DNA of 64,000 bases, from the NCBI RefSeq assembly GCF_009725165.1, contig NZ_WNZW01000004.1:186001-250000 (forward strand), given 5' to 3'. The DNA is from Paenibacillus woosongensis. GTDB lineage: Bacteria > Bacillota > Bacilli > Paenibacillales > Paenibacillaceae. The notes below the pieces were generated by a model, which searched no databases, was not told the origin of the DNA, and saw nothing but the letters and a program-made list of their open reading frames with translations. The position numbers and the translations under genes are program-made. Below, piece after piece: positions 1-64,000 of the stretch. Position 1 is the first letter of the stretch; the number at the start of each line of letters is the position of its first letter.

Positions 1-1010
1 GCGATGGACGATATGAGATCCACGAGCTTGTTGATTTCCTGAGAGCTGTCAGCCAGCTGCTGAATCACCTCGTTCACATTGTTGACGGCAGAAGTAATCA
101 CGTGAATCTGGTTTGCCAGCAGATGAATCCTATCTTGCCCATAAATGACCTGCTTCGAGGTTGCCAGGGCACTCTCCGTAACAGTATTAGCGTTTTTGTT
201 AATATTTCCGACCTGATCCACCATGCTTCGAATGCTCTCGACTCCTAAGCCCAGCTTATTCGTCTGCTCGTAGGCCCCTATAGAGATCGATTCAATGGAC
301 GTTACGATTTCTTGGCTGGCCTTGGCCGACTGGCCGGCACCGGACAAGAGCTGGCTGACGGCCTTCAGCACTGACTCGCTGGAATTATTCATGTTTTGCA
401 GAACCTCATTCAAAGCTTGCTGCTGGGAAGCTACTTTATTCTCGTATTCACTAGTGTGTAATTGCTTAGAATAGACGAACCAGATCGTTGCTCCGCTCGT
501 AAGAATTAAATAGAGCGCATGAATAAGCAGCAGCGAGAACCTGTAATCGGACGTGCCGCAGAGCAGCTGCGGGAACCAGAAATAGCCGGCTAAATGCTGA
601 ACCGCGAATATGACGGTGCTGTAGATCAGTATTCTTATGTTTTCATAGTAAGCGATAATTGCGATCGTCATAAATATGGAAAAGTGGTACTCCACGAATC
701 CGTCGCCGCCAGCCATAATAGAGATGCTGCTGAATGTCAGCGTTGAGCTGATCATCCACGGCAAAACCGGGGAACTGGCGCTCTTCCTGTAAATGAGGAG
801 GCTTAATATCATTAGGACAATCGGGACAAAAAAGAGTAAATTTTGGAATATGGACAATCCCTGCGACAACTGGCCGATTCCGCTCATCGCTTTATGAATA
901 TCGAACAGAGATGTATATCTGTGCACGGCATGTGTTCCAACTGACAGCAGCAGCGAGATTCCGGATAAAATAAGCATGATTGAATTTTTTTGTAAATGTT
1001 TCAACTTCAT
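1..1010 (-). CDS. methyl-accepting chemotaxis protein, 3' end outside window
   Basis: The gene starts at an ATG at 1010 and runs leftward off the window edge, leaving about 336 residues. The first ~190 residues are hydrophobic with several predicted membrane helices and little extracytoplasmic sequence, unlike a classical receptor with a large periplasmic loop. After residue ~190 comes a long polar helical region with the heptad-rich character of an MCP signalling domain (for example SAVNNVNEVIQQLADSSQEI near the visible end). By family knowledge such proteins signal to CheA/CheW; the multi-helix sensor suggests a ligand sensed in or at the membrane. The conserved hairpin tip of the signalling domain would lie beyond the window. 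No other chemotaxis genes are nearby. The start is supported only by a weak purine-rich upstream stretch. Confidence 0.85.
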   Translation of the reverse strand, partial: MKLKHLQKNSIMLILSGISLLLSVGTHAVHRYTSLFDIHKAMSGIGQLSQGLSIFQNLLFFVPIVLMILSLLIYRKSASSPVLPWMISSTLTFSSISIMAGGDGFVEYHFSIFMTIAIIAYYENIRILIYSTVIFAVQHLAGYFWFPQLLCGTSDYRFSLLLIHALYLILTSGATIWFVYSKQLHTSEYENKVASQQQALNEVLQNMNNSSESVLKAVSQLLSGAGQSAKASQEIVTSIESISIGAYEQTNKLGLGVESIRSMVDQVGNINKNANTVTESALATSKQVIYGQDRIHLLANQIHVITSAVNNVNEVIQQLADSSQEINKLVDLISSI

Positions 1011-1255
1011 TTTTCTTTTCAGACCTGCCTTTATAAAAAAATATTTCGTTACAAATATGTGAAGCTATTCATAAACGCATCTTCCCCGCCGAAATTGTAT
1101 TCAAACCTTCGTAGGAAGGGTCGAGTACGGAGACTCGCTATTTTGGCATAATGTACATCATAAGTCGCTGAACTCACAGAAATCTCACAACATCACAACT
1201 CTTGCTATAGCAAATGTTACTTGGGTTTAAATCAGTCTGAGGTAGGTGGATGTCA

Positions 1256-2161
1256 ATGCTGAGAACAGTTATCGTAGAGGATGAATGGCTTGCTCTGAAT
1301 ATGATGAAAAGATACATAGAAGAGCATCCGAAATATGAGCTCATCGGGGCTTATTCCGATCCGGTCGAGGCGTTGAAGGACATTTCACGCTTGCAGGTTG
1401 ACGTTCTGTTTACCGATATTGGCATGCCGGGTATAAATGGATTGCAGTTGGCGAAACGGGCAAAGCAGGATTCTATGCAAATCGTGTTTACGACGGCACA
1501 CCGGGAATATGCGGCCGATGCCTTTCGCGTCGACGCGGTGGATTATATGCTGAAGCCGGTTACGCGCAGGGCAATCGACGAGATTGCCGTCAAATTGGAG
1601 CGTATAAAGCGGTTGCTCGCCATGGAAGCTTTGAATTTCAAAGCGCCTGTCATGAAGGTACAATGCTTCGGTTCGTTCCAAACGACTAATCAGGACGGGC
1701 AAATCGTGAAATGGCCAACGAAAAAAACGGAAGAAATGTTCGCTTATTTCATCGCGAATGAGGGGCAAATCGTGAACAAGTGGATCATCGCGGACAGGTT
1801 ATGGCCGGAGATGGACGGTTCGCGAGCGGTTCACAATGTGTACAATACGATCTACAGGCTGAAGAAGACAATTGAGGAGTTCTCCTTGCCATTATCGCTC
1901 AGAACCATGAATGAAGGTTATGTTCTTGAGGCAGACGTCGCGATCATTGTGGACTTATACGACTTCCGGGAATTATCGGAGCAGAAGGAATTGACGGCAG
2001 GTCAGCTTCAGCTCTTGCAAAATCTATATTCAGGTTATTTATTTCAGGATAAAGACTATCCTTGGTGCATCAATCTAAGGGAAAGCCTCGAAATGACATA
2101 TCTGACAAAACAGCAGCATATGTCCTTAACGCTGGAGCAGCCGGCATCACCTGAGCAATGA
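1256..2161 (+). CDS. response regulator, receiver domain plus winged-helix/BTAD-like output
   Basis: An open frame begins at ATG 1250 with a second ATG at 1256; the GAGGTAGG ribosome site at 1239-1246 fits 1256 better, giving MLRTVIVEDE. The N-terminal ~120 residues are a receiver domain: acidic pocket VEDE, phospho-acceptor Asp in LFTDIGMPG, Thr in VFTTAH, Lys in YMLKPV. The second half (MKVQCFGSFQ onward, with KWPTKKTEEMFAYF and NVYNTIYRLKK) resembles the winged helix plus bacterial transcriptional activation layout of SARP-like response regulators. It is therefore probably a DNA-binding regulator. No histidine kinase is adjacent, so the partner is unknown; the divergent chemoreceptor is only a neighbour. 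A terminator follows directly. Confidence 0.85.
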   Translation: MLRTVIVEDEWLALNMMKRYIEEHPKYELIGAYSDPVEALKDISRLQVDVLFTDIGMPGINGLQLAKRAKQDSMQIVFTTAHREYAADAFRVDAVDYMLKPVTRRAIDEIAVKLERIKRLLAMEALNFKAPVMKVQCFGSFQTTNQDGQIVKWPTKKTEEMFAYFIANEGQIVNKWIIADRLWPEMDGSRAVHNVYNTIYRLKKTIEEFSLPLSLRTMNEGYVLEADVAIIVDLYDFRELSEQKELTAGQLQLLQNLYSGYLFQDKDYPWCINLRESLEMTYLTKQQHMSLTLEQPASPEQ

Positions 2162-2183
2162 TGGCACTGAACCATATCCCTAT

Positions 2184-2209
2184 AAAGAACCCGAAGGGGT
2201 TCTTTTTTT
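2184..2209 (+). terminator. rho-independent terminator
   Basis: AAGAACCC pairs with GGGTTCTT around a GAAG-type loop and is followed by a T run. It closes the response regulator transcript. Confidence 0.85.
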
Positions 2210-2237
2210 GTTGTTTGAGTGAAGGGATTTTATTGTG

Positions 2238-2292
2238 TTGACAATGTATACAGATGATCATATAATCTTTAACGATAATGATAATCATTATC
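2238..2292 (+). promoter_or_regulatory. consensus sigma-A promoter with Fur box
   Basis: TTGACA at 2238-2243, a 17-base spacer and TATAAT at 2261-2266 form a perfect vegetative promoter. At 2274-2292, over the expected transcription start, lies GATAATGATAATCATTATC, identical to the classical 19-bp Fur consensus. Binding there would block initiation, so the downstream siderophore-binding gene should be repressed when iron is sufficient. Confidence 0.93.
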
Positions 2293-2318
2293 AATAAAAC
2301 GGAATCGGAGGAATTACT

Positions 2319-3311
2319 GTGCCTAATACATATCGAATTAACCATAAATTAAGGTCTTTTGTTGTCGTTGTTTTCATGCTAGCTGTTGTGTTGATATCGG
2401 GATGCGGCTCTGCCGGATCCGTAACTGATCAGAATAATGCTTCTACAGAAGACTCGGAAGTTCTCTCCCCTATTATGCGTACGGTCAAGGATGTGAGCGG
2501 CGATGTGGAAATTCCAGCTGCACCGAAAAAAATAGCCGTACTGCTGGATTATTATGCGGATCACATGCTGGAGCTCGGAATTAAGCCTCATGCCTCGACG
2601 ACATCGCTTGTCGATCATCAGTTCCTACCATATATAGCAGATCGAATGGAAGGAGTAATCCCTTTAGGCGCATCGGAATCTCCGAACCTGGAGGCGCTAT
2701 TGAAGGCTGAGCCCGACTTAATTCTCGCTTACGCCCCTTCGCATCAAGATATCGAAGACAGTTTGCGGAAAATAGCGCCCACTCTTATGCTTGACGGAGA
2801 ATTGATGAACGATTGGCGTCAGCTGCTCCTTGAACTGGGAAGAATCGTCGGGCAAGAGGAGCTAGCGCAGCAGAAGCTGAACGACTATTTGACTAAAGCT
2901 GAGAGTGCACAAGAGGAGCTCAACCGCAGGGCTGGCGAAGAAGTGTTCGTCGTTATGCGCGTGATGCCTAAGGAATTGAGAGTGTATGGCGTGGATGATA
3001 TCCGCATCGGCCGCATCATTCATCAAGAGCTTGGCTTAAACGGCTTGAAGCTGGCCGAGGGTAAAGCGATGCAGACGATTTCACTGGAAGAGCTGCCGAA
3101 TCTAAATCCGGATCATATTTTCCTGATGGAGAATGTCGAGGATACAGCCAAGAGCAGGTTAGATGAATTAAAGAGCTCGGCACTGTGGAAAAACATTAAA
3201 GCGGTTCAGAAAGATCAGGTTTACATCGTTGAACAGCAATTATGGAATCGCGGCATTGCGCCGATTGGTTCTACTCAAATCATTGACCAGGTTCTGGAAA
3301 TTGTGAAATAG
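2319..3311 (+). CDS. iron-siderophore ABC transporter substrate-binding lipoprotein
   Basis: Start is GTG 2319 with GGAGG at 2307-2311. A hydrophobic signal ends in the lipobox LISGC (Cys29), so the mature protein is lipid-anchored. The rest matches the helical-backbone FepB/FhuD-type family: RTVKDVSGDVEIPAAPKKIAV near the start, two lobes (NLEALLKAEPDLILAY; LEELPNLNPDHIFLM) and a typical end. Length of 330 aa is normal. It would capture a ferric siderophore and hand it to a membrane permease. No permease or ATPase genes follow, so it is an orphan binding protein served by a transporter elsewhere. The perfect Fur box upstream supports an iron role. The siderophore type cannot be told from sequence. 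Confidence 0.9.
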   Translation: MPNTYRINHKLRSFVVVVFMLAVVLISGCGSAGSVTDQNNASTEDSEVLSPIMRTVKDVSGDVEIPAAPKKIAVLLDYYADHMLELGIKPHASTTSLVDHQFLPYIADRMEGVIPLGASESPNLEALLKAEPDLILAYAPSHQDIEDSLRKIAPTLMLDGELMNDWRQLLLELGRIVGQEELAQQKLNDYLTKAESAQEELNRRAGEEVFVVMRVMPKELRVYGVDDIRIGRIIHQELGLNGLKLAEGKAMQTISLEELPNLNPDHIFLMENVEDTAKSRLDELKSSALWKNIKAVQKDQVYIVEQQLWNRGIAPIGSTQIIDQVLEIVK

Positions 3312-3354
3312 CGCGCATTTTTAAGCTGAGTTCCTGCTTGTCAAACTAGTCCGC

Positions 3355-3382
3355 ATAATCGGCCAAGTTCCCTCATAGACAT
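3355..3382 (+). promoter_or_regulatory. possible sigma-E (mother-cell) promoter before ydcC
   Basis: ATA at 3355-3357 (in GCATAATC) is followed after 16 bases by CATAGACAT at 3374-3382, close to the sporulation sigma-E pattern (ATA, ~16 bases, CATACA-T). It sits 43 bases before the start of a sporulation-type lipoprotein gene. Inference from motif only. Confidence 0.45.
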
Positions 3383-3424
3383 GTTATCAGTTTAGGAAAT
3401 CAATCTGCAGAGGGGATGATCTTC

Positions 3425-4522
3425 ATGCGACGGATCACTTGGGCGCTAGTCATTGTGATATGCTTGAGTGCGGTATTGGGCGGGTGCGGCAAGAAGGATG
3501 CTGACGGTGTCGTCAAGGATTTGGACAAAATCGTTACCAAGCTGGAGAGCTACCAGGGCTCGGGAACGATGACGCTTCATACGGGGGATAAACCCCAGGA
3601 GTACAAGGTTGAGGTGTGGTACCAGAATCCGTCTTTTTATCGGATTGCTCTAACGAATGCCCAGAAGGACATTACGCAGATCGTCCTTAAGAACGATCAG
3701 GGCGTTTACGTGTTGACGCCGAGCCTGAACAAGAGCTTCCGGTTCCAGAGCGATTGGCCGGAGAACCAAGGTCAAGTCTACTTGTATCAGACGCTTGTGC
3801 GCAGCATCCTAAGCGACAACACGCGCCAATTCGTAAGCGATAAGGACAGCTATGTGTTCGATGTGGCCGCAAACTATAATACTCATGCGCTTGTACGTCA
3901 AAAAATATGGCTGGACAAAGACGACTATGCGCCGAAGCAGGTGCAGGTCTCGGACGCCGAAGCGAAAGTCGTAGTCGAGGTCAAATTTGACAAATTTGAT
4001 TTCGGTGCGAAGTTTGATAATAAATCATTCGATATGCAGCATAATCTGGATACGGCTGGCCAACGCGCCAAAGGGACGCTGCTCGAAGTCGATGAGAATG
4101 GGATGCTTGTGGAGAACATGGACGCTTCCGAGACCGGAGCGAATGCAGCTGGGAGCGATAGTTCTGCCGCACCGGCGCTGAACGAGCCATTCGGGGTTAT
4201 TGTTCCGACATATTTGCCTGAAGGCGTAGTGTATAAAGATGACAAAGTCGTAGATGATAGTGATAGAAGCAGCGTATTGCTCCGATATGACGGTACATAT
4301 CAATTTACGGTAACCGAATCCCGTTCACCGGATCGCACGGTTTCGCTAGTTGCAGGAACAGTCGTTGATCTCGGCTTTACTGCCGGCCTGCTGACAGGGG
4401 ATGAGCTGCAGACATTAACCTGGACTGTGGATGGATTGGAATTCCGTATTACAAGCGACAATCTTCCAGTGAGCGAAATGGTAAAAATCGCCGCGTCTAT
4501 GGAGGAACAAACGGGTAAATAA
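3425..4522 (+). CDS. ydcC: YdcC-like sporulation lipoprotein (LolA-like fold)
   Basis: Start chosen at ATG 3425 because AGAGGGG at 3409-3415 lies 9 bases before it; the in-frame ATG at 3416 abuts the ribosome site. The protein has a signal with lipobox LGGC (Cys21), then an outer-membrane-lipoprotein-carrier-like beta domain (YQGSGTMTLHTGD, YRIALTNAQKDITQIVLKNDQGVY, FDFGAKFDNKSFDM) and a C-terminal part typical of DUF4367 (VTYLPEG-like region, TWTVDGLEF). Gene order with alr, ndoAI and ndoA matches B. subtilis ydcC, which is sporulation-linked. Likely exported and lipid-anchored. A possible sigma-E promoter precedes it. Molecular function is not established. Confidence 0.85.
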   Translation: MRRITWALVIVICLSAVLGGCGKKDADGVVKDLDKIVTKLESYQGSGTMTLHTGDKPQEYKVEVWYQNPSFYRIALTNAQKDITQIVLKNDQGVYVLTPSLNKSFRFQSDWPENQGQVYLYQTLVRSILSDNTRQFVSDKDSYVFDVAANYNTHALVRQKIWLDKDDYAPKQVQVSDAEAKVVVEVKFDKFDFGAKFDNKSFDMQHNLDTAGQRAKGTLLEVDENGMLVENMDASETGANAAGSDSSAAPALNEPFGVIVPTYLPEGVVYKDDKVVDDSDRSSVLLRYDGTYQFTVTESRSPDRTVSLVAGTVVDLGFTAGLLTGDELQTLTWTVDGLEFRITSDNLPVSEMVKIAASMEEQTGK

Positions 4523-4597
4523 GAAGAGGCTGGCGGACTTGCGGTACTTCAGATAGACTGTAGAAGCTATCGAACCCGTCAGTCTGTCTCTTCTTTT
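4522..4597 (+). terminator. probable terminator after ydcC
   Basis: AGAAGAG just after the stop codon pairs with CTCTTCT at the end of the region, with further pairing inside, followed by TTTTTAT. The loop is long, so the assignment is moderate. Confidence 0.5.
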
Positions 4598-4663
4598 TAT
4601 TTGGATAAAACAGGATTATGGGTTAAAATGACTTCATATGCACAATATGGTTTATTCTGTATA

Positions 4664-4693
4664 ATTGACAGCCGCCTTCTAGAACATTACGAT
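4664..4693 (+). promoter_or_regulatory. possible alr promoter
   Basis: TTGACA at 4664-4669 and TACGAT at 4688-4693 are separated by 18 bases and lie 54 bases before the chosen alr start. A TATAAT at 4660-4665 overlaps the first element and has no clear -35 partner. Confidence 0.4.
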
Positions 4694-4746
4694 TAGTGTA
4701 TTGTTTGATGATGGATTTTCACTCATTAGAGAAGGTGACCTACAAA

Positions 4747-5931
4747 GTGCAAGTGAAGTATCGACCTACCCGTGCAGAAATCGATTTGGACGCGCTTTAT
4801 GCCAACTATACTGCTTTACGGAGAAGAATACCGGCGGACATGAAGCTGTTGGCGTGCGTTAAAGCAAATGCATATGGACATGGAGCTGTGCCCATCGCCA
4901 AAGAACTTGAGCAATACGGTGCCGACTATCTTAGCGTAGCCTTCCTGGACGAGGCGCTGGAGCTGCGCCAAGCTGGTCTGACCATTCCTATTCTGGTTCT
5001 GGGCTATACCCCTCCGCACGGGATACGTACGGCATGGGAGAATGGGATTACGCTTACTTTGTTCAGCGGAGAGGTGCTTGACGAGATAAAGGCTATTGAT
5101 CCTGTTGAGTATCCCGGCAAACTGAAAGTTCATATCAAAATCGATTCTGGTATGGGGCGTCTCGGACTCCTGCCCGGGGATGAGGCGCTGGATTTCATCC
5201 GCCATGCAATGAGCTTGCCGCATTTGGAAGTGGAGGGCTTATTTACCCACTTTGCAACAGCGGATGAACAAGATAAGAGCTATACATTGGAACAGTACCG
5301 ACGTTTTCAGAATGTGGTTCATGCGCTGAAGCATTATGATTTGGATATCCCGATTATACATACAGGCAACAGCGCGGTTGCAATTGATTTACCGGAGATT
5401 TCGTGCCAGATGGTGCGAATCGGCATCGCATTGTATGGTCTCTACCCGTCCGATGAGGTTCATAAGGAGCAGGTTCCGCTTCATCCGGTTCTGTCTCTTA
5501 AGACGGAAACGGTTCAGGTGAAGACTTTGCCGCCGCATTCCTCCGTAAGCTACGGAGCGAAATATGTGACGGACCGGGAAGAGATTATTGCAACGCTGCC
5601 CATAGGCTATGCCGACGGATATTCACGGATGCTTAGCGGTAAAGCGCAAATGCTTATTCGCGGACGGCGCGTCCCTGTCGTGGGAACGATCTGCATGGAC
5701 CAATGTATGGTTTCGCTACAATCTTTAGCTGAAGAAGCTGAAGAAATCCAAGTCGGTGAGGAGGTTGTTCTCATCGGCCGGCAGTCCGGTGCAACGATTA
5801 CAGCGGACGAACTGGCCTCCATGCTCGGTACCATAAACTACGAGTTGATTTGTATGTTGGCTCATCGTGTGCCCCGTCTATACATAGGCACAAATAGACC
5901 ACAAATTTTGGTAAACCCGTTGTTTGCCTAA
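4747..5931 (+). CDS. alr: alanine racemase
   Basis: Start is GTG 4747 with AAGGTGA at 4732-4738; the open frame extends to 4696 but lacks a ribosome site there. The 394-residue product is a PLP enzyme interconverting L- and D-alanine for peptidoglycan. Seen: the PLP-binding lysine in CVKANAYGHG (Lys39), the barrel segments HIKIDSGMGRLG and GLFTHFATADE, GNSAVAI, the catalytic tyrosine region SVSYGAKY, and the C-terminal beta domain with LPIGYADGYSR and GTICMDQCMV. Length is standard. Position between ydcC and ndoAI matches B. subtilis alrA (dal). Confidence 0.97.
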   Translation: MQVKYRPTRAEIDLDALYANYTALRRRIPADMKLLACVKANAYGHGAVPIAKELEQYGADYLSVAFLDEALELRQAGLTIPILVLGYTPPHGIRTAWENGITLTLFSGEVLDEIKAIDPVEYPGKLKVHIKIDSGMGRLGLLPGDEALDFIRHAMSLPHLEVEGLFTHFATADEQDKSYTLEQYRRFQNVVHALKHYDLDIPIIHTGNSAVAIDLPEISCQMVRIGIALYGLYPSDEVHKEQVPLHPVLSLKTETVQVKTLPPHSSVSYGAKYVTDREEIIATLPIGYADGYSRMLSGKAQMLIRGRRVPVVGTICMDQCMVSLQSLAEEAEEIQVGEEVVLIGRQSGATITADELASMLGTINYELICMLAHRVPRLYIGTNRPQILVNPLFA

Positions 5932-6186
5932 TACAGGCAGACAAAAAACTACAAAACTCCCTTCCTAATGGAAGGATTTTATGCTAGGTCCATCGAATGA
6001 TATACATTATGATCGAAAAGATGGAAATGATCAGGTATGTACGCTCATGCCAATTTTGGTTATAATGAAATGCAGCATACTTGATATACACTTAGCATAT
6101 ATTCTTTTGTATAAATATCCTTGAATATTGCTATACTGAGTCACAAGGATCTGGGTCGACAAGGTTTTGGGGGTGGATGTTTAACG

Positions 6187-6468
6187 ATGGCCAATATGCA
6201 GAACACCAAAAGGATTATGATCAGCTTACCGGATCATCTGTTACAGGAAGTGGATGGAATCGTAGCTATGGAGAACTCCAATCGTAGTGAGCTTATTAGG
6301 CAAGCCATGAAACTGTATTTGAACGAACGGAAGAAACGCTTCATCCGGGAGTCTATGCAGCGCGGCTACATGGAAATGGCCAAAATTAACTTAACCATGG
6401 CCTCTGAAGCTTTCCACGCGGAGGAAGATGCAGACAGCACTCTGGACCGCCTAGTTAGCGGGGTGTGA
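6187..6468 (+). CDS. ndoAI: antitoxin EndoAI (ribbon-helix-helix, MazE role)
   Basis: Start is ATG 6187, 9 bases after GGGGGTGGA; the longer frame from 6121 (TTG) has no support. The 93-residue product begins with a CopG/ribbon-helix-helix DNA-binding fold (TKRIMISLPDHLLQEVDGIV, NRSELIRQAMKLYLNE) and ends with the toxin-binding tail (RGYMEMAKINL, LDRLVSGV) that closely resembles the B. subtilis antitoxin from memory. It neutralises the EndoA ribonuclease encoded 3 bases downstream and by family knowledge may repress its own operon. The preceding 255 bases hold only a weak hairpin near 5958-5980 and no convincing promoter. Confidence 0.93.
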   Translation: MANMQNTKRIMISLPDHLLQEVDGIVAMENSNRSELIRQAMKLYLNERKKRFIRESMQRGYMEMAKINLTMASEAFHAEEDADSTLDRLVSGV

Positions 6469-6471
6469 CCA

Positions 6472-6822
6472 TTGATTGTAAAGCGCGGCGACGTATTTTT
6501 TGCAGACCTTTCCCCTGTGGTCGGTTCTGAACAGGGCGGGGTAAGACCTGTGCTTATCATCCAGAACGATATCGGCAATCGATTCAGCCCTACGGTAATC
6601 GTTGCTGCCATTACCGCTCAAATTCAAAAAGCGAAGCTCCCGACTCATGTTGAGATTGAAGCGGCTACGCATGGATTCGACCGGGATTCCGTCATCTTGC
6701 TTGAACAGATACGAACGATTGACAAGCAAAGATTAACGGACAAAATTACCCACCTGGATGATGAGACGATGAAAAAGGTTAACGATTCGCTGCTTATTAG
6801 TCTGGGATTAATCGATTTTTGA
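6472..6822 (+). CDS. ndoA: endoribonuclease toxin EndoA (MazF family)
   Basis: Start is TTG 6472 with GGGGTG at 6460-6465 inside the antitoxin end, so the two genes are translationally linked. The 116-residue protein is the sequence-specific mRNA interferase of Bacilli (UACAU cleavage in B. subtilis EndoA, from family knowledge). Family features are complete: [59 protein letters not shown]. It looks nearly identical to the B. subtilis protein. A terminator follows, and the rsb-sigB operon that follows ndoA in B. subtilis is absent here. Confidence 0.97.
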
Positions 6823-6845
6823 TGAAAAAAGGGGAGAAATTTCCC

Positions 6846-6878
6846 AAGGCGCCCTGCCTCAAGGGCGTCTTTTTTTCA
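6846..6878 (+). terminator. terminator after ndoA
   Basis: GGCGCCCT pairs with AGGGCGTC (one G-T), followed by seven or more T residues. Confidence 0.85.
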
Positions 6879-6993
6879 TGGGGATGGTATGCTTCCATTT
6901 ATAGTTAGAATGAATTTTTTCGTTTTCGCATATCTTCATTGGCTGAATCTGGTATAATAATCATATCTACTTCTCTGAGGAGGACCGTTTTTA

Positions 6994-7356
6994 ATGGATT
7001 ATAATACTTCCGGGCAATACAACTATAATTATCCGCCCGCACCACCCCAGCCGCCTGCACCGCCTGCCGAGCAGAATACGAATGGAAAATCAGTTACGGC
7101 GCTGGTTTTGGGAATTTTGGCTATTGCTATTCCGTACATTGGATTCTTTTTAGGGATCGTAGCGATCATTATTGCGTCAATTTCCTTTAAGGAAATCAAG
7201 GTGACTCAGGAGAAAGGGCATGGCTTCTCCGTAGCTGGATTGGTATGCGGCATTATCGGAACAGTAATTTATGGCCTTATCATCCTGTTCTTTGTCATCG
7301 TAATTATCACTGCCGTATCTACACCGGATAACTATTGGAACTACTCGAACTTCTAA
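6994..7356 (+). CDS. DUF4190-type small membrane protein
   Basis: ATG 6994 is preceded by GAGGAGG. The 120-residue product has a cytoplasmic-looking Tyr/Asn/Pro-rich head (YPPAPPQPPAPP near residues 14-26), then two transmembrane helices (about residues 36-62 and 84-107) joined by a short loop with KEIKVTQEKGHGFSVAGLVCG. This two-helix core with the GxxxAIxG-like first helix and the conserved loop is the DUF4190 pattern as I know it. Function is unknown for the family. TATAAT at 6953-6958 could be its -10 element, though no good -35 is seen. It has its own terminator, so it is probably a single-gene unit. Confidence 0.75.
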   Translation: MDYNTSGQYNYNYPPAPPQPPAPPAEQNTNGKSVTALVLGILAIAIPYIGFFLGIVAIIIASISFKEIKVTQEKGHGFSVAGLVCGIIGTVIYGLIILFFVIVIITAVSTPDNYWNYSNF

Positions 7357-7370
7357 AATTCGACGATCGG

Positions 7371-7398
7371 ACACCGTACCTCGTGTACGGTGTTTTTT
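7371..7398 (+). terminator. rho-independent terminator
   Basis: ACACCGTAC and GTACGGTGT form a 9-bp stem with a 5-base loop followed by a T run. Confidence 0.92.
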
Positions 7399-7490
7399 GT
7401 TGTTCATTCACCACAAGCAGTGGTACCGACTGGCACTCGGCCATAAATTTTGTGATAATAGGAACAGTGCAATTTGAGGATGAAAGAGGG

Positions 7491-9719
7491 ATGACTTTGT
7501 CACAAACTGAAATCAATCCGGAAACGAATACAAGCGAAGCGCAAATTGAGGCTAAGGTTCAGGAAAGAATTGTAGTTCAGGTAGCTAAAGAGCTCGGGCT
7601 GCCTTTAAAAGGGGTACGGACGACCGTTCAACTGCTGGATGAAGGCAATACGATTCCCTTCGTGGCCCGTTACCGCAAAGAGATGACCGGGGAACTGGAT
7701 GAAAACCAGCTGCGCGACATCGACGACCGGGTACAGTATTTGCGGAATTTGGAGGTCCGCAAGCGGGAAGTGATCCGCATTATTGGCGAGCAAGATAAAT
7801 TGACCCCAGAGCTGGAGTCTGCCATCGTTCAAGCGGTAAAGCTGCAAGAGGTGGAGGATTTATACCGTCCCTACCGGCAAAAACGCAAGACAAGAGCCAG
7901 CGTCGCCAAAGAAAAAGGGCTGGAGCCTCTGGCAAAATGGCTGCTATCACAGCCAAAAGACGGCATGCCGCTGGAGGAGTCCGCCAAGTATGTAAATGCG
8001 GAGCTTGCGGTAGAGGCGGCGGAGGACGCATTGCAGGGCGCTATGGACATCGTGGCCGAGGAGATCGCGGACGAGGCGGTAATCAGAGCCTGGGTGCGGA
8101 AGTACAGCATGGATCATGGCGTGATCGTGTCGGAAGCGAAAAATTCGGAGGAAGAATCCGTATACGAGATGTATTACGACTATCGTGAGCCGGCCAAGAA
8201 AATGCCGCCCCATCGCATATTGGCGATTAACCGGGGAGAACGCGAGAATATTCTTAAAATATCGCTGGAGCTGGACAACGGGGCCATCCATCGCCATATC
8301 GCTGGGCGGACGATTAAAGGGCGTTCTGTCACCGAGGGCATCCTTCAAAGCGTGATTGAGGATGCTTACAAAAGGCTGATCGCCCCCTCGATCGAACGGG
8401 AAGTGCGCGCGGAGCTGACGGAGAAGGCCGAACGGCAGGCGATTTCTATTTTCTCGGCGAATTTGCGCAGTTTACTGCTTCAGCCGCCGGTAAAGGGTAA
8501 AATTGTGCTCGGCGTTGACCCGGCTTACCGTACAGGCTGCAAGCTGGCCGTCGTGGACGAAACAGGGAAGCTGCTTGAAGTTGCTGTAACCTACCCGACG
8601 CCGCCGAACAATAAAAAAAGGGAAGCGGCGGTTAAATTTAATGAACTTATAGATAAATACGGCGCGGAGCTGATTGTCATCGGCAATGGAACGGCTTCCC
8701 GGGAGACCGAGCAATTTGTGGCCGAGATCATTACGGAACGCAATGATCCTAACCTGGCCTATCTGATCGTGAATGAGGCGGGGGCCAGTGTCTATTCAGC
8801 TTCAAAGCTGGCGCAGCAGGAATTCCCTGATCTGGACGTCGCTGAACGCAGCGCGGTCTCGATCGCCAGAAGGCTGCAGGATCCGCTGGCCGAGCTTGTA
8901 AAGATCGAACCAAAAGCAATCGGCGTCGGCCAATATCAGCACGACGTATCTCAGAAGCATCTGGACGAGAGTCTTACGGCGGTAGTAGAGTCTGCGGTTA
9001 ACCATGTCGGTGTAGACGTGAATACGGCATCGCCATCTCTTTTGTCCTACGTTTCTGGCGTTAATGCAACCACTGCCAAGAACATCGTGAAATATCGGGA
9101 AGAGAACGGAAAATTCACGAGCCGCAAGCAGCTGCAGAAGGTTCCGCGCCTTGGCGCAAAAACGTATGAGCAGTGTATCGGCTTCTTGCGGATCAATGAT
9201 GGGGAGCATCCGCTCGACCGCACGCCAATTCATCCAGAGTCTTATGGCGTGGTGACCGAATTGTTCAAGGAGCTGCGCGTAGAACTGAGTCAGCTTGGAA
9301 CGAAGGAATTGGCCCAAATGCTCTCTACGCTGGAGCCGGAGAACCTGGCCGTACAGCTCGGCGTAGGAGTTCCGACATTGCGGGATATTCTCGACAGCCT
9401 GCAGCGGCCGGGCCGTGACCCGCGGGAGGAGCTTCCGCCGCCGATCTTCCGCACGGATGTTCTGAAAATCGAGGATTTATCCCCAGGCATGGAGCTTCAG
9501 GGCACCGTCCGCAACGTTATTGATTTCGGCGCATTTGTCGATATCGGCATCAAAAACGATGGTTTGGTTCATATATCCCAGCTTAGCAATGGCTATGTGA
9601 AGCATCCGATGGACGTTGTATCGGTTGGCGACAATGTGACAGTATGGGTGCTTACCATTGACGTTAAGAAGGGACGAGTTGGGTTGACCATGCGCAAGCC
9701 CTCTGAAGTAAAATCATAA
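7491..9719 (+). CDS. tex: Tex family RNA-binding transcription accessory protein
   Basis: Start chosen at ATG 7491 with GAGGA at 7476-7480; the frame upstream overlaps the previous terminator and is not coding-like. The 742-residue product shows the Tex order: helical N-domain with PFVARYRKEMTGELDE, a YqgF-like nuclease fold (KIVLGVDPAYRTGCKLAVVDETG, IVIGNGTASRE), helix-hairpin-helix repeats (VDVNTASPSLLSYVSG, KVPRLGAKTYEQC) and a C-terminal S1 domain (LSPGMELQGTVRNVIDFGAFVDIG). By family knowledge it binds RNA polymerase and nucleic acid; precise role varies between species. B. subtilis ydcI sits in the same neighbourhood. Confidence 0.93.
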   Translation: MTLSQTEINPETNTSEAQIEAKVQERIVVQVAKELGLPLKGVRTTVQLLDEGNTIPFVARYRKEMTGELDENQLRDIDDRVQYLRNLEVRKREVIRIIGEQDKLTPELESAIVQAVKLQEVEDLYRPYRQKRKTRASVAKEKGLEPLAKWLLSQPKDGMPLEESAKYVNAELAVEAAEDALQGAMDIVAEEIADEAVIRAWVRKYSMDHGVIVSEAKNSEEESVYEMYYDYREPAKKMPPHRILAINRGERENILKISLELDNGAIHRHIAGRTIKGRSVTEGILQSVIEDAYKRLIAPSIEREVRAELTEKAERQAISIFSANLRSLLLQPPVKGKIVLGVDPAYRTGCKLAVVDETGKLLEVAVTYPTPPNNKKREAAVKFNELIDKYGAELIVIGNGTASRETEQFVAEIITERNDPNLAYLIVNEAGASVYSASKLAQQEFPDLDVAERSAVSIARRLQDPLAELVKIEPKAIGVGQYQHDVSQKHLDESLTAVVESAVNHVGVDVNTASPSLLSYVSGVNATTAKNIVKYREENGKFTSRKQLQKVPRLGAKTYEQCIGFLRINDGEHPLDRTPIHPESYGVVTELFKELRVELSQLGTKELAQMLSTLEPENLAVQLGVGVPTLRDILDSLQRPGRDPREELPPPIFRTDVLKIEDLSPGMELQGTVRNVIDFGAFVDIGIKNDGLVHISQLSNGYVKHPMDVVSVGDNVTVWVLTIDVKKGRVGLTMRKPSEVKS

Positions 9720-9734
9720 CGCAGGGACCCGATA

Positions 9735-9770
9735 AATTGCCAGTCTGAGTGTTCTCAGGCTGGCAATTTT
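9735..9770 (+). terminator. terminator after tex
   Basis: ATTGCCAG plus TCTGAG pairs with CTCAGGCTGGCAAT, followed by TTTATTTT. Confidence 0.85.
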
Positions 9771-9860
9771 ATTTTATGGTGCTGATAGCGGCTCCTCGTG
9801 CATGTTTTCTTTCACATTGTACACAATGGTAACTATGGCAAGCTTAGAGGAGGGGTGACG

Positions 9861-10580
9861 ATGGGTAAGCGTTACTATGTGTCCATACCGGGACGCTCGG
9901 TTCTGGAAGAGCAGGGCGCCACAGCTTATGAATGGACGATTGAAGCGTCTTCTGAAGAGGCAATCAATTTGAGATATATGCTGGAGCGGATTGGAGAGAA
10001 GGAGGATAGCTCCTTTGTGGCCTACACGTATCCTTGGCCGGATACGCCGGAAGATGTCGTAAACAGCGGGTACCAGAGTCAGATTGACAAGGTATATCGG
10101 GAAATCTACCGGTTGGGCACGGAAGAGACCAGGCGCGAGCTGGCCCGGATCGGTTATGGGAACGGGGTTGAAGACAAACACCAACTACAGAATAACGAGG
10201 TGCGAAGGAATATGTATTATATCAAGGAAGCCAAATTTCGCCGGTTGGCTGAACATGATGGCCGGGAATGCGCGGAAATACAAGTATGGCCCGGTGCGGC
10301 CGGTGATCCGGAGCTGTTTGTGTACGTAGCCCGCTCCCAGAACGGGAACGAGGAATATGAGATCATCCGGATGATTCGCAGTGATGCCGATTTTGAGATC
10401 GACTGGTATGATAACAGTCTTCATGAGGCTTATGCCGAGATCGCTGAAGAGAACTTTGGCGATACTGGCTGGCCTGAGCCTGCAAAGCAGCGTGCTGATT
10501 TCAAGGAGCAATTGCTCGCTTACGGCGACATCGCCGACAAGCTCAGGGAAAAATTGAGTGGTGAAAACGGCCAGCAATAG
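9861..10580 (+). CDS. unknown conserved-looking protein, 239 aa
   Basis: ATG 9861 is preceded by a very strong AGAGGAGGGGTGA site (9846-9858), which settles the start; the open frame begins earlier at 9798 without support. The product is soluble and acidic, with no signal or membrane helix. An alternating strand/helix region near the start (KRYYVSIPGRSV, YEWTIEASSEEAINLRYMLE) is followed by Arg/Glu-rich helices. It also has WPGAAGDPELFVYVA and a C-terminal helix ending the chain. I do not recognise the family. It stands alone between two terminators, so neighbours give no hint of role. Confidence 0.75.
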   Translation: MGKRYYVSIPGRSVLEEQGATAYEWTIEASSEEAINLRYMLERIGEKEDSSFVAYTYPWPDTPEDVVNSGYQSQIDKVYREIYRLGTEETRRELARIGYGNGVEDKHQLQNNEVRRNMYYIKEAKFRRLAEHDGRECAEIQVWPGAAGDPELFVYVARSQNGNEEYEIIRMIRSDADFEIDWYDNSLHEAYAEIAEENFGDTGWPEPAKQRADFKEQLLAYGDIADKLREKLSGENGQQ

Positions 10581-10611
10581 TCACATTAAATGTGCTTTAT
10601 CGGCAGCTTTA

Positions 10612-10639
10612 GAGCAACCTTATCGGTTGCTTTTTTTTT
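10612..10639 (+). terminator. rho-independent terminator
   Basis: AGCAACC and GGTTGCT form a stem with loop TTATC followed by nine T residues. Confidence 0.9.
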
Positions 10640-10746
10640 GGGCAGGATAGGGGAGCCCTAAACCGTTTTTCTCATGTTCAAGCCAATCTTCACTCCAAGA
10701 AGTGCTTTGCAGCAATCATCATCGGCAGCCGCGTGAGATTTAACCA

Positions 10747-10800
10747 TTGACAAATACCGACTAAACCTATAAGATATGAAAAAAACTGACTCACCAGTCA
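10747..10800 (+). promoter_or_regulatory. promoter and palindromic TetR operator
   Basis: TTGACA (10747-10752), 17-base spacer and TAAGAT (10770-10775) make a good sigma-A promoter. TGACT-CACC-AGTCA at 10787-10800 lies over the expected start of transcription. It resembles TGACT/AGTCA palindromes bound by several TetR repressors and is the obvious site for self-control by the following gene. Confidence 0.75.
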
Positions 10801-10811
10801 ATCTGGAAGGA

Positions 10812-11453
10812 ATGATTTTCATCGCAAGCGTAAATCCGTCTAGACTACGTGATACGAGAAAATCTCAATTGATGGATATAGCAGTTGAGAGATTTGCAAA
10901 ATACGGCTATCAGAACACGAAAATTTCAGACATTGTCAATGATGCTGGAGTTGCGCAGGGCACGTTCTATTGGTATTTCAAGAGTAAAGAGGCCATAGCT
11001 CTGGAAATCATCGAATCGGGCAGAGAAGCGCTGCTGGCCGTGATTCAGAGAGGCTATCGGACGGAAGGCGGCTCTGTGCAGGAAATGGTTCAGGGGTCTG
11101 GACGCCTGCTCGCGGATATTTTTAGATTCGCTCAGGAGCATCGTTATTTCATGGAGCTGCTGCTTACGAGCAACGGTGAAGAGGAAGCCATTCGAAATGC
11201 TTTCCGTGAAACGCGCATTGAAATGGAGAAGTCCTTCAGGCGCAATATCGAGCGTGCCATTGAGCTGGGAATGCTGCCGGAATCATCGGACATACATATA
11301 CGGGCAGCGCTGCTGATGAGTCTGATTGAGGGCATTGTTGCAAGGTGGCTGTTTGGTCCTAATCCAGTAGATTCTAATCTGGCTGAACTTACGGTGGAGG
11401 AATTGGCAGCAGAGGCCGTTCATTTCGAATTTTTCGGATTGCTTGGGATATGA
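10812..11453 (+). CDS. TetR/AcrR family transcriptional repressor
   Basis: The open frame reaches an ATG at 10776, but that codon lies directly after a -10 element and cannot be on the transcript. ATG 10812 is preferred though GGAAGG abuts it, so the start is uncertain. The protein (~213 aa) has the TetR DNA-binding helices (LMDIAVERFAKYGYQNTKISDIVNDAGVAQGTFYWYFKSKEAI) and a helical ligand domain with MELLLTSNGEEEAIRNAF and a WLFGPN end region. It probably represses itself and the peptide importer operon that begins 36 bases downstream, through the palindrome at 10787-10800. The inducer is unknown. Confidence 0.9.
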   Translation: MIFIASVNPSRLRDTRKSQLMDIAVERFAKYGYQNTKISDIVNDAGVAQGTFYWYFKSKEAIALEIIESGREALLAVIQRGYRTEGGSVQEMVQGSGRLLADIFRFAQEHRYFMELLLTSNGEEEAIRNAFRETRIEMEKSFRRNIERAIELGMLPESSDIHIRAALLMSLIEGIVARWLFGPNPVDSNLAELTVEELAAEAVHFEFFGLLGI

Positions 11454-11489
11454 CAGCTTCAGACAGCAAGAGAAGGGGTATGATGTGAG

Positions 11490-12500
11490 TTGCTAAAGTA
11501 CGCGCTTAGACGTATAGCCATGATGATCCCAAGTATTATAGGTATCGTTATGATCACGTTCATCTTGACGAGAATTTTACCAGGGGACCCGGCATTAATG
11601 ATTACAGGGGAACAGGCGCTTCCGGAAGTTGTAGAAAAGGTTCGGCAAGAGTACGGTTTCGACCAGCCGCTGTATATCCAATTTTGGGATTATATCAAGC
11701 AATTGCTCCGGGGAGATTTAGGGTTTGCCTGGCATACGGGACACTCGGTAGCATCCGATTTTGTCTCCCGCTTTCCGGCTACTTTGGAGCTTACACTTGC
11801 AAGCATGTTTATAGCTTTAGTAGTAGCCATTCCTCTCGGTATTGCGGCTGCTTCCAGACAAAATTCTATTTTTGATCATATCTCCAGGGTGCTCTCCTTT
11901 ATCGGATCATCTGTTCCTATATTCTGGCTTGGATTGCTGCTGATTGCGTTATTCTATGCCAAGCTTGGATGGCTGCCTGCTCCCATTGGACGTATTAGCG
12001 GCGGCATTAACCCGCCGACTCATATTACGGGCCTGTATGTGCTGGATAGCTTGCTAAGCTGGGACATGATTGCTCTGAGGAGCTCTCTGCATCATTTGAT
12101 TCTGCCGTCGCTCTGCCTGAGCATGGGTACGATGGCCATCGTGACCAAAATGATCAGGGCGAGCATGCTTGAGGTGATCAGCCAGGATTTCATGAGAACG
12201 GCCAAAGCGAAGGGATTATCGAACAGGTCCGTGATTTATAGACATGGTCTTGTTAATTCATTAATCCCTTCTCTGACGGTAATTGGCCTGCAATTTGGCG
12301 CACTGCTGGGCGGAGCCGTGATTACGGAGACGATCTTTGTATGGCCGGGAATCGGGAATTATGTAACGGAATCGATTCTTTCGGCAGACTACGCTCCCAT
12401 TCAGGCCATGACGCTTATAAGTGCCATATTGTATGGATTCATTAATCTTATTGTGGAATTATTGTATGGGGTTCTTGATCCCCGGGTGAGATATGAGTAA
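11490..12500 (+). CDS. peptide-type ABC importer permease (DppB/OppB-like)
   Basis: Start is TTG 11490 (MLKYALRRI) with AAGGGG upstream. The 336-residue product has the N-terminal helix and GDP motif of this family (ILPGDPALMITGEQA), a periplasmic loop, and five more membrane helices with the EAA loop RTAKAKGLSNRSVIYRHGLVNSL that contacts the ATPase. The end GVLDPRVRYE is typical of DppB-type permeases. Together with the next gene it forms the channel of a dipeptide, oligopeptide or nickel importer. It overlaps the next gene by 8 bases. Confidence 0.93.
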   Translation: MLKYALRRIAMMIPSIIGIVMITFILTRILPGDPALMITGEQALPEVVEKVRQEYGFDQPLYIQFWDYIKQLLRGDLGFAWHTGHSVASDFVSRFPATLELTLASMFIALVVAIPLGIAAASRQNSIFDHISRVLSFIGSSVPIFWLGLLLIALFYAKLGWLPAPIGRISGGINPPTHITGLYVLDSLLSWDMIALRSSLHHLILPSLCLSMGTMAIVTKMIRASMLEVISQDFMRTAKAKGLSNRSVIYRHGLVNSLIPSLTVIGLQFGALLGGAVITETIFVWPGIGNYVTESILSADYAPIQAMTLISAILYGFINLIVELLYGVLDPRVRYE

Positions 12501-13359
12501 ATCAATTAGACGATCATGGACAAGCTTCATAGGAAAATTTACGTCAAAAAAGTTGTTATTCATCGGCTTAACCCTAGTAATTATATGGATTATATTGGCA
12601 TTATTAGCCCCCTGGATTGCCCCTTATGGCCCAAATGAAATCAGGACAGAGGACAAGCTGCAATCTCCTAATATGGCTCATTGGTTCGGTACGGATAATT
12701 TCGGCAGGGATATTTTCAGCCGGATTTTGTATGGAGCTAGAGTCACGATTTGGACAGGGATGGTGGCGATAGGCATAGCCTGTGTGATCGGGATTCCGCT
12801 TGGCGCCATCGCGGGTTATTTTGGAGGGAGAATCGGCAATCTCATTATGAGATTCATGGACATCTTGCTCGCGTTTCCATCGCTGATATTGGCTATGGCG
12901 CTTGCAGCCTCGATTGGTCCGGGCTTAATTGGCGCGCTGCTGGCGGTCGGCATCGTGGCTATACCGGAATTTGCGCGATTAATGTACGGCCAGACCGTAG
13001 TGATTAAAGAGAAGGAATTTATTGAAGCAAGCAGAGCGTTGGGGGTTCGGCATTCCTCGATTATTTTTCAGCATATTCTACCGAATGCATTGGCTCCGCT
13101 CGTTGTGCAGATTACGCTTGGCTTGGGATCGGCCGTTCTCATTACCTCTAGCCTCAGCTTTCTCGGTTTGGGGGTTAAGCCTCCGACAGCAGAATGGGGA
13201 GCTATGATCTCGTATGGCCGTGATTATATTATTTCGGGCGAATGGTGGATGACGGTGTTTCCGGGAGCAGCCATTGCAACAACTACTTTTGGATTCATTT
13301 TACTTGGAGATGGATTACGCGATGTTCTTGATCCGCATGGCCAATCCTCCAGAAAATAA
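12493..13359 (+). CDS. peptide-type ABC importer permease (DppC/OppC-like)
   Basis: ATG 12493 overlaps the end of the preceding permease, a sign of coupled translation. The 288-residue product starts with a polar leader and a first helix, then the family marker HWFGTDNFGRDIFSRILYGARVT. The EAA loop is EASRALGVRHSSIIFQHILPNALAPL, followed by SFLGLGVKPPTAEWGAMI and the standard end GDGLRDVLDPHGQ. Six membrane helices are expected. It pairs with the DppB-like subunit. Confidence 0.93.
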   Translation: MSKSIRRSWTSFIGKFTSKKLLFIGLTLVIIWIILALLAPWIAPYGPNEIRTEDKLQSPNMAHWFGTDNFGRDIFSRILYGARVTIWTGMVAIGIACVIGIPLGAIAGYFGGRIGNLIMRFMDILLAFPSLILAMALAASIGPGLIGALLAVGIVAIPEFARLMYGQTVVIKEKEFIEASRALGVRHSSIIFQHILPNALAPLVVQITLGLGSAVLITSSLSFLGLGVKPPTAEWGAMISYGRDYIISGEWWMTVFPGAAIATTTFGFILLGDGLRDVLDPHGQSSRK

Positions 13360-13387
13360 ATAACAACATAGATTAGGAGTGGAAGAC

Positions 13388-15001
13388 ATGAATAAAAGCA
13401 AATTATTTATTCTCATTTCAGCTTTACTGGTTTTGGTGCTAGTATCCGGATGCGCGCAAAGCTCCAATCCAAAGGGAGCTGCCGGCAATAACACAGGGAC
13501 CGGTGCAGAGAAATCCTCCGGGGCTGATTCCTCGGCAGGCCAAACCATTACGATCGCTTATTCGCAGGGTGCTGGCCAAACGATGGATCCGCATGATGCA
13601 GCGGACCTGACTTCGGCTTCATATGCATTTGCTCTGTATGACCAGCTTGTAACGAGTGCAACGGAAACCGTCGATGGCAAAACCGTGGGACGTACCGATC
13701 AAGTTGTTCCTTCGCTAGCTGAATCCTGGAAAATTTCCGATGATTTGACGACATATACTTTCACCCTCCGCGACGGAGCCAATTTCCAAAGCGGCAATCC
13801 CGTAAATGCAGATGCAGTCCTGTATTCGTTTGAGCGGCTAAAAACCAAAGGTGAGGGCGGAAGCCTGTATACGCTGGCAAATATTCAATCCGTTACTAAA
13901 ATCGACGACAAAACGGTAGAATTCAAGCTTGGGGCTCCTAACCACCTGTTCTTGAAATATCTAGCAACCTTTACGTTCTCGATCGTCGATCCATCTGTGG
14001 CTGAGGGCCAAGCGGATGATTATTTGACTCAGCATTCCGCAGGCTCCGGTGCGTTTAAGCTAGAAAAATGGGATCCGGCTACTGAAGCCGTATTCGTAGC
14101 TAATAAAGACTACTGGAACGGCGCTCCAAAGGTCGACAAAGTAATCGTTAAATATGTAGCAGAGGCTTCCAACCGTGAAATGTTCCTTGAAAAAGGCGAG
14201 GTTGACGTAGCGCTGGATATCCCGGCAAAGGACGTTGAAAGCCTGTCGAAGAAAGACAACATCACGATCAGCTCGGAATCTTCCAACCGGATTGTGTATC
14301 TTGGCATGAATTCGAACTTCGAGCCATTCGACCAGTTGAAGGTAAGACAAGCTCTAAACTACGTGATTGATCAGAGCAAGCTGATTCAGGACGTTGCCTT
14401 CGGACAGGCATCTCCGCTAAAGAGCTCGATTTCCAGCAAATCCCCGGATTTCACTTCCGAGGGAAATGAGTATGAATACAATCTGGACAAAGCCAAGGAA
14501 TTGATTAAAGAAGCAGGCTATGAGAATGGATTTACCTTTGACCTGACCGTCAGCTCCGCTACGCAAGACTATGAGGACATTGCTGTCCTGCTTAAATCGG
14601 AGCTTGAGCAAATTGGAGTAACCTTGAATATTAACAAAGTATCTCCAGCACAATACCGCGAGCTGATCAACAATAAAAAAGCAGCAGCTTTTCTGGGCAA
14701 ATACACCTCGCTGGTCAATGATCCATCCTATCATTATGGATTCCTGCTCGATAGCAAAGGTGCTTCCAACTACACCGGCTACAACAGCAAGGTCGTCGAT
14801 GATCTGTTGGCGCAGGCCAATGTCGAGGCGGATGATGCGAAGCGCTCGGAACTGTATAAGCAAGTACAAAAACAGGTTACGGCGGATTCTCCATGGGCCT
14901 ACCTGTATGAGAGCAATTTGATTGTTGGAATCAGCAAGGACGTAAATGGGTACATCTTCTACCCGGATGAGATTATTCGTTTCAGCTCATTGCACAAATA
15001 A
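13388..15001 (+). CDS. peptide-type ABC importer substrate-binding lipoprotein (family 5)
   Basis: Start is ATG 13388, 5 bases after AGGAGTGG; an in-frame GTG at 13379 lies inside the ribosome site. Lipobox VSGC places the lipidated Cys at residue 22, followed by a Gly/Ser/Ala-rich linker. The mature domain is a family 5 extracellular binding protein: TMDPHDAADL, VVPSLAESWKISDDLTTYTFTLRDG, AVLYSFERL, and RQALNYVIDQSKL. 537 residues is normal. The ligand cannot be assigned; family 5 covers peptides, nickel and sugars. A hairpin without a T run follows and may set different mRNA levels for this protein and the ATPases. Confidence 0.93.
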   Translation: MNKSKLFILISALLVLVLVSGCAQSSNPKGAAGNNTGTGAEKSSGADSSAGQTITIAYSQGAGQTMDPHDAADLTSASYAFALYDQLVTSATETVDGKTVGRTDQVVPSLAESWKISDDLTTYTFTLRDGANFQSGNPVNADAVLYSFERLKTKGEGGSLYTLANIQSVTKIDDKTVEFKLGAPNHLFLKYLATFTFSIVDPSVAEGQADDYLTQHSAGSGAFKLEKWDPATEAVFVANKDYWNGAPKVDKVIVKYVAEASNREMFLEKGEVDVALDIPAKDVESLSKKDNITISSESSNRIVYLGMNSNFEPFDQLKVRQALNYVIDQSKLIQDVAFGQASPLKSSISSKSPDFTSEGNEYEYNLDKAKELIKEAGYENGFTFDLTVSSATQDYEDIAVLLKSELEQIGVTLNINKVSPAQYRELINNKKAAAFLGKYTSLVNDPSYHYGFLLDSKGASNYTGYNSKVVDDLLAQANVEADDAKRSELYKQVQKQVTADSPWAYLYESNLIVGISKDVNGYIFYPDEIIRFSSLHK

Positions 15002-15008
15002 GAAGAAG

Positions 15009-15040
15009 GACCCCCGGGCCGAAGGGCATAAGGGGGTCTT
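15009..15040 (+). promoter_or_regulatory. intra-operon hairpin after binding-protein gene
   Basis: GACCCCC (15009-15015) pairs with GGGGGTC (15032-15038), followed by only TT. Such hairpins after binding-protein genes commonly stabilise the upstream mRNA or cause partial termination; that role here is inference. Confidence 0.6.
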
Positions 15041-15074
15041 GCCCACTTAATTCATCATGGGAGGCCGCTATGTT

Positions 15075-16064
15075 ATGACAAAGCTCTTGGAAATCGATCA
15101 GCTGTCTATCGAGTTCGCCAGTGGTTCAGGTACGGTACGGGTAGTAAACGGTGTCCGCTTGGAGCTGGAGGCCGGAGAAACGCTTGGCATTGTCGGGGAG
15201 TCCGGCAGTGGGAAAAGTGTGACCTCGTTATCCATTATGCGACTGCTTCCCAAGGGTCTGGCCAAGGTGGCTGAAGGCGATATCCGCCTTCATGGACGAA
15301 GTCTGCTGGACATGTCTGAAGCCGAAATGCAGAAGGTGCGGGGCAATCAGATTGCCACGATCTTTCAGGAGCCGATGACTGCCTTGAACCCGGTCTTCAA
15401 GATTGGCCGGCAAGTTAGAGAATCGATACGGCAGCACTCGAGGAAGAGTAAAAGAGAGGCCCACAAAGAAGCGATTGTTCTGCTTGGTGAAGTCGGCATA
15501 TCCGCACCGGAGCAAATTATGGAGGCATATCCGCACCAGTTGTCCGGCGGCATGCGGCAGCGCGTGATGATCGCGATGGCCATGGCCTCCAACCCGGATA
15601 TTCTGATCGCGGATGAGCCTACAACAGCTTTGGACGTCACGATTCAGGCACAAATTCTCGAGCTGATGAAGAAGCTTCAGCAGGAGCGGGGAGCCGCAAT
15701 TATTTTTATCACTCATGATCTCGGAGTGGTGGCTGAAATGTGCGATCGGGTAGCGGTGATGTATGCCGGCCAAATCGTGGAGCAGGGGGATGTCCGGACA
15801 CTATTCAAGGAGCCCAAGCATCCTTATACCATCGGCCTCTTAAATTCAATGCCTCAATTTTCAGGAGAGAAGAAGCGTCTGGAGGCTATATCCGGACAGG
15901 TTCCTCATCCTTCGGAGTATTTGCCGGGCTGCCGCTTTGCCGAGCGCTGTCCTTCCAAGATGGATGTGTGTGAGAGCATAGAGCCGGCGCTTTACGATTT
16001 TGGCAATCAGCATAGATGCAAATGCCATCTCTATAGGGGGGATATGGATGCTGCCCATTCTTGA
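15075..16064 (+). CDS. peptide-type ABC importer ATPase (DppD/OppD-like)
   Basis: Start is ATG 15075 (MTKLLEIDQL), 10 bases after GGGAGG; an upstream in-frame ATG at 15057 overlaps that site. The 329-residue protein has Walker A GESGSGKS, Q-loop TIFQEPMTALNP, signature LSGGMRQR, Walker B ILIADEPTTALD and switch His in ITHDLG. The C-terminal extension with cysteines (GCRFAERCPSKMDVC) is the oligopeptide/dipeptide ATPase tail that binds an iron-sulphur cluster in characterised members. It works as a heterodimer with the next gene product, whose start overlaps its end by 17 bases. Confidence 0.94.
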   Translation: MTKLLEIDQLSIEFASGSGTVRVVNGVRLELEAGETLGIVGESGSGKSVTSLSIMRLLPKGLAKVAEGDIRLHGRSLLDMSEAEMQKVRGNQIATIFQEPMTALNPVFKIGRQVRESIRQHSRKSKREAHKEAIVLLGEVGISAPEQIMEAYPHQLSGGMRQRVMIAMAMASNPDILIADEPTTALDVTIQAQILELMKKLQQERGAAIIFITHDLGVVAEMCDRVAVMYAGQIVEQGDVRTLFKEPKHPYTIGLLNSMPQFSGEKKRLEAISGQVPHPSEYLPGCRFAERCPSKMDVCESIEPALYDFGNQHRCKCHLYRGDMDAAHS

Positions 16065-17016
16065 GATCAAGGATTTAAAGAAGCATTATCCCGTAAAAAC
16101 GGGTCTGCTCGGCCGAGTCACCGGCGCCGCCAAATCGCTAGACGGAGTCTCCTTTGCAATTCAAAAAGGGGAAACGTTCGCGATCGTAGGCGAATCGGGC
16201 TCAGGGAAAACGACGCTGGGCAAAACCGTGCTCAGATTAATTGAGCCTACATCTGGAAGCATACTGTTCGAAGGGACGGATATCACGGAGCTGGGAACGG
16301 AACCGATGAGAAGGCTCAAAACGGATATGCAAATGGTATTCCAGGACCCGTTCGGCTCCCTGGATCCGAAGTGGACGGTTCGTCGTATTTTGGAGGAGCC
16401 GCTGCGTACCCATTATAAATTACCGAAGGAAGAGCTTGTAAAGAAAGTGAATGACATTCTCGAAGTTGTAGGGTTAACCGCTAAGCATGCCTCAAGATAC
16501 CCGCATGAATTGTCGGGGGGGCAGCGGCAGAGAGTAGGAATCGCCCGGGCGCTGATTCTTGAGCCGAAATTCATCGTTTTTGATGAGCCAGTATCGGCGC
16601 TGGATGTATCCATTCAAGCTCAGGTTCTGACCTTGCTGGAGGAGCTCCAGAGCCGCTTGTCGTTAACTTATCTGTTCATTTCCCATGACTTGTCGGTTGT
16701 ACGCTACATTAGCGATCATGTCGGGGTCATGTATTTGGGAAAAATGATGGAGATGGGGCCTTCGGAGGAGCTGTTCACAAATCCGCTTCATCCCTATACA
16801 AGGGCGCTGATATCAGCTATTCCCGAGCCGGATGTGGACAAAAGAAGAGAGCGAATTGTTCTGTCCGGAGAGGTGCCGAGTCCGCGCAAACCGCCTTCAG
16901 GCTGCGTATTTCATACGCGCTGCCCTCATGCTATGCCGCAATGCAGCAGCGTTCAGCCAGAATGGCTTAAAGTATCCGAAAATCGTTATACAGCTTGTCA
17001 TCTATATCATAAATAG
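16048..17016 (+). CDS. peptide-type ABC importer ATPase (DppF/OppF-like)
   Basis: ATG 16048 ([10 protein letters not shown]) follows a GGGGGG stretch at 16036-16041; the frame upstream of it is only read-through in the preceding gene. Motifs: Walker [25 protein letters not shown], signature LSGGQRQR, Walker [13 protein letters not shown], and ISHDLS. The tail carries [15 protein letters not shown], the same cysteine-rich extension as in its partner. 322 residues is normal. Last transporter gene of the operon; the OsmC gene follows after 23 bases and may be cotranscribed. Confidence 0.94.
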
Positions 17017-17039
17017 AACAAAGAGAGTAGGTAAACAAC

Positions 17040-17459
17040 ATGCAAGTAACGACAACATGGCAGGGTAAAAGATTTTTCCAAGCAGCAGGTCCTTCTGGTT
17101 ACACCGTGAATATGGACGCCACTCCGCAATGGGGGGGAGAAGGCAATGGAGCTTCCCCCGTTGAGGTACTGCTAGCCAGCTTGGCGGGTTGCATTGGCAT
17201 CGATGTAACGATGATTCTGGAGAACTTCCTGTCTTCCATTAATAAAATTGAGATTGTAACGAACGGAGTCCGCAAGGAAGAGCCTCCAAAGGGATTTGCA
17301 TCGATCGAGCTGATCTTCAAAGTAGACGGCGATATTCCCGATTACCGGATTTGGAAGGCTATTGAACTCGGAACGATGAAGTATTGTTCCGTATCGGATT
17401 CGCTGAATGCGGTCATTACACACAGACTCATTCTGAATGGCGTAGAGGTGTTTAAGTAA
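17040..17459 (+). CDS. OsmC family protein
   Basis: ATG 17040 (MQVTTTWQGK) follows a GTAGG-type site. The 139-residue protein has the OsmC/Ohr fold signature: N-terminal strands with FFQAAGPSGYTVNMD, then SPVEVLLASLAGCIGIDVTMIL with Cys51, and TMKYCSVSDSL with Cys116, the two family cysteines. Characterised members reduce organic hydroperoxides using these residues; this short YhfA-like branch is less well understood. It lies only 23 bases after the importer ATPase and a hairpin follows it, so it may be the last gene of that operon. Confidence 0.88.
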   Translation: MQVTTTWQGKRFFQAAGPSGYTVNMDATPQWGGEGNGASPVEVLLASLAGCIGIDVTMILENFLSSINKIEIVTNGVRKEEPPKGFASIELIFKVDGDIPDYRIWKAIELGTMKYCSVSDSLNAVITHRLILNGVEVFK

Positions 17460-17583
17460 GAGATGATGGATCTGGAGTTGAGCCGGCCTTGGTGATGAAA
17501 TAGAGCTGTAGGCCGGATCAGTATACGGAACTTGAGCCAAGGCTGGCGCGAGAGCCGGAACCAGATACGAAGCTTATGCCGAG

Positions 17584-17653
17584 CCAGAGAGATACCCATG
17601 GTCAGGGCACTAAAAAATTGCCGAGACGGTGGGTATCTTCTGGACTTTTGATT
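17584..17653 (+). terminator. long hairpin after osmC-type gene
   Basis: CCAGAGAGATACCCA (17584-17598) pairs with TGGGTATCTTCTGG (17630-17643) with one bulge, followed by ACTTTTG. It probably ends the importer/OsmC transcript. The 120 bases before it contain no recognisable gene. Confidence 0.6.
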
Positions 17654-17699
17654 GTTGATTAAAACTGCTTCGAAACAATAGATATATCCGCTAAAGGTC

Positions 17700-17727
17700 T
17701 TGAAAAAAAGACTCAATGCGGTATAAT
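17700..17727 (+). promoter_or_regulatory. tRNA-Arg promoter
   Basis: TTGAAA (17700-17705), 16-base spacer and TATAAT (17722-17727), 21 bases before the mature tRNA 5' end. Confidence 0.8.
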
Positions 17728-17748
17728 AATACTGTTGCGTTAAAATGT

Positions 17749-17822
<74 letters not shown>

Positions 17823-17828
17823 TAGCCA

Positions 17829-17853
17829 AAACTCTCCTTTGGAGAGTTTTTTT
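17829..17853 (+). terminator. tRNA-Arg terminator
   Basis: AACTCTCC and GGAGAGTT form an 8-bp stem with loop TTT, followed by a T run. A second identical hairpin occurs 144 bases downstream. Confidence 0.88.
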
Positions 17854-17966
17854 CGTTTCCCAGGGGATGAGAACCCCTTGTGGGGTTCGTCGTAGTGAGA
17901 CCGCCATGCGGAGCGGCAGGACGAACGAAGTCTCGCGCCTGGAGCGCGAGTATCCCTTCTGGGACG
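17854..17966 (+). repeat. tRNA-Arg-linked structured repeat, full copy
   Basis: A 113-base element directly after the tRNA terminator. It can fold into a multibranched shape. The closing stem is TCCCAG-GGGAT (17858-17868) with ATCCC-TT-CTGGGA (17952-17964). Inside are hairpins GAACCCC/GGGGTTC (17871-17888), CCGC/GCGG (about 17901-17916) and CTCGCGC/GCGCGAG (17932-17950). Its 3' end repeats the last 15 bases of the tRNA gene, and sequence then continues as after the tRNA, giving a 144-base period. It lacks plausible coding capacity. A related copy follows the other tRNA-Arg at 29962-30072. Confidence 0.85.
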
Positions 17967-17971
17967 TAGCC

Positions 17972-18083
17972 AAAACTCTCCTTTGGAGAGTTTTTTTCGT
18001 TTCCCAGGGGATGAGAACCCCTTGTGGGGTTCGTCGTAGTGAGCCCGCTGAGCGTAGCGGCAGGTCGAGCGGAGTCTCGCGCC
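17972..18083 (+). repeat. tRNA-Arg-linked repeat, truncated second copy with terminator hairpin
   Basis: Starts with the same AACTCTCC/GGAGAGTT hairpin (17973 onward) and repeats the element up to the GCGCC at 18079-18083, then diverges, so the 3' arm of the last hairpin and of the closing stem are lost. Its inner stem CCGCT/AGCGG differs from the first copy but still pairs. It ends 7 bases before the argS stop codon and its hairpin may also stop argS transcription from the other side. Confidence 0.8.
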
Positions 18084-18089
18084 AATAAT

Positions 18090-19970
18090 CTACATACGGC
18101 TAGGCGCAGGCAAACCAAGCACCTGCAGTGCATCTCCTAACGTCTCCTGGGCTTTGGCAGTCAACCATATGCGAAATGGCTGCAATGCGCTCTCCGCTTT
18201 TAGGACAGGGCAGGACGTATAGAAGTTATTGAACAGGGCTGCCAGCTGGTAGGCATAGCTGCATATCGTATTTGGTGTCAATTCCTTACTGGCATTGTGC
18301 AGGGTATCGAACCAGCTGCTGATATGCCTCAGCAAAGCCCTTTCGGCTGGTTCCAGCGAAATGATCTTGACCGGAATACGGTTCGGCTGAAGATTCCGTT
18401 CCTGCGCTTTCCTTAAGACATTATTGGCACGGGCATAAGCGTATAACAAATACACGCCCGTATTGCCTGAAATTTCAGTAGCCTGCTCTAAGTCGAACAC
18501 CACTTCGGTCTGAAGGCTGAAGCGCAGTAAATAATAGCGTATAGCTGCAGCTGCAATTTCTCTGCTGGATAGGCCGCTTTGCTCCGTGCGTTTGTTCTCG
18601 ATCACGCCCTCCATAATATCCAGTAACTCAGTAACTTTGATGCCAATTCCCTGGCGTCCGGACATGGCATACGAGCTCTTGCCATCGGATATGTCGATTC
18701 CTAATTCTGCGGCCGACGAGGGACTCAGGGAGACGACCCCGTAGCTGACATGATAGAGATTCTCCGCTTCTTTCGCATAACCCAGTGCCTGAAGCGCCTG
18801 CTTCACCATGGCCTGAGGATATTCCTGACGGTAGTCAATGACATTAATAACCGAATCGGCATGGCCGAAACTTTTTTCGGCGATCCCATAAGAGCGGGTT
18901 ATCCATAAATCACCGGAAAATTTCTGATACGCAAAATCTTTATCCAACAGCCCGTATTTCCACAAATGGTAGGCAATATCTTTGGCTGTATACGTTAAAA
19001 TGCCATTGGAACGCACCAGAACTTTGTCTGCGGCATGATCGGTCGCTGCCTTCTGCATGCTGACCTGAACCTGGTCTTCAGCGCTTTGCTTCAAAACCCA
19101 ACACCCAGCCAGCTTGCCTTCGGTTTCTTGGTAAAACAGCGATGTCTTCTGCAACCGCTGAAACGCTGAATGCCAAAACCCTTCCCTTACAATACTGCTC
19201 TCCCAGACGAGCAAATCGTATTGGATCCCGAATGCGCTCATATCCTCAAGATGCTCACGAACGATCCGTTCCGCCGCAAGCATGCCTACCCACGATATGT
19301 TGGAGTTGCCGCATTCCAGGTCATGAAGCACTTCGATTCGCTTCTCGGCCAGTTCAGGATGAATGGCATATGCTTTATTGGTCATTGCGTACAGATCCCA
19401 GCAATAATCTCCGAAACGCCCGTGTTCTCCCGATAAAGGAATGTGCAGCAGTCCAACCACGGTGTCCGCTAATTGATTGCCTAAATCATCGATATAATTA
19501 TGAACTTCGACATCATAGCCGACTCTTCTGAGCAGTCTTACTAACGTATCGCCAATACATGAATTTCTTAGATGGCCGATATGAGCTGACTTATTCGGAT
19601 TGATGGAGGTATGTTCGATGACTATTTTTTCAGCAGAGCACTTCGGTAGCTCGAATTCTTGCTGCATCCATGCTTCCCAGTTGATATATAGATTTATAAA
19701 TCCCGGAGGAACAATCTCGATTCGGCTCAATAAATTTTGCATATTCCCCTGCTGGAGGAGCTCTGCCTTAATCAGCTCTGCGATTTGCAGAGGTGGTTGT
19801 CTAAGCGCCTTTGCCAATTGCATCGCAATATTGCTGGAGTAGTCGCCATGCTCAAGGCTTGCGGGTTGTTCAATTTTGACAATGGGCTCTTTAGCGTCTA
19901 CAACGTCTAGATCTTCACACAGACTCTGAACAGCATTGGTTATGTGCCCCCTTATCCAATGACTTAACAT
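18090..19970 (-). CDS. argS: arginyl-tRNA synthetase
   Basis: Start is ATG 19970 with GGAGGG five bases upstream; the frame extends to 20015 without support and into the leader terminator. The ~626-residue class I synthetase charges tRNA-Arg. Seen: N-terminal Add-1 type domain (LEHGDYSSNIAMQLAK), HIGH motif in KSAHIGHLRNSCIGD, YIDDLGNQLAD, and a KMSKS-region variant SYAMSGRQGIGIKVTELLD (ArgRS often lacks a canonical KMSKS). The C-terminal DALR anticodon-binding helices end in LGLPAPSRM. It is longer than the ~556 residues of B. subtilis ArgRS. A T-box leader controls it, so expression should rise when tRNA-Arg is uncharged. It is convergent with a tRNA-Arg gene. Confidence 0.95.
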   Translation of the reverse strand: MLSHWIRGHITNAVQSLCEDLDVVDAKEPIVKIEQPASLEHGDYSSNIAMQLAKALRQPPLQIAELIKAELLQQGNMQNLLSRIEIVPPGFINLYINWEAWMQQEFELPKCSAEKIVIEHTSINPNKSAHIGHLRNSCIGDTLVRLLRRVGYDVEVHNYIDDLGNQLADTVVGLLHIPLSGEHGRFGDYCWDLYAMTNKAYAIHPELAEKRIEVLHDLECGNSNISWVGMLAAERIVREHLEDMSAFGIQYDLLVWESSIVREGFWHSAFQRLQKTSLFYQETEGKLAGCWVLKQSAEDQVQVSMQKAATDHAADKVLVRSNGILTYTAKDIAYHLWKYGLLDKDFAYQKFSGDLWITRSYGIAEKSFGHADSVINVIDYRQEYPQAMVKQALQALGYAKEAENLYHVSYGVVSLSPSSAAELGIDISDGKSSYAMSGRQGIGIKVTELLDIMEGVIENKRTEQSGLSSREIAAAAIRYYLLRFSLQTEVVFDLEQATEISGNTGVYLLYAYARANNVLRKAQERNLQPNRIPVKIISLEPAERALLRHISSWFDTLHNASKELTPNTICSYAYQLAALFNNFYTSCPVLKAESALQPFRIWLTAKAQETLGDALQVLGLPAPSRM

Positions 19971-20003
19971 GCAATCCCTCCAATAAATTTTGTTGTAAAA
20001 AAT

Positions 20004-20248
20004 AAAAAAGCCCACGTCTCATAAGAGACGAGGACTGATCGTACTCGCGGTACCACTCTTGTTGTTAAACATAAATGTCTAACCACTCATAACATAACGG
20101 TGTCTGCCGGACCTTCCTACTTTACTGTTCAGAAGACCATCTCATGGATCCGTTTCATTATTGACTCCGGCCGGCTCCCACTATCCCGGCTCGCTTGGAC
20201 GTGGAGGACAATAATTACTCTTCCAATCATGGATGTACATATTAAGTT
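20004..20248 (-). promoter_or_regulatory. T-box leader of argS
   Basis: Read on the minus strand, the leader contains the T-box core GAGTGGTACCGCG (around 20046-20058), followed by a terminator stem-loop (20004-20035; GTCTC/GAGAC core with flanking pairs) and a T run. Upstream is a long Stem I region with AGTAAT-type and GCCGG helices. The candidate specifier is CGG (Arg) at 20150-20152 within GAAACGGA; the alternative reading ACG cannot be excluded by eye. TATAAT (minus strand, 20255-20260) precedes it. By T-box logic, uncharged tRNA-Arg binding prevents termination. Confidence 0.88.
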
Positions 20249-20346
20249 TGAACTATTATAACCAATTTACCCATGAATATCCACCTATTTTAAAAGCATA
20301 TTTATCTGAGTGAAAATAATATTTAGTTAAAACGGCAAGAAAACGC

Positions 20347-20401
20347 TTGCAGAACAAAAACGGATATGGTATAAAAAATATAAATCTAAACGTTTAGATT
20401 T
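20347..20401 (+). promoter_or_regulatory. promoter and LacI-type operator of the repressor gene
   Basis: TTGCAG (20347-20352), 17-base spacer, TATAAA (20370-20375). Immediately downstream, 20382-20401 is a perfect 20-bp palindrome centred on AAACGTTT (AATCTAAACGTTTAGATT core), a typical LacI-family site with central CG. The repressor should control itself here. Confidence 0.85.
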
Positions 20402-20433
20402 TGTGAACAGTGATTATATCGAGGAGGTGGAGT

Positions 20434-21471
20434 ATGTCTAACATTAGCATCAAAGATATAGCAGCCAGGGCGAATGTGTCTACGGCTACCGTCTCCTACG
20501 TCCTCAATGGCACGCGGAATGTCCGTCCCAAAACGCGTGAACGGGTTTTGGCGGTGATCGAAGAGCTCAATTATAAGCCAAATGATATTGCTAAAAGCCT
20601 CAAACGCAGACGTACCGATACAATTGGCGTCATTGCCGAAGACGTTACCGTATTTAACACGCCAGAAATTATTGACGGCATTAACGATTATGGCGACCGC
20701 CATGATCTGCATATTTTGCTGACCAACCTGCGTCTGGATAAACGGATCGGCCGCGATTTCGACAACGTCGACAAGTACAAAAAATATGCTACAAGCGCCG
20801 TATCCGAACTGCTCAGCAAGCAGGTGGACGGGATCATTTATGTAGGCGTACATACCCGGGACTTGAGTGGCTTGATCGATACGGAGGGCAAACCGATTGT
20901 TTACACGTATGGGTATACCCAGAATGATATCGCTATTCAATATAACGATGAACAGGCATCCTATGAAGCAATGTCCTATTTAGTTCAGAAAGGACACCGG
21001 CGAATCGCTATAATCAGCGGCTTGATGGATTCGATTCCTTCCCGCCTGCGTTTGAATGGATATTACAAGGCGGTAACAGAGTTCGAACTTCCCTTCGACC
21101 CGCTGTATATTAAAATGGGAGATTGGGAACGGGAGTCCGGCTACCGATTAACGAAGGAATTGCTGGCTTTGCCGGAGCCGCCGACAGCGATTCTATCTAT
21201 GAATGATGTTATGGTTGTCGGGGTTTTGGAAGCGGCAAACGAAGCAGGAGTAAAGGTGCCGGCGGACCTGTCTGTGATCGGGTTCGATAATCGTGAGTTC
21301 AGCGATTATTTAACTCCCCGCATTACAACCATGGATATTCCATTGCATGAAATGGGATACCAAGCGATGGAGGTTCTCCATAACCTCATGCAAGGAAAGA
21401 AAAACGAGCCTGTGAATATGCCGGTCTGCCGGTTGATTGAACGTGATTCTGTAGCTGCCCCGAAGAAATGA
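20434..21471 (+). CDS. LacI family transcriptional repressor of a sugar uptake cluster
   Basis: ATG 20434 follows GAGGAGGTGG. The 345-residue protein begins with the LacI helix-turn-helix and hinge (ISIKDIAARANVSTATVSYVLNGTRNV, then YKPNDIAKSLKRRRT) and continues with a periplasmic-binding-like ligand domain (TIGVIAEDVTVFNTPEIIDGI, GIIYVGVHTR, GHRRIAIISG, AILSMNDVMVVGVLEAANEAGV, VIGFDNREFSDYLTPRITTM). Two near-identical palindromes, before its own gene and before the transporter, define its likely targets. The inducer is presumably the imported sugar. Confidence 0.93.
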   Translation: MSNISIKDIAARANVSTATVSYVLNGTRNVRPKTRERVLAVIEELNYKPNDIAKSLKRRRTDTIGVIAEDVTVFNTPEIIDGINDYGDRHDLHILLTNLRLDKRIGRDFDNVDKYKKYATSAVSELLSKQVDGIIYVGVHTRDLSGLIDTEGKPIVYTYGYTQNDIAIQYNDEQASYEAMSYLVQKGHRRIAIISGLMDSIPSRLRLNGYYKAVTEFELPFDPLYIKMGDWERESGYRLTKELLALPEPPTAILSMNDVMVVGVLEAANEAGVKVPADLSVIGFDNREFSDYLTPRITTMDIPLHEMGYQAMEVLHNLMQGKKNEPVNMPVCRLIERDSVAAPKK

Positions 21472-21505
21472 AAGAATTTTTCGAGACAGCTCCTCTTTTC
21501 CAATA

Positions 21506-21525
21506 AAATCTAAACGTTTAAATTT
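21506..21525 (+). promoter_or_regulatory. second LacI-type operator, before the sugar-binding protein gene
   Basis: This 20-mer equals the palindrome at 20382-20401 except for one base in the right arm (TTTAAATT instead of TTTAGATT). It lies 101 bases before the lipoprotein start. Confidence 0.82.
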
Positions 21526-21606
21526 TTGACCGAATGGTGACAACTTGCCGAAGGAGGCAAGCTCACATATACATGTACCACACATTAGGGAGGGGTCAAT
21601 GTGAAA

Positions 21607-22938
21607 ATGAGCAAGAGTACAAGCAAGGATAACAGCAGGAACAAAAGATGGTTTATGCTAACTCTGGTAGCTGCGTTGTGTCTCAGTTTGCTGTCCGCTT
21701 GCGGCGGCAAAAGTGAAAGCGGTGCCAATTCGCCTGGGACAGCAGCTAATGGAGGCAATAAAGGAACTGAAGGAAATGAAGTGACGCTTCGTTTTATGAC
21801 TTGGGATTCCGGACAGACGCTTCAGCCTTACCAGAATGCAATTAACGCTTTTATGGAGAAAAATCCTGGCATTAAAGTCAAAGTCGAATCCGTACCAGAC
21901 AACTATGATCAGAAGCTGTTGACATCTCTTGCGTCAGATACCGCTCCTGATGTGTTCATGGCCTGGAACTATCCTCTGTACGTACCGGGGGGTGCGCTTG
22001 AAGATATGCAGGCCTGGGTAGATAAGGACAACTATGATCTCGGCAAATATTACCCGATCTTAATGGATTACATGAAATATGACGGCAAACTGTGGGGGCT
22101 CCCGACAACGTATTCTACGCGTGCCATTTACTACAACAAAAAGCTGTTTGATGAAGCAGGCGTACCCTATCCGCAAGACGGATGGAAATGGGATGAATTC
22201 GTCGATACCGTCCAGAAGCTGACCAAGCCCGGACAATACGGATTCATTATGACGCCGGATGATGTGATGACGATGCAGCCATATGTCTGGAGCAACGGCG
22301 GGGACATGGTGAGCGAGGACGGGAAAACGGTGGAAGGCGTCTTGAACAGTGCAGAGAACGTGGAGACGATGACCTTCCTGAAACAACTGTACGACGCCTC
22401 CTCCAAAATCAACTCCGCAGGCAAGTTCAGTACGAATAACGGTTTGGAATCGTTCCAGACAGGGCAAATCGCCATGTTCGACAACGGGATGTGGCCGCTT
22501 GGAGATATTCTGAAGGAAGGTAAGCTGGATATCGGAACTGTGACGCATCCTCTGCCGGAGGGCGGCAGTCTGAAAGGCATTATCCATACGTCCGGCTACT
22601 CGATGCCGAAGTCCGGCAAGAACAAAGAGGCGGCATGGGAATTGATCAAGTTCATGTCGGGTGAAGAAGGCATCAAAATCATCACTGCGAATAAGTTCGC
22701 ATTCTCGCCAGTTATATCCGTGGACGAAGAAAATGGTTACGCCGCGGATCCATATCTAGAAGCCTTCGCGAAAGAATTAGAGGGCAGTGACAAGCTGATC
22801 GCGAGCATGCGGAACGAAAAATGGAGCGAGGCCGAGGATATGATTCGCGCCGGGGTACAGGCGATCTTCTATAACAATGCCGACATTCAGAGCACTTTGA
22901 ATGATGCGGCCAAGCAGGCTCAAGCGGTTTTGAAATAA
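21607..22938 (+). CDS. sugar ABC transporter substrate-binding lipoprotein (family 1)
   Basis: ATG 21607 lies 9 bases after GGGAGGGG; an in-frame GTG at 21601 is too close. Signal and lipobox LLSACGG give a lipid anchor, followed by a Gly/Asn-rich linker. The mature domain is family 1 of solute-binding proteins: VTLRFMTWDSGQTLQPYQNAINAF, DTAPDVFMAWNYPLYVPGG, LPTTYSTRAIYYNKKLFDEAG, and GQIAMFDNGMWPLGDI. It should bind a mono- or oligosaccharide. First gene of the uptake operon under the LacI-type operator. Confidence 0.93.
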   Translation: MSKSTSKDNSRNKRWFMLTLVAALCLSLLSACGGKSESGANSPGTAANGGNKGTEGNEVTLRFMTWDSGQTLQPYQNAINAFMEKNPGIKVKVESVPDNYDQKLLTSLASDTAPDVFMAWNYPLYVPGGALEDMQAWVDKDNYDLGKYYPILMDYMKYDGKLWGLPTTYSTRAIYYNKKLFDEAGVPYPQDGWKWDEFVDTVQKLTKPGQYGFIMTPDDVMTMQPYVWSNGGDMVSEDGKTVEGVLNSAENVETMTFLKQLYDASSKINSAGKFSTNNGLESFQTGQIAMFDNGMWPLGDILKEGKLDIGTVTHPLPEGGSLKGIIHTSGYSMPKSGKNKEAAWELIKFMSGEEGIKIITANKFAFSPVISVDEENGYAADPYLEAFAKELEGSDKLIASMRNEKWSEAEDMIRAGVQAIFYNNADIQSTLNDAAKQAQAVLK

Positions 22939-23020
22939 GGGTTCAAGTACGGATTCACAGTAATGGAAGGATGGGAGGCTGAAAGGCTTCCCCTTCTCCT
23001 CAAATTGAGGTGATGACAAC

Positions 23021-23959
23021 ATGGCACAATCCAGCGCAGATCAGACTCTATTGAAACGTTCCTTCAGAAGGAAAAGGCTTCGTGAGAATGCAGCGGGTCT
23101 ATTCTTTATCTCGCCGTGGCTCATCGGCTTTCTTCTGCTGATGTTCGGCCCGATGGTTTTCTCATTGGGGATCAGCTTCACCGAATGGAATATGGTGGGC
23201 AGCCCGAAATTTACCGGTATTGAAAATTACGTCCATATGTTCACGAGCGATCCTTTCTATTTTAAATCGATGATCGTCACATTTAAATACGTGTTCATTA
23301 TGGTGCCCTTGCAGGTCGTGTTTGCGATACTTATCGCTGTCCTGCTCAACCGGGCCACCTACGGCATTAAATTTTTCAGATCGATTTTTTATTTGCCATC
23401 CCTGATACAAGGGGTAACGCTAGCGCTAATTTTTAGCTGGATGCTGAACGACGATTTTGGGCCAGTCAATTACATGCTGGAGCTTGTCGGACTTCCACGA
23501 GTGCACTGGCTGACCGATCCAAACGTTGCTCTATACGCACTCATATTCATTGCTCTATGGGGCGTCGGCTCCCCGATGGTACTGTACCTGTCAGCGCTTC
23601 GTTCAGTATCCTCTGAATATTATGAAGCGGCAGACATTGACGGCGCAGGTCCCGTACGCAAATTTTTCAATATTACGATTCCGCTGATTACGCCGACGAT
23701 TCTATTTAATATTTTGACGAGCCTGATCTCGGCTTTCCAAACGATTGTTCTTGCGTTCGTGCTGACAGGAGGCGGGCCGGCAAACTCAACCTACTTCTAT
23801 TCTCTGCATGTGTACCGCAATGCGTTCACCCATTTCAAAATGGGCTACGCCTCGGCCATGGCCTGGGTGATGTTCATTCTCATCGTGCTGCTGACCGGCC
23901 TCGTTCTGGCTTCGTCCAAGTATTGGGTTCATTATGAAGACGACGGAGGTGGACGTTAA
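23021..23959 (+). CDS. sugar ABC transporter permease 1 (CUT1, UgpA/MalF type)
   Basis: ATG 23021 follows GAGGTGA. The 312-residue protein has six membrane helices, the family opening AAGLFFISPWLIGFLLLMFGPMVFSLGISFTEW, and the EAA loop SVSSEYYEAADIDGAGPVRKFFNITIPLITPTILFN that docks the ATPase. It overlaps the second permease by one base (TAATG). No ATPase gene is present in the cluster, so a shared MsmX-like ATPase encoded elsewhere is likely (inference from how Bacilli CUT1 importers work). Confidence 0.94.
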   Translation: MAQSSADQTLLKRSFRRKRLRENAAGLFFISPWLIGFLLLMFGPMVFSLGISFTEWNMVGSPKFTGIENYVHMFTSDPFYFKSMIVTFKYVFIMVPLQVVFAILIAVLLNRATYGIKFFRSIFYLPSLIQGVTLALIFSWMLNDDFGPVNYMLELVGLPRVHWLTDPNVALYALIFIALWGVGSPMVLYLSALRSVSSEYYEAADIDGAGPVRKFFNITIPLITPTILFNILTSLISAFQTIVLAFVLTGGGPANSTYFYSLHVYRNAFTHFKMGYASAMAWVMFILIVLLTGLVLASSKYWVHYEDDGGGR

Positions 23960-24798
23960 TGCATGCGCTAGAGAGTAAAAAACGTACCCAAACAGTCATG
24001 GTTTTTGCTTTGACGGTACTCTGTGCAGCAGCATTCCTCTTCCCGATCGCCTGGATGCTGTCCACGGCGGTGAAAGCGCCGGAGGATATTTTTACAGCAA
24101 AGCCAGAGCTTATACCGACAAATTGGCAGCTGCATAACTTTGCCGATGCTTGGAAGGCGCAGCCGTTTGGCCGCTTCCTTCTGAACACGCTGATTGTAGT
24201 GGGCGTATCGACTCCGTTTGCCATGCTGTCCGCTACGATGGTCGCCTTCGGATTTGCCCGGATCAATTTCTGGGGCAGGAATGCTCTGTTTCTTTTCGTA
24301 ATCGGTACGATGGTAATTCCTTGGGACGTAACGGCGATTCCGTTATATATCCAATACAACAAAATGGGACTCATTAACACGCTTTGGCCTATGATTTTGC
24401 CGGGGGCGTTTGGCTCCGCGTTTTTCATCTTCCTAGCCCGGCAGTTTATTATGGGAGTTCCGCGAGATTTGGACGAAGCGGCTGAAATTGACGGGTGCAA
24501 CCGCTGGCAAATTTATTGGAGCATTATTTTGCCGTTATGCCGTCCGATTGTGGTCGTCATTGGGGTGTTCCATTTTGTCTGGTGCTGGAATGAATTTTTA
24601 ACGCCGCTCATTTTTATAAATGACCAGAGCATGTACACGCTGCCGCTTGGAATCAATTTATTCAAAAATGCTTTTAATATTGAATACGAGAAACTGATGG
24701 CGGTATCCTGCTTATCGGTTCTGTTCCCGGCAACGCTGTTTTATTTTACGCAAAACCTTATTCTAGGGGGCATTTCGCTCAGCGGAGTCAAAAAATGA
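23959..24798 (+). CDS. sugar ABC transporter permease 2 (CUT1, UgpE/MalG type)
   Basis: ATG 23959 shares its A with the stop of the preceding gene, so translation is coupled. The 279-residue protein has six helices with the usual LFPIAWMLSTAVKAPEDIF after helix 1, TMVIPWDVTAIPLYIQYNKMGLINT, the EAA loop GVPRDLDEAAEIDGCNRWQIYWSIILPLCRP and the end GGISLSGVKK. Forms the channel with permease 1. Confidence 0.94.
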   Translation: MHALESKKRTQTVMVFALTVLCAAAFLFPIAWMLSTAVKAPEDIFTAKPELIPTNWQLHNFADAWKAQPFGRFLLNTLIVVGVSTPFAMLSATMVAFGFARINFWGRNALFLFVIGTMVIPWDVTAIPLYIQYNKMGLINTLWPMILPGAFGSAFFIFLARQFIMGVPRDLDEAAEIDGCNRWQIYWSIILPLCRPIVVVIGVFHFVWCWNEFLTPLIFINDQSMYTLPLGINLFKNAFNIEYEKLMAVSCLSVLFPATLFYFTQNLILGGISLSGVKK

Positions 24799-24829
24799 TA
24801 AAGGTGACAAGACTGAGGGGTGGAGACAT

Positions 24830-27262
24830 ATGAACATACTGAATAGTCCAAAGTTTGAACTTGCCTTTACAGAGCGTGGAGCGGTAAAGTCTCTGAGGAT
24901 GAAGGACGATCCTTACGCGATGAACTGGGTCGTTGATCCCGGTTATTTGGCAGAGGCTGGTTATGATGATGTTGATAAGCTATTCGGGGAATGGACAGCG
25001 GTAGTGAACGGACGTACAATACGAAGCTTCGATCTGATTCCGGCGATTAGAAAGGTCAGTGAGGGCTGTGCCGAAGTCTCCTTCGATACAGGGGGGCTGA
25101 CGATCACACTGACTTACCGGCTTGAAGAGGAGCGGATGATCTGGCAAATTGAGAGCTTCAATTCTACAGACAAGGAGCTGCGGGTCGATGGATTCCATCT
25201 CTGGTTCTCATTAGCCTACGTGATGTTTCGCGATGATAACGTCGTACGCAACATACGCGAATCCTGTGCGGTATTCGCCCATATGGGAGGGGACTTCTCC
25301 AAGTTTGCAGCAATCCGGCGCAGTAATGAGGCCCCCCATCTCGGTATTTATGGAAAAAAGGGGCGTTCCGCGGCGTTCGGTTCATTTTGCAGATATGAGA
25401 ATCGCTTTTTGGAGCAGGTGTCCCCGTCGCTTGACGGTCTGCTGTTCCATCGCTTATCGCTAGTCGAGAATGGCAGCTCGATGCCGGAATCGGCAGCGGT
25501 CGATTGGATTTACGGGGATGAGTATGATCCGCTGATTTTGGATGCCGGGCAGCGTGTGCAGTGGGAGTATGCGTTCGCTGCTTGTGATGATCAGGAGGAT
25601 TTTTATCACCAGGCATTAGAGCACGGGCATCCCCGCTGGACCTATACTCCCGTGCTGACGTCAGGCGGGTTATTTCAAGCGGAACTGGAGCTTCCGAATG
25701 GGCAACAGGTCAGGCAGGTTAGATTGCTTACTTCGTCATCTCAAGGTGTGGTCCAGGAGGAAGACATTACTTCCTTTTTCGCAGCGGATGGGCAGCGCCC
25801 TCAGCGATTCCAAGCCGCCTTGCATCGGACGGAGCCAGGTGAGCATAAGCTTGAGCTGCTGCTGGAGGATGGGCGCAAGGATATTCTGGTGTGGAACGTG
25901 CTTGAACCGATCGGCCGTATTTTGGAGAAGCGTGCGGAGTGGCTCTGCCGCAACAATTACGACGAAGAGGGGACGATGGGAAGAGCGCATGCATTTTTAC
26001 CGCTGTCGAATCAGGGAGAATCCCTAGGGAAGCTTACTTTTCTGCTTATGAAAAATAGTCTGGCGACCCCCGTTCGGGAGCAAGTGGAAAAGGCGGAGGC
26101 ATCCGCAGTGCTCGATATGAAGCGTCATTGGTTTGAACATGGCAACTTTACTAAGCCGCGTGCTTTATATGGAAGCTTCTATCGCATATTTGATCTGGAC
26201 TATATCGCCCATGTGTTTTATTTGCTCTCTCGCATGGAGGCTTCGCTGCTTAAATTGAATACGCCCCATACTTATTTAGAATGGGCGGCGGAAGTGCTTG
26301 CTGTCCGGTTGAACCCGGACTGCCACCAAGGTCAGAGGGAGAAGGATGAAACAGGTTTAAGCGGCGTGTTTATATTGTATATCGACGACTTGCTCAAAGA
26401 TTTATGGGAGACTGGAATGCTGGAATGGCATCAGCGCTTGACGCGGCTGTGGCAGGAGTTTGGGATAAGGCTGGAACGTAATTCGGAGCCGTTTGCCGGT
26501 GCAATTACAGAGCATTTCTATGATAATGCCGGTTTCGGGCCGACGTGCGAGACACTGCTCTCGGTTGGACTGCGGGATGAAGCGGAGAAATACGGTCAGT
26601 TGATCTTGGCTAATATCGGCTTCAGCAATGATTATCGGGCGCAAAATCCGGATCGCTGGTGGGAAGCCTTATCGTACATGATCCATTCCTTATGGGGAGG
26701 TCTGGTAGCGGCTTCTTCCCGGGTAGCTTACGAGCATCTTGGAGATTCGCAGTATTTGGAGGCCGCCTATCGCGCGGCGATGGCAGTCTTCAACTGCTAT
26801 GATTGGAACGTCACATCTACGCCGCGCCGCTTGCAGCCCGGGGAAGCGGCTTCGACCTATAGCGTGGCAGCCCCGAACCTGAACATGCCGTCACTGTCGC
26901 GCGATCGTTTCGGACAATCCGTGTTCCGGAACGCGAGCGATCCGTTGTTTGCTTCCTTGTTCGCTAATGCGACAGGGGACGATTGGGACATGGGAGAAGA
27001 GCTCGTGGCCTATTTGCTCGGATTCGGCACGACGACTTATTTATATCGCGATGCGAAGGGACAACTGCGTTGTGTCAACGGATATATTACGGAGGATGGG
27101 GATAGCTGGATCATAACCAGCTATGCAGCTTATCCGATGAGATATGTTGTTCAGGAAGAAGGGCTGGTGCTTGAGGCGAGCAAAGGCGAAGTGCTGAGGC
27201 AGGCTCGGTTCTGGGAAGGAAAGCTGTCGGCGCTGGAAGCCGTGCGTGAAAGTGAACGATAA
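24830..27262 (+). CDS. large putative carbohydrate-active enzyme, 810 aa, family not certain
   Basis: ATG 24830 follows GGGGTGGAGAC. There is no signal peptide, so it should act in the cytoplasm on the imported sugar. The first ~300 residues look like a beta-sandwich (many strands, for example VSFDTGGLTITLTYRLEEERMIWQIES). The region from ~400 onward is helical with regularly spaced aromatic and acidic residues (FYRIFDLDYIAHVFYLLSRME, ITEHFYDNAGFGPTCETLLSVG, DRWWEALSYMIHSLWGGL), as in (alpha/alpha) barrel hydrolases or lyases. It may belong to a DUF5695-like group; that is a recollection, not a search result. Last gene of the LacI-controlled operon, 31 bases after the permease. Catalytic residues cannot be named. 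Confidence 0.65.
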   Translation: MNILNSPKFELAFTERGAVKSLRMKDDPYAMNWVVDPGYLAEAGYDDVDKLFGEWTAVVNGRTIRSFDLIPAIRKVSEGCAEVSFDTGGLTITLTYRLEEERMIWQIESFNSTDKELRVDGFHLWFSLAYVMFRDDNVVRNIRESCAVFAHMGGDFSKFAAIRRSNEAPHLGIYGKKGRSAAFGSFCRYENRFLEQVSPSLDGLLFHRLSLVENGSSMPESAAVDWIYGDEYDPLILDAGQRVQWEYAFAACDDQEDFYHQALEHGHPRWTYTPVLTSGGLFQAELELPNGQQVRQVRLLTSSSQGVVQEEDITSFFAADGQRPQRFQAALHRTEPGEHKLELLLEDGRKDILVWNVLEPIGRILEKRAEWLCRNNYDEEGTMGRAHAFLPLSNQGESLGKLTFLLMKNSLATPVREQVEKAEASAVLDMKRHWFEHGNFTKPRALYGSFYRIFDLDYIAHVFYLLSRMEASLLKLNTPHTYLEWAAEVLAVRLNPDCHQGQREKDETGLSGVFILYIDDLLKDLWETGMLEWHQRLTRLWQEFGIRLERNSEPFAGAITEHFYDNAGFGPTCETLLSVGLRDEAEKYGQLILANIGFSNDYRAQNPDRWWEALSYMIHSLWGGLVAASSRVAYEHLGDSQYLEAAYRAAMAVFNCYDWNVTSTPRRLQPGEAASTYSVAAPNLNMPSLSRDRFGQSVFRNASDPLFASLFANATGDDWDMGEELVAYLLGFGTTTYLYRDAKGQLRCVNGYITEDGDSWIITSYAAYPMRYVVQEEGLVLEASKGEVLRQARFWEGKLSALEAVRESER

Positions 27263-27289
27263 ACGGATTTGATGCCCACAGATAACTGT

Positions 27290-27337
27290 AACCGCAATCG
27301 CAGATCGACTCAGATTTGCGGTTGCGGTTGTTTTTTT
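27290..27337 (+). terminator. terminator of the sugar operon
   Basis: AACCGCAATCGCA pairs with TGCGGTTGCGGTT (one mismatch), followed by TTTTTTT. It could also act against the convergent PilZ gene on the other strand, though no T run is seen there. Confidence 0.85.
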
Positions 27338-27349
27338 AATATGTATGTA

Positions 27350-27727
27350 TTACAGTACTACGATTCGCCGGGAGGCAGCCAGGGACCGCAGCTCAATATT
27401 GAGGCTTTCTTTCATGTCTTCGGTCAAATTTAGCGCAAGGCCATAATGGAATACGGCGTTCTCATGCTCTTTCTGCCAGCGAATGCTGCCCGGGAACTTA
27501 TGTAGATCCTCATTGAGCCGCACATGAACTGTGGCTTCAATCTGATGGGTGGATGCTCTAAGGTCCAGTTTGGTCTGGATTCGGCATCCTGACTTGCTAA
27601 TATCGATCAGCTCAATTTCTGCTAATTTACTGTGAACAGGAACAGCGTTAATTTCTCTGATTTCAATCCAGCAGGGTAAGGGTGTGATCATTGAGTAACG
27701 GAAGGGATCCGTTCTTCGTGTTGTCAT
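27350..27727 (-). CDS. PilZ domain protein
   Basis: Start at ATG 27727 with GGAGGA upstream (minus strand). The 125-residue protein is a single PilZ-like domain: arginines near the N-terminus (TTRRTDPFRY) and the second motif IELIDISKSGCRI, matching (D/N)xSxxG, the cyclic di-GMP contact of the family. The spacing of the first motif is not canonical RxxxR, so nucleotide binding is plausible rather than certain. It is monocistronic, convergent with the sugar operon. Confidence 0.75.
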   Translation of the reverse strand: MTTRRTDPFRYSMITPLPCWIEIREINAVPVHSKLAEIELIDISKSGCRIQTKLDLRASTHQIEATVHVRLNEDLHKFPGSIRWQKEHENAVFHYGLALNLTEDMKESLNIELRSLAASRRIVVL

Positions 27728-27940
27728 AGTTACGTCCTCCGCAAATAGGAATATAATCCGGTAATCCAGGATATTTTAGGTAATTGATATTATAATATAT
27801 CGGGTTTAGTTAATTATTTGATGAGCTTCAAAAACTCAATTAAAAAATATATTTTGCAGTCATGGATATTTCAAATGAAGGAAGGGACTCAGGGGTTGAG
27901 CGGAGGAGAATACCTCAGAGAGGGAGCGGCAATGACGGAA

Positions 27941-27988
27941 GCAAAAATAAAGGTTGTTCATAAGAGCTTTGGGCTCTCTGAACAACCT
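27941..27988 (-). terminator. terminator of the glutathione-peroxidase operon
   Basis: On the minus strand AGGTTGTTC pairs with GAACAACCT (9 bp, perfect) with an inner AGAGC/GCTCT stem, followed by TTATTTTTGC. The rest of 27728-28009 holds only the PilZ promoter region. Confidence 0.88.
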
Positions 27989-28009
27989 CAGTTTAGTGTT
28001 GTGGAGCGG

Positions 28010-28501
28010 TTAATCAGCATGGATCAACGCTTGCCGGATATCAGACTCTAGAACTGAAGGCTCCGTACGCGCGCTGTACTGCTTAAGAATGTTTCCGTTC
28101 CGGTCCACAAGAAATTTGACGAAATTCCATTCGATGTCTCCTGTCCGGTAAGGTGCCGGAACGTGGCTGACAAGATATTTATACAACGGGTGGGCGTTTT
28201 CGCCTTTGACATCGATTTTGGCGAAGAGAGGGAAGGTGACCTGGTAATTCAAATCGCAGAAACTTTTGATTTCCGCTTCCGTACCTGGCTCTTGCCCGGC
28301 AAACTGATTGCAGGGAAAGCCGAGAACGACCAAACCTTGTTCGCCATACGTATCATATAAATGCTGCAATCCCTGATATTGCGGTGTTAATCCGCAAGCG
28401 CTGGCCGTATTAACGATCAGCAGCACCTTATCTTTGAATTGCTCAAGCGTGACAGTTTCTCCCTCGATGGTCCGGACTTCAAATTGATATATTTGTGACA
28501 T
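28010..28501 (-). CDS. glutathione-peroxidase-like thiol peroxidase
   Basis: The 163-residue protein carries the family catalytic set: Cys36 in NTASACGLTPQY, Gln65 in GFPCNQFAGQEPG, and Trp in IEWNFVKFLVDRNG. The active residue is cysteine, not selenocysteine, so it is probably thioredoxin-dependent like other bacterial members (BsaA type). It follows the thioredoxin-like gene by 5 bases and is probably translated by coupling because its own ribosome site is weak. It ends in a strong terminator. Confidence 0.93.
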   Translation of the reverse strand: MSQIYQFEVRTIEGETVTLEQFKDKVLLIVNTASACGLTPQYQGLQHLYDTYGEQGLVVLGFPCNQFAGQEPGTEAEIKSFCDLNYQVTFPLFAKIDVKGENAHPLYKYLVSHVPAPYRTGDIEWNFVKFLVDRNGNILKQYSARTEPSVLESDIRQALIHAD

Positions 28502-28506
28502 TATCG

Positions 28507-29088
28507 TTATACCAAATCACAGGCTTCCGCTGGCATCCAGTGGGCGTCCTGTCCTTCCCATTTGACATTGCAGCCGATCGGATTCGTTAACGGCACGCTG
28601 ACCGGCTCGCCTGAGGTAAGCTCCGTCAGAGCTCTTTCCAAGTCATTAGTGGTCATTTTTGAAGTTTCACGAGGGTTGTCCACTCCACGGCCTGTATAAA
28701 CAAGGCGGCGCTGTTTGTCAAATACAAAGAAATGAGGTGTGCGCAGCGCACCGTAAGCTCTGGCTGCGTCTTGGTCCATATCCCGAAGGTAAACCCATGG
28801 GAACCGGTGCTCTTCCATTCGAAGAATCATATGCTCAAAAGAATCATCGGGATGCGTGTTTTCGCTATTTGCGTTAATGCCGACAAAGGCCACGCCTTTG
28901 TCTTTAAATTTCTCCGCCGTTTGGCGAGTGACTTCGTCGGAACCGACCACGTAAGGGCAGTGATTGCAAGTGAAGAAAACTACGAGATAATCGGCCCAAG
29001 CGAAGCTGTCCAATGAATACAAAGCCCCATCTGTCGCCTTAAGTTCAAAATCGGGAGCCTGCGCTCCAAGCTGTAACGTAAAACTCAT
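28507..29088 (-). CDS. thioredoxin/peroxiredoxin-like redox protein
   Basis: Start at ATG 29088 with a GAGG-type site upstream. The 193-residue protein shows a thioredoxin fold opening with [15 protein letters not shown] as in AhpC/TSA proteins, then [15 protein letters not shown], whose CxxC pair (Cys41, Cys44) is the likely redox centre, and [21 protein letters not shown] containing the cis-proline. No signal peptide, so cytoplasmic. First gene of a two-gene unit with the glutathione-peroxidase-like protein; together they suggest peroxide handling. Confidence 0.88.
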
Positions 29089-29216
29089 GTAATACGGACC
29101 TCCTCATCAATAGTTTGATAGATTGCGTTTCAACATGAGCAGAATTTGGTAGACAGCCAGACGTCTTTATTGTACTTCATTTTGCTTGAGATGCCTAATT
29201 GAAAAACAAATGAAAA

Positions 29217-29264
29217 GCGAGCCCTTCGACATATCAAATGCAGATATTTGTCGAAAAAACTCGC
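29217..29264 (-). terminator. terminator after the membrane protein gene
   Basis: On the minus strand GCGAG pairs with CTCGC around an inner TTCGACA/TGTCGAA-type stem, followed by TTTTCATTTG. Confidence 0.65.
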
Positions 29265-29327
29265 TCGGTTATGTACTCGAAATTTTAAAAATAACCCCTT
29301 AAAAATGCCCTCTCTGTGATTTAATTA

Positions 29328-29795
29328 CTACTGAAGCAGCAAGTGAAGAGTGCTTGCCAGGAACATTAACAGGCCGGTTGCGACCAGGTCGATCAGCAGA
29401 GTTACAATAAATTTCACGATCAAATTGGTAGGCAGCCGGAACACGCTCATATTGGCTGCTGCAGCAAGAATGCCGATCAGGGCGCCGATCGCTCCCCCGA
29501 TAAAAATAAATACCAGCGGCAGGAAACACCAAACCTTAGCTACGACAGGAAGCGGCTTAGCAACCTGAATGAGCGAGCCGTCAATTATGATATTGGGGAC
29601 GTCCATTCCGAATAAGTCCTTTTTCCACACAGCCTCTACTTCCTGCCCGTCATCCCGGCGCAGCATCATCGGCTGTCTCTTCTTGGCGGTAACCAGCTGG
29701 TTATTCACCATAAGCTTGGCATTGCCGCCAATGCCTGAAGTCACGACTTCCAGGGTTTGATTGGCGAAGCCCGTGGGGGTAATACTGTAACGCAT
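29328..29795 (-). CDS. unknown membrane protein, 155 aa
   Basis: Start at ATG 29795 preceded by AGGAGG. The first ~85 residues are a soluble beta-rich part (VTSGIGGNAKLMVNNQLVTAKKR, FGMDVPNIIIDGSLIQV). Then come a hydrophobic stretch (about 88-112) and a second one (about 124-152), giving two, possibly three, membrane helices with a C-terminus in the membrane. I do not recognise the family. It stands alone between a terminator and the tRNA-Arg repeat region. Confidence 0.7.
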   Translation of the reverse strand: MRYSITPTGFANQTLEVVTSGIGGNAKLMVNNQLVTAKKRQPMMLRRDDGQEVEAVWKKDLFGMDVPNIIIDGSLIQVAKPLPVVAKVWCFLPLVFIFIGGAIGALIGILAAAANMSVFRLPTNLIVKFIVTLLIDLVATGLLMFLASTLHLLLQ

Positions 29796-29932
29796 AATTT
29801 TCCTCCTTCATCAAATGAAAAATACATCTTTATTTATATCGGAAGGAATGGGAAAATTTTCATAGTTATTGTATGGGGTAAATGAAAAATTTGCGGTATT
29901 TTAGCGGATTGTGTTGCAAAATATTTATTTTT

Positions 29933-29956
29933 AAAACTCTCCTGATGGAGAGTTTT
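29933..29956. terminator. hairpin beyond the structured repeat at the second tRNA-Arg
   Basis: AAAACTCTCC and GGAGAGTTTT form a 10-bp stem with a 4-base loop. It matches the hairpin that follows the repeat copy at the first tRNA-Arg and can work in both directions, though no long T run follows. Confidence 0.6.
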
Positions 29957-29961
29957 GGCTT

Positions 29962-30072
29962 GCGTCCAAGAAGGGATACTCGCGCTCCAGGCGCGAGACT
30001 CCGTTTGCCCTTCCGCTGCGCGTGGCGGTCTCACTCCGACGAACCCCCAAGGGGTTCTCACCCCCTGGACGC
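29962..30072 (-). repeat. tRNA-Arg-linked structured repeat, second locus
   Basis: A 111-base element after the terminator of the minus-strand tRNA-Arg. Closing stem GCGTCCA (30066-30072 complement) with TGGACGC (29962-29968 complement), then GGGGT/ATCCC. Inner hairpins GAACCCC/GGGGTTC-like, CCGC/GCGG and CTCGCGC/GCGCGAG are as in the copy at 17854-17966. The closing stem sequence differs from that copy on both arms yet still pairs. Confidence 0.85.
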
Positions 30073-30098
30073 AAAAAAACTCTCCTGATGGAGAGTTT
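30073..30098 (-). terminator. tRNA-Arg terminator, second copy
   Basis: On the minus strand AAACTCTCC and GGAGAGTTT with loop ATCA, followed by a T run. Confidence 0.88.
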
Positions 30099-30104
30099 AC
30101 TATA

Positions 30105-30178
<74 letters not shown>

Positions 30179-30372
30179 ATAAAAAATAACAAAAGTAAAA
30201 ACGCAAGCAAAAAATATTTTAACACACCAAATGCTGCGAATCAATAGGTAAATCAATAAAAATATTCCTTCATTAATAGCATTCACAATCGGCTCATAAA
30301 TAAAGTCTTGAATACAAGTATTTTTATCTCGAATACGTCTATGCTATAATCTCAATTAATTGCAAATACGGA

Positions 30373-31299
30373 ATGAAGGAGGTTGCGCATATCAGCAATT
30401 CTCGACCCGATGAAAAAGACAACATCGTTTTATTTCCCAAAACGTTGGATTATTATCAAATCGAGCTGACGCGGATGCTGGAAACGGAACGATACCGGGA
30501 GGCCGCGGAGCTCTTGCAATTTTTGCTGCAATGCCAGGGGCAGGATCCCCGCCATTACGAAGAGTGGCAGGCTCTGCTTGATTGGCTGAACAGCGCTTTT
30601 CCAAGCTTTGAACAAGGCGAGATGCCCGAAGAGGACGATTATGCCGAAGAAGATATGGCCAGGCAGCATGCCGAAGCCAAGCTGGCGGAGGATCACCTAT
30701 ACGTCGAGAAGCTTCTTCATGCCGTAACTGAGAAGCCTTTATCGGAGCAGACCTTCCTTGCCCTGGAGCAGCTGGTGTACCTGGACAGGCCAGAAGTGGA
30801 CGAGGTGCTGATCCGCTGGATTGAGGGCACGGAATTGCATCCGCTGCTGCAATTCCGCGTGTTTCAAACTTTGCAGCGCCGGGGCACGCAGGGAACGCTG
30901 ATATTGAAGCGCGGCAGCGAGCCGGTTGAAATCGATATCGAAGCTGTTCCCTTGAAGCCGGAACAATTCCCGGCGCCGATACAAGCGGTATTGGAACGGG
31001 TAGGGAATGAGACGCAGGTGCATGATCCGACGCTGTTTTATTTTGCCCAGGAGCTGTGGTCGCAGTTTATAATGGCAATTTACGGGACGAAGAATTACTA
31101 CTCGATCCTGAGCGAGGAGGATGCGGTTATCGATATTTGGGCGGCCGCTCTGCATCTTATGGTCTCGGACAGTCTTCCCGGCGGGAAAAGCGATGAGGAA
31201 TTGAGGACGCTTTATGGTATAACAGATGATCTCCGGTTAAAGTTTGAGCAGGCCTGCCGTACGATGCGGCAGTTCGTGGCAGCGGGCGTGGGGGGGTAA
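30373..31299 (+). CDS. ysoA: YsoA-like protein upstream of tig
   Basis: The frame opens at ATG 30373, but a perfect AAGGAGG lies at 30376-30382, inside the would-be coding region. The in-frame codon at ideal distance from it is ATC at 30391, so the true start is doubtful. The ~300-residue product is helical and acidic with pairs of helices resembling TPR-like or HEAT-like repeats (YYQIELTRMLETERYREAAELLQFLLQ, FLALEQLVYLDRPEVDEVLIRWIEG). Position directly before tig matches B. subtilis ysoA; identity is inferred from synteny and general character. Function is unknown. Confidence 0.75.
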   Translation: MKEVAHISNSRPDEKDNIVLFPKTLDYYQIELTRMLETERYREAAELLQFLLQCQGQDPRHYEEWQALLDWLNSAFPSFEQGEMPEEDDYAEEDMARQHAEAKLAEDHLYVEKLLHAVTEKPLSEQTFLALEQLVYLDRPEVDEVLIRWIEGTELHPLLQFRVFQTLQRRGTQGTLILKRGSEPVEIDIEAVPLKPEQFPAPIQAVLERVGNETQVHDPTLFYFAQELWSQFIMAIYGTKNYYSILSEEDAVIDIWAAALHLMVSDSLPGGKSDEELRTLYGITDDLRLKFEQACRTMRQFVAAGVGG

Positions 31300-31348
31300 T
31301 CGAGACACGGGGTAGCCGGTGGTCTCCAAGAACCCTCTCGTTCTGCTC

Positions 31349-31377
31349 TTGTAAAAACATGTATTGTTGTTTATAAT
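31349..31377 (+). promoter_or_regulatory. probable tig promoter
   Basis: TTGTAA (31349-31354), 17-base spacer, TATAAT (31372-31377), 124 bases before the tig start. Confidence 0.7.
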
Positions 31378-31500
31378 ATAGTGGTTATTCTGAACGTGGA
31401 ATAGAGACAGCTATACTGGAACCACGGTAGCTGCTTTATCGCGATTCGGTTTCAGTATTTCAATATAGTAATATGTGAAATTTGGAGGGGAAGGCATAAA

Positions 31501-32844
31501 ATGAAAGCAACTTGGGAAAAAATAGAGAAGAACCTCGGTGTTCTTGAGGTTGAAGTTGAAGCAGAACGTGTAGCTGCTGCACTAGATAAAGCGTTTCAAA
31601 AAGTGGTAAAGAAAGCAAACGTACCTGGATTCCGCAAAGGTAAAGTACCACGGCCGATCTTTGAAGCGCGTTTCGGCGTTGAATCCCTTTATCAAGACGC
31701 GATCGATATCTTGCTTCCTGAAGTGTACACTGAAGCGGTTGAACAAACGGATATTTTCCCGGTGGACCGTCCTGAAGTGGACGTAGAGCAATTTGCTAAA
31801 GGACAACCATTTAAGTTCAAAGCGAAAGTAACTGTTAAACCGGAAGTTACGCTTGGCAACTATAAAGGCCTCGAAGTGCCTGTAGAGCCGGTGGAAGTAA
31901 CTGAAGAAGAAATCAACCAAGAGCTTGAGCGTTTGCAGCAGCGTCATGCTGAACTCGTTGTTATCGATGAAGAAGCAGCCCAAAACGGCGACACTGTTGT
32001 CATCGACTTCGATGGTTCCGTAGACGGCGTTCCGTTTGAAGGCGGCAAGGCTGAGCGTTATTCGCTGGAGCTTGGCAGCGGCACATTTATTCCAGGTTTC
32101 GAAGAGCAAGTTGTCGGCCTGGCCACGGGAGATTTCAAAGATGTAACCGTGACTTTCCCTGAGACATACCATGCCGAGGATCTGGCTGGCAAGGAAGCCG
32201 TTTTTAAAGTAAAAGTACACGAAATTAAACGTAAACAACTGCCTGAGCTGGATGACGAATTCGCGAAAGATGTCAGCGAGTTCGATACGCTTGCTGAATA
32301 TAAGGAAGATCTGAAGAAAGAGCTTCATTCCCGCAAAGAGAAAGACAGCAAAGCAGCGCGCGAAGGAATCGTCGTTGAGAAAGCCAGCGAGAATGCTGAA
32401 GTTGAAATTCCTCAGTCGATGGTTCAAAGTGAAGTTCAAAACATGGTGCGCGATTTCGACAACCGTCTGCGCTCCCAAGGCATGAACTTGGAAATGTTCC
32501 TGAGCTTCTCCGGCCAAAGCATCGAAGATCTGCAGGAGCAAATGAAAGCTGATGCCGAGAAACGCGTTCGCAACAACCTCGTTCTGGAGCAAATCGCGAA
32601 GGAAGAAAATATCGTAGCTACCGAAGAAGAAGTCAATAAAGAGCTTAACGATATGGCTGAAGCGTACAAGCGTACTCCAGAGGAGATCCGCAGCATTCTT
32701 GCGGCTAACGGTTCGCTGGGCACATTGAATGAGGATGTAGCTCTTCGGAAAACGATCGAATTCTTGCTGGAGAACAGCAAAGAGGTTCCAGCCGAGAAGA
32801 AAGAAGAAGCTAAAGAAGAATCCACAGAAGCAGCAGCTGAATAA
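31501..32844 (+). CDS. tig: trigger factor (ribosome-associated chaperone, peptidyl-prolyl isomerase)
   Basis: ATG 31501 follows GGAGGGG. The 447-residue protein has the ribosome-binding N-domain with the signature VPGFRKGKVPRPIFEARFG (around residues 40-58) and a central FKBP-type isomerase domain (NGDTVVIDFDGSVDGVPFEGGKAERYSLELGSG, FIPGFEEQVVGLATGD). The C-terminal helical chaperone arms are followed by an acidic Glu/Ala/Lys tail. It docks beside the ribosome exit tunnel and shields nascent chains. Neighbouring clpP and clpX genes follow. Confidence 0.97.
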   Translation: MKATWEKIEKNLGVLEVEVEAERVAAALDKAFQKVVKKANVPGFRKGKVPRPIFEARFGVESLYQDAIDILLPEVYTEAVEQTDIFPVDRPEVDVEQFAKGQPFKFKAKVTVKPEVTLGNYKGLEVPVEPVEVTEEEINQELERLQQRHAELVVIDEEAAQNGDTVVIDFDGSVDGVPFEGGKAERYSLELGSGTFIPGFEEQVVGLATGDFKDVTVTFPETYHAEDLAGKEAVFKVKVHEIKRKQLPELDDEFAKDVSEFDTLAEYKEDLKKELHSRKEKDSKAAREGIVVEKASENAEVEIPQSMVQSEVQNMVRDFDNRLRSQGMNLEMFLSFSGQSIEDLQEQMKADAEKRVRNNLVLEQIAKEENIVATEEEVNKELNDMAEAYKRTPEEIRSILAANGSLGTLNEDVALRKTIEFLLENSKEVPAEKKEEAKEESTEAAAE

Positions 32845-32904
32845 TAAGCCGGGAGCTTAACCTGCTTTAAGCCGCTGAATCTCCGGATAGAACATTGGAC
32901 AATG

Positions 32905-32940
32905 TTAAGGCACGTATATAAGATGCGTGCCTTAATTTTT
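32905..32940 (+). terminator. terminator after tig
   Basis: TTAAGGCACG pairs with CGTGCCTTAA, followed by TTTTT. Confidence 0.85.
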
Positions 32941-32972
32941 AACCTTTTTGAAATACATATATTGGAATTACC

Positions 32973-33000
32973 TTGCTGGACAAGTCTTTGGTTATATAAT
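32973..33000 (+). promoter_or_regulatory. probable clpP promoter
   Basis: TTGCTG (32973-32978), 16-base spacer, TATAAT (32995-33000). I looked for a CtsR heptad repeat (GGTCAAA) around it and did not see one. Confidence 0.6.
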
Positions 33001-33109
33001 ACGTTCAGAAAGTCATACACTGTATCGAATGAAAAATGACATGCGCCTTTGAACGTGATAGAATATTTCTGTAAGCGTAAGAATTTGAAAAGGAAAAGAG
33101 GTTGGTCGC

Positions 33110-33700
33110 ATGAGTCTGGTACCTATGGTCGTAGAACAAACAAGCCGGGGAGAACGGTCTTACGATATTTACTCGAGACTTTTAAAGGATCGAATTATTT
33201 TTCTCAGCAACGCGATTGACGATGATGTTGCCAATCTCGTAATAGCCCAGCTGTTGTTCTTGGCAGCGGAAGATCCTGAGAAGGATATCCATCTGTACAT
33301 CAATTCCCCTGGTGGTTCGGTTACAGCCGGGATGGGTATATATGATACGATGCAATATATCAAACCAGATGTTTCTACAATTTGCGTAGGAATGGCTGCC
33401 AGCATGGGTTCGCTCCTGCTTACAGCGGGTGCCCCGGGCAAACGATTTGCACTTCCGAACAGTGAAGTGATGATTCACCAGCCGCTTGGCGGAGTACGCG
33501 GTCAAGCCGCGGATATCAAAATCCATGCTGAATGGATCATCAAGACAAGAGAGAAGCTGAATCAGATCTATGTGGATCGGACGGGTCAACCCCTTGAAAA
33601 AATCGAACGCGATACAGACCGCGACTTCTTCATGAGCGCGGAAGAGGCTATGGCCTATGGAATCATCGACCAGGTCATTAGTAAGCCGATTAAACCATAA
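33110..33700 (+). CDS. clpP: ATP-dependent Clp protease proteolytic subunit
   Basis: ATG 33110 ([25 protein letters not shown]). The 196-residue serine protease has the full triad: Ser98 in [10 protein letters not shown], His123 in MIHQPLGG, Asp172 in [11 protein letters not shown], plus the [12 protein letters not shown] oxyanion strand. It assembles into a double heptamer ring fed by the ClpX encoded 12 bases downstream. In B. subtilis clpP lies elsewhere, so the tig-clpP-clpX order here is the arrangement found in many other bacteria. Confidence 0.97.
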
Positions 33701-33712
33701 AGGGGTGTTTAC

Positions 33713-34969
33713 ATGTTTAAGTTCAACGATGAAAAGGGACAATTAAAATGCTCGTTCTGCGGCAAATCGCAGGAACAGGTCCGCAAGCTTGTTGCCGGAC
33801 CGGGCGTTTATATATGTGATGAGTGCATCGAATTGTGCACGGAGATTGTAGAAGAGGAACTCGGACATGAAGAGGAACTCGATCTGAAGGAAATTCCGAA
33901 GCCGAAGGAAATTCGCGACATCCTGGATCAGTATGTTATTGGCCAGGAGCAGGCGAAGAAATCGCTGTCCGTTGCGGTGTATAACCACTACAAGCGCGTT
34001 AATATTCAAGGCAAAGTTGACGACGTCGAATTGCAGAAGAGCAATATTTTGCTGCTCGGTCCTACGGGTTCCGGTAAAACATTGCTTGCGCAGACGATGG
34101 CGAGAATTTTGAACGTGCCGTTTGCGATTGCGGATGCGACTTCCCTAACAGAAGCAGGGTATGTCGGTGAAGACGTCGAGAATATTTTACTGAAGCTGAT
34201 CCAGGCTGCGGATTATGACGTGGAGAAAGCGGAACGCGGCATCATTTACATCGATGAAATCGATAAAGTGGCCCGCAAATCCGAGAATCCATCCATTACC
34301 CGCGACGTATCGGGTGAAGGCGTACAGCAGGCCCTCCTCAAAATCCTGGAAGGCACTGTAGCGTCTGTGCCTCCGCAAGGCGGACGCAAGCATCCACATC
34401 AGGAATTTATCCAAATCGATACGACGAATATTTTGTTTATTTGCGGCGGTGCGTTTGACGGCCTGGAGCAAATCATCAAACGTCGGATCGGCAAGAAAGT
34501 GATCGGCTTTAACGCGGTGAGCGAAGGACAGAAGGACCTTAAACCGGGTGAATATCTTTCCATGGTGCTTCCAGAGGACTTGCTTAAGTTCGGTCTCATC
34601 CCTGAGTTCGTCGGCCGTCTGCCGGTGATTTCGACGCTGGAGCCGCTTGACGAGAAGACGCTTGTACGTATTCTGTCCGAGCCGAAGAATGCTCTGGTGA
34701 AGCAGTATCAGAAGCTGCTTGAGCTTGACAACGTGAACCTGACTTTCGAAACAAAGGCGCTTGAAGCGATCGCCCAGGAGGCGATTAAGCGGAACACGGG
34801 CGCGCGCGGACTCCGTGCGATCATCGAAGGCATCATGCTGGATCTGATGTATGAAGTGCCTTCGCGCGAGGACATTACGGACTGCGTCATTACGGAGAAA
34901 GTCGTTCAAGACAAGACGGTGCCCGAGCTAGAGCCTAAGAAGAACAAGAAGCAAGAAGAGAGCGCATAA
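33713..34969 (+). CDS. clpX: ATP-dependent Clp protease ATP-binding subunit ClpX
   Basis: The 418-residue AAA+ unfoldase begins with a zinc-binding domain ([11 protein letters not shown] and CDECIELC). It continues with Walker A GPTGSGKT, Walker [10 protein letters not shown], the pore loop region [12 protein letters not shown], sensor region [12 protein letters not shown] and the C-terminal [11 protein letters not shown]. It recognises and threads substrates into ClpP, encoded just upstream. Confidence 0.98.
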
Positions 34970-35089
34970 GGCTTAACGGCCGAATACGCCACAAAATAGA
35001 TGTCGGGTTCTCCACCTTTGCAACGGCGCGTGGTAAGTGACGTGCTTGCTTGCAGGGGTGGAGCTTTGACGTTATGGGAGAGACCTGAA

Positions 35090-36214
35090 ATGACATTCTT
35101 GAGACAAGATACCCGGCCGGTCAAAGTCGGCAATCTGACGATCGGCGGCAGTAACGAAGTAATCATTCAGAGCATGTGTACGACCAAGACGGCAGATGTC
35201 GCCGCTACGGTGGCGGAAATTCACCGGCTGGAGGAAGCAGGCTGCCAATTGGTTCGCGTGACCGTGAATAATGAAGAGGCTGCAGCGGCGATCAAGGAAA
35301 TCAAGAAGCAGATTCATATACCGCTTGTGGCAGATATTCATTTCAATTATAAGCTGGCCTTGCTCGCGATTGAGAATGGCATCGACAAGGTGCGCATCAA
35401 TCCGGGGAACATCGGCCGCCGGGAAAAAGTTGAAGCCGTCGTTAAAGCCTGCAAGGAGAAAGGCATTCCGATCCGTATCGGAGTCAATGCAGGTTCTCTT
35501 GAAAACCATCTGCTCGAAAAATACGGCTATCCTACGCCTGAGGCGATGGTGGAGAGCGCATTGTTCCATATTGGGATTTTGGAGGAACTGGATTTCCACG
35601 ATATTATCGTGTCGCTCAAAGCATCCGATGTTCCGATGGCTATTGCCGCGTACTCTAAAGCGGCGGAGGTCATTCCGTATCCGCTGCATCTTGGCATTAC
35701 CGAAGCCGGTACGCTGTTCTCGGGAACCGTCAAAAGTGCGGCAGGCATCGGGGCACTGCTTTCCATGGGTATTGGCTCCACGCTGCGGATTTCATTAAGC
35801 GCCGATCCGGTGGAGGAAGTCAAGGTTGCTCGTGAGCTGCTCAAGACCTTCGGGTTAATTTCGAACGCAGCCACATTGGTGTCCTGTCCGACATGCGGCC
35901 GCTTGGACATTGATTTGTTTGCGATCGCAAATGAAGTGGAAGAATATATCGCCAATCTGAAAGTGCCGATCAAGGTTTCCGTGCTTGGCTGCGCCGTTAA
36001 CGGGCCGGGTGAAGCCCGCGAAGCTGACATCGGCATCGCCGGAGCTCGCGGTGAAGGCTTGTTGTTCCGTTACGGAGAAATGATCCGCAAGGTGCCGGAG
36101 GCCGAATTAGTATCGGAATTAAAGAAAGAAATCGACCACATCGTCGAGGTCTATGAAGCAACCGGGGAAATCCCGGGGCGCAAAGAGCACCGGGCCGCCA
36201 GTGCTCAAGCATAA
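35090..36214 (+). CDS. ispG: 4-hydroxy-3-methylbut-2-enyl diphosphate synthase (IspG/GcpE)
   Basis: ATG 35090 ([20 protein letters not shown]) follows GGGAG by 9 bases; the open frame from 35000 has no support. The 374-residue enzyme makes HMBPP in the non-mevalonate isoprenoid pathway. Seen: the barrel start [38 protein letters not shown], and the C-terminal iron-sulphur domain with SCPTCGRLD and [18 protein letters not shown] carrying the three cluster cysteines. It sits between clpX and lonB, where B. subtilis has none, so it is an insertion relative to that order. Confidence 0.95.
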
Positions 36215-36307
36215 GCGATGAGCATGAAGCACGCTTAGCATAAGGATTACATGACGTAAGCAGCGGTTTAAACGCAGGTAGTCGACTGTGTGAACCGTGA
36301 AATAATG

Positions 36308-36346
36308 AAACCGCAAGCTGTACGCAAGTGCAGTTTGCGGTTTTTG
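36308..36346 (+). terminator. terminator after ispG
   Basis: AAACCGCAA pairs with TTTGCGGTTT with an inner stem, followed by TTTTTG. Confidence 0.88.
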
Positions 36347-37137
36347 TTTATTAATTTTTGGGCGAATTAACAGTTGTGCCGGTTGGTGTCAGGATTGCGA
36401 TAGCTCGCGAATGCATGAATGGGTACAGTTGAGGTGCTATGCCAGTCGATTGACGAAGCTTGACGAGTTAGAGATTCATTCTCAGCTGATATGCTATACG
36501 TCTGTTGGTGTGCTATATCGTAATTGGTGGGCTTATCGTTTGTTGTAACCAGTATTGTTTGTTAGCAGCCAATATTCTTTGCTGGTATACTACATCGTTT
36601 GTTAGTGTGCTTATCCTTTTTTTGGCGCCCTGCATAGTGTGGTTTGAGTCCCCCAGGTGACACAAAATCCCTGAGTTAACTTGCTTTTTATAGCCGATTG
36701 GAATACTAAATGCATTTTATACAACTAGTTCCCCTCATTTTATAGAAGTTACCTGTAATAAATGTAAATCATGCAGTTAGTTTGCCTGAATTGGACTGAA
36801 ATGCCGTAATAGCCCTAAAATAAATGCAGGTTCTGCAGTTAGTTGTCTTCGACCTAGTTAAAACTGTTGAACTAACTGCAGGAAATACATTTGTTACCTT
36901 TACCGCAACCTTTACTGTTACCTCTACAATTAACCAAATGACCTTTCTATAATATCTCCACGATCCGCATTCAGTCTTCTTTTACTCATATTTCCTGTGG
37001 CTAATAATCTGAGTTCTAAAGGAAATAACGTCAATCGACGGTTTTCTTAATGACATTTTAGCTTTTATTTGCGTTTTATGATGAGTGAATAGGGCAATAC
37101 TACCATGTATCAGTAAAAGTGTGGGAGGCTCTGTATA
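36347..37137. other. long non-coding interval with degenerate repeats
   Basis: No credible gene is seen in about 790 bases. The first half (36490-36625) holds drifting TTGTT/GCTTATCG-rich repeats with two related stretches near 36507 and 36583. The second half contains four related 24-mers (listed separately). The last part is AT-rich and precedes lonB, whose ribosome site GGGAGG is at about 37121-37127. A lonB promoter is not clear. Confidence 0.7.
36708..36892. repeat. four dispersed 24-base repeats
   Basis: Related units at 36708-36731, 36760-36783 and 36822-36845 on the plus strand and 36870-36892 on the minus strand. Shared pattern: AAATG at the left end and TGCAGTTAGTT (degenerate in the first copy) at the right end. 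The last two face each other, so TGCAGTTAGTT and AACTAACTGCA can form a hairpin. Confidence 0.7.
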
Positions 37138-38847
37138 ATGGAACTGAATGTAATTTTGATGTCTGTTCAAATGTTTTTCGCCGTGGTGATTGGCCTTTAT
37201 TTCTGGAATCAGCTTCGCAGCCAGAGGGGGAACCGGACTGCGGTGGACAAGGAGTCGCGCAAGGAAATGGAGAAGCTGCGCAAACTGCGGGCGGTATCGC
37301 TGACGAAGCCGCTTGCCGAGCGTACGCGCCCGGCGACTATGAATGACATCGTTGGCCAGAAGGATGGGCTTCGGGCTTTGAAGGCTGCATTATGCAGCGC
37401 CAATCCCCAGCATGTCATTATTTATGGCCCGCCAGGCGTCGGCAAGACGGCTGCGGCCAGAGTGGTGATGGAGGAAGCGAAGAAAAACCCGATATCGCCC
37501 TTTAAGTCAGACGCCAAGTTTATTGAAATGGATGCGACGATTGCCAGATTCGATGAAAGGGGCATTGCCGACCCCCTCATCGGGTCGGTTCATGATCCGA
37601 TTTACCAAGGTGCTGGCGCCATGGGGGTGGCGGGAATTCCGCAGCCGAAGCCGGGAGCGGTGACGAAGGCGCACGGCGGCATTCTTTTTATCGATGAAAT
37701 TGGTGAGCTTCACTCCATTCAAATGAATAAAATGTTAAAGGTGCTGGAAGACCGCAAGGTCTATCTGGAAAGCGCCTATTACAATTCCGAGGATTCGGGG
37801 ACTCCAGCGTATATCCATGACATTTTTCAAAATGGATTGCCAGCCGACTTCCGCTTGGTTGGGGCAACGACACGTTCTGCGCATGAAATCCCTCCAGCCC
37901 TTCGTTCACGCTGCATGGAAATTTATTTTCGCCCGCTGCTGCCGGACGAGATAGCCCAAATCGCCGAGGATGCGGTGAAAAGAATCGGCTTTCAGCCCTG
38001 CCCCGAGGCGATCGAGGTCATCAAGAAATTCGCGACGAACGGTCGGGAAGCGGTGAACATGGTTCAGCTTGCCGCCGGGCTGGCTCTAACCGAGCAGCGC
38101 GATCATTTGCTCGCATCGGATTTGGAATGGGTGGCCACGAGCAGCCAACTGGCGCCGCGTCCTGATCGCAAAATCAATGAACAATCGGAAATCGGCGTTG
38201 TCAACGGTCTTGCGGTATACGGTCCTAACATGGGCACGCTGCTGGAAATTGAAGCGACGGCTGTCCCCGCCCAGAAAGGGAAAGGCGTATACACGATCAC
38301 CGGCGTAGTCGATGAGGAAGAAATCGGCGGCGGCAACCGAACGCTGCGGCGCAAGAGCATGGCGAAAGGCTCGGTGGAAAATGTACTGACCGTGCTGAAG
38401 AGCATCGGCCTTCATCCGGCGAATTATGACCTGCATATCAATTTTCCCGGGGGAACGCCGATCGATGGCCCTTCCGCAGGGCTCGCGATCGCAACGGCGA
38501 TTGCTTCCGCAATCAAGCGGGTGCCTGTGGACAACCGGATCGCAATGACTGGGGAACTAGGAATTCACGGAAAAGTGAAGCCCGTGGGCGGAGTCGTCGC
38601 CAAGGTTGAGGCGGCTTTTCAGGCAGGGGCGACAACCGTGCTTATCCCAAAGGATAATTGGCAGACGCTGTTTGAAGGCTTGCAGGGACTCAAAGTGATC
38701 CCGGTGGAATCGGTATCCGAGGTGTTCCGCCATGTGTTTGGCCCTGAAGCCGAGAAGAACTTCGACCTGTCCTTGGGAAGCGACTCTTTCGTACCGGCTC
38801 CGGCCCCGTTTTTGCATGCCGAGTCTCCGCAGAGCGGAACACTGTAA
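37138..38847 (+). CDS. lonB: ATP-dependent protease LonB (membrane-anchored type)
   Basis: ATG 37138 (MELNVILMSVQMFFAVVIGLYFW) gives one N-terminal membrane helix, as in Bacillus LonB, which lacks the Lon substrate-binding N-domain. AAA+ module: Walker A GPPGVGKT, Walker B GGILFIDEIGELHS, LVGATTRSAHEIPPALRSRC. Protease module: FPGGTPIDGPSAGLAIATAIASA with catalytic Ser in DGPSAG and MTGELGIHGKVKPVGGVVAKVEAA with the Lys. 569 residues is normal. B. subtilis LonB is forespore-associated. lonA follows after 170 bases. Confidence 0.96.
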   Translation: MELNVILMSVQMFFAVVIGLYFWNQLRSQRGNRTAVDKESRKEMEKLRKLRAVSLTKPLAERTRPATMNDIVGQKDGLRALKAALCSANPQHVIIYGPPGVGKTAAARVVMEEAKKNPISPFKSDAKFIEMDATIARFDERGIADPLIGSVHDPIYQGAGAMGVAGIPQPKPGAVTKAHGGILFIDEIGELHSIQMNKMLKVLEDRKVYLESAYYNSEDSGTPAYIHDIFQNGLPADFRLVGATTRSAHEIPPALRSRCMEIYFRPLLPDEIAQIAEDAVKRIGFQPCPEAIEVIKKFATNGREAVNMVQLAAGLALTEQRDHLLASDLEWVATSSQLAPRPDRKINEQSEIGVVNGLAVYGPNMGTLLEIEATAVPAQKGKGVYTITGVVDEEEIGGGNRTLRRKSMAKGSVENVLTVLKSIGLHPANYDLHINFPGGTPIDGPSAGLAIATAIASAIKRVPVDNRIAMTGELGIHGKVKPVGGVVAKVEAAFQAGATTVLIPKDNWQTLFEGLQGLKVIPVESVSEVFRHVFGPEAEKNFDLSLGSDSFVPAPAPFLHAESPQSGTL

Positions 38848-38879
38848 GGCTGTACAAATGGAATCTGAAGGGATTTGAC

Positions 38880-38940
38880 GAAGCAATCCCCCAGGGAAGC
38901 AATCCCCCAGGGCAATGGGGCGGCTGCATGGAGCAGTCGC
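38880..38940 (+). other. short duplication and hairpin between lonB and lonA
   Basis: GAAGCAATCCCCCAGG occurs twice in a row. GCGGCTGC (38920-38927) then pairs with GCAGTCGC (38933-38940) in an 8-bp hairpin without a good T run. It may be a weak terminator. Confidence 0.5.
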
Positions 38941-39017
38941 TCTTCGTTGGTGTTTTCAAGAAACATTTGCTAAAATAGGACTAATATCTTACGAGAACGT
39001 TTGGAGGTGCGAAAGCG

Positions 39018-41354
39018 ATGGGATCCCATAAATCCAAGAGCCGTCGTTTTCCTTTGTTGCCCTTGCGCGGCCTTCTCGTCTATCCGAGCATGGTGTTGCA
39101 TTTGGACGTAGGCCGGGAGAAATCGGTAAAGGCGCTGGAAAAAGCGATGGTAGACGACAATTTAATTCTCCTCTGTTCTCAATCCGAAGTGAACATAGAA
39201 GAGCCGACCCAGGAAGATATATTCCGCATCGGAACAGTAGCGAAAGTTCGGCAGATGCTGAAACTCCCTAACGGTACGATCCGTGTATTGGTCGAAGGGG
39301 TAGAGCGCGCCGAAATTATTGAATATTTGGACAATGACGAGCATTATGAGGTGCTTGCTCAGGAGCGTCCTGAAGAGGAAGTGCTTGATCCTGAGGTAGA
39401 TGCCCTTATGCGAACCGTACTAAACCAATTCGAGCACTATATTAACTTGTCCAAGAAAGTAACGCCGGAGACGTTGGCTGCCGTGTCTGATATTGAGGAA
39501 GCCGGCCGCCTGGCGGATGTCATTACTAGCCATTTGTCGCTAAAGATTAAGGACAAACAGGAGATTTTAGAGACAATCGATGTAAGGAAACGGCTGGAGA
39601 AGCTGCTCGATATATTGAATAATGAGCGCGAAGTACTGGAACTGGAGCGCAAAATCAGCCAGCGCGTCAAGAAGCAAATGGAAAAGACGCAGAAGGAATA
39701 CTATTTGCGCGAGCAGATGAAGGCGATTCAGAAGGAGCTAGGCGAGAAGGAAGGCCGGGCTGGCGAAGCGGAGGAGCTGCGCGCCCAACTGGAGGAGAAG
39801 AACCCGCCGGAGCATGTCCGGGAGAAGGTCGAGAAAGAAATCGACCGCCTCGAGAAGATGCCGGCCAGTTCCGCTGAAGGCGGCGTCATTCGCAATTATG
39901 TGGATTGGCTGCTCAGCCTGCCTTGGAACGAGAGAACCGAGGATGACCTCGACTTGGCCAAAGCGGAGCAAGTGCTCAACGAGGATCATTACGGCCTCGA
40001 TAAGCCGAAGGAGCGCGTGCTGGAATATTTGGCGGTACAGAAGCTCGTGAAGAAGCTCAAAGGACCGATTCTCTGCCTAGTAGGACCGCCGGGGGTAGGG
40101 AAAACATCGCTTGCCCGTTCGATCGCCCGCTCGCTCGGCCGGGAGTTCGTGCGGATTTCACTGGGCGGCGTTAGGGATGAAGCCGAAATTCGCGGCCATC
40201 GCCGCACTTATGTAGGAGCGATGCCTGGACGGATCATCCAGGGCATGAAGACGGCGGGGACGCTGAATCCCGTATTTTTGCTTGACGAGATCGACAAAAT
40301 GGCCTCCGATTTCCGCGGGGACCCATCTGCTGCGCTGCTGGAGGTGCTGGATCCCGAGCAGAACAACACGTTCAGCGACCATTTCATCGAGCTCCCGTTC
40401 GATTTGTCGAATGTCATGTTCGTGACGACGGCCAATGCAGTGCATAACATTCCGCGTCCACTGCTCGACCGGATGGAAATGCTCTATATTCCGGGGTATA
40501 CCGAGCTTGAGAAGCTGCAAATCGCATCGCGTTACCTGCTTCCAAAGCAGAAGCGCGACCACGGGCTCGAGCCGGAGCAGCTCGAGATCGGCGAAGAGAG
40601 TCTGCTGCGGACGATCCGTGAATACACCAGGGAATCGGGCGTGCGTAATCTGGAGCAGCAGGTTGCGGCGTTATGCCGGAAAGCGGCCAAGATTATCGTC
40701 TCCGGCGATGCAGAACGTATCGTAATCGAGCCGGATGACATCAAGGATTATTTAGGCGTGCCGAAATACAGATACGGTGTAGCCGACCTGGAGGATCAGA
40801 TTGGGACGGTAACCGGCCTCGCCTGGACGGAGGTCGGCGGCGAAACCCTCGTCATCGAGGTCACCGTCGTTCCGGGTACCGGCAAGCTGACATTGACCGG
40901 TAAGCTTGGCGACGTCATGAAGGAATCGGCACAGGCAGCCTTCAGCTATACTAGATCCAAGGCGGCCGAGCTGAATATTCCGCTTGATTTCCATGAGAAG
41001 AACGACATTCATATTCATATTCCGGAGGGCGCCATACCGAAAGACGGGCCTTCCGCGGGCATTACGATCGCTACGGCGCTGATCTCCGCGCTGACGAACC
41101 GCTATGTATCCAAAGACGTGGCGATGACCGGTGAGATCACGCTGCGGGGACGCGTGCTGCCGATCGGCGGCCTAAAGGAGAAATCCCTGGCGGCCCATCG
41201 CGCAGGCTACAAGAAAATTTTGCTCCCTAAAGATAACGAGCGCGACCTGCGGGATATTCCGGACAGCGTGAAGGAAGAAGTCGTATTTGTTCCTGTGTCC
41301 CATATGGACCAGGTACTGGAGCACGCTCTTGTAGACCAATCCGGGATTCATTAG
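39018..41354 (+). CDS. lon: ATP-dependent protease LonA
   Basis: ATG 39018 follows GGAGGTG. The 778-residue protein has the LAN substrate domain ([27 protein letters not shown]), a long coiled-coil (residues ~190-260), Walker [16 protein letters not shown], Walker [12 protein letters not shown], and the protease domain with [22 protein letters not shown] (Ser) and [26 protein letters not shown] (Lys). It degrades misfolded and regulatory proteins in the cytoplasm. The engB gene follows after 14 bases. Confidence 0.98.
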
Positions 41355-41368
41355 AGAGGAATTCACCT

Positions 41369-41986
41369 ATGAAAGTTACGAATGCAGAATTTGTGATCAG
41401 TGCGGTACGCCCTGATCAATATCCAGAAGACGCCCTGCCGGAGATTGCTCTGGCCGGGCGATCCAACGTTGGCAAGTCATCCCTGATTAACCGGATGATT
41501 AACCGCAAGAACCTGGCTCGCACCAGCTCGACGCCGGGCAAGACGCAGCATTTGAATTATTATCGCATTAATGATCAGTTGTATTTCGTTGATTTGCCGG
41601 GATACGGCTATGCCAAGGTTTCGAAGACGCAGCGCCAGGTATGGGGGCAGATGATCGAGAAATATTTGCTCGAGAGGGACCGCCTGAAGCTGATTCTTCT
41701 CGTTATTGATTTAAGGCATCCCCCAACCAAGGACGACGAAATGATGTACGATTGGCTGAAGCATTACGACCTGCCGGTATGTGTAGTCGGAACAAAAGCG
41801 GATAAAATTCCAAAATCCCGCTGGCAGAAGCATATTAAAATTATTAAGGATTCACTCGTCCTTCGGGCAAGGGATGAGTTTGTCATGTTCTCTTCCGAAG
41901 AGGGAATTGGCAAGGATGAGCTGTGGAGCCATATTAGCCGTCATATTCTTGAGGAGCAGCAGGCCGAGCAGGATGCCTTTGAATGA
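41369..41986 (+). CDS. ysxC: ribosome biogenesis GTP-binding protein EngB (YsxC/YihA)
   Basis: ATG 41369 with AGAGAGGA upstream. The 205-residue GTPase has G1 [11 protein letters not shown]2 threonine in [15 protein letters not shown]3 [11 protein letters not shown]4 TKADKI and G5 FSSEEGIG. It is needed for large-subunit assembly in B. subtilis. The lonA-ysxC-hemA order is conserved, although here an unknown gene and speD are inserted before hemA. Confidence 0.97.
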
Positions 41987-42073
41987 AAAAATCATAAGAA
42001 TCGATGGATAGCAAAGGGATTTGAAGGAGTTATAGCAGGAAAGTGAGCATGCAGGGGGATTTTTGGAGCTGAG

Positions 42074-42095
42074 AACGGCTAAATCCGTTTTTTTC
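42074..42095 (+). terminator. short terminator after ysxC
   Basis: AACGG (42074-42078) and CCGTT (42085-42089), followed by a T run. The stem is only 5 bp. Confidence 0.5.
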
Positions 42096-42196
42096 TGAAA
42101 AATGGCAGGAATTCACGTTTTGGACGCTGAGCAATACCTTGAATGAGTAGTGTATAATTATGATTAAGGATTGCTAAAAGAATTGAGGAGATTTTT

Positions 42197-42784
42197 ATGG
42201 CTCAGCGGTTAGCCACAGAATATGTTAATGCCAGTTTACGATTGTCGGAAGTTCAGATGTCCCAGTTTATTCACAAGGTATACGATCCTCATGTGCGCCA
42301 GAGAGTGAAAGTACTCGATAATGGCGGCCAAGAGGTGGTGCTGGAGGATGATAGCGGAGAAGAAGTCCATCTGCCTTTTGACCGTAAGGACGGATATTAT
42401 GTCTGTGAATTGTCTTTCCGCTTGGAAAAACCCCATTTAACGAACGTAATGCGACTGTTATTTGCCGCCTTCAAAGGCTCGGGAATGGTTACGCGCATTT
42501 ATAACGGATTCATGATGATGTATTATTATCAAGAGGGCCGCGTACGCAAAATCGTAGAGTATTCCCGTGATTCCTACAAATTGGTTTATGAACATAAGGA
42601 TACGGTTGGCGAGCTGCAGCGGATTTACCGCAACAATGATGTGGAGCGGGAGATTGAACAGATTCACCGCGAGGTGAATGTTCTTCTGGATCAGCGCTTT
42701 GTCGCTGAGGACGCCAAGGTTGTACAGCGGATCGATAGCGAGCTTCGCAAGCATACTCGCCGTTTGTTTGTTCTGGAAGCCTGA
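42197..42784 (+). CDS. unknown soluble protein, 195 aa
   Basis: ATG 42197 (MAQRLATEYVNASLRLSEVQ) follows GAGGAG. The product has no signal or membrane segment. It contains a beta-rich middle (VRQRVKVLDNGGQEVVLEDDSGEEVHLPF, GYYVCELSFRLEKPH) followed by helices; GSGMVTRIYNGFMMMYYYQEGRVRKIVEYS is a striking aromatic/methionine stretch. A Glu/Arg-rich coiled-coil-like tail follows (VEREIEQIHREVNVLLDQRF). I do not recognise the family. It has its own terminator, and lies between ysxC and speD, where B. subtilis has neither. Confidence 0.8.
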   Translation: MAQRLATEYVNASLRLSEVQMSQFIHKVYDPHVRQRVKVLDNGGQEVVLEDDSGEEVHLPFDRKDGYYVCELSFRLEKPHLTNVMRLLFAAFKGSGMVTRIYNGFMMMYYYQEGRVRKIVEYSRDSYKLVYEHKDTVGELQRIYRNNDVEREIEQIHREVNVLLDQRFVAEDAKVVQRIDSELRKHTRRLFVLEA

Positions 42785-42849
42785 AGAGGCTATAAATAAT
42801 TTTCTAGACGGCTGTCACCATTGACGAGAGAATGACATAAAGTGGTAAG

Positions 42850-42882
42850 GAAAACTACCCTAATGCTAGGGTAGTTTTTTTT
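42850..42882 (+). terminator. rho-independent terminator
   Basis: AAACTACCCTA and TAGGGTAGTTT with loop ATGC, followed by eight T residues. Confidence 0.93.
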
Positions 42883-42983
42883 CCGGGGCAACAAACAAAC
42901 TTTTTTTGCGAAAAGTGTTGCATTTGTTACGGATAGATGGTATTTTTAATCTCGTTGAAAAGAATATAGGAACCAGGATTCAC

Positions 42984-43080
42984 TCAGGACATGGAGATGT
43001 TGCGAGAGATTTTTCCCTCGGGAAGTGAATGACGTAGGTCCTAGCGGATGAAATTTTTTCAAACATTTTATTCCTAGGAA
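42984..43080 (+). promoter_or_regulatory. possible structured leader before speD
   Basis: AGGAC (42986-42990) can pair with GTCCT around 43040, enclosing a CGAG/CTCG hairpin; a TTTTTTC stretch follows before the ribosome site. No known riboswitch consensus was recognised. The shape suggests but does not show regulation of speD. Confidence 0.35.
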
Positions 43081-43094
43081 GGGGGAACCGAAGG

Positions 43095-43493
43095 ATGGAA
43101 TATTCAACTTTCGGAAGACACGTTGCTGTTGATACTTGGGGAGTCGACTTTGAGGTACTGAACAATGCAGAGCTATTGCAAGCTCATTTGGTGGAAGCTG
43201 CTGAATCTTGTGGAGCAACGGTATTGTCCGTGCAATCCAAACAGTTCGAACCGCAAGGTGCGACGGTACTTGTGTTGTTGTCGGAGAGCCATCTCTCGAT
43301 TCATACGTATCCTGAGAGAGGGTTTGCTGCTATTGATTGCTATACTTGTGGAGAAACGGTTGATCCGCAATTGGCGATTGATTACCTGGTGTCCGTATTG
43401 AAGCCGGAGAAAATGTACGCGAAGAAGCTCATTCGCGGGCTGGGCGAGCTTGAGGTCGTAACGCCGGTTATGAATCAAGTGGAGCTCGTATAA
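43095..43493 (+). CDS. speD: S-adenosylmethionine decarboxylase proenzyme
   Basis: ATG 43095 (MEYSTFGRHVAVDTWGVDFE) with GGAAGGGGG further upstream. The 132-residue proenzyme cleaves itself at Glu-Ser in LLSESHLSIHTYPERG, turning the serine into the pyruvoyl cofactor. The catalytic cysteine is in AAIDCYTCGE. It supplies aminopropyl groups for spermidine. Size matches the small prokaryotic class 1B enzyme. No spermidine synthase gene is adjacent. A terminator follows. Confidence 0.96.
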   Translation: MEYSTFGRHVAVDTWGVDFEVLNNAELLQAHLVEAAESCGATVLSVQSKQFEPQGATVLVLLSESHLSIHTYPERGFAAIDCYTCGETVDPQLAIDYLVSVLKPEKMYAKKLIRGLGELEVVTPVMNQVELV

Positions 43494-43556
43494 AGAAGAA
43501 ATTAAAGACTCAGTGGTTTCGTAGCTCATAGTTTGCGGAAAATTGGGTAGAATAGG

Positions 43557-43592
43557 ATAACCATGGAGCAATTCCATGGTTATTTGTTTTTT
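43557..43592 (+). terminator. terminator after speD
   Basis: ATAACCATGGA and TCCATGGTTAT (11 bp) followed by TTGTTTTTT. Confidence 0.92.
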
Positions 43593-43668
43593 GGCGGAAT
43601 TTTTTGGTTATCTTCATAAAGAGTTCATAAAACGCTCATCAAAACCACCGGGGAATCTGCCAGTCCTG

Positions 43669-43677
43669 TGATATAAT
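43669..43677 (+). promoter_or_regulatory. extended -10 promoter of hemA
   Basis: TGATATAAT gives TG-N-TATAAT 59 bases before the hemA start; no good -35 is visible, as is usual for extended -10 promoters. Confidence 0.6.
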
Positions 43678-43735
43678 TAACATAGTTTGTTTTCGATCGA
43701 TGCTATGACATCTTAACAAGGCAGGTGAACTTGCA

Positions 43736-45145
43736 ATGCACATCGTCGTAGTCGGGTTGAACTATCGAACAGCGCCTGTGGAAGTCAGGGAACGTTTTAC
43801 TTTTGCCGAACGGGATTTGCCGCAAGCGTTGCAAGAGTTGAAACGCACCAAGAGTGTATTGGAAGGCGTCATTATAGCAACCTGCAACAGAACGGAAATT
43901 TATGTCGTGGTTGACCGCTTGCACATGTGCGGTTATTTTATCCGCAGCTTCATGGAGCAGTGGTTTGGCATTCCTAGACAAGAGTTTACCCAACATTTAT
44001 ACATGTATGAGGACGAACAGGCTATCCGCCATCTGTTCCGGGTCGCATGCGGCCTTGATTCAATGGTGCTTGGCGAGACGCAAATTCTAGGTCAGGTTCG
44101 GAGCGCTTTTTTGCTCTCGCAAAAGGAGAAGGCTACGGGCACCTGGTTTAATATGCTATTTAAGCAGGCGATCACGCTGAGCAAGAGAGCCCATTCGGAG
44201 ACAGCGATCGGCGAAAGCGCCGTATCGGTGAGTTATGCAGCTGTTGAATTGGGCAAGCGGGTATTCGGCAGCTTCGAGGGCAAGAAGGTGCTTATTCTCG
44301 GCGCCGGCAAAATGAGCGAGCTGACGGCGAAGCATTTGAGCGGAGGCGGCGCGGCAGAGGTGCTTGTGGCTAACCGTACCTTCGGCCGTGCGCAGGAGCT
44401 GGCAGCCAAGTTCGACGGTACCCCGTGCTCGATGCAGGAAGCGATGCAGCGATTGCAGGACATCGATATTTTAATCAGCTCTACCGGGGCGGACGGTTAC
44501 GTCATAACCTCGTCTCAGGTGCAAAACAGTATGAAGCAGCGGCCGGAACGGCCACTGTTCATTATAGATATAGCGGTGCCTCGCGATATCGATCCAGCGA
44601 TTGGGGAGCTTGACAATGTGTTCCTATATGATATTGACGATCTGGAAGGTATTGTGGAGAGCAACATGGAAATGCGCCGCGGCGAAGCTCTCAAAATCGA
44701 TTGGATGATTGAAGAGGAGATGGGCGCGTTCGCCAACTGGCTGCAAACGCTTGGCGTCAGACCGGTCATTCGCGCACTGCAGGAGAAATCGACTTCGATT
44801 CATGAGAGCACAATGGAAAGCCTGTTCAATAAGCTGCCTGAGCTGGATGAGCGGCAGCGGAAGGTCATACGGCGTTTGACCAAGAGCATCGTGAATCAGA
44901 TGATGCATGATCCGATTAACCGGATCAAGGAGATGGCCGGAGAGGAACACGGAGTGGAAGCGCTCGAAATGTTCACACAAATTTTTGCGCTGGAGCAGCA
45001 GCTCGAGGCTCTGTCTGAATCTTCTACGGCTGCGGATCAGCAGAATAGCGCGACTCAGGAAATTTCTACGCAAGAACAAAAAGAGAAGAAAGAGCCGTCA
45101 CTCGAAACAGAGACCGAGCTTCCGCTCGTGAAGGTATCTGTTTAA
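43736..45145 (+). CDS. hemA: glutamyl-tRNA reductase
   Basis: ATG 43736 (MHIVVVGLNYRTAPVEVRER). The 469-residue enzyme reduces glutamyl-tRNA to glutamate-1-semialdehyde, the first step of tetrapyrrole synthesis. Catalytic Cys50 is in VIIATCNRTEIYV. GETQILGQVRSAF and the NADPH-binding KVLILGAGKMSELTAKHL are typical, and the C-terminal dimerisation helices follow. The last ~40 residues form a Glu/Gln/Ser-rich tail that looks like an added extension. A hairpin terminator lies between hemA and the next pathway gene. Confidence 0.97.
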   Translation: MHIVVVGLNYRTAPVEVRERFTFAERDLPQALQELKRTKSVLEGVIIATCNRTEIYVVVDRLHMCGYFIRSFMEQWFGIPRQEFTQHLYMYEDEQAIRHLFRVACGLDSMVLGETQILGQVRSAFLLSQKEKATGTWFNMLFKQAITLSKRAHSETAIGESAVSVSYAAVELGKRVFGSFEGKKVLILGAGKMSELTAKHLSGGGAAEVLVANRTFGRAQELAAKFDGTPCSMQEAMQRLQDIDILISSTGADGYVITSSQVQNSMKQRPERPLFIIDIAVPRDIDPAIGELDNVFLYDIDDLEGIVESNMEMRRGEALKIDWMIEEEMGAFANWLQTLGVRPVIRALQEKSTSIHESTMESLFNKLPELDERQRKVIRRLTKSIVNQMMHDPINRIKEMAGEEHGVEALEMFTQIFALEQQLEALSESSTAADQQNSATQEISTQEQKEKKEPSLETETELPLVKVSV

Positions 45146-45199
45146 AGCGGTAAGCCGCTTAGATCTTCATCTTTGAATATATGCCGGGATCATCATTGT

Positions 45200-45275
45200 A
45201 TGCCCTGAGCCTTCTGTTTATTCTCGTATTGCATTAGGGTGCAATCTGTATAACGGAGGGTGCAGGGCATTTTTT
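45200..45275 (+). terminator. terminator or attenuator between hemA and sirC
   Basis: ATGCCCTG (45200-45207) pairs with CAGGGCAT (45263-45270) followed by T residues; inside, ATTGCA/TGCAAT forms a second hairpin. The rest of 45146-45409 shows no gene. Confidence 0.75.
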
Positions 45276-45409
45276 GACGATATGGGAGGGCTTAGATTAT
45301 GTTTTGGCGGCGGACGTGGCAAAATAAAGGATGGTAGGTTATGCTATTATCAATGTAAAATGACGTATGAATGATCCGCCGTCCATGGCTGGATATGGGA
45401 GTGGTAAGC

Positions 45410-46063
45410 ATGAACGTCCCGCATTATATTCCCGTGATGCTAAACTGCGCGGGAAGACGCTGCATTGTCGTTGGCGGCGGGGTAATCGCCGAAAGGAAAG
45501 CTAGCGCCCTGCTGGCATCCTCTGCAGAGACGATCGTCATCAGCCCTTCGCTAACGCCTTTTTTAGTGTCTTGTTACGAGAAGGGGCAGCTGCACTGGAT
45601 AAAACGGGAATATCGGGAGGGCGACTTAAGCGGGGCTTTTTTGGCATATGCGGCAACGAACGACAGTCAGGTGAACGAAGCCGTCGTTGCCGAGGCGGAG
45701 AGCCGGGGCGTGCCTGTGAACGATACCGGCGACGGAGCACGGGGCTCCTTCATTACGCCGGCTTCGATCCGCAGGGGCGGCCTGATTGTGGCTGTATCTA
45801 CTTCTGGAGCAGGGCCAACGGTTTCCCGAAGGTTATGCGTGGAGGTCGACGAGCTGTTCGGGGAGCATTACGAGATTTATATTGATTTCTTAAGCGAGAT
45901 CAGGGTAAGGATTAAAGAACAGGTGCTTGACCGGGAGAGACGCCAGCTATTGTTTAAAGCGTTAGCCGAAATGGATATATTGGCGGAAATTCGTGAAGGA
46001 CGATTTCGTCCTTGGAGCGAGGAGAAGCTCGCTGCATGGATTGATGCATATCAGGAGGAATAA
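45410..46063 (+). CDS. sirC: precorrin-2 dehydrogenase / sirohydrochlorin ferrochelatase-type protein
   Basis: ATG 45410 ([18 protein letters not shown]) follows GGGAGTGG; the frame upstream to 45371 has no site. The 217-residue protein starts with the NAD-binding motif [18 protein letters not shown] and has [39 protein letters not shown], the central part of the CysG-B/Met8/YlnF family. It oxidises precorrin-2 toward sirohydrochlorin for siroheme; chelatase activity varies in the family. It sits where B. subtilis has hemX. The next gene follows after 2 bases. Confidence 0.9.
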
Positions 46064-46065
46064 AG

Positions 46066-47025
46066 ATGAAAAAACGTACGATTGTCGTCGGTACTAGACA
46101 GAGCCAATTGGCGCTGACGCAGACGGGTCAGGTTATTGATGCGCTGAAAGCGATATGCGAGGAGCATGGGCTGCCCTATGATTTCGAGATTCGCAAGATT
46201 GTGACGAAGGGCGACCGTATACTGGACGTAACGTTATCGAAGGTAGGGGGCAAAGGCTTGTTTGTGAAGGAAATTGAGCAGGCTATGCTGAGCGGCGAAA
46301 TCGATATGGCGGTACATAGTATGAAGGATATGCCTTCCGTGCTTCAGGAAGGTCTTGTAACCGGTGCGGTTCCACGGAGGGTCGACCCCCGGGATGCGCT
46401 GATTTCCAGGAACGGCCTGAGCTTGGACGAGCTTCCGCAAGGGGCAAAGATCGGTACGAGCAGCCTGCGCCGCTCGAGTCAGCTGAAGAAATACCGTCCG
46501 GACCTGAGGCTGGAATGGATTCGGGGCAATATCGATTCCAGACTGCGCAAATTGGAGACCGAGGGCTTCGATGCCATTATTCTTGCTGCGGCGGGCTTGT
46601 ACCGGATGGGCTGGGAGGATCGGATTACCTCATTTTTGCCAGTAGAGGTATGTTTGCCTGCCGTCGGCCAGGGCGCGCTGGGCATTGAATGCCGTGAAAG
46701 CGACGAGGAGGTGCGCGATCTTCTGTCGCTGTACAATGATCGGGATACCGAGCTGACCGTCGCTGCAGAGCGCCAATTCCTGCGCGTATTGAACGGTGGC
46801 TGCCAGGTTCCGATCGGTGCATATGCTACCTTGGTGCAGGAGGAATCCGGGATCGGAACGGGAGGAGCGCGCATCGAATTGACGGGGCTGGTCGGAACGC
46901 CGGACGGACGGCTTGTTCTGAAGGATGTCCTGACCGGCGAGGATCCGCTGAAGCTGGGCGATGAGGTTGCAGCTAAGCTGATTTCTAGAGGAGCGGACGA
47001 AATTTTGGCGGAAGTCAGGGAGTGA
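46066..47025 (+). CDS. hemC: hydroxymethylbilane synthase (porphobilinogen deaminase)
   Basis: ATG 46066 ([20 protein letters not shown]) with AGGAGGA upstream. The 319-residue enzyme links four porphobilinogens. Seen: [55 protein letters not shown] and the dipyrromethane-cofactor cysteine in [13 protein letters not shown]. It precedes a cobA-hemD fusion gene that uses its product. Confidence 0.97.
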
Positions 47026-47033
47026 GTGATGGG

Positions 47034-48578
47034 ATGGCTGGAAAGGTATATTTAGTCGGGGCGGGGCCCGGCGATGCTAGATTGATTACAGTAAAGGGAT
47101 TGCAATGTCTGGAAAAGGGGGATGTCGTCGTATACGACCGGCTGGCGAATCCCAGCTTGCTGAGGAAAATGAAGCCTGGTGCAGAGAAGATCTATGTAGG
47201 CAAGCTGCCGGACCGTCATACGATGAAACAGGAGGAGATTAATCAACTCCTCGTGGACTTGGCGCTGACGGGGAAGACCGTTGTCCGTCTGAAGGGCGGC
47301 GATCCGACGATCTTCGGCCGCGTAGGCGAAGAGGCCGAGCTGCTTCGCAAGCATGGAATTCCTTATGAGATCGTACCGGGAATCACTGCAGCGATCTCGG
47401 TCCCTGCCTATGCGGGGATTCCGGTAACCCACCGGGACATGGCTTCCTCCCTGTCCATCATTACCGGACATGAGAGTCCTGAAAAGCTAGACAAGTCCAT
47501 CAATTGGGAGAAGGTCACGAATGCAACGGGGACGCTCATTTTCATGATGGGCGTTGCCAAGATCGGGTACATCAGCAGGCAGCTGATAACGTACGGAAGA
47601 TCTCCCGATACGCCCGTCGCTCTCGTGCGCTGGGGGACGCGGGCAGAACAGGAGACCTTGACCGGCACGCTGGAGGACATCGAGCGTAAAGTGCAGCAGG
47701 CGAACTTTCAGCCGCCGGCCGTCATCGTCGTAGGGGAGGTCGTGACGCAGCGCGAGCATTTGAAGTGGGCGGAGACCCTGCCGCTGTTTGGCACGCGCGT
47801 GCTTGTTACCCGCGCCCGCAGTCAGGCCAGCGAGCTTGCTGCGCAGATCGAGGATTTGGGCGGCGAGCCGTATGAGTTCCCTGTCATCGATATTCGAATG
47901 CCTGAGGACGAGGAACAGATCGCTCATGCGGATGCGGCTTTAAGCCAATTGGAGACGTATGACTGGGTGTTCTTCACAAGCGTCAACGGGGTGGAGTATT
48001 TCTTCAGGCGCTTGGAGAAACTGGGACAAGATGTCCGCTCACTTCATCGAGCGAGAATCGCTGCAGTCGGGCCGGCAACGAAGGAAGCGCTTCGAGCCCG
48101 CGGCATTGCCGCAGAGGAGCTGCCAGGACAATACCAGGCCGAGGGCATGTTCGAGGCGTACGGCGCCGAAATGTACGCCGGCCAGCAGGTGCTGCTGCCG
48201 CGGGGAGACCTTGGCCGCAATTGGCTGCCAGAGGTTCTTCGGGAGAAGGGGCTGAACGTGGCCGATGCCGTGATGTACGAGACCGTACCTGCCGGCGAGG
48301 AGGACGATGAGCTGCTGAAGCTCATCGAAGAGGGCGGCATCCATGTCGTGACCTTCACCAGCTCGTCGACAGTAAAGAACCTGGTTGCTGCCCTAAAGGG
48401 AATGGGGCTTGCAGACCCCGTTCAAGCCTTGTCTGGCGCTGCCATCGCCTGCATTGGCCCGCTTACTGCGCAAACGGCTAGGGACCTTGGCTTCAACGTC
48501 GATATGATGGCTGAAGAATCGACGATCAACAGCCTTGTCCAATCCCTTTGCGACTGGCGTGCCAGTAATCGTGATTAG
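47034..48578 (+). CDS. fused uroporphyrinogen-III C-methyltransferase / uroporphyrinogen-III synthase
   Basis: ATG 47034 (MAGKVYLVGAGPGDARLIT) lies 8 bases after AGGGAGTGA; a GTG at 47022 is within that site. Residues 1-~250 are the SAM-dependent CobA/SUMT domain: GAGPGD, VVYDRLANPSLL, VRLKGGDPTIFGRVGEEAELL, ITGHESPEK. Residues ~255-514 are HemD: RVLVTRARSQASELAAQIEDLGG, FTSVNGVEYFF, VTFTSSSTVKNLVAAL and IACIGPLTAQTARDLGF. One polypeptide thus makes uroporphyrinogen III and methylates it toward siroheme. B. subtilis keeps hemD single; the fusion is common in other Bacillota. 719 bases of non-coding DNA follow. Confidence 0.95.
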   Translation: MAGKVYLVGAGPGDARLITVKGLQCLEKGDVVVYDRLANPSLLRKMKPGAEKIYVGKLPDRHTMKQEEINQLLVDLALTGKTVVRLKGGDPTIFGRVGEEAELLRKHGIPYEIVPGITAAISVPAYAGIPVTHRDMASSLSIITGHESPEKLDKSINWEKVTNATGTLIFMMGVAKIGYISRQLITYGRSPDTPVALVRWGTRAEQETLTGTLEDIERKVQQANFQPPAVIVVGEVVTQREHLKWAETLPLFGTRVLVTRARSQASELAAQIEDLGGEPYEFPVIDIRMPEDEEQIAHADAALSQLETYDWVFFTSVNGVEYFFRRLEKLGQDVRSLHRARIAAVGPATKEALRARGIAAEELPGQYQAEGMFEAYGAEMYAGQQVLLPRGDLGRNWLPEVLREKGLNVADAVMYETVPAGEEDDELLKLIEEGGIHVVTFTSSSTVKNLVAALKGMGLADPVQALSGAAIACIGPLTAQTARDLGFNVDMMAEESTINSLVQSLCDWRASNRD

Positions 48579-48616
48579 CTATGGAATAGCTCTCATAATT
48601 TATATATTTTGCACTG

Positions 48617-48912
48617 CAGCAAGCGTATCCCGCAAGGGAGAACGCCAGTACCGTAGTCAGTAGCAGTAAGAGGCACCACGTAAAGTAACTAATCTCTGCG
48701 CCGTAGTGAGCGTATCCCCGCAGGGGACAGCGCCAATACCGTAGTCAGTAGCAGTAAGAGTCACCACGTAAAGTAACTAATCTCTGCACCGTAGTGAGCG
48801 TATCCCTGCAGGGGAGAGCGCCGGAACCGTAGTCAGTAGCAGTAAGAGGCACAGCGCAAAAGTAACTAATCCTTGCGCTGTAGTGAGCGAATCCCCGCAG
48901 GGGACAGCGCCC
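48617..48912 (+). repeat. 88-bp tandem repeat, about 3.3 copies
   Basis: CCGTAGTCAGTAGCAGTAAG occurs at 48651, 48739 and 48827 (spacing 88 and 88). The companion block GTAGTGAGCG-ATCCCCGCAGGGGACAGCGCC recurs before each and once more at about 48880. Copies are imperfect. CCCCGCAGGGG forms a small hairpin nested in GGCGC/GCGCC pairing. It lies between two genes of the tetrapyrrole operon. Confidence 0.9.
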
Positions 48913-49297
48913 CTGACAACCAGCCTAACTCAATACAGCCAAATAAACCCTACCCACCCAGACAGCAGGAGAGTCTAACGTAGAGCGGGCCCGTTAGGGC
49001 GGCAAGCGACTGATTGCACACTGCCTGCCCGGGAGCGCCACCCGCAGCAGGGCTGAGCAGAATGTTTACCCAGGTTGCCCCGGGGCGCCAAAAGTAAGAC
49101 GTACCCGAAGGGGGAAAAGCGTTCCACACACCAAACCTAAGCGCATCCCCGCCAGGGGACAGCGATGCAGGAGCGCCTCTGCCCCTCCCACGTTATTCCC
49201 ATTGCGGGAGTCCAGAGGGCGCAGCCCTTGGAGCCCTCCCTTACGACAAGGGAGGGTTTGGGTGGGATGGGATCAATTTGAAAGGACGATACCAACT
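48913..49297. other. non-coding remainder of the gap before hemB
   Basis: GC-rich, with a further degenerate copy of the CCCC-GGGGACAGCG block near 49142-49165 and a GGGAGGG..CCCTCCC inverted pair around 49230-49258. No credible coding frame; the open frame reaching back to 49202 is read-through. No clear promoter for hemB is visible. Confidence 0.6.
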
Positions 49298-50305
49298 ATG
49301 ACATTTCCAATCGTAAGACACCGCCGTTTGCGGCAATCGGCTGCGATACGCGGTATGGTGCGCGAAACCGTGATTATGGCCGATGATTTCGTACAGCCGA
49401 TATTCGTCACCTATGGCAGCAATGTGAAAAATGAAATCTCTTCGATGCCGGGCGTGTTCCACTTCTCTTTAGACCGTCTTCAGGAGGAAGTGAAGGAGAT
49501 TGTTGATCTTGGCATTCCGGCGGTACTGCTGTTCGGCATTCCTGAACAAAAGGACAGTGTTGGTACGTCGGCCTTCGTCGAAACTGGCATTGTGCAGGAA
49601 GCCACCCGACTCATCAAATCATGGTATCCCGACTTGCTTGTGGTCGCGGATACTTGCCTGTGTGAATTTACGGATCACGGCCATTGCGGCATGGTGCACA
49701 CCATTGAACGGGATGGCCATGTCTGCGGGGACGTGTTGAACGATGAATCATTGGAGCTCCTGGTGAAGACGGCAGTGTCACAGGCGCAAGCGGGAGCTGA
49801 CATCATCGCTCCATCGAATATGATGGACGGCTTCGTCCAAGCGATTCGCCACGGACTAGACGAAGCAGGCTATACCCATGTGCCAATTATGTCGTATTCC
49901 GTAAAATACGCCTCGGCATTCTACGGCCCCTTCCGGGAAGCAGCAGATTCGGCGCCGCAATTCGGCGACCGCAAGACGTATCAGATGGATCCGGCGAATG
50001 CCCGCGAAGCGCTGCGCGAAGCGGAGACAGATGTGCTAGAGGGTGCAGATATGCTTATGGTTAAGCCGGCGCTAGCCTATATGGATGTGATCCGCATGCT
50101 TCGGGACGAATTTGACCTGCCGATCGTGGCCTACAATGTGAGCGGCGAATATTCCATGGTCAAGGCGGCGGCCCAGCAAGGCTGGATTAACGAGCGGGCG
50201 ATCGTGAGCGAAATGCTGCTGGGCATGAAGCGCGCGGGAGCTGACATTATCATTACGTATTTTGCCAAAGATGCGGCGCGCTGGCTGCGCGAAGGACGCA
50301 ATTAG
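49298..50305 (+). CDS. hemB: delta-aminolevulinic acid dehydratase (porphobilinogen synthase)
   Basis: ATG 49298 ([20 protein letters not shown]) with AAAGGA 11 bases upstream. The 335-residue enzyme condenses two aminolevulinates. Seen: zinc cysteines in [16 protein letters not shown], first active-site Lys in [17 protein letters not shown] and Schiff-base Lys in [18 protein letters not shown]. The zinc-site cysteines make it the zinc-dependent class. It is separated from hemC-cobA/hemD by repeats but keeps pathway order with hemL. Confidence 0.97.
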
Positions 50306-50384
50306 CATACCTGAAGTATGCTTCGGAATTTCAAGGACAGACCATAGATCATAGATCAATGACAAAGCAAGGAGCGTGACGTCA

Positions 50385-51686
50385 ATGAGTACAACTATCG
50401 GACGTAAAGGGGAAGAACGGTCCTACCAGGCATTTGAAGAAGCGAAAAAGGTGCTGCCGGGCGGAGTTAACAGCCCGGTACGCGCGTTCAAGTCCGTTGG
50501 GCTGACGCCGATTTATATGGACCACGGTATTGGTTCACACATTTACGATATCGACGGCAACAGCTATATCGATTATGTGGGATCATGGGGCCCGCTTATT
50601 ATGGGACATGCCCACCCGGAGGTCGTTAAGGCACTGCAGGAGACGGCTGCCAAGGGCACCAGCTTTGGCGCGCCTACACTGCTTGAGACACAGATGGCCA
50701 GACTTGTAGCCGAGCGCGTGCCGTCCATTGAAGTCGTGCGGATGGTCAACTCCGGCACAGAGGCGACGATGAGCGCGATCCGCTTGGCTCGGGGTTACAC
50801 GGGACGCAGCAAAATTATGAAATTTGAGGGCTCCTATCACGGCCATGCCGACAGCCTGCTCATCAAAGCGGGTTCCGGCGTAGCAACACTGGGGCTCCCG
50901 GACAGCCCAGGCGTACCGGAGAGCATCGCAGCGAACACCATTACCGTTCCGTATAATGACCTGGAATCCGTTCAATTGGCCTTCGAACGCTTCGACGAAG
51001 AAATTGCCGGCGTCATTGTGGAACCGATCGCAGGGAATATGGGCGTCGTACCGCCGCAGCCTGGATTTTTGGAAGGGCTGCGCCGTATTACAACAGAATA
51101 CGGCAGCCTGCTTATTTTTGATGAAGTTATGACCGGCTTCCGCGTTCACCTGCACTCTGCTCAAGGACTGTTTGGCATTACTCCAGATTTGACCTGCCTA
51201 GGTAAAGTAATCGGCGGGGGACTGCCGGTTGGCGCTTATGGCGGCAAACGCGAAATTATGGAGCAAATCGCTCCTTCGGGCCCAATTTATCAGGCGGGTA
51301 CGCTAAGCGGGAACCCGCTGGCCATGATTGCCGGCTTCACTACATTGTCGCTCCTTACGCCTGAGGTTTATGACCGTCTCGAGCGCTTGTCGGCTAAGCT
51401 TCAGGCAGGGCTTGAATCGAATGCGAAGGAAGCGGGAATCCCTAGCGTGATTAATCGCGTAGGTTCTATGGTCTGCCCGTTCTTTACGAATGAGCAGGTC
51501 GTTAACTATGATACGGCCAAGAGCAGCGACTTGGATCTGTTCCGCCGCTATTTTGCCGCGCTGGTACAGGAGGGGATCAATATCGCCCCGTCTCAGTTTG
51601 AGGGCATGTTTGTTTCTGGCGTTCATACCGACGAGGACATTGATGCTACGATCGAGGCGCATCGAAAAGCGCTGCAGAAGCTGTGA
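50385..51686 (+). CDS. hemL: glutamate-1-semialdehyde 2,1-aminomutase
   Basis: ATG 50385 ([21 protein letters not shown]) lies 10 bases after AAGGAG; a GTG at 50376 is too close. The 433-residue PLP enzyme converts the hemA product to aminolevulinate. Seen: [62 protein letters not shown] and the PLP lysine in [16 protein letters not shown]. It completes the aminolevulinate branch; the next gene overlaps its stop. Confidence 0.97.
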
Positions 51687-52591
51687 GTTTACGGTCAGCA
51701 GGCGCTAGACGGGGAGAATGGCTGGAACTGATGCCCGGCAGGCTCCCCATGCCGGCAAGCGGTGACCGCTATGAAGCGGCGCTCGCATGGCTGGAAGGCG
51801 AATTGGACCTTCCTGTCAAGCTCCGGCGCACACTTGAAGCCGAGCAGGGGATTAAGCTGGCGGGAGATCGTCTGCGCCTGCGGCTTTTTCCGCCAAGGAT
51901 ATCGCAGTATGAGCCTATGCATCCGGAGCTTCCGCTGCAAATTTTGTACGAGGATGATTTTTGCCTCGTTGTACATAAGCCTGCAGGGGTTAAAGTACAT
52001 CCGGATGGACACAGCCCCCTGCCGACTTTAGCCAATATGGTCGCAGCGATTTACTCGGAACGCGGCGAGCCAGTTGCGCCCGAGCATATACACCGGCTGG
52101 ACGAGAACACGTCCGGCCCGGTGCTATATGCCAAGAATACTTATTCTAAGCTTAAACTGGACGCGGCGATGGCGCGCAAGGAAATTGGCCGGGTCTACGT
52201 GGCGCTGGTACAAGGCGCGGTAAGTCCGGCGCTCCGCGTAATTGACCAGCCAATCGGCAAGGATCGGCATCATAGAGCTCGAAGGCGCGTATCCCCGTCG
52301 GGCCAGCATGCAGTAACGCGCGTAGAGCTGCTGGAGGCCTATCCGGACGCCAGCCTCGTGCGCCTCACACTGGAGACGGGACGAACCCATCAGATTCGGG
52401 TTCATATGAGCTATGAGGGCCATCCGCTTATCGGGGACGCTTTATATGGGGGCAGCACCAAGCTGACGCCCTATCAAGCGCTTCACGGCGAGAGTTTGAT
52501 GTTTGCCCACCCGCTTACGGGAGAGACCTTGACCGTGCAGGACCCTTGGCCTGCAAGCTGGAAAACGCTGCTTAAGCAGCTTCGAGCCTAG
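51683..52591 (+). CDS. RluA family pseudouridine synthase
   Basis: The frame opens at GTG 51683, overlapping the hemL stop by 4 bases; an alternative ATG at 51731 has a distant GGGGAG, so the start is uncertain. The 302-residue product has the RluA core: [40 protein letters not shown] with the catalytic Asp in [41 protein letters not shown]. It isomerises uridine in rRNA or tRNA; the exact target cannot be told. No such gene sits here in B. subtilis. Confidence 0.92.
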
Positions 52592-52762
52592 CCAACGCAG
52601 GAATTGAATATATGCCAAAGCCATGAATGAGTGGTGTTCGATCGGCAAAAACCAGGCATGCACTCCTTTTTCAAGCATATAAATAAAACGAGCGATGATT
52701 TGGACCATGTCATCCATGGGATGCGAAATCATGTTTGGAAATGCTGAAAGGAGGTATCATTC

Positions 52763-54124
52763 TTGGCTGATCAGTCCTACGGTCTGAGGTTTGATATTTA
52801 TGAGCGTGTTCATTTATCGGAAGATGTGATTGGAATTGAGGAATTGGAGGAAATAGAGCTCATTCCGAAAATCCAGGTGATTCCTGGCGAGGAGTATGCC
52901 GCGCTTCGCGGGCATTTGCTGCTGTCGGGACTATACCGGGGGCAGGGGGAAAGCTGCAAGCTGGAGCATTGGATCCCGGTTGAAATCACGATTCCGTTAA
53001 GCCGGGTAAACAAACTGGAGGAGATCGCCGTCGAAATTGACAATTTTGATGTGGATCTTCTGAGTGCCCGCAGTTTGAATATTACCGGGGTTTTGTCGCT
53101 TAAGGGGATTGAGACGACTACGCTTACGGGGAGCGAAGAATGGAAGGACAGGGAATTTATAGCTGCGCATGAATCTCATCAGGATGAACCGGACGAGACT
53201 TGCCTGACAGAGCAGCCATTACCATTGGACACATTGCGACAAGAAGAACAGCAGCTGACGGAGCAGATCTCTGAGGGACCGGTGTCTGGAGACAGAGAGA
53301 ATCAAGCTTCTCAGTGGCAGAGCTCTTTGGAGGCCGCCGAGGACCTGGATTTGCCGGACTTTCCAGAAACCCCTCATCAGAACGTGATCTCCTGGACGGA
53401 CGATTCGCTGCTCTCATCCCCATCGCTATGGAAGGACAAGGCGGCGGTTTCTGAGGATGAGATCCGGGAGGCTGTGCAGCAAGCGGAAGAGAATTTAGCC
53501 TCGTTCAAGGAAGAAGAACAACGTGACGAACTGGAAGAGAATCACCTTGAAACTCCATCTATAAGCGAACAGGAGGGTGATGCCGTCGAGGTCGTACAGG
53601 CTGTGTCGAGGGAAACAGACCAGGCGGCTTCTTCGGAGCAAGGCGCAGAGTCAGAGCCGGTTTTGTCAGCAACCACCGAACCAGAGGCTGCCGGAGATGT
53701 CGCTCATGAAGATTCGGAGCCGGAAATTCGCCCCCAGCCCGAGGAGAAAAAAGAGCTGAAAATTGCCCTTAACAGCAAGAAGGCGGATGAAACGGTACAG
53801 GGAAGCGATATTGGCATCACCAAGCTGCTATCAGCTCAACGGCCCAATAAAGAACCGGAAGGCTCGTTGGAACAGGAAGAAGGCAACGTAAAGGCAGCGG
53901 CCGAACTACACGGGGACGAGGAAGAAGTTCGCTGGAAAAACTTATTCATCGGCAATGCGGAAGAGCAGACCCCCTTTCGGAAAATCCGGCTCGTCATCGT
54001 TCAGCGCGAAGAGACCTTGGATGAAATTGCCGAGCGGTACAATCTCAGTACAAGGGAGCTGCAGCTTTACAATCGGTTAGCCGAACACAACTTAGCGGAA
54101 GGGCAAGTTCTATATATTCCGTAA
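52763..54124 (+). CDS. spoVID: spore coat morphogenetic protein SpoVID-like, LysM at C-terminus
   Basis: Start is TTG 52763 with GAAAGGAGGT upstream. The 453-residue protein has a beta-rich N-domain (YGLRFDIYERVHLSEDVIGI, PGEEYAALRGHLLLSGLYRG, WIPVEITIPLSRV) like the SpoVID/SipL domain that binds SpoIVA. A long, low-complexity Glu/Gln/Ser-rich middle follows (~125-405), then a C-terminal LysM (VIVQREETLDEIAERYNLSTRELQLYNRL, GQVLYIP). Position after hemL matches B. subtilis spoVID, whose product encases the forespore. The acidic middle is expected in coat morphogens and diverges fast. Confidence 0.88.
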   Translation: MADQSYGLRFDIYERVHLSEDVIGIEELEEIELIPKIQVIPGEEYAALRGHLLLSGLYRGQGESCKLEHWIPVEITIPLSRVNKLEEIAVEIDNFDVDLLSARSLNITGVLSLKGIETTTLTGSEEWKDREFIAAHESHQDEPDETCLTEQPLPLDTLRQEEQQLTEQISEGPVSGDRENQASQWQSSLEAAEDLDLPDFPETPHQNVISWTDDSLLSSPSLWKDKAAVSEDEIREAVQQAEENLASFKEEEQRDELEENHLETPSISEQEGDAVEVVQAVSRETDQAASSEQGAESEPVLSATTEPEAAGDVAHEDSEPEIRPQPEEKKELKIALNSKKADETVQGSDIGITKLLSAQRPNKEPEGSLEQEEGNVKAAAELHGDEEEVRWKNLFIGNAEEQTPFRKIRLVIVQREETLDEIAERYNLSTRELQLYNRLAEHNLAEGQVLYIP

Positions 54125-54160
54125 ATTGATTGGTTCGGAATCATATATATTGAAGAGCAG

Positions 54161-54188
54161 ACTGCGCGTAATTCGCGCAGTTTTTTTT
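54161..54188 (+). terminator. terminator after spoVID
   Basis: ACTGCGCG and CGCGCAGT with a short loop, followed by eight T residues. Confidence 0.92.
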
Positions 54189-54611
54189 GGTAAGGCCACG
54201 ACGGCAATCTCTCCTCGCTAACATAATTTATTTTGTTAGTGTAAATTTTAAACATAATTAAAATAAAATTACCGTTAAATCTTGTATTATTTTTACTATT
54301 TATGGTATATTTGTGTCTAGATGGCGAACATTCTCTTTTTTTAACACTCGTTTGTCGTCGGTTATTCTATTTTTTGCGTCATTTCGTCGGATTTTCACGG
54401 CCTAATGACAAAATTCTATTTGCGGAAAGGAGTGAGGAACAAGTCCAATTATTAACTTCCATGAGATATTACGGGATGAGCAAGAAAGGAGAGCAAGGGC
54501 AGAAGGGAAAACAACTAGCACTGCATATTCGAACGGCAACATTTTGAGAGCGCATACATTTCCCAAGCGAATGATTTAATTTATTAAAATTTATAACAGG
54601 AGCTGAAAGAA
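54189..54611 (+). other. AT-rich interval before the GH6 cellulase
   Basis: About 420 bases without a credible gene. AT-rich around 54220-54300. No confident promoter, operator or catabolite-repression site was recognised. The ribosome site ACAGGAG lies just before 54612. Confidence 0.6.
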
Positions 54612-56786
54612 ATGATTAAGTATTTGCCCAAACGCACTGCGATGCTTGCGTTGATCTCGGCACTGGTTGTCACGATGTTAACGCCTTTTGGAAATCAAAA
54701 CGCTCAAGCGGCAGAGGCTCATGTAGACAATCCTTACGTTGGCGCGACAAAATATATCAATCCCGATTATGCTGCATTAATCGATACTTCGATTGCTAGA
54801 GTCAGCGATAGTACGCTAAAAGCGAAAATGCAAACTATCAAATCCTATAATACCTACGTATGGCTTGACCGCATCGCTGCAATTTACGGTGGCGAGGATA
54901 ATGGTAACCGCCGCAGCCTTGAGGGACATCTGGACGCTGCCTTGGCTCAAAAGCAAGGCAATACGCCAATCGTTGCAGAGTTCGTTATCTACGATTTGCC
55001 TGGCCGGGATTGCCATGCCCTGGCATCCAACGGCGAGCTGCCATTGACACAAGCGGGCCTGCAAACGTATAAGACTGACTATATCGATGTGATTGCTGAC
55101 ATTTTCTCCAAGCCTAAATACCAGGATATCCGTATTGTTACTGTCGTTGAGCCGGACAGCCTTCCGAACCTGGTTACCAACCTTAGCACTCCGGCATGCG
55201 CTGCAGCCAACTCCAGCGGAATCTATGTCGATGCTATCAAATATACGCTCAATAAGCTGGCTGTCATCCCTAACGTATACACTTATTTAGATATTGGCCA
55301 CTCGGGCTGGCTTGGATGGGATGATAACCGTCAAGGCACCATCCAGTTATATACACAAGTGGCTAAAGCTACGAATGCTGGTTTTGCCAGCGTCGACGGC
55401 TTTGCTTTGAACACGGCGAATACGACTCCATTGGTAGAGCCGAATTTACCGGATCCGAACCAAAACGTAAACGGTATGCCGCTCAGATCCGCTAGTTTCT
55501 ATGAGTGGAATCCATACTTCAGCGAAGCAGAATTTGCTGCTGGTCTGTATTCGGGCTTTGTGTCCGCCGGCTGGCCAAGCAGCATTGGCTTCCTTATCGA
55601 CACATCCCGGAACGGCTGGGGAGGCCCGGATCGGCCAACCAGTGCGATTGGATCTACGGTTGACCAGATCGTAAATTCGGGCCGTGTGGACCGCCGCGGG
55701 CATCGGGGACTGTGGTGCAACAACAGCGGCGCTGGCATGGGAAGAGCGCCAGAGACTGCTCCATCAGGATTCCCGGCTTCGCATATCGACGCTTTTGTCT
55801 GGGTTAAGCCTCCGGGCGAATCCGACGGATCCAGCTCTGAAATTCCAAACAACGAAGGAAAGGGCTTCGACCGGATGTGTGATCCGACTTACCAAACCCA
55901 ATACGGTATTTTGACGGGCGCTCTTCCTAACGCTCCTGTATCCGGCCATTGGTTCCATGATCAATTTGTCATGCTTGTCCAAAACGCATATCCTGCCATC
56001 CCGGCAAGCGGTGGAGGACCGGTTGACCCGCCTCCGACAGCTCCGGCTGCACCAACCGGACTCAGCGCTACGGCTGGTAACGGACAAGTCTCCTTAAGCT
56101 GGAATGCTTCGCAAGGCGCGACTAGCTATACTGTCAAACGCTCCACGACGAGCGGCGGGCCGTACACTTCGCTAGCAACGATTAGCGGTACCAGCTACAC
56201 AGATACCGCGGTCACGAACGGAACGACTTATTATTATGTGGTCAGTGCGGCCAATAATGTAGGCACAAGCGTGAATTCCACCCAAGCTTCCGCGCTTCCT
56301 CAGGGTACAACTCCTAATCCTGAGCCGACCGGCAATCTGGTCGTTCAGTATAAGGCTGGGGATTCAAATGCAACCGACAATCAGCTCAAACCGCATTTCA
56401 ATATTGTAAATAACGGATCAACACCTGTTGACTTAAGCCAACTGACTCTCCGCTATTACTTTACGGCGGACGGCACACAGCCATTGCAATTCAACTGTGA
56501 CTGGGCAATGGTTGGCTGCTCGAACCTGACAGGCTCGTTTGTCAAAATGAGCGAGAGCAAAACGGGCGCCGACACTTATTTGGAAATTAAGTTCAATGCG
56601 TCGGCTGGAACGCTCTCTCCCGGAGGAAGCACTGGTGACATCCAAACGCGCAGCAATAGAAGCGATTGGACTAACTTGAATGAGAGCAACGATTACTCCT
56701 TCGATGCTACGAAAACCTCCTATACCAACTGGAACAAAGTAACGCTGTACCAGAACGGAACTTTGGTATGGGGAATTGAACCTTAA
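54612..56786 (+). CDS. secreted GH6 cellulase with FN3 and CBM3 modules
   Basis: ATG 54612 opens a classic signal peptide (MIKYLPKRTAMLALISALVV... ending AQAAEA around residue 35). GH6 catalytic domain to about residue 460: YVWLDRIAAI, FVIYDLPGRDCHALASNGE with one functional Asp, VTVVEPDSLPNLVTN with the catalytic acid Asp, IDTSRNGWGG and FVWVKPPGESDG. A Pro-rich linker precedes a fibronectin type III domain (~475-565: APTGLSATAGNGQVSLSWNA). The C-terminal CBM3 follows (~573-724: VVQYKAGDSNATDNQLKPHF). The sequence looks like exo-acting GH6 cellobiohydrolases, but endo activity cannot be excluded. It is secreted to act on cellulose. Confidence 0.95.
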   Translation: MIKYLPKRTAMLALISALVVTMLTPFGNQNAQAAEAHVDNPYVGATKYINPDYAALIDTSIARVSDSTLKAKMQTIKSYNTYVWLDRIAAIYGGEDNGNRRSLEGHLDAALAQKQGNTPIVAEFVIYDLPGRDCHALASNGELPLTQAGLQTYKTDYIDVIADIFSKPKYQDIRIVTVVEPDSLPNLVTNLSTPACAAANSSGIYVDAIKYTLNKLAVIPNVYTYLDIGHSGWLGWDDNRQGTIQLYTQVAKATNAGFASVDGFALNTANTTPLVEPNLPDPNQNVNGMPLRSASFYEWNPYFSEAEFAAGLYSGFVSAGWPSSIGFLIDTSRNGWGGPDRPTSAIGSTVDQIVNSGRVDRRGHRGLWCNNSGAGMGRAPETAPSGFPASHIDAFVWVKPPGESDGSSSEIPNNEGKGFDRMCDPTYQTQYGILTGALPNAPVSGHWFHDQFVMLVQNAYPAIPASGGGPVDPPPTAPAAPTGLSATAGNGQVSLSWNASQGATSYTVKRSTTSGGPYTSLATISGTSYTDTAVTNGTTYYYVVSAANNVGTSVNSTQASALPQGTTPNPEPTGNLVVQYKAGDSNATDNQLKPHFNIVNNGSTPVDLSQLTLRYYFTADGTQPLQFNCDWAMVGCSNLTGSFVKMSESKTGADTYLEIKFNASAGTLSPGGSTGDIQTRSNRSDWTNLNESNDYSFDATKTSYTNWNKVTLYQNGTLVWGIEP

Positions 56787-56796
56787 TAACTAACCA

Positions 56797-56827
56797 GGAA
56801 CGGCGTCTAAATGGCGCCGTTCCCTTT
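56797..56827 (+). terminator. terminator after the GH6 gene
   Basis: GGAACGGCG pairs with CGCCGTTCC, followed by CTTT. Weak T run. Confidence 0.7.
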
Positions 56828-56880
56828 AAGTAAAGGAGGATTCGGCATCTAATTAAAAATTTAATAGGAAATGAGGGAGT

Positions 56881-57806
56881 ATGTCCGGAAGGCAAAGCGA
56901 TTGGCACGGCATGGCCCAAAGTCTGCAAGGCAAGTTGACGGCGGGGCGTACGTACGATATTTCCGCAGCAATTCGCCAAGAACGCCAGCAGTGGACGAAT
57001 CCTGATTACGATGCAGCAGAGCGATGGAAGTGGCGATAATTATCTTCGTGTGGCTGAATCGCCGGTAACGGACAGCGCATGGATGACATTGAGAGGATCG
57101 TTTCTGTATGAGCCTTCGGGTGAGGTCACATCGTTAAAGCTTTATTTTGAGGGTCCCGATGCAGGCGTAGATTTTTACGTTGATGACGTTATAGTTGCCG
57201 AGAGAGCAGACATCGATTGGAAGGCGGAAGCCAATGCACGGATTGAGCAGCTTCGCAAAGACGATGTCAAATTCTGGTGACCGATGAGGAGGGCCGTCCC
57301 GTATCAGGGGCAAATGTCAAAGTACAGCAGACCAGACATGGTTTTACTTTCGGTTCGGCGATGAGAAGTACGGTGCTGTCCAACAGCCAGTACAGTGATT
57401 TTTTCAAGGAGCATTTTAATTGGGCTGTATTTGAAAATGAATCCAAATGGTACTCCAATGAGACCAGTAGAGGCAATGTCAATTATAGTGTGGCTGACCG
57501 CATGATGGAATTTGCCGAAGTCAATGACATTTTGGTGCGGGGGCATACGGTACACTGGGAGGTTGACCAATATCAGGCTAGCTGGATCCAAAGCTTACAG
57601 AGAAGCGAAAAGGCGATGGCTGACCGGATTACCAGCGTCGTGAATCATTTCAAAGGCAAATTCGTCCACGCAGCCATAGAAGCAACTGGACGAATTTAAA
57701 TGAGAGCAATGATTATTCTTTCGATTCAACAAAAACGATGTTTACAATTTGGGAGAAGGTAACCCTGTATCGGAACGGGCAGCCCATCTGGGGAATCGAG
57801 CCTTAA
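56881..57806 (+). pseudogene. decayed GH10 xylanase-CBM3 gene
   Basis: Four pieces in changing frames. 56881-57040: SDWHGMAQSLQGKLTAGRTYDISAAI, the start of a CBM4/9/22-like module. 57011-57280: NYLRVAESPVTDSAWMTLRG and LYFEGPDAGVDFYVDDV, the rest of that module, after a frameshift. 57277-57668, after a second frameshift: VTDEEGRPVSGANVKV, HGFTFGSAM, FNWAVFENESKWY, LVRGHTVHWE, the N-terminal half of a GH10 domain. At about 57669 it jumps to the last 45 codons of a CBM3 (NWTNLNESNDYSFD, GIEP). The GH10 acid/base and nucleophile regions are deleted. No signal peptide or promoter is seen. It cannot make an active enzyme. Confidence 0.9.
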
Positions 57807-57834
57807 TCAATGAAAATGAAAAGAGGGAGCTGGA

Positions 57835-60201
57835 ATGACAAGTTTAATGAAGAGTTCAGGAAGAAGTGTGCGGAGACTTGCAAAACTAACCGTGATCATG
57901 CTCATTTTCATGCTGACAATATGCGGTTTGTTACCAGCAGGAATTCATGCGGACACCGACCCCAGCCCAATTCGGGTAAATCAAATCGGTTACTTGCCCG
58001 GGGCCGATAAAATCGCCACGATTGTTAGCAGCTCGGCGTCCCCGCTTGCCTGGGAGCTGCGCAAGATAGGAGGCAGCGTAGCGGCTCAAGGACAAACGCA
58101 TGTTTATGGCCTGGATCAGGCTTCTGCCGATCGCATTCATCATGCCGATTTTTCATCCGTCACGGAACAAGGCACTTATAGACTGTGGGTTTCCGGATTA
58201 GGAGAAAGCGTGCCGTTTGCCATTAACGGCAATTTATATCCAGACCTGCCGAGCGAGGCGATGGAATATTTCTATTTCCACCGGATGGGCGTAGATATTC
58301 AGGCGCAATATTTGAGCAATCCGGCTTTTGCCCACAAAGCGCTCCATCCGGGGGACAGCTCGATTGGCTGTTATAACAGCTGGTGCGGGAGCGAACGACT
58401 CAATGTGAAAAATTCCTGGGCGGATGCAGGGGACTTCGGAATTTATCCTGTAAATCAGGCGATATCAGCCTGGACGCTGTTGAATCTATACGAGCGTTAT
58501 CCCGGGGCCTTCCCGGACGGCTCGCTGAATATTCCGGAGAGCGGGAACGGCGTTCCCGATATTCTTGACGAGGTTCTTTTCGGCTCGACGTTTATGAAGG
58601 GAGTTATGCCCTCGACCGGATTGGCCTCGCATAAAATTCATAATGACAATTGGAGCGCGTTTCCGGTGACGAATATCGATGCCGAGAACAGCATGAACCG
58701 TCAGGCTCAGCCGCCTTCCACAAATGCGACCTATGCGGTAGCCCGCAACCTGGCGCATCTGGCTCGCCTGATCAAGCCATATAAAGAAGCGGAAGCCGCA
58801 GAAATGTGGGGGATTGCCAAGGAGGCCTGGGCAAGGGCTTCAGCGAATCCGAACGTCCTCTATACCTCGCAAACGCCGGATGCTCCGGGCGGCGGGGATT
58901 ATGATGACATTCGCACAAGCGATGACCGGTATGCGGCGGCAGCAGAGCTATACTTGACGGCCTATGCGCTCGGCGACAGCAATGCATCGTCCTACAAAGC
59001 AGCGGTTACTTCGTCACCACATTACCGCGAGGTGTCCCAGTTCGACTGGCAGTCTACTGCGACAACAGGAACGCTGTCCATACTGTCGGCTCAGAACGAT
59101 CTGCCAGCCTCCGATCTTCAGGCCATGAAGACAAATGTGCTGAACCAGGCGGACGGTATGCTGTCGACATTAAATGGCGAAGGATATCCTGTGCTGCTGC
59201 CGGGGAATAAAGGTTATGACTGGGGCTCCAACTCCATCATTGCCAATAAAATGATATTGCTCGGCTACGCCTACGATCTTAGCCAGAACCTGGATTATTT
59301 AAAAGCGATGAACCGGGGGATGGATTATTTCATGGGCAATAATGCGATGAGATTATCCTATATTACGGGATACGGCCAATATTACGAGACGGATACGCAT
59401 GACCGCTGGGCTTGGGGCAAGTACCAAAGCGGTGTGCCGTATCCGAAGGGTTGGCTGTCCGGCGGGCCGAACAATACAGTAATCAACGATTCGGCAACGC
59501 CGACGGGAATGCCTGCGGCTAAATCGTATGCGCCGAAGAATACGGCTCCTGATGCCTGGGTATCCAAAGAGAATACGATTAACTGGAATGCGCCGCTTGT
59601 ATGGATTTCTAAATACATTCAAGACCATAGAGAACCTTTAGGCGGAGGCGCGAACCAGAATCCAAACCCTGATCCGGGCCCAAATCCTGAACCTGAACCT
59701 GAACCTGAACCTGAACCTGAACCAAATCCGAACCCGGGACCTAGCGGGGATTTGGCCGTTCAGTACAAAACCGGAGATACGAATGCAGCCGACAACCAGT
59801 TCAAGCCTCATTTCAATATTGTGAACAAGGGGGCTGCGGCAGTGCCTTTAAGCGAGCTGAGTCTGCGATATTATTTCACAGCTGACGGCAATGACCAACT
59901 GCAATACAATTGTGACTGGGCCATGGTAGGCTGCTCCAACGTGAACGGGGCTTTCGTGAAAATGAATCCGGGCAAAGCGAACGCCGATACCTACTTGGAG
60001 ATCACGTTTAAAGCCGCAGCGGGTTCGCTGCAGCCCGGCGGGCAAACGGGGGATATCCAGACGCGAAATCATGCGGGCAACTGGGCGAACCTTAACGAAA
60101 GCAATGACTATTCTTTTGATCCAACCAAGACCGCTTATGCAAATTGGGAACGCGTCACCTTGTACCATAACGGTACACTGGTGTTCGGAAACGAGCCTTG
60201 A
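57835..60201 (+). CDS. secreted GH9 endoglucanase-type cellulase with CBM3
   Basis: ATG 57835 follows GAGGGAG. Signal peptide with hydrophobic core LTVIMLIFMLTICGLL, cleavage near residue 40 (IHADTDPS). An Ig-like N-domain (IRVNQIGYLPGADKIATIV) precedes the GH9 (alpha/alpha)6 domain: SWADAGDFGIYPVN with the catalytic Asp pair, LDEVLFGSTFMKGVM, DDRYAAAAELY, and ENTINWNAPLVWISKYI with the acid Glu. A linker rich in Pro/Asn/Glu contains six GAACCT-type hexamers. The C-terminal CBM3 (AVQYKTGDTNAADNQFKPHF) closely resembles that of the GH6 enzyme. 788 residues. Probably works together with the GH6 enzyme outside the cell. Confidence 0.95.
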   Translation: MTSLMKSSGRSVRRLAKLTVIMLIFMLTICGLLPAGIHADTDPSPIRVNQIGYLPGADKIATIVSSSASPLAWELRKIGGSVAAQGQTHVYGLDQASADRIHHADFSSVTEQGTYRLWVSGLGESVPFAINGNLYPDLPSEAMEYFYFHRMGVDIQAQYLSNPAFAHKALHPGDSSIGCYNSWCGSERLNVKNSWADAGDFGIYPVNQAISAWTLLNLYERYPGAFPDGSLNIPESGNGVPDILDEVLFGSTFMKGVMPSTGLASHKIHNDNWSAFPVTNIDAENSMNRQAQPPSTNATYAVARNLAHLARLIKPYKEAEAAEMWGIAKEAWARASANPNVLYTSQTPDAPGGGDYDDIRTSDDRYAAAAELYLTAYALGDSNASSYKAAVTSSPHYREVSQFDWQSTATTGTLSILSAQNDLPASDLQAMKTNVLNQADGMLSTLNGEGYPVLLPGNKGYDWGSNSIIANKMILLGYAYDLSQNLDYLKAMNRGMDYFMGNNAMRLSYITGYGQYYETDTHDRWAWGKYQSGVPYPKGWLSGGPNNTVINDSATPTGMPAAKSYAPKNTAPDAWVSKENTINWNAPLVWISKYIQDHREPLGGGANQNPNPDPGPNPEPEPEPEPEPEPNPNPGPSGDLAVQYKTGDTNAADNQFKPHFNIVNKGAAAVPLSELSLRYYFTADGNDQLQYNCDWAMVGCSNVNGAFVKMNPGKANADTYLEITFKAAAGSLQPGGQTGDIQTRNHAGNWANLNESNDYSFDPTKTAYANWERVTLYHNGTLVFGNEP

Positions 60202-60238
60202 TCGCAGGGCTTGCTCTCGCAGCCATACAGACCAAATA

Positions 60239-60267
60239 TTGACTCCCTGCCAATTTCACGCTATGAT
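60239..60267 (+). promoter_or_regulatory. valS promoter
   Basis: TTGACT (60239-60244), 17-base spacer, TATGAT (60262-60267), just before the T-box leader. Confidence 0.82.
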
Positions 60268-60274
60268 AATATGG

Positions 60275-60592
60275 ATTAACTTAAATTAACCGTGAAAAGA
60301 CATGGAACGGGAAGAGTAGGCAGTGAGCCCTTCAGAGAGCGGGATTGCAGCGCTGGAAGATTCCGCAGGATGCAGCTGGCCGAAGTCACCCGGGAGTCGC
60401 TTGTTTGAGCAGCTATGCAATTTGTAGTCGTTAGAACGGGCCGGTAGCAGCCGTTATCTGTATGAGTGTTGCGAGTTTGTTCGGCGATTCCGCGAGTGTA
60501 GCGGTTTCGGTCTGGGTCAACCCGCAAAACAAAGGTGGTACCGCGAAAGTAAAGCCTTTCGTCCTTTGAGACGAGGGGCTTTTTGTATTTTT
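60275..60592 (+). promoter_or_regulatory. T-box leader of valS
   Basis: Contains Stem I with specifier GTC (Val) at 60385-60387 in the usual GAA-NNN-A setting. The T-box core AAAGGTGGTACCGCG is at 60531-60545. A terminator GCCTTTCGTC/GACGAGGGGC followed by TTTTTGTATTTTT lies at 60551-60592. The specifier agrees with the downstream gene, so uncharged tRNA-Val should relieve termination. Confidence 0.95.
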
Positions 60593-60651
60593 TGAGCAAG
60601 GCTATCCTGATTACGCTAAGGCAATGCTGAATTGTAACGGAGGTTGAAATT

Positions 60652-63324
60652 ATGTCAGAGATCCAAGAGCATTCGTCGGCGAACAACATGCCGACAACGT
60701 ATGATCCCAAGGCTGCAGAACAGAAATGGTATCGCTACTGGATGGAGGGCGGCTTCTTTAAGGCTGGCCAAGTACCGGAAGCCAAGCCGTACACAATTGT
60801 TATTCCCCCGCCAAACGTAACGGGCATGCTTCATATTGGGCATGCGCTGGACTTTACGCTGCAGGATATCCTGATCCGTACGAAGCGGATGCAGGGGTAC
60901 GATGCTTTATGGCTGCCGGGCTCCGACCATGCTGGAATAGCTACGCAGACGAGAGTGGAGCAGACGCTCCGGGCAGAGGGAATTTCCCGCTATGATCTCG
61001 GCCGCGAGAAATTTCTCGAGAAGGTATGGGAATGGAAAGAGCACTATGCGGACACGATTCGTGAACAATGGGCGAAGATGGGCTTCTCGCTGGACTATTC
61101 CCGCGAGCGGTTTACACTGGATGAGGGGCTGTCCAAGGCTGTGCGCGAGGTGTTCGTCAAGCTCTACGAAAAGGGTCTGATCTATCGCGGCAAATATATT
61201 ATTAACTGGGATCCTGCAGCCCGCACGGCCCTCTCGGATATTGAAGTGGAATATAAAGAGGTCAACGGTCATTTGTACCACCTGCAGTATCCGCTTAAGG
61301 ATGGCAGTGGATTCATTACAGTAGCTACGACAAGACCCGAGACAATGCTTGGGGATACGGCTGTGGCTGTTCATCCTGAGGATGAGCGGTACCGTCATCT
61401 AATCGGCCAGCCGCTCGTGCTGCCAATTGTAAATCGTGAAATTCCGATTATTGCCGACGAATATGTCGATAAAGAATTCGGCAGTGGCGCGGTGAAAATT
61501 ACGCCTGCGCATGACCCGAATGACTTTGAGGTAGGATTGCGTCATGATTTGCCGCAAATTACCGTTATGGATGAGAGCGGCAAGATGAATGAGGCGGCCG
61601 GCAAATACCAGGGATTGGACCGCAGCGAGTGCCGGAAAGCCATCGTGGCCGATCTTAAGGAATCCGGCGTTCTCGTACGGATCGAGGATCATGTTCACCA
61701 GGTCGGCCATAGCGAGCGCTCTGGCGCCGTAGTCGAGCCTTATTTGTCGACGCAATGGTTCGTTAAAATGAAGCCTTTGGCAGAAGCGGCGATCGCTGCC
61801 CAAAAATCAGGCAAAGGCGTTCAATTCGTACCGGAGCGGTTCGAGAAAATTTATCTGCACTGGATCGAAAATGTGCGCGACTGGTGCATCTCCCGCCAAT
61901 TGTGGTGGGGCCACCGCATTCCGGCTTGGTATTGCGAATCCTGTGGCGAGCTGCATGTCGCTAGGGAGGCCATGGATGCCTGCGCCAAATGCGGAAGTCA
62001 TGAACTGGTGCAGGACGACGACGTTTTGGACACGTGGTTCAGCTCGGCCTTGTGGCCGTTCTCCACACTCGGCTGGCCGGATGAGGACAGCGAGGACTTC
62101 AAGCGCTTTTTCCCGACGGATGTTCTCGTTACCGGGTACGATATCATTTATTTCTGGGTAGCGCGGATGATCTTTACCGCCCTTGAGTTTACTGGAGAAA
62201 TTCCATTCAAGGATGTGCTGATCCACGGATTGGTACGGGACAGCGAAGGACAGAAAATGTCCAAATCGTTGGGGAACGGCGTTGATCCGCTCGATGTCAT
62301 CGAGAAATACGGCGCGGATGCCATGCGCTACATGATTTCTACGAGCAGTACGCCTGGCCAGGATCTCCGCTTCCATTGGGAACGCGTCGAGCAGGCCCGC
62401 AATTTTGCGAATAAAATCTGGAATGCCTCCAGGTTTGCGTTAATGAATCTGGAAGGCGTAACGTTTGAGGATATCGATATTCAAGGAGACCTGTCAACTT
62501 CCGACCGCTGGATTCTCCACCGCTTCAATGAGACGGCCCGCAACATTACCCGCCTGATTGATGCTTATGAATTTGGGGAGACAGGCCGGGAGCTGTACAA
62601 TTTCATCTGGGATGACCTGTGCGATTGGTATATTGAGTTCGCTAAGCTGTCCTTCTACGGCGAAGATCCTGTTGCCAAAAGAAAGACGCAATCCGTTCTT
62701 GCCTACGTGCTCGACCGGACGCTGCGCCTGATCCATCCTTTCATGCCGTTTATTTCCGAGGAAATATGGCAGCATTTGCCGCATCGCGGCGAAACGATTA
62801 CGCTGGCTGAATGGCCGCAGTTTGATCCGTCGCTGGAGGCGCCGGATGCTGTGCGCGAAATGAACTTGCTGATCGACATTATCCGCTCTGTCCGGAATAT
62901 CCGGGCAGAAGTGAACGTGCCGATGAGCAAGCAAATTGAATTGATTGTTAAGCCGGGCTCCGCCGAGCTGCTGGACATCATCGAGCGGAACAGCCACTAC
63001 ATCCGGCGTTTCTGCAACACTTCGCAATATGAGGCCTCACTGAACGCAGCTGTCCCTGATAAGGCGATGACAGCAGTCGTAACGGGAGCTGAGCTGTACT
63101 TGCCATTAGCAGGTCTGATCGATATCAGCCAGGAGATCGCCCGCCTGGAGAAGGAGCTCGGGCACTTGAACAAAGAGGTTGAGCGCGTAGAGAAGAAGCT
63201 GGCGAATGAAGGCTTCGTTTCCAAAGCCCCTGCCAAGGTCATCGAGGAAGAACGCGCTAAAATGGCCGATTATGCGAGCAAACGCGACAAAGTGCTGGCA
63301 CGGATCGCTGAATTAAAAGGTTAG
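60652..63324 (+). CDS. valS: valyl-tRNA synthetase
   Basis: ATG 60652 follows GGAGG. The 890-residue class I synthetase has the HIGH motif in [21 protein letters not shown], the editing domain ([41 protein letters not shown]), [23 protein letters not shown] with a CxxC pair and [14 protein letters not shown]. An anticodon-binding domain and a C-terminal coiled coil ([19 protein letters not shown]) follow. Controlled by the T-box upstream. In B. subtilis it lies after spoVID and ysxE and before folC; here ysxE is missing and cellulases intervene. Confidence 0.98.
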
Positions 63325-63340
63325 AAGCAAAGGTAATAAC

Positions 63341-63392
63341 CGCAGTACAGCAGGAGCCTGATTCGCTTTATTTGGTTCTTGCTGTACCTTTC
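63341..63392 (+). terminator. possible hairpin between valS and folC
   Basis: TACAGCAGGAGCC can pair with GGTTCTTGCTGTA (two G-T pairs), followed by CCTTTCC. Only a weak T run. Confidence 0.4.
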
Positions 63393-63444
63393 CATATTAT
63401 GAAACAGCATTTTAGTTCAATACATTAACGAAGGTGAATATGAC

Positions 63445-64000
63445 ATGGGGGTTAATCTATCGGAAGAAATCCAGCTGCCGCTGGCAAGTTACACAGATGC
63501 GGTAGATTGGATTAACAGCTTGATACCGTTTGGCATCCGTCCGGGTCTGGAGCGTATTCAGCGGATGATGGAGCACTTTGGCAACCCGCAGCGAAGACTC
63601 AAGTTCATACATGTGGCCGGAACGAATGGCAAAGGCTCTTCGTGTGCTTTTTTAAGCTCAACGCTTAAGGAATGCGGATATGACGTAGGGATGTTCACAT
63701 CCCCTTACATTACGAAATTTACGAACAGATTCCAGTTTAACGGAGAAGATATTCCAGAGGAGACGCTGTTAAGCTTGGCTAACCGGATTGCTCCTGTTGT
63801 GAAAGAGATCGCTGCCAGCGATTTAGGATCTCCAACGATGTTTGAAGTGAGTACGGCCCTTGCGATTCTCTACTTCGCAGAAGTATGCTATCCCGATGTC
63901 GTAGTATGGGAGACTGGGCTCGGGGGTAGAATGGATGTTACGAACCTGGTTACCCCGATCGTGTCCCTTATTACGAATGTTGGCATGGATCATACCGACA
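63445..64000 (+). CDS. folC: folylpolyglutamate / dihydrofolate synthase, 3' end outside window
   Basis: ATG 63445 lies 7 bases after AAGGTGA. The visible ~185 residues match FolC: YTDAVDWINSLIPFGIRPGLERIQRMM, the ATP P-loop FIHVAGTNGKGSSCAFL, YDVGMFTSPYITKFTNRFQFNGEDI and VVVWETGLGGRMDVTNLVTP. It adds glutamate to folates. Position after valS matches B. subtilis. The C-terminal ligase domain is beyond the window. Confidence 0.96.
   Translation, partial: MGVNLSEEIQLPLASYTDAVDWINSLIPFGIRPGLERIQRMMEHFGNPQRRLKFIHVAGTNGKGSSCAFLSSTLKECGYDVGMFTSPYITKFTNRFQFNGEDIPEETLLSLANRIAPVVKEIAASDLGSPTMFEVSTALAILYFAEVCYPDVVVWETGLGGRMDVTNLVTPIVSLITNVGMDHTD

Follow-up and report, generated by a model that had tools for sequence, protein, structure and literature searches.

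Some integrative elements and casposons use tRNA 3' ends, and BIMEs are repeats that lie dispersed between genes. Closest in layout to the element analyzed here is RtT RNA (RF00391), which, according to one account, is freed from E. coli tRNA operon transcripts, has also been reported in Pasteurellaceae and has been linked to the stringent response, its role being unclear (PMC4986893). A second account reports similarity to RtT for BIME/REP repeats and discusses RtT-like sequences as attenuators within BIMEs (PMC2965389). In E. coli K-12, RtT units lie 3' of tyrT and tyrV, starting with GGGGAAGGATGAGAAG at tyrV and closing with AATCCTTCCCCCACCACCA, the tRNA-Tyr end. This kind of layout is already known, and what is new, relative to the sources searched, is its Bacillota members (a literature search that covered few subscription papers returned no report of them).

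The window (the whole stretch of 64,000 nucleotides of Paenibacillus woosongensis DNA that was analyzed) holds three copies of the element at two tRNA-Arg(UCU) genes (Table 1). Copy 1 starts 34 nt 3' of the first of these genes, directly past a terminator-like hairpin, and stands in tandem with copy 2 at a spacing of 144 nt. BLAST finds these three copies and no others in the source genome. The covariance models described below find seven matches (R1) and eight, some of them weak (R2); those of the additional matches that were read lie after tRNA-Glu, tRNA-Ser(CGA), tRNA-Ser(UGA) (a fragment) and tRNA-Gly(UCC). Folded as a single RNA, the copy 1 stretch has a z of -3.18, with 1 of 200 shuffles folding equally well or better, and the copy 3 stretch a z of -1.93 (10 of 200). 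At family cut-offs, Rfam gives the window copies no family name, and its weak matches on the element were read as noise or as the tRNA itself. The structured element that a sequence-only reading had placed just after the tRNA-Arg(UCU) terminator is real, as is the related one after the second gene, and the copied tRNA 3' end at the element's close, also remarked on there, does match the element's own tRNA-Arg. The accompanying statement that no named family has such a layout is not supported, RtT having it. We think that the element is probably the Bacillota counterpart of E. coli RtT, that is, a cassette of ~110 nt that lies behind a tRNA gene, is maintained by recombination and is partly transcribed.

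Table 1. Features of the two tRNA-Arg(UCU) loci of the window (positions count from its first nucleotide)
Feature	Position	Strand	Basis
sigma-70-like promoter, TTGAAA-16-TATAAT, 5' of first tRNA-Arg(UCU)	17700..17727	+	consensus scan, 11/12 matches; predicted
tRNA-Arg(UCU), 3' end copied at the element's close	17748..17823	+	ARAGORN; Rfam RF00005
intrinsic-terminator-like hairpin between tRNA-Arg(UCU) and copy 1	17828..17850	+	
element copy 1, complete, 109 nt, tail a copy of the tRNA 3' end	17858..17966	+	R1 match 17864-17956, 87.1 bits
TCCCAG, lengthening P1 of copy 1	17858-17863	+	
copy 1 P1, 5' strand GGGAT (partner ATCCC at 17952-17956)	17864..17868	+	sequence and fold
copy 1 P2 hairpin, GAACCCC/GGGGTTC	17871..17888	+	
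copy 1 P4 hairpin, CTCGCGC/GCGCGAG	17932..17950	+	
copy 1 tail, ATCCCTTCTGGGACG, the tRNA-Arg 3' end from the T-loop onward	17952..17966	+	
terminator-like hairpin, second copy, 3' of copy 1	17972..17994	+	
element copy 2, 3'-truncated, lacking a tail	18002..18083	+	R1, 55.4 bits
hairpin repeated with the same sequence 3' of copy 3 tail	29934..29957	-	read from sequence; missed by terminator scan
element copy 3, complete, closing stem GCGTCCA/TGGACGC	29962..30072	-	R1 match 29973-30064, 81.5 bits
terminator-like hairpin between second tRNA-Arg(UCU) and copy 3	30077..30098	-	
second tRNA-Arg(UCU)	30104..30179	-	ARAGORN

Two covariance models were used to follow the element beyond the window. 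A regular-expression search yielded 81 copies, of which 65 passed a filter; 43 non-redundant and 3 typed copies were viewed, and 24 were taken into the Arg-rich set A1. R1 was made from 24 sequences. (The exact-pattern loci include three from Paenibacillus species; one locus, L113, which is the same as L086, was excluded from the seed pass.) R2 was made from 32 sequences, one of them Arg-linked and none of them RtT. R1 matches 37 of 40 genomes of the genus at E 0.01, 57 of 196 of the family at 1e-4, 157 of 296 of the order at 0.001 (in 16 of 48 genera) and 36 of 398 of the class at 0.001, four of these beyond the order, while R2 matches 7 of 398 genomes of the phylum; the genome samples overlap and strict filters drop weak matches. 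Two of the seven (G1117 and G999) lie outside the class, and their elements follow tRNA-Ser(GCU) and tRNA-Arg(ACG), each with its own tail. Within the genus, tRNA-Arg(UCU) genes were recovered from 39 of the 40 genomes, at 77 places in total, and 57 of these places have at least one R1 match on the 3' side, with one to five matches, complete or partial, per place.

Linkage to tRNA genes, which the sequence-only reading had proposed for checking, is supported. Among 40 loci picked away from known Arg genes, 37 are preceded on the same strand by a called tRNA, two show the 3' end of a tRNA that was itself uncalled, and one (L155) has neither; 28 of the 29 elements at a next batch of 20 loci have a tRNA upstream, and the last follows a tRNA end at a contig edge. 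In all, 205 of 213 model matches follow a tRNA and share its strand, always on the same side of it (this count omits three L192 matches, from the same region as L233, and keeps the duplicate L090/L203, both from genome G033). The other eight are a degenerate copy (L155), five whose tRNA is cut off or uncalled (L186, L189, L223, L104 and one match of L217) and two weak matches (L071, L040). A dispersed repeat with no tie to tRNA genes is thereby rejected; BIME/REP sequences, which share with the element that they are structured and protein-less, differ from it in this respect. The hosts of the 205 are tRNA-Arg(UCU) (102), Glu (40), Ser(GCU) (37), Asp (11), Ser(UGA) (10), Ser(CGA) (3), Arg(ACG) (1) and Gly(GCC) (1), and Gly(UCC) makes a ninth species, so that the notion of tRNA-Arg as the sole target has to be given up. 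The Gly(UCC) case (L290; source genome, C11 near 567520, minus strand) is a divergent, longer element with its own tail. Since it was found only at E 0.044, the element family is wider than the models.

The element's tail repeats the host tRNA sequence, beginning in the T-loop and including CCA where the gene encodes it. At nine positions that discriminate between tRNAs, 128 of 205 tails agree with their own tRNA in 8 or all 9; agreement with the tRNA of a different amino acid never extends to 7. Outside Arg(UCU), 85 of 103 tails reach 8. Arg(UCU) tails do so in 43 of 102 cases; terminal copies there are commonly truncated, and shifts by one base and a tail type that has diverged are frequent as well. 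A model-free scan with tRNA genes masked finds the tRNA's own tail within 300 nt downstream for 115 of 582 tRNAs (a proportion that gives no frequency in nature, since the scanned loci were mostly chosen for the element), and finds it 0 times upstream and 0 times on the other strand; tails of other amino acids are found on average 4.05 times (0 to 8). A random-tail control (43 of 582) proved to be confounded by neighboring tRNA genes, and the masked control was used in its place; apparent tails for Leu(GAG) and Pro(UGG) are whole neighboring tRNA genes and no elements. The direct repeat that results begins in the T-loop, with an identical run of median 19-23 nt for Arg(UCU), Glu, Ser(GCU) and Asp. 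What this means for annotation is that an element tail can be misread as what is left of a tRNA or as an attachment site.

A complete copy opens with an inverted, T-arm-like 5' end, continues with three or four helices as its body and closes with the copy of its own tRNA's 3' end. The consensus helices are P1 (GGGAT/ATCCC), P2 (GAACCC/GGGTTC), one or two middle hairpins, and P4, whose middle pairs are either Watson-Crick (CTC-GC-GC/GC-GC-GAG) or, in many other copies, tandem G.A (CTC-GA-GC/GC-GA-GAG). The sequence-only reading had taken the closing stems TCCCAG/CTGGGA and GCGTCCA/TGGACGC of the two window loci as a covarying pair: the difference stands, but two copies alone cannot show covariation; larger alignments do show it. 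In the Arg-rich set A1 the covariation score is 0.164 (shuffles, 0.071 +- 0.009) and in A4, the set from other tRNAs, 0.168 (shuffles, 0.073 +- 0.007); 0 of 500 shuffles, which ignore relatedness, reach either score, and slid controls do not exceed 0.078. (For A4, covariation was counted on a given fold with P1, P2, P3a and P4 that is obtained with ribosum scoring; RNAalifold defaults yield a different, smaller fold of 12 pairs.) Pairs changed on both sides number six in P3, four in P4 and one in P1 in A1, and six, all in P4, in A4, where the count is not above that of shuffles (89 of 500 reach 6); P2 has none in either set. Some unpaired bases are near-invariant across families and tRNA types. 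Selection on structure, as proposed from the window alone, is supported by the aligned copies. Counts that compare the strands (G-U versus A-C) are 44 versus 13 in A4, with 25 of the 44 in one column, and 19 versus 26 in A1. P1 tracks the T stem of its host, with GAGAT/ATCTC for Arg(ACG) and GGGAA/TTCCC for Gly(UCC), one case each; pairing of the 5' arm extends to the acceptor portion of the tail in Arg, Gly(UCC) and Ser(UGA) types. Swapping in another tail gives poorer pairing with the P1 arm in 87 of 116 comparisons, whereas the Ser(GCU) and Asp types have no preference of this kind for the own tail.

The element's occurrence is uneven even among loci with the same host tRNA species. Among 30 tRNA-Glu loci examined (of 46 such genes in 10 genomes), 13 have the full element with tail, 5 have a 5' fragment only and 12 are empty. 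In one genome (G004) nearly the same spacer and element recur at three tRNA-Glu loci; in another (G037) a different near-identical spacer/element pair occupies two loci with differing downstream sequence, and a locus in the related genome G036 whose flank matches G037 has another spacer. Tandem units that end in a partial copy are found, though not at all loci: arrays frequently close with a 3'-truncated copy, and fragments, where present, sit at the array's far end. Full, fragmentary and empty sites and near-same cassettes at several loci imply that cassettes are gained, lost and transferred, which bears out the earlier suggestion of a duplicating unit. The constant boundary of these events is the tRNA 3' end. 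Transfer may take place by site-specific insertion, by target-copying or by exchange between tRNA paralogues.

These same observations also fit a selfish, protein-less mini mobile element. A recombinase or reverse transcriptase acting in trans would insert it at the tRNA T-loop, and that this is what happens is a real possibility, if one that we do not favor. On such an account the tail would be a duplicated target or an att-like block of identity, and the fold the enzyme's recognition mark, a proposal that we likewise entertain without preferring it. The place at which the direct repeat starts, the changed spacer at a matching flank and the position of fragments at the far end of arrays all fit. 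There is a likeness to integrative elements and casposons, in that the tRNA 3' end is present on both sides of the insert as a direct repeat, the far end being displaced downstream, but the element differs from them in having no integrase, in an insert of only ~100 nt and in that the insert is itself the conserved fold. The units seen, at ~110-190 nt, are too short to contain a recombinase, and neither an encoded protein nor a partner enzyme was identified. Strand and tRNA side are constant throughout; simple insertion of a circle into a tRNA of another species would yield a chimeric tRNA; and gene conversion between identical tRNA genes could move cassettes equally well. An Arg-type query found no phage or plasmid match, exact patterns found none in viral contigs, and a phage or plasmid origin is rejected within the sequences searched. 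We judge the selfish mini element to be the strongest rival and to be compatible with reading the element as an RtT-like cassette. (At one tRNA-Arg(UCU) locus, L091, the element's expected place is occupied by what we take, by eye, to be a group II intron.)

Whether the Bacillota elements and E. coli RtT share an origin is a separate question. RtT units also lie behind a same-strand tRNA, in tandem at tyrV, each closing with the 3' end of that tRNA and CCA; the copies at tyrT, lysT and lysV end in their own tRNA tails, as Bacillota elements do, and the 5' arm is complementary to the tail. The tRNA's own tail lies within 300 nt downstream of 11 of 25 tRNAs in seven E. coli stretches (2 Tyr, 6 Lys and 3 Arg(ACG), the one downstream of argY being the copy behind argZ). 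Rfam calls RtT at the Tyr and Lys sites; the own-tail units behind argQ and argZ (both tRNA-Arg(ACG); L297) fall below its RtT cut-off. At lysQ the terminator is repeated 3' of the tail, as in the window, and at lysV its start is visible where the stretch ends. On the other side, Bacillota elements have other body helices, belong to another phylum with Arg(UCU), Glu, Ser, Asp and Gly as hosts, and are not called by the Rfam RtT model.

It may be that the two arose independently and that hairpin units repeatedly capture tRNA 3' ends; we give this some credence and lean against it. The bodies bear a weak similarity to each other, an equal score being reached by 3 to 34 of 300 shuffles; R2 has no match in any of the eight further stretches of E. 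coli, which include lys and arg loci; and the Rfam RtT model exceeds its gathering cut-off (45 bits) in 0 of 119 order genomes and in 1 of 14 controls, E. coli. (The best scores below the cut-off are 28.7 bits for L294, an element with its own tail after tRNA-Ser(UGA), and 24.1 bits for L217.) Against independent origin stand the same order of parts in both, the GATGAGAA start at tyrV, the GAGCGAAGCGAG hairpin just 5' of the tail at lysV and lysW, and the ranking by R2 of the tyrT copies: in 114 kb of sequence, four of these rank right after the window copies (E 0.019 to 0.076, with the next noise at 0.84), and within 50 kb of E. coli they rank first.

Another explanation is that tRNA 3' ends undergo slippage and unequal exchange, which would keep duplicating a functionless, hairpin-rich trailer as a neutral by-product. 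The varying number of model matches at Arg loci, the similar spacers and hairpins within arrays, and the frequency of decay and absence are in keeping with it. We nevertheless regard it as improbable in view of the covarying helices and the near-invariant unpaired bases in different families and tRNA types. Close direct repeats of ~20 nt are expected to be lost easily, and the element is kept, despite having them, in the 157 order genomes counted above. That it is a terminator or attenuator module guarding downstream genes is very improbable: terminator-like hairpins adjoin it at Arg loci and RtT-like attenuators have been discussed, as noted at the outset, but in tRNA-Glu and Asp operons it has no obvious U-run and more tRNA genes follow 3' (by eye).

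In the counterpart-of-RtT reading that we prefer, recombination at the shared tRNA 3' end would multiply cassettes and keep their tails matched to the host. The cassette would be transcribed within a tRNA operon or by read-through and then cut free during tRNA processing, as is stated for E. coli RtT. It tells against this reading that transcription needs read-through wherever a terminator-like hairpin stands between the tRNA and the element, as it does at Arg(UCU) loci and at some of the Ser(GCU) loci. In several types P1 rebuilds the host's T stem and part of its acceptor stem, so that the freed RNA may mimic the top half of a tRNA and might engage tRNA-processing or tRNA-sensing factors. 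A broader proposal, which we find doubtful and advance tentatively, is that RtT is one branch of a class of cassettes, templated by tRNA tails and present in at least two phyla, whose ends and, in part, closing stems match the host tRNA, which move between tRNA genes, and whose transcripts, as top-half mimics, would tune tRNA supply or the stringent response. Elements linked to nine tRNA species across the order supply hundreds of natural variants and natural empty sites; with these and the tail rule, it becomes testable whether one is dealing with a parasite of tRNA genes or with a regulator made together with tRNAs.

Several observations touch on the surroundings of the element. The window's two tRNA-Arg(UCU) arrays (17748-30179) lie ~12 kb apart and point toward each other, an orientation that the two genes also have in 31 of 33 genus genomes with both on one contig (3.7 to 32.3 kb apart), and the intervening segment could be inverted by way of these arrays. 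In another genome (G016), a copy of the element (L114/L064) lies in a stretch with no called tRNA, beside what looks like the end of an insertion sequence; this end borders on the Arg array, too. At L217 a Bacillaceae-1 RNA (RF01690; 1254-1321, minus strand) lies between tRNA genes in a cluster that it shares with two elements. The window's first array is converged upon by argS (arginyl-tRNA synthetase; 18090-20239, minus strand), which has a T-box leader at 20021-20239. T-box leaders resemble the element as RNA elements tied to tRNA biology, this one being located upstream of argS beside the array; they differ in that Rfam does not call the element a T-box, and in that the element copies the tRNA end, which a T-box complements. 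A second T-box leader lies elsewhere in the window, at 60294-60569 (plus strand).
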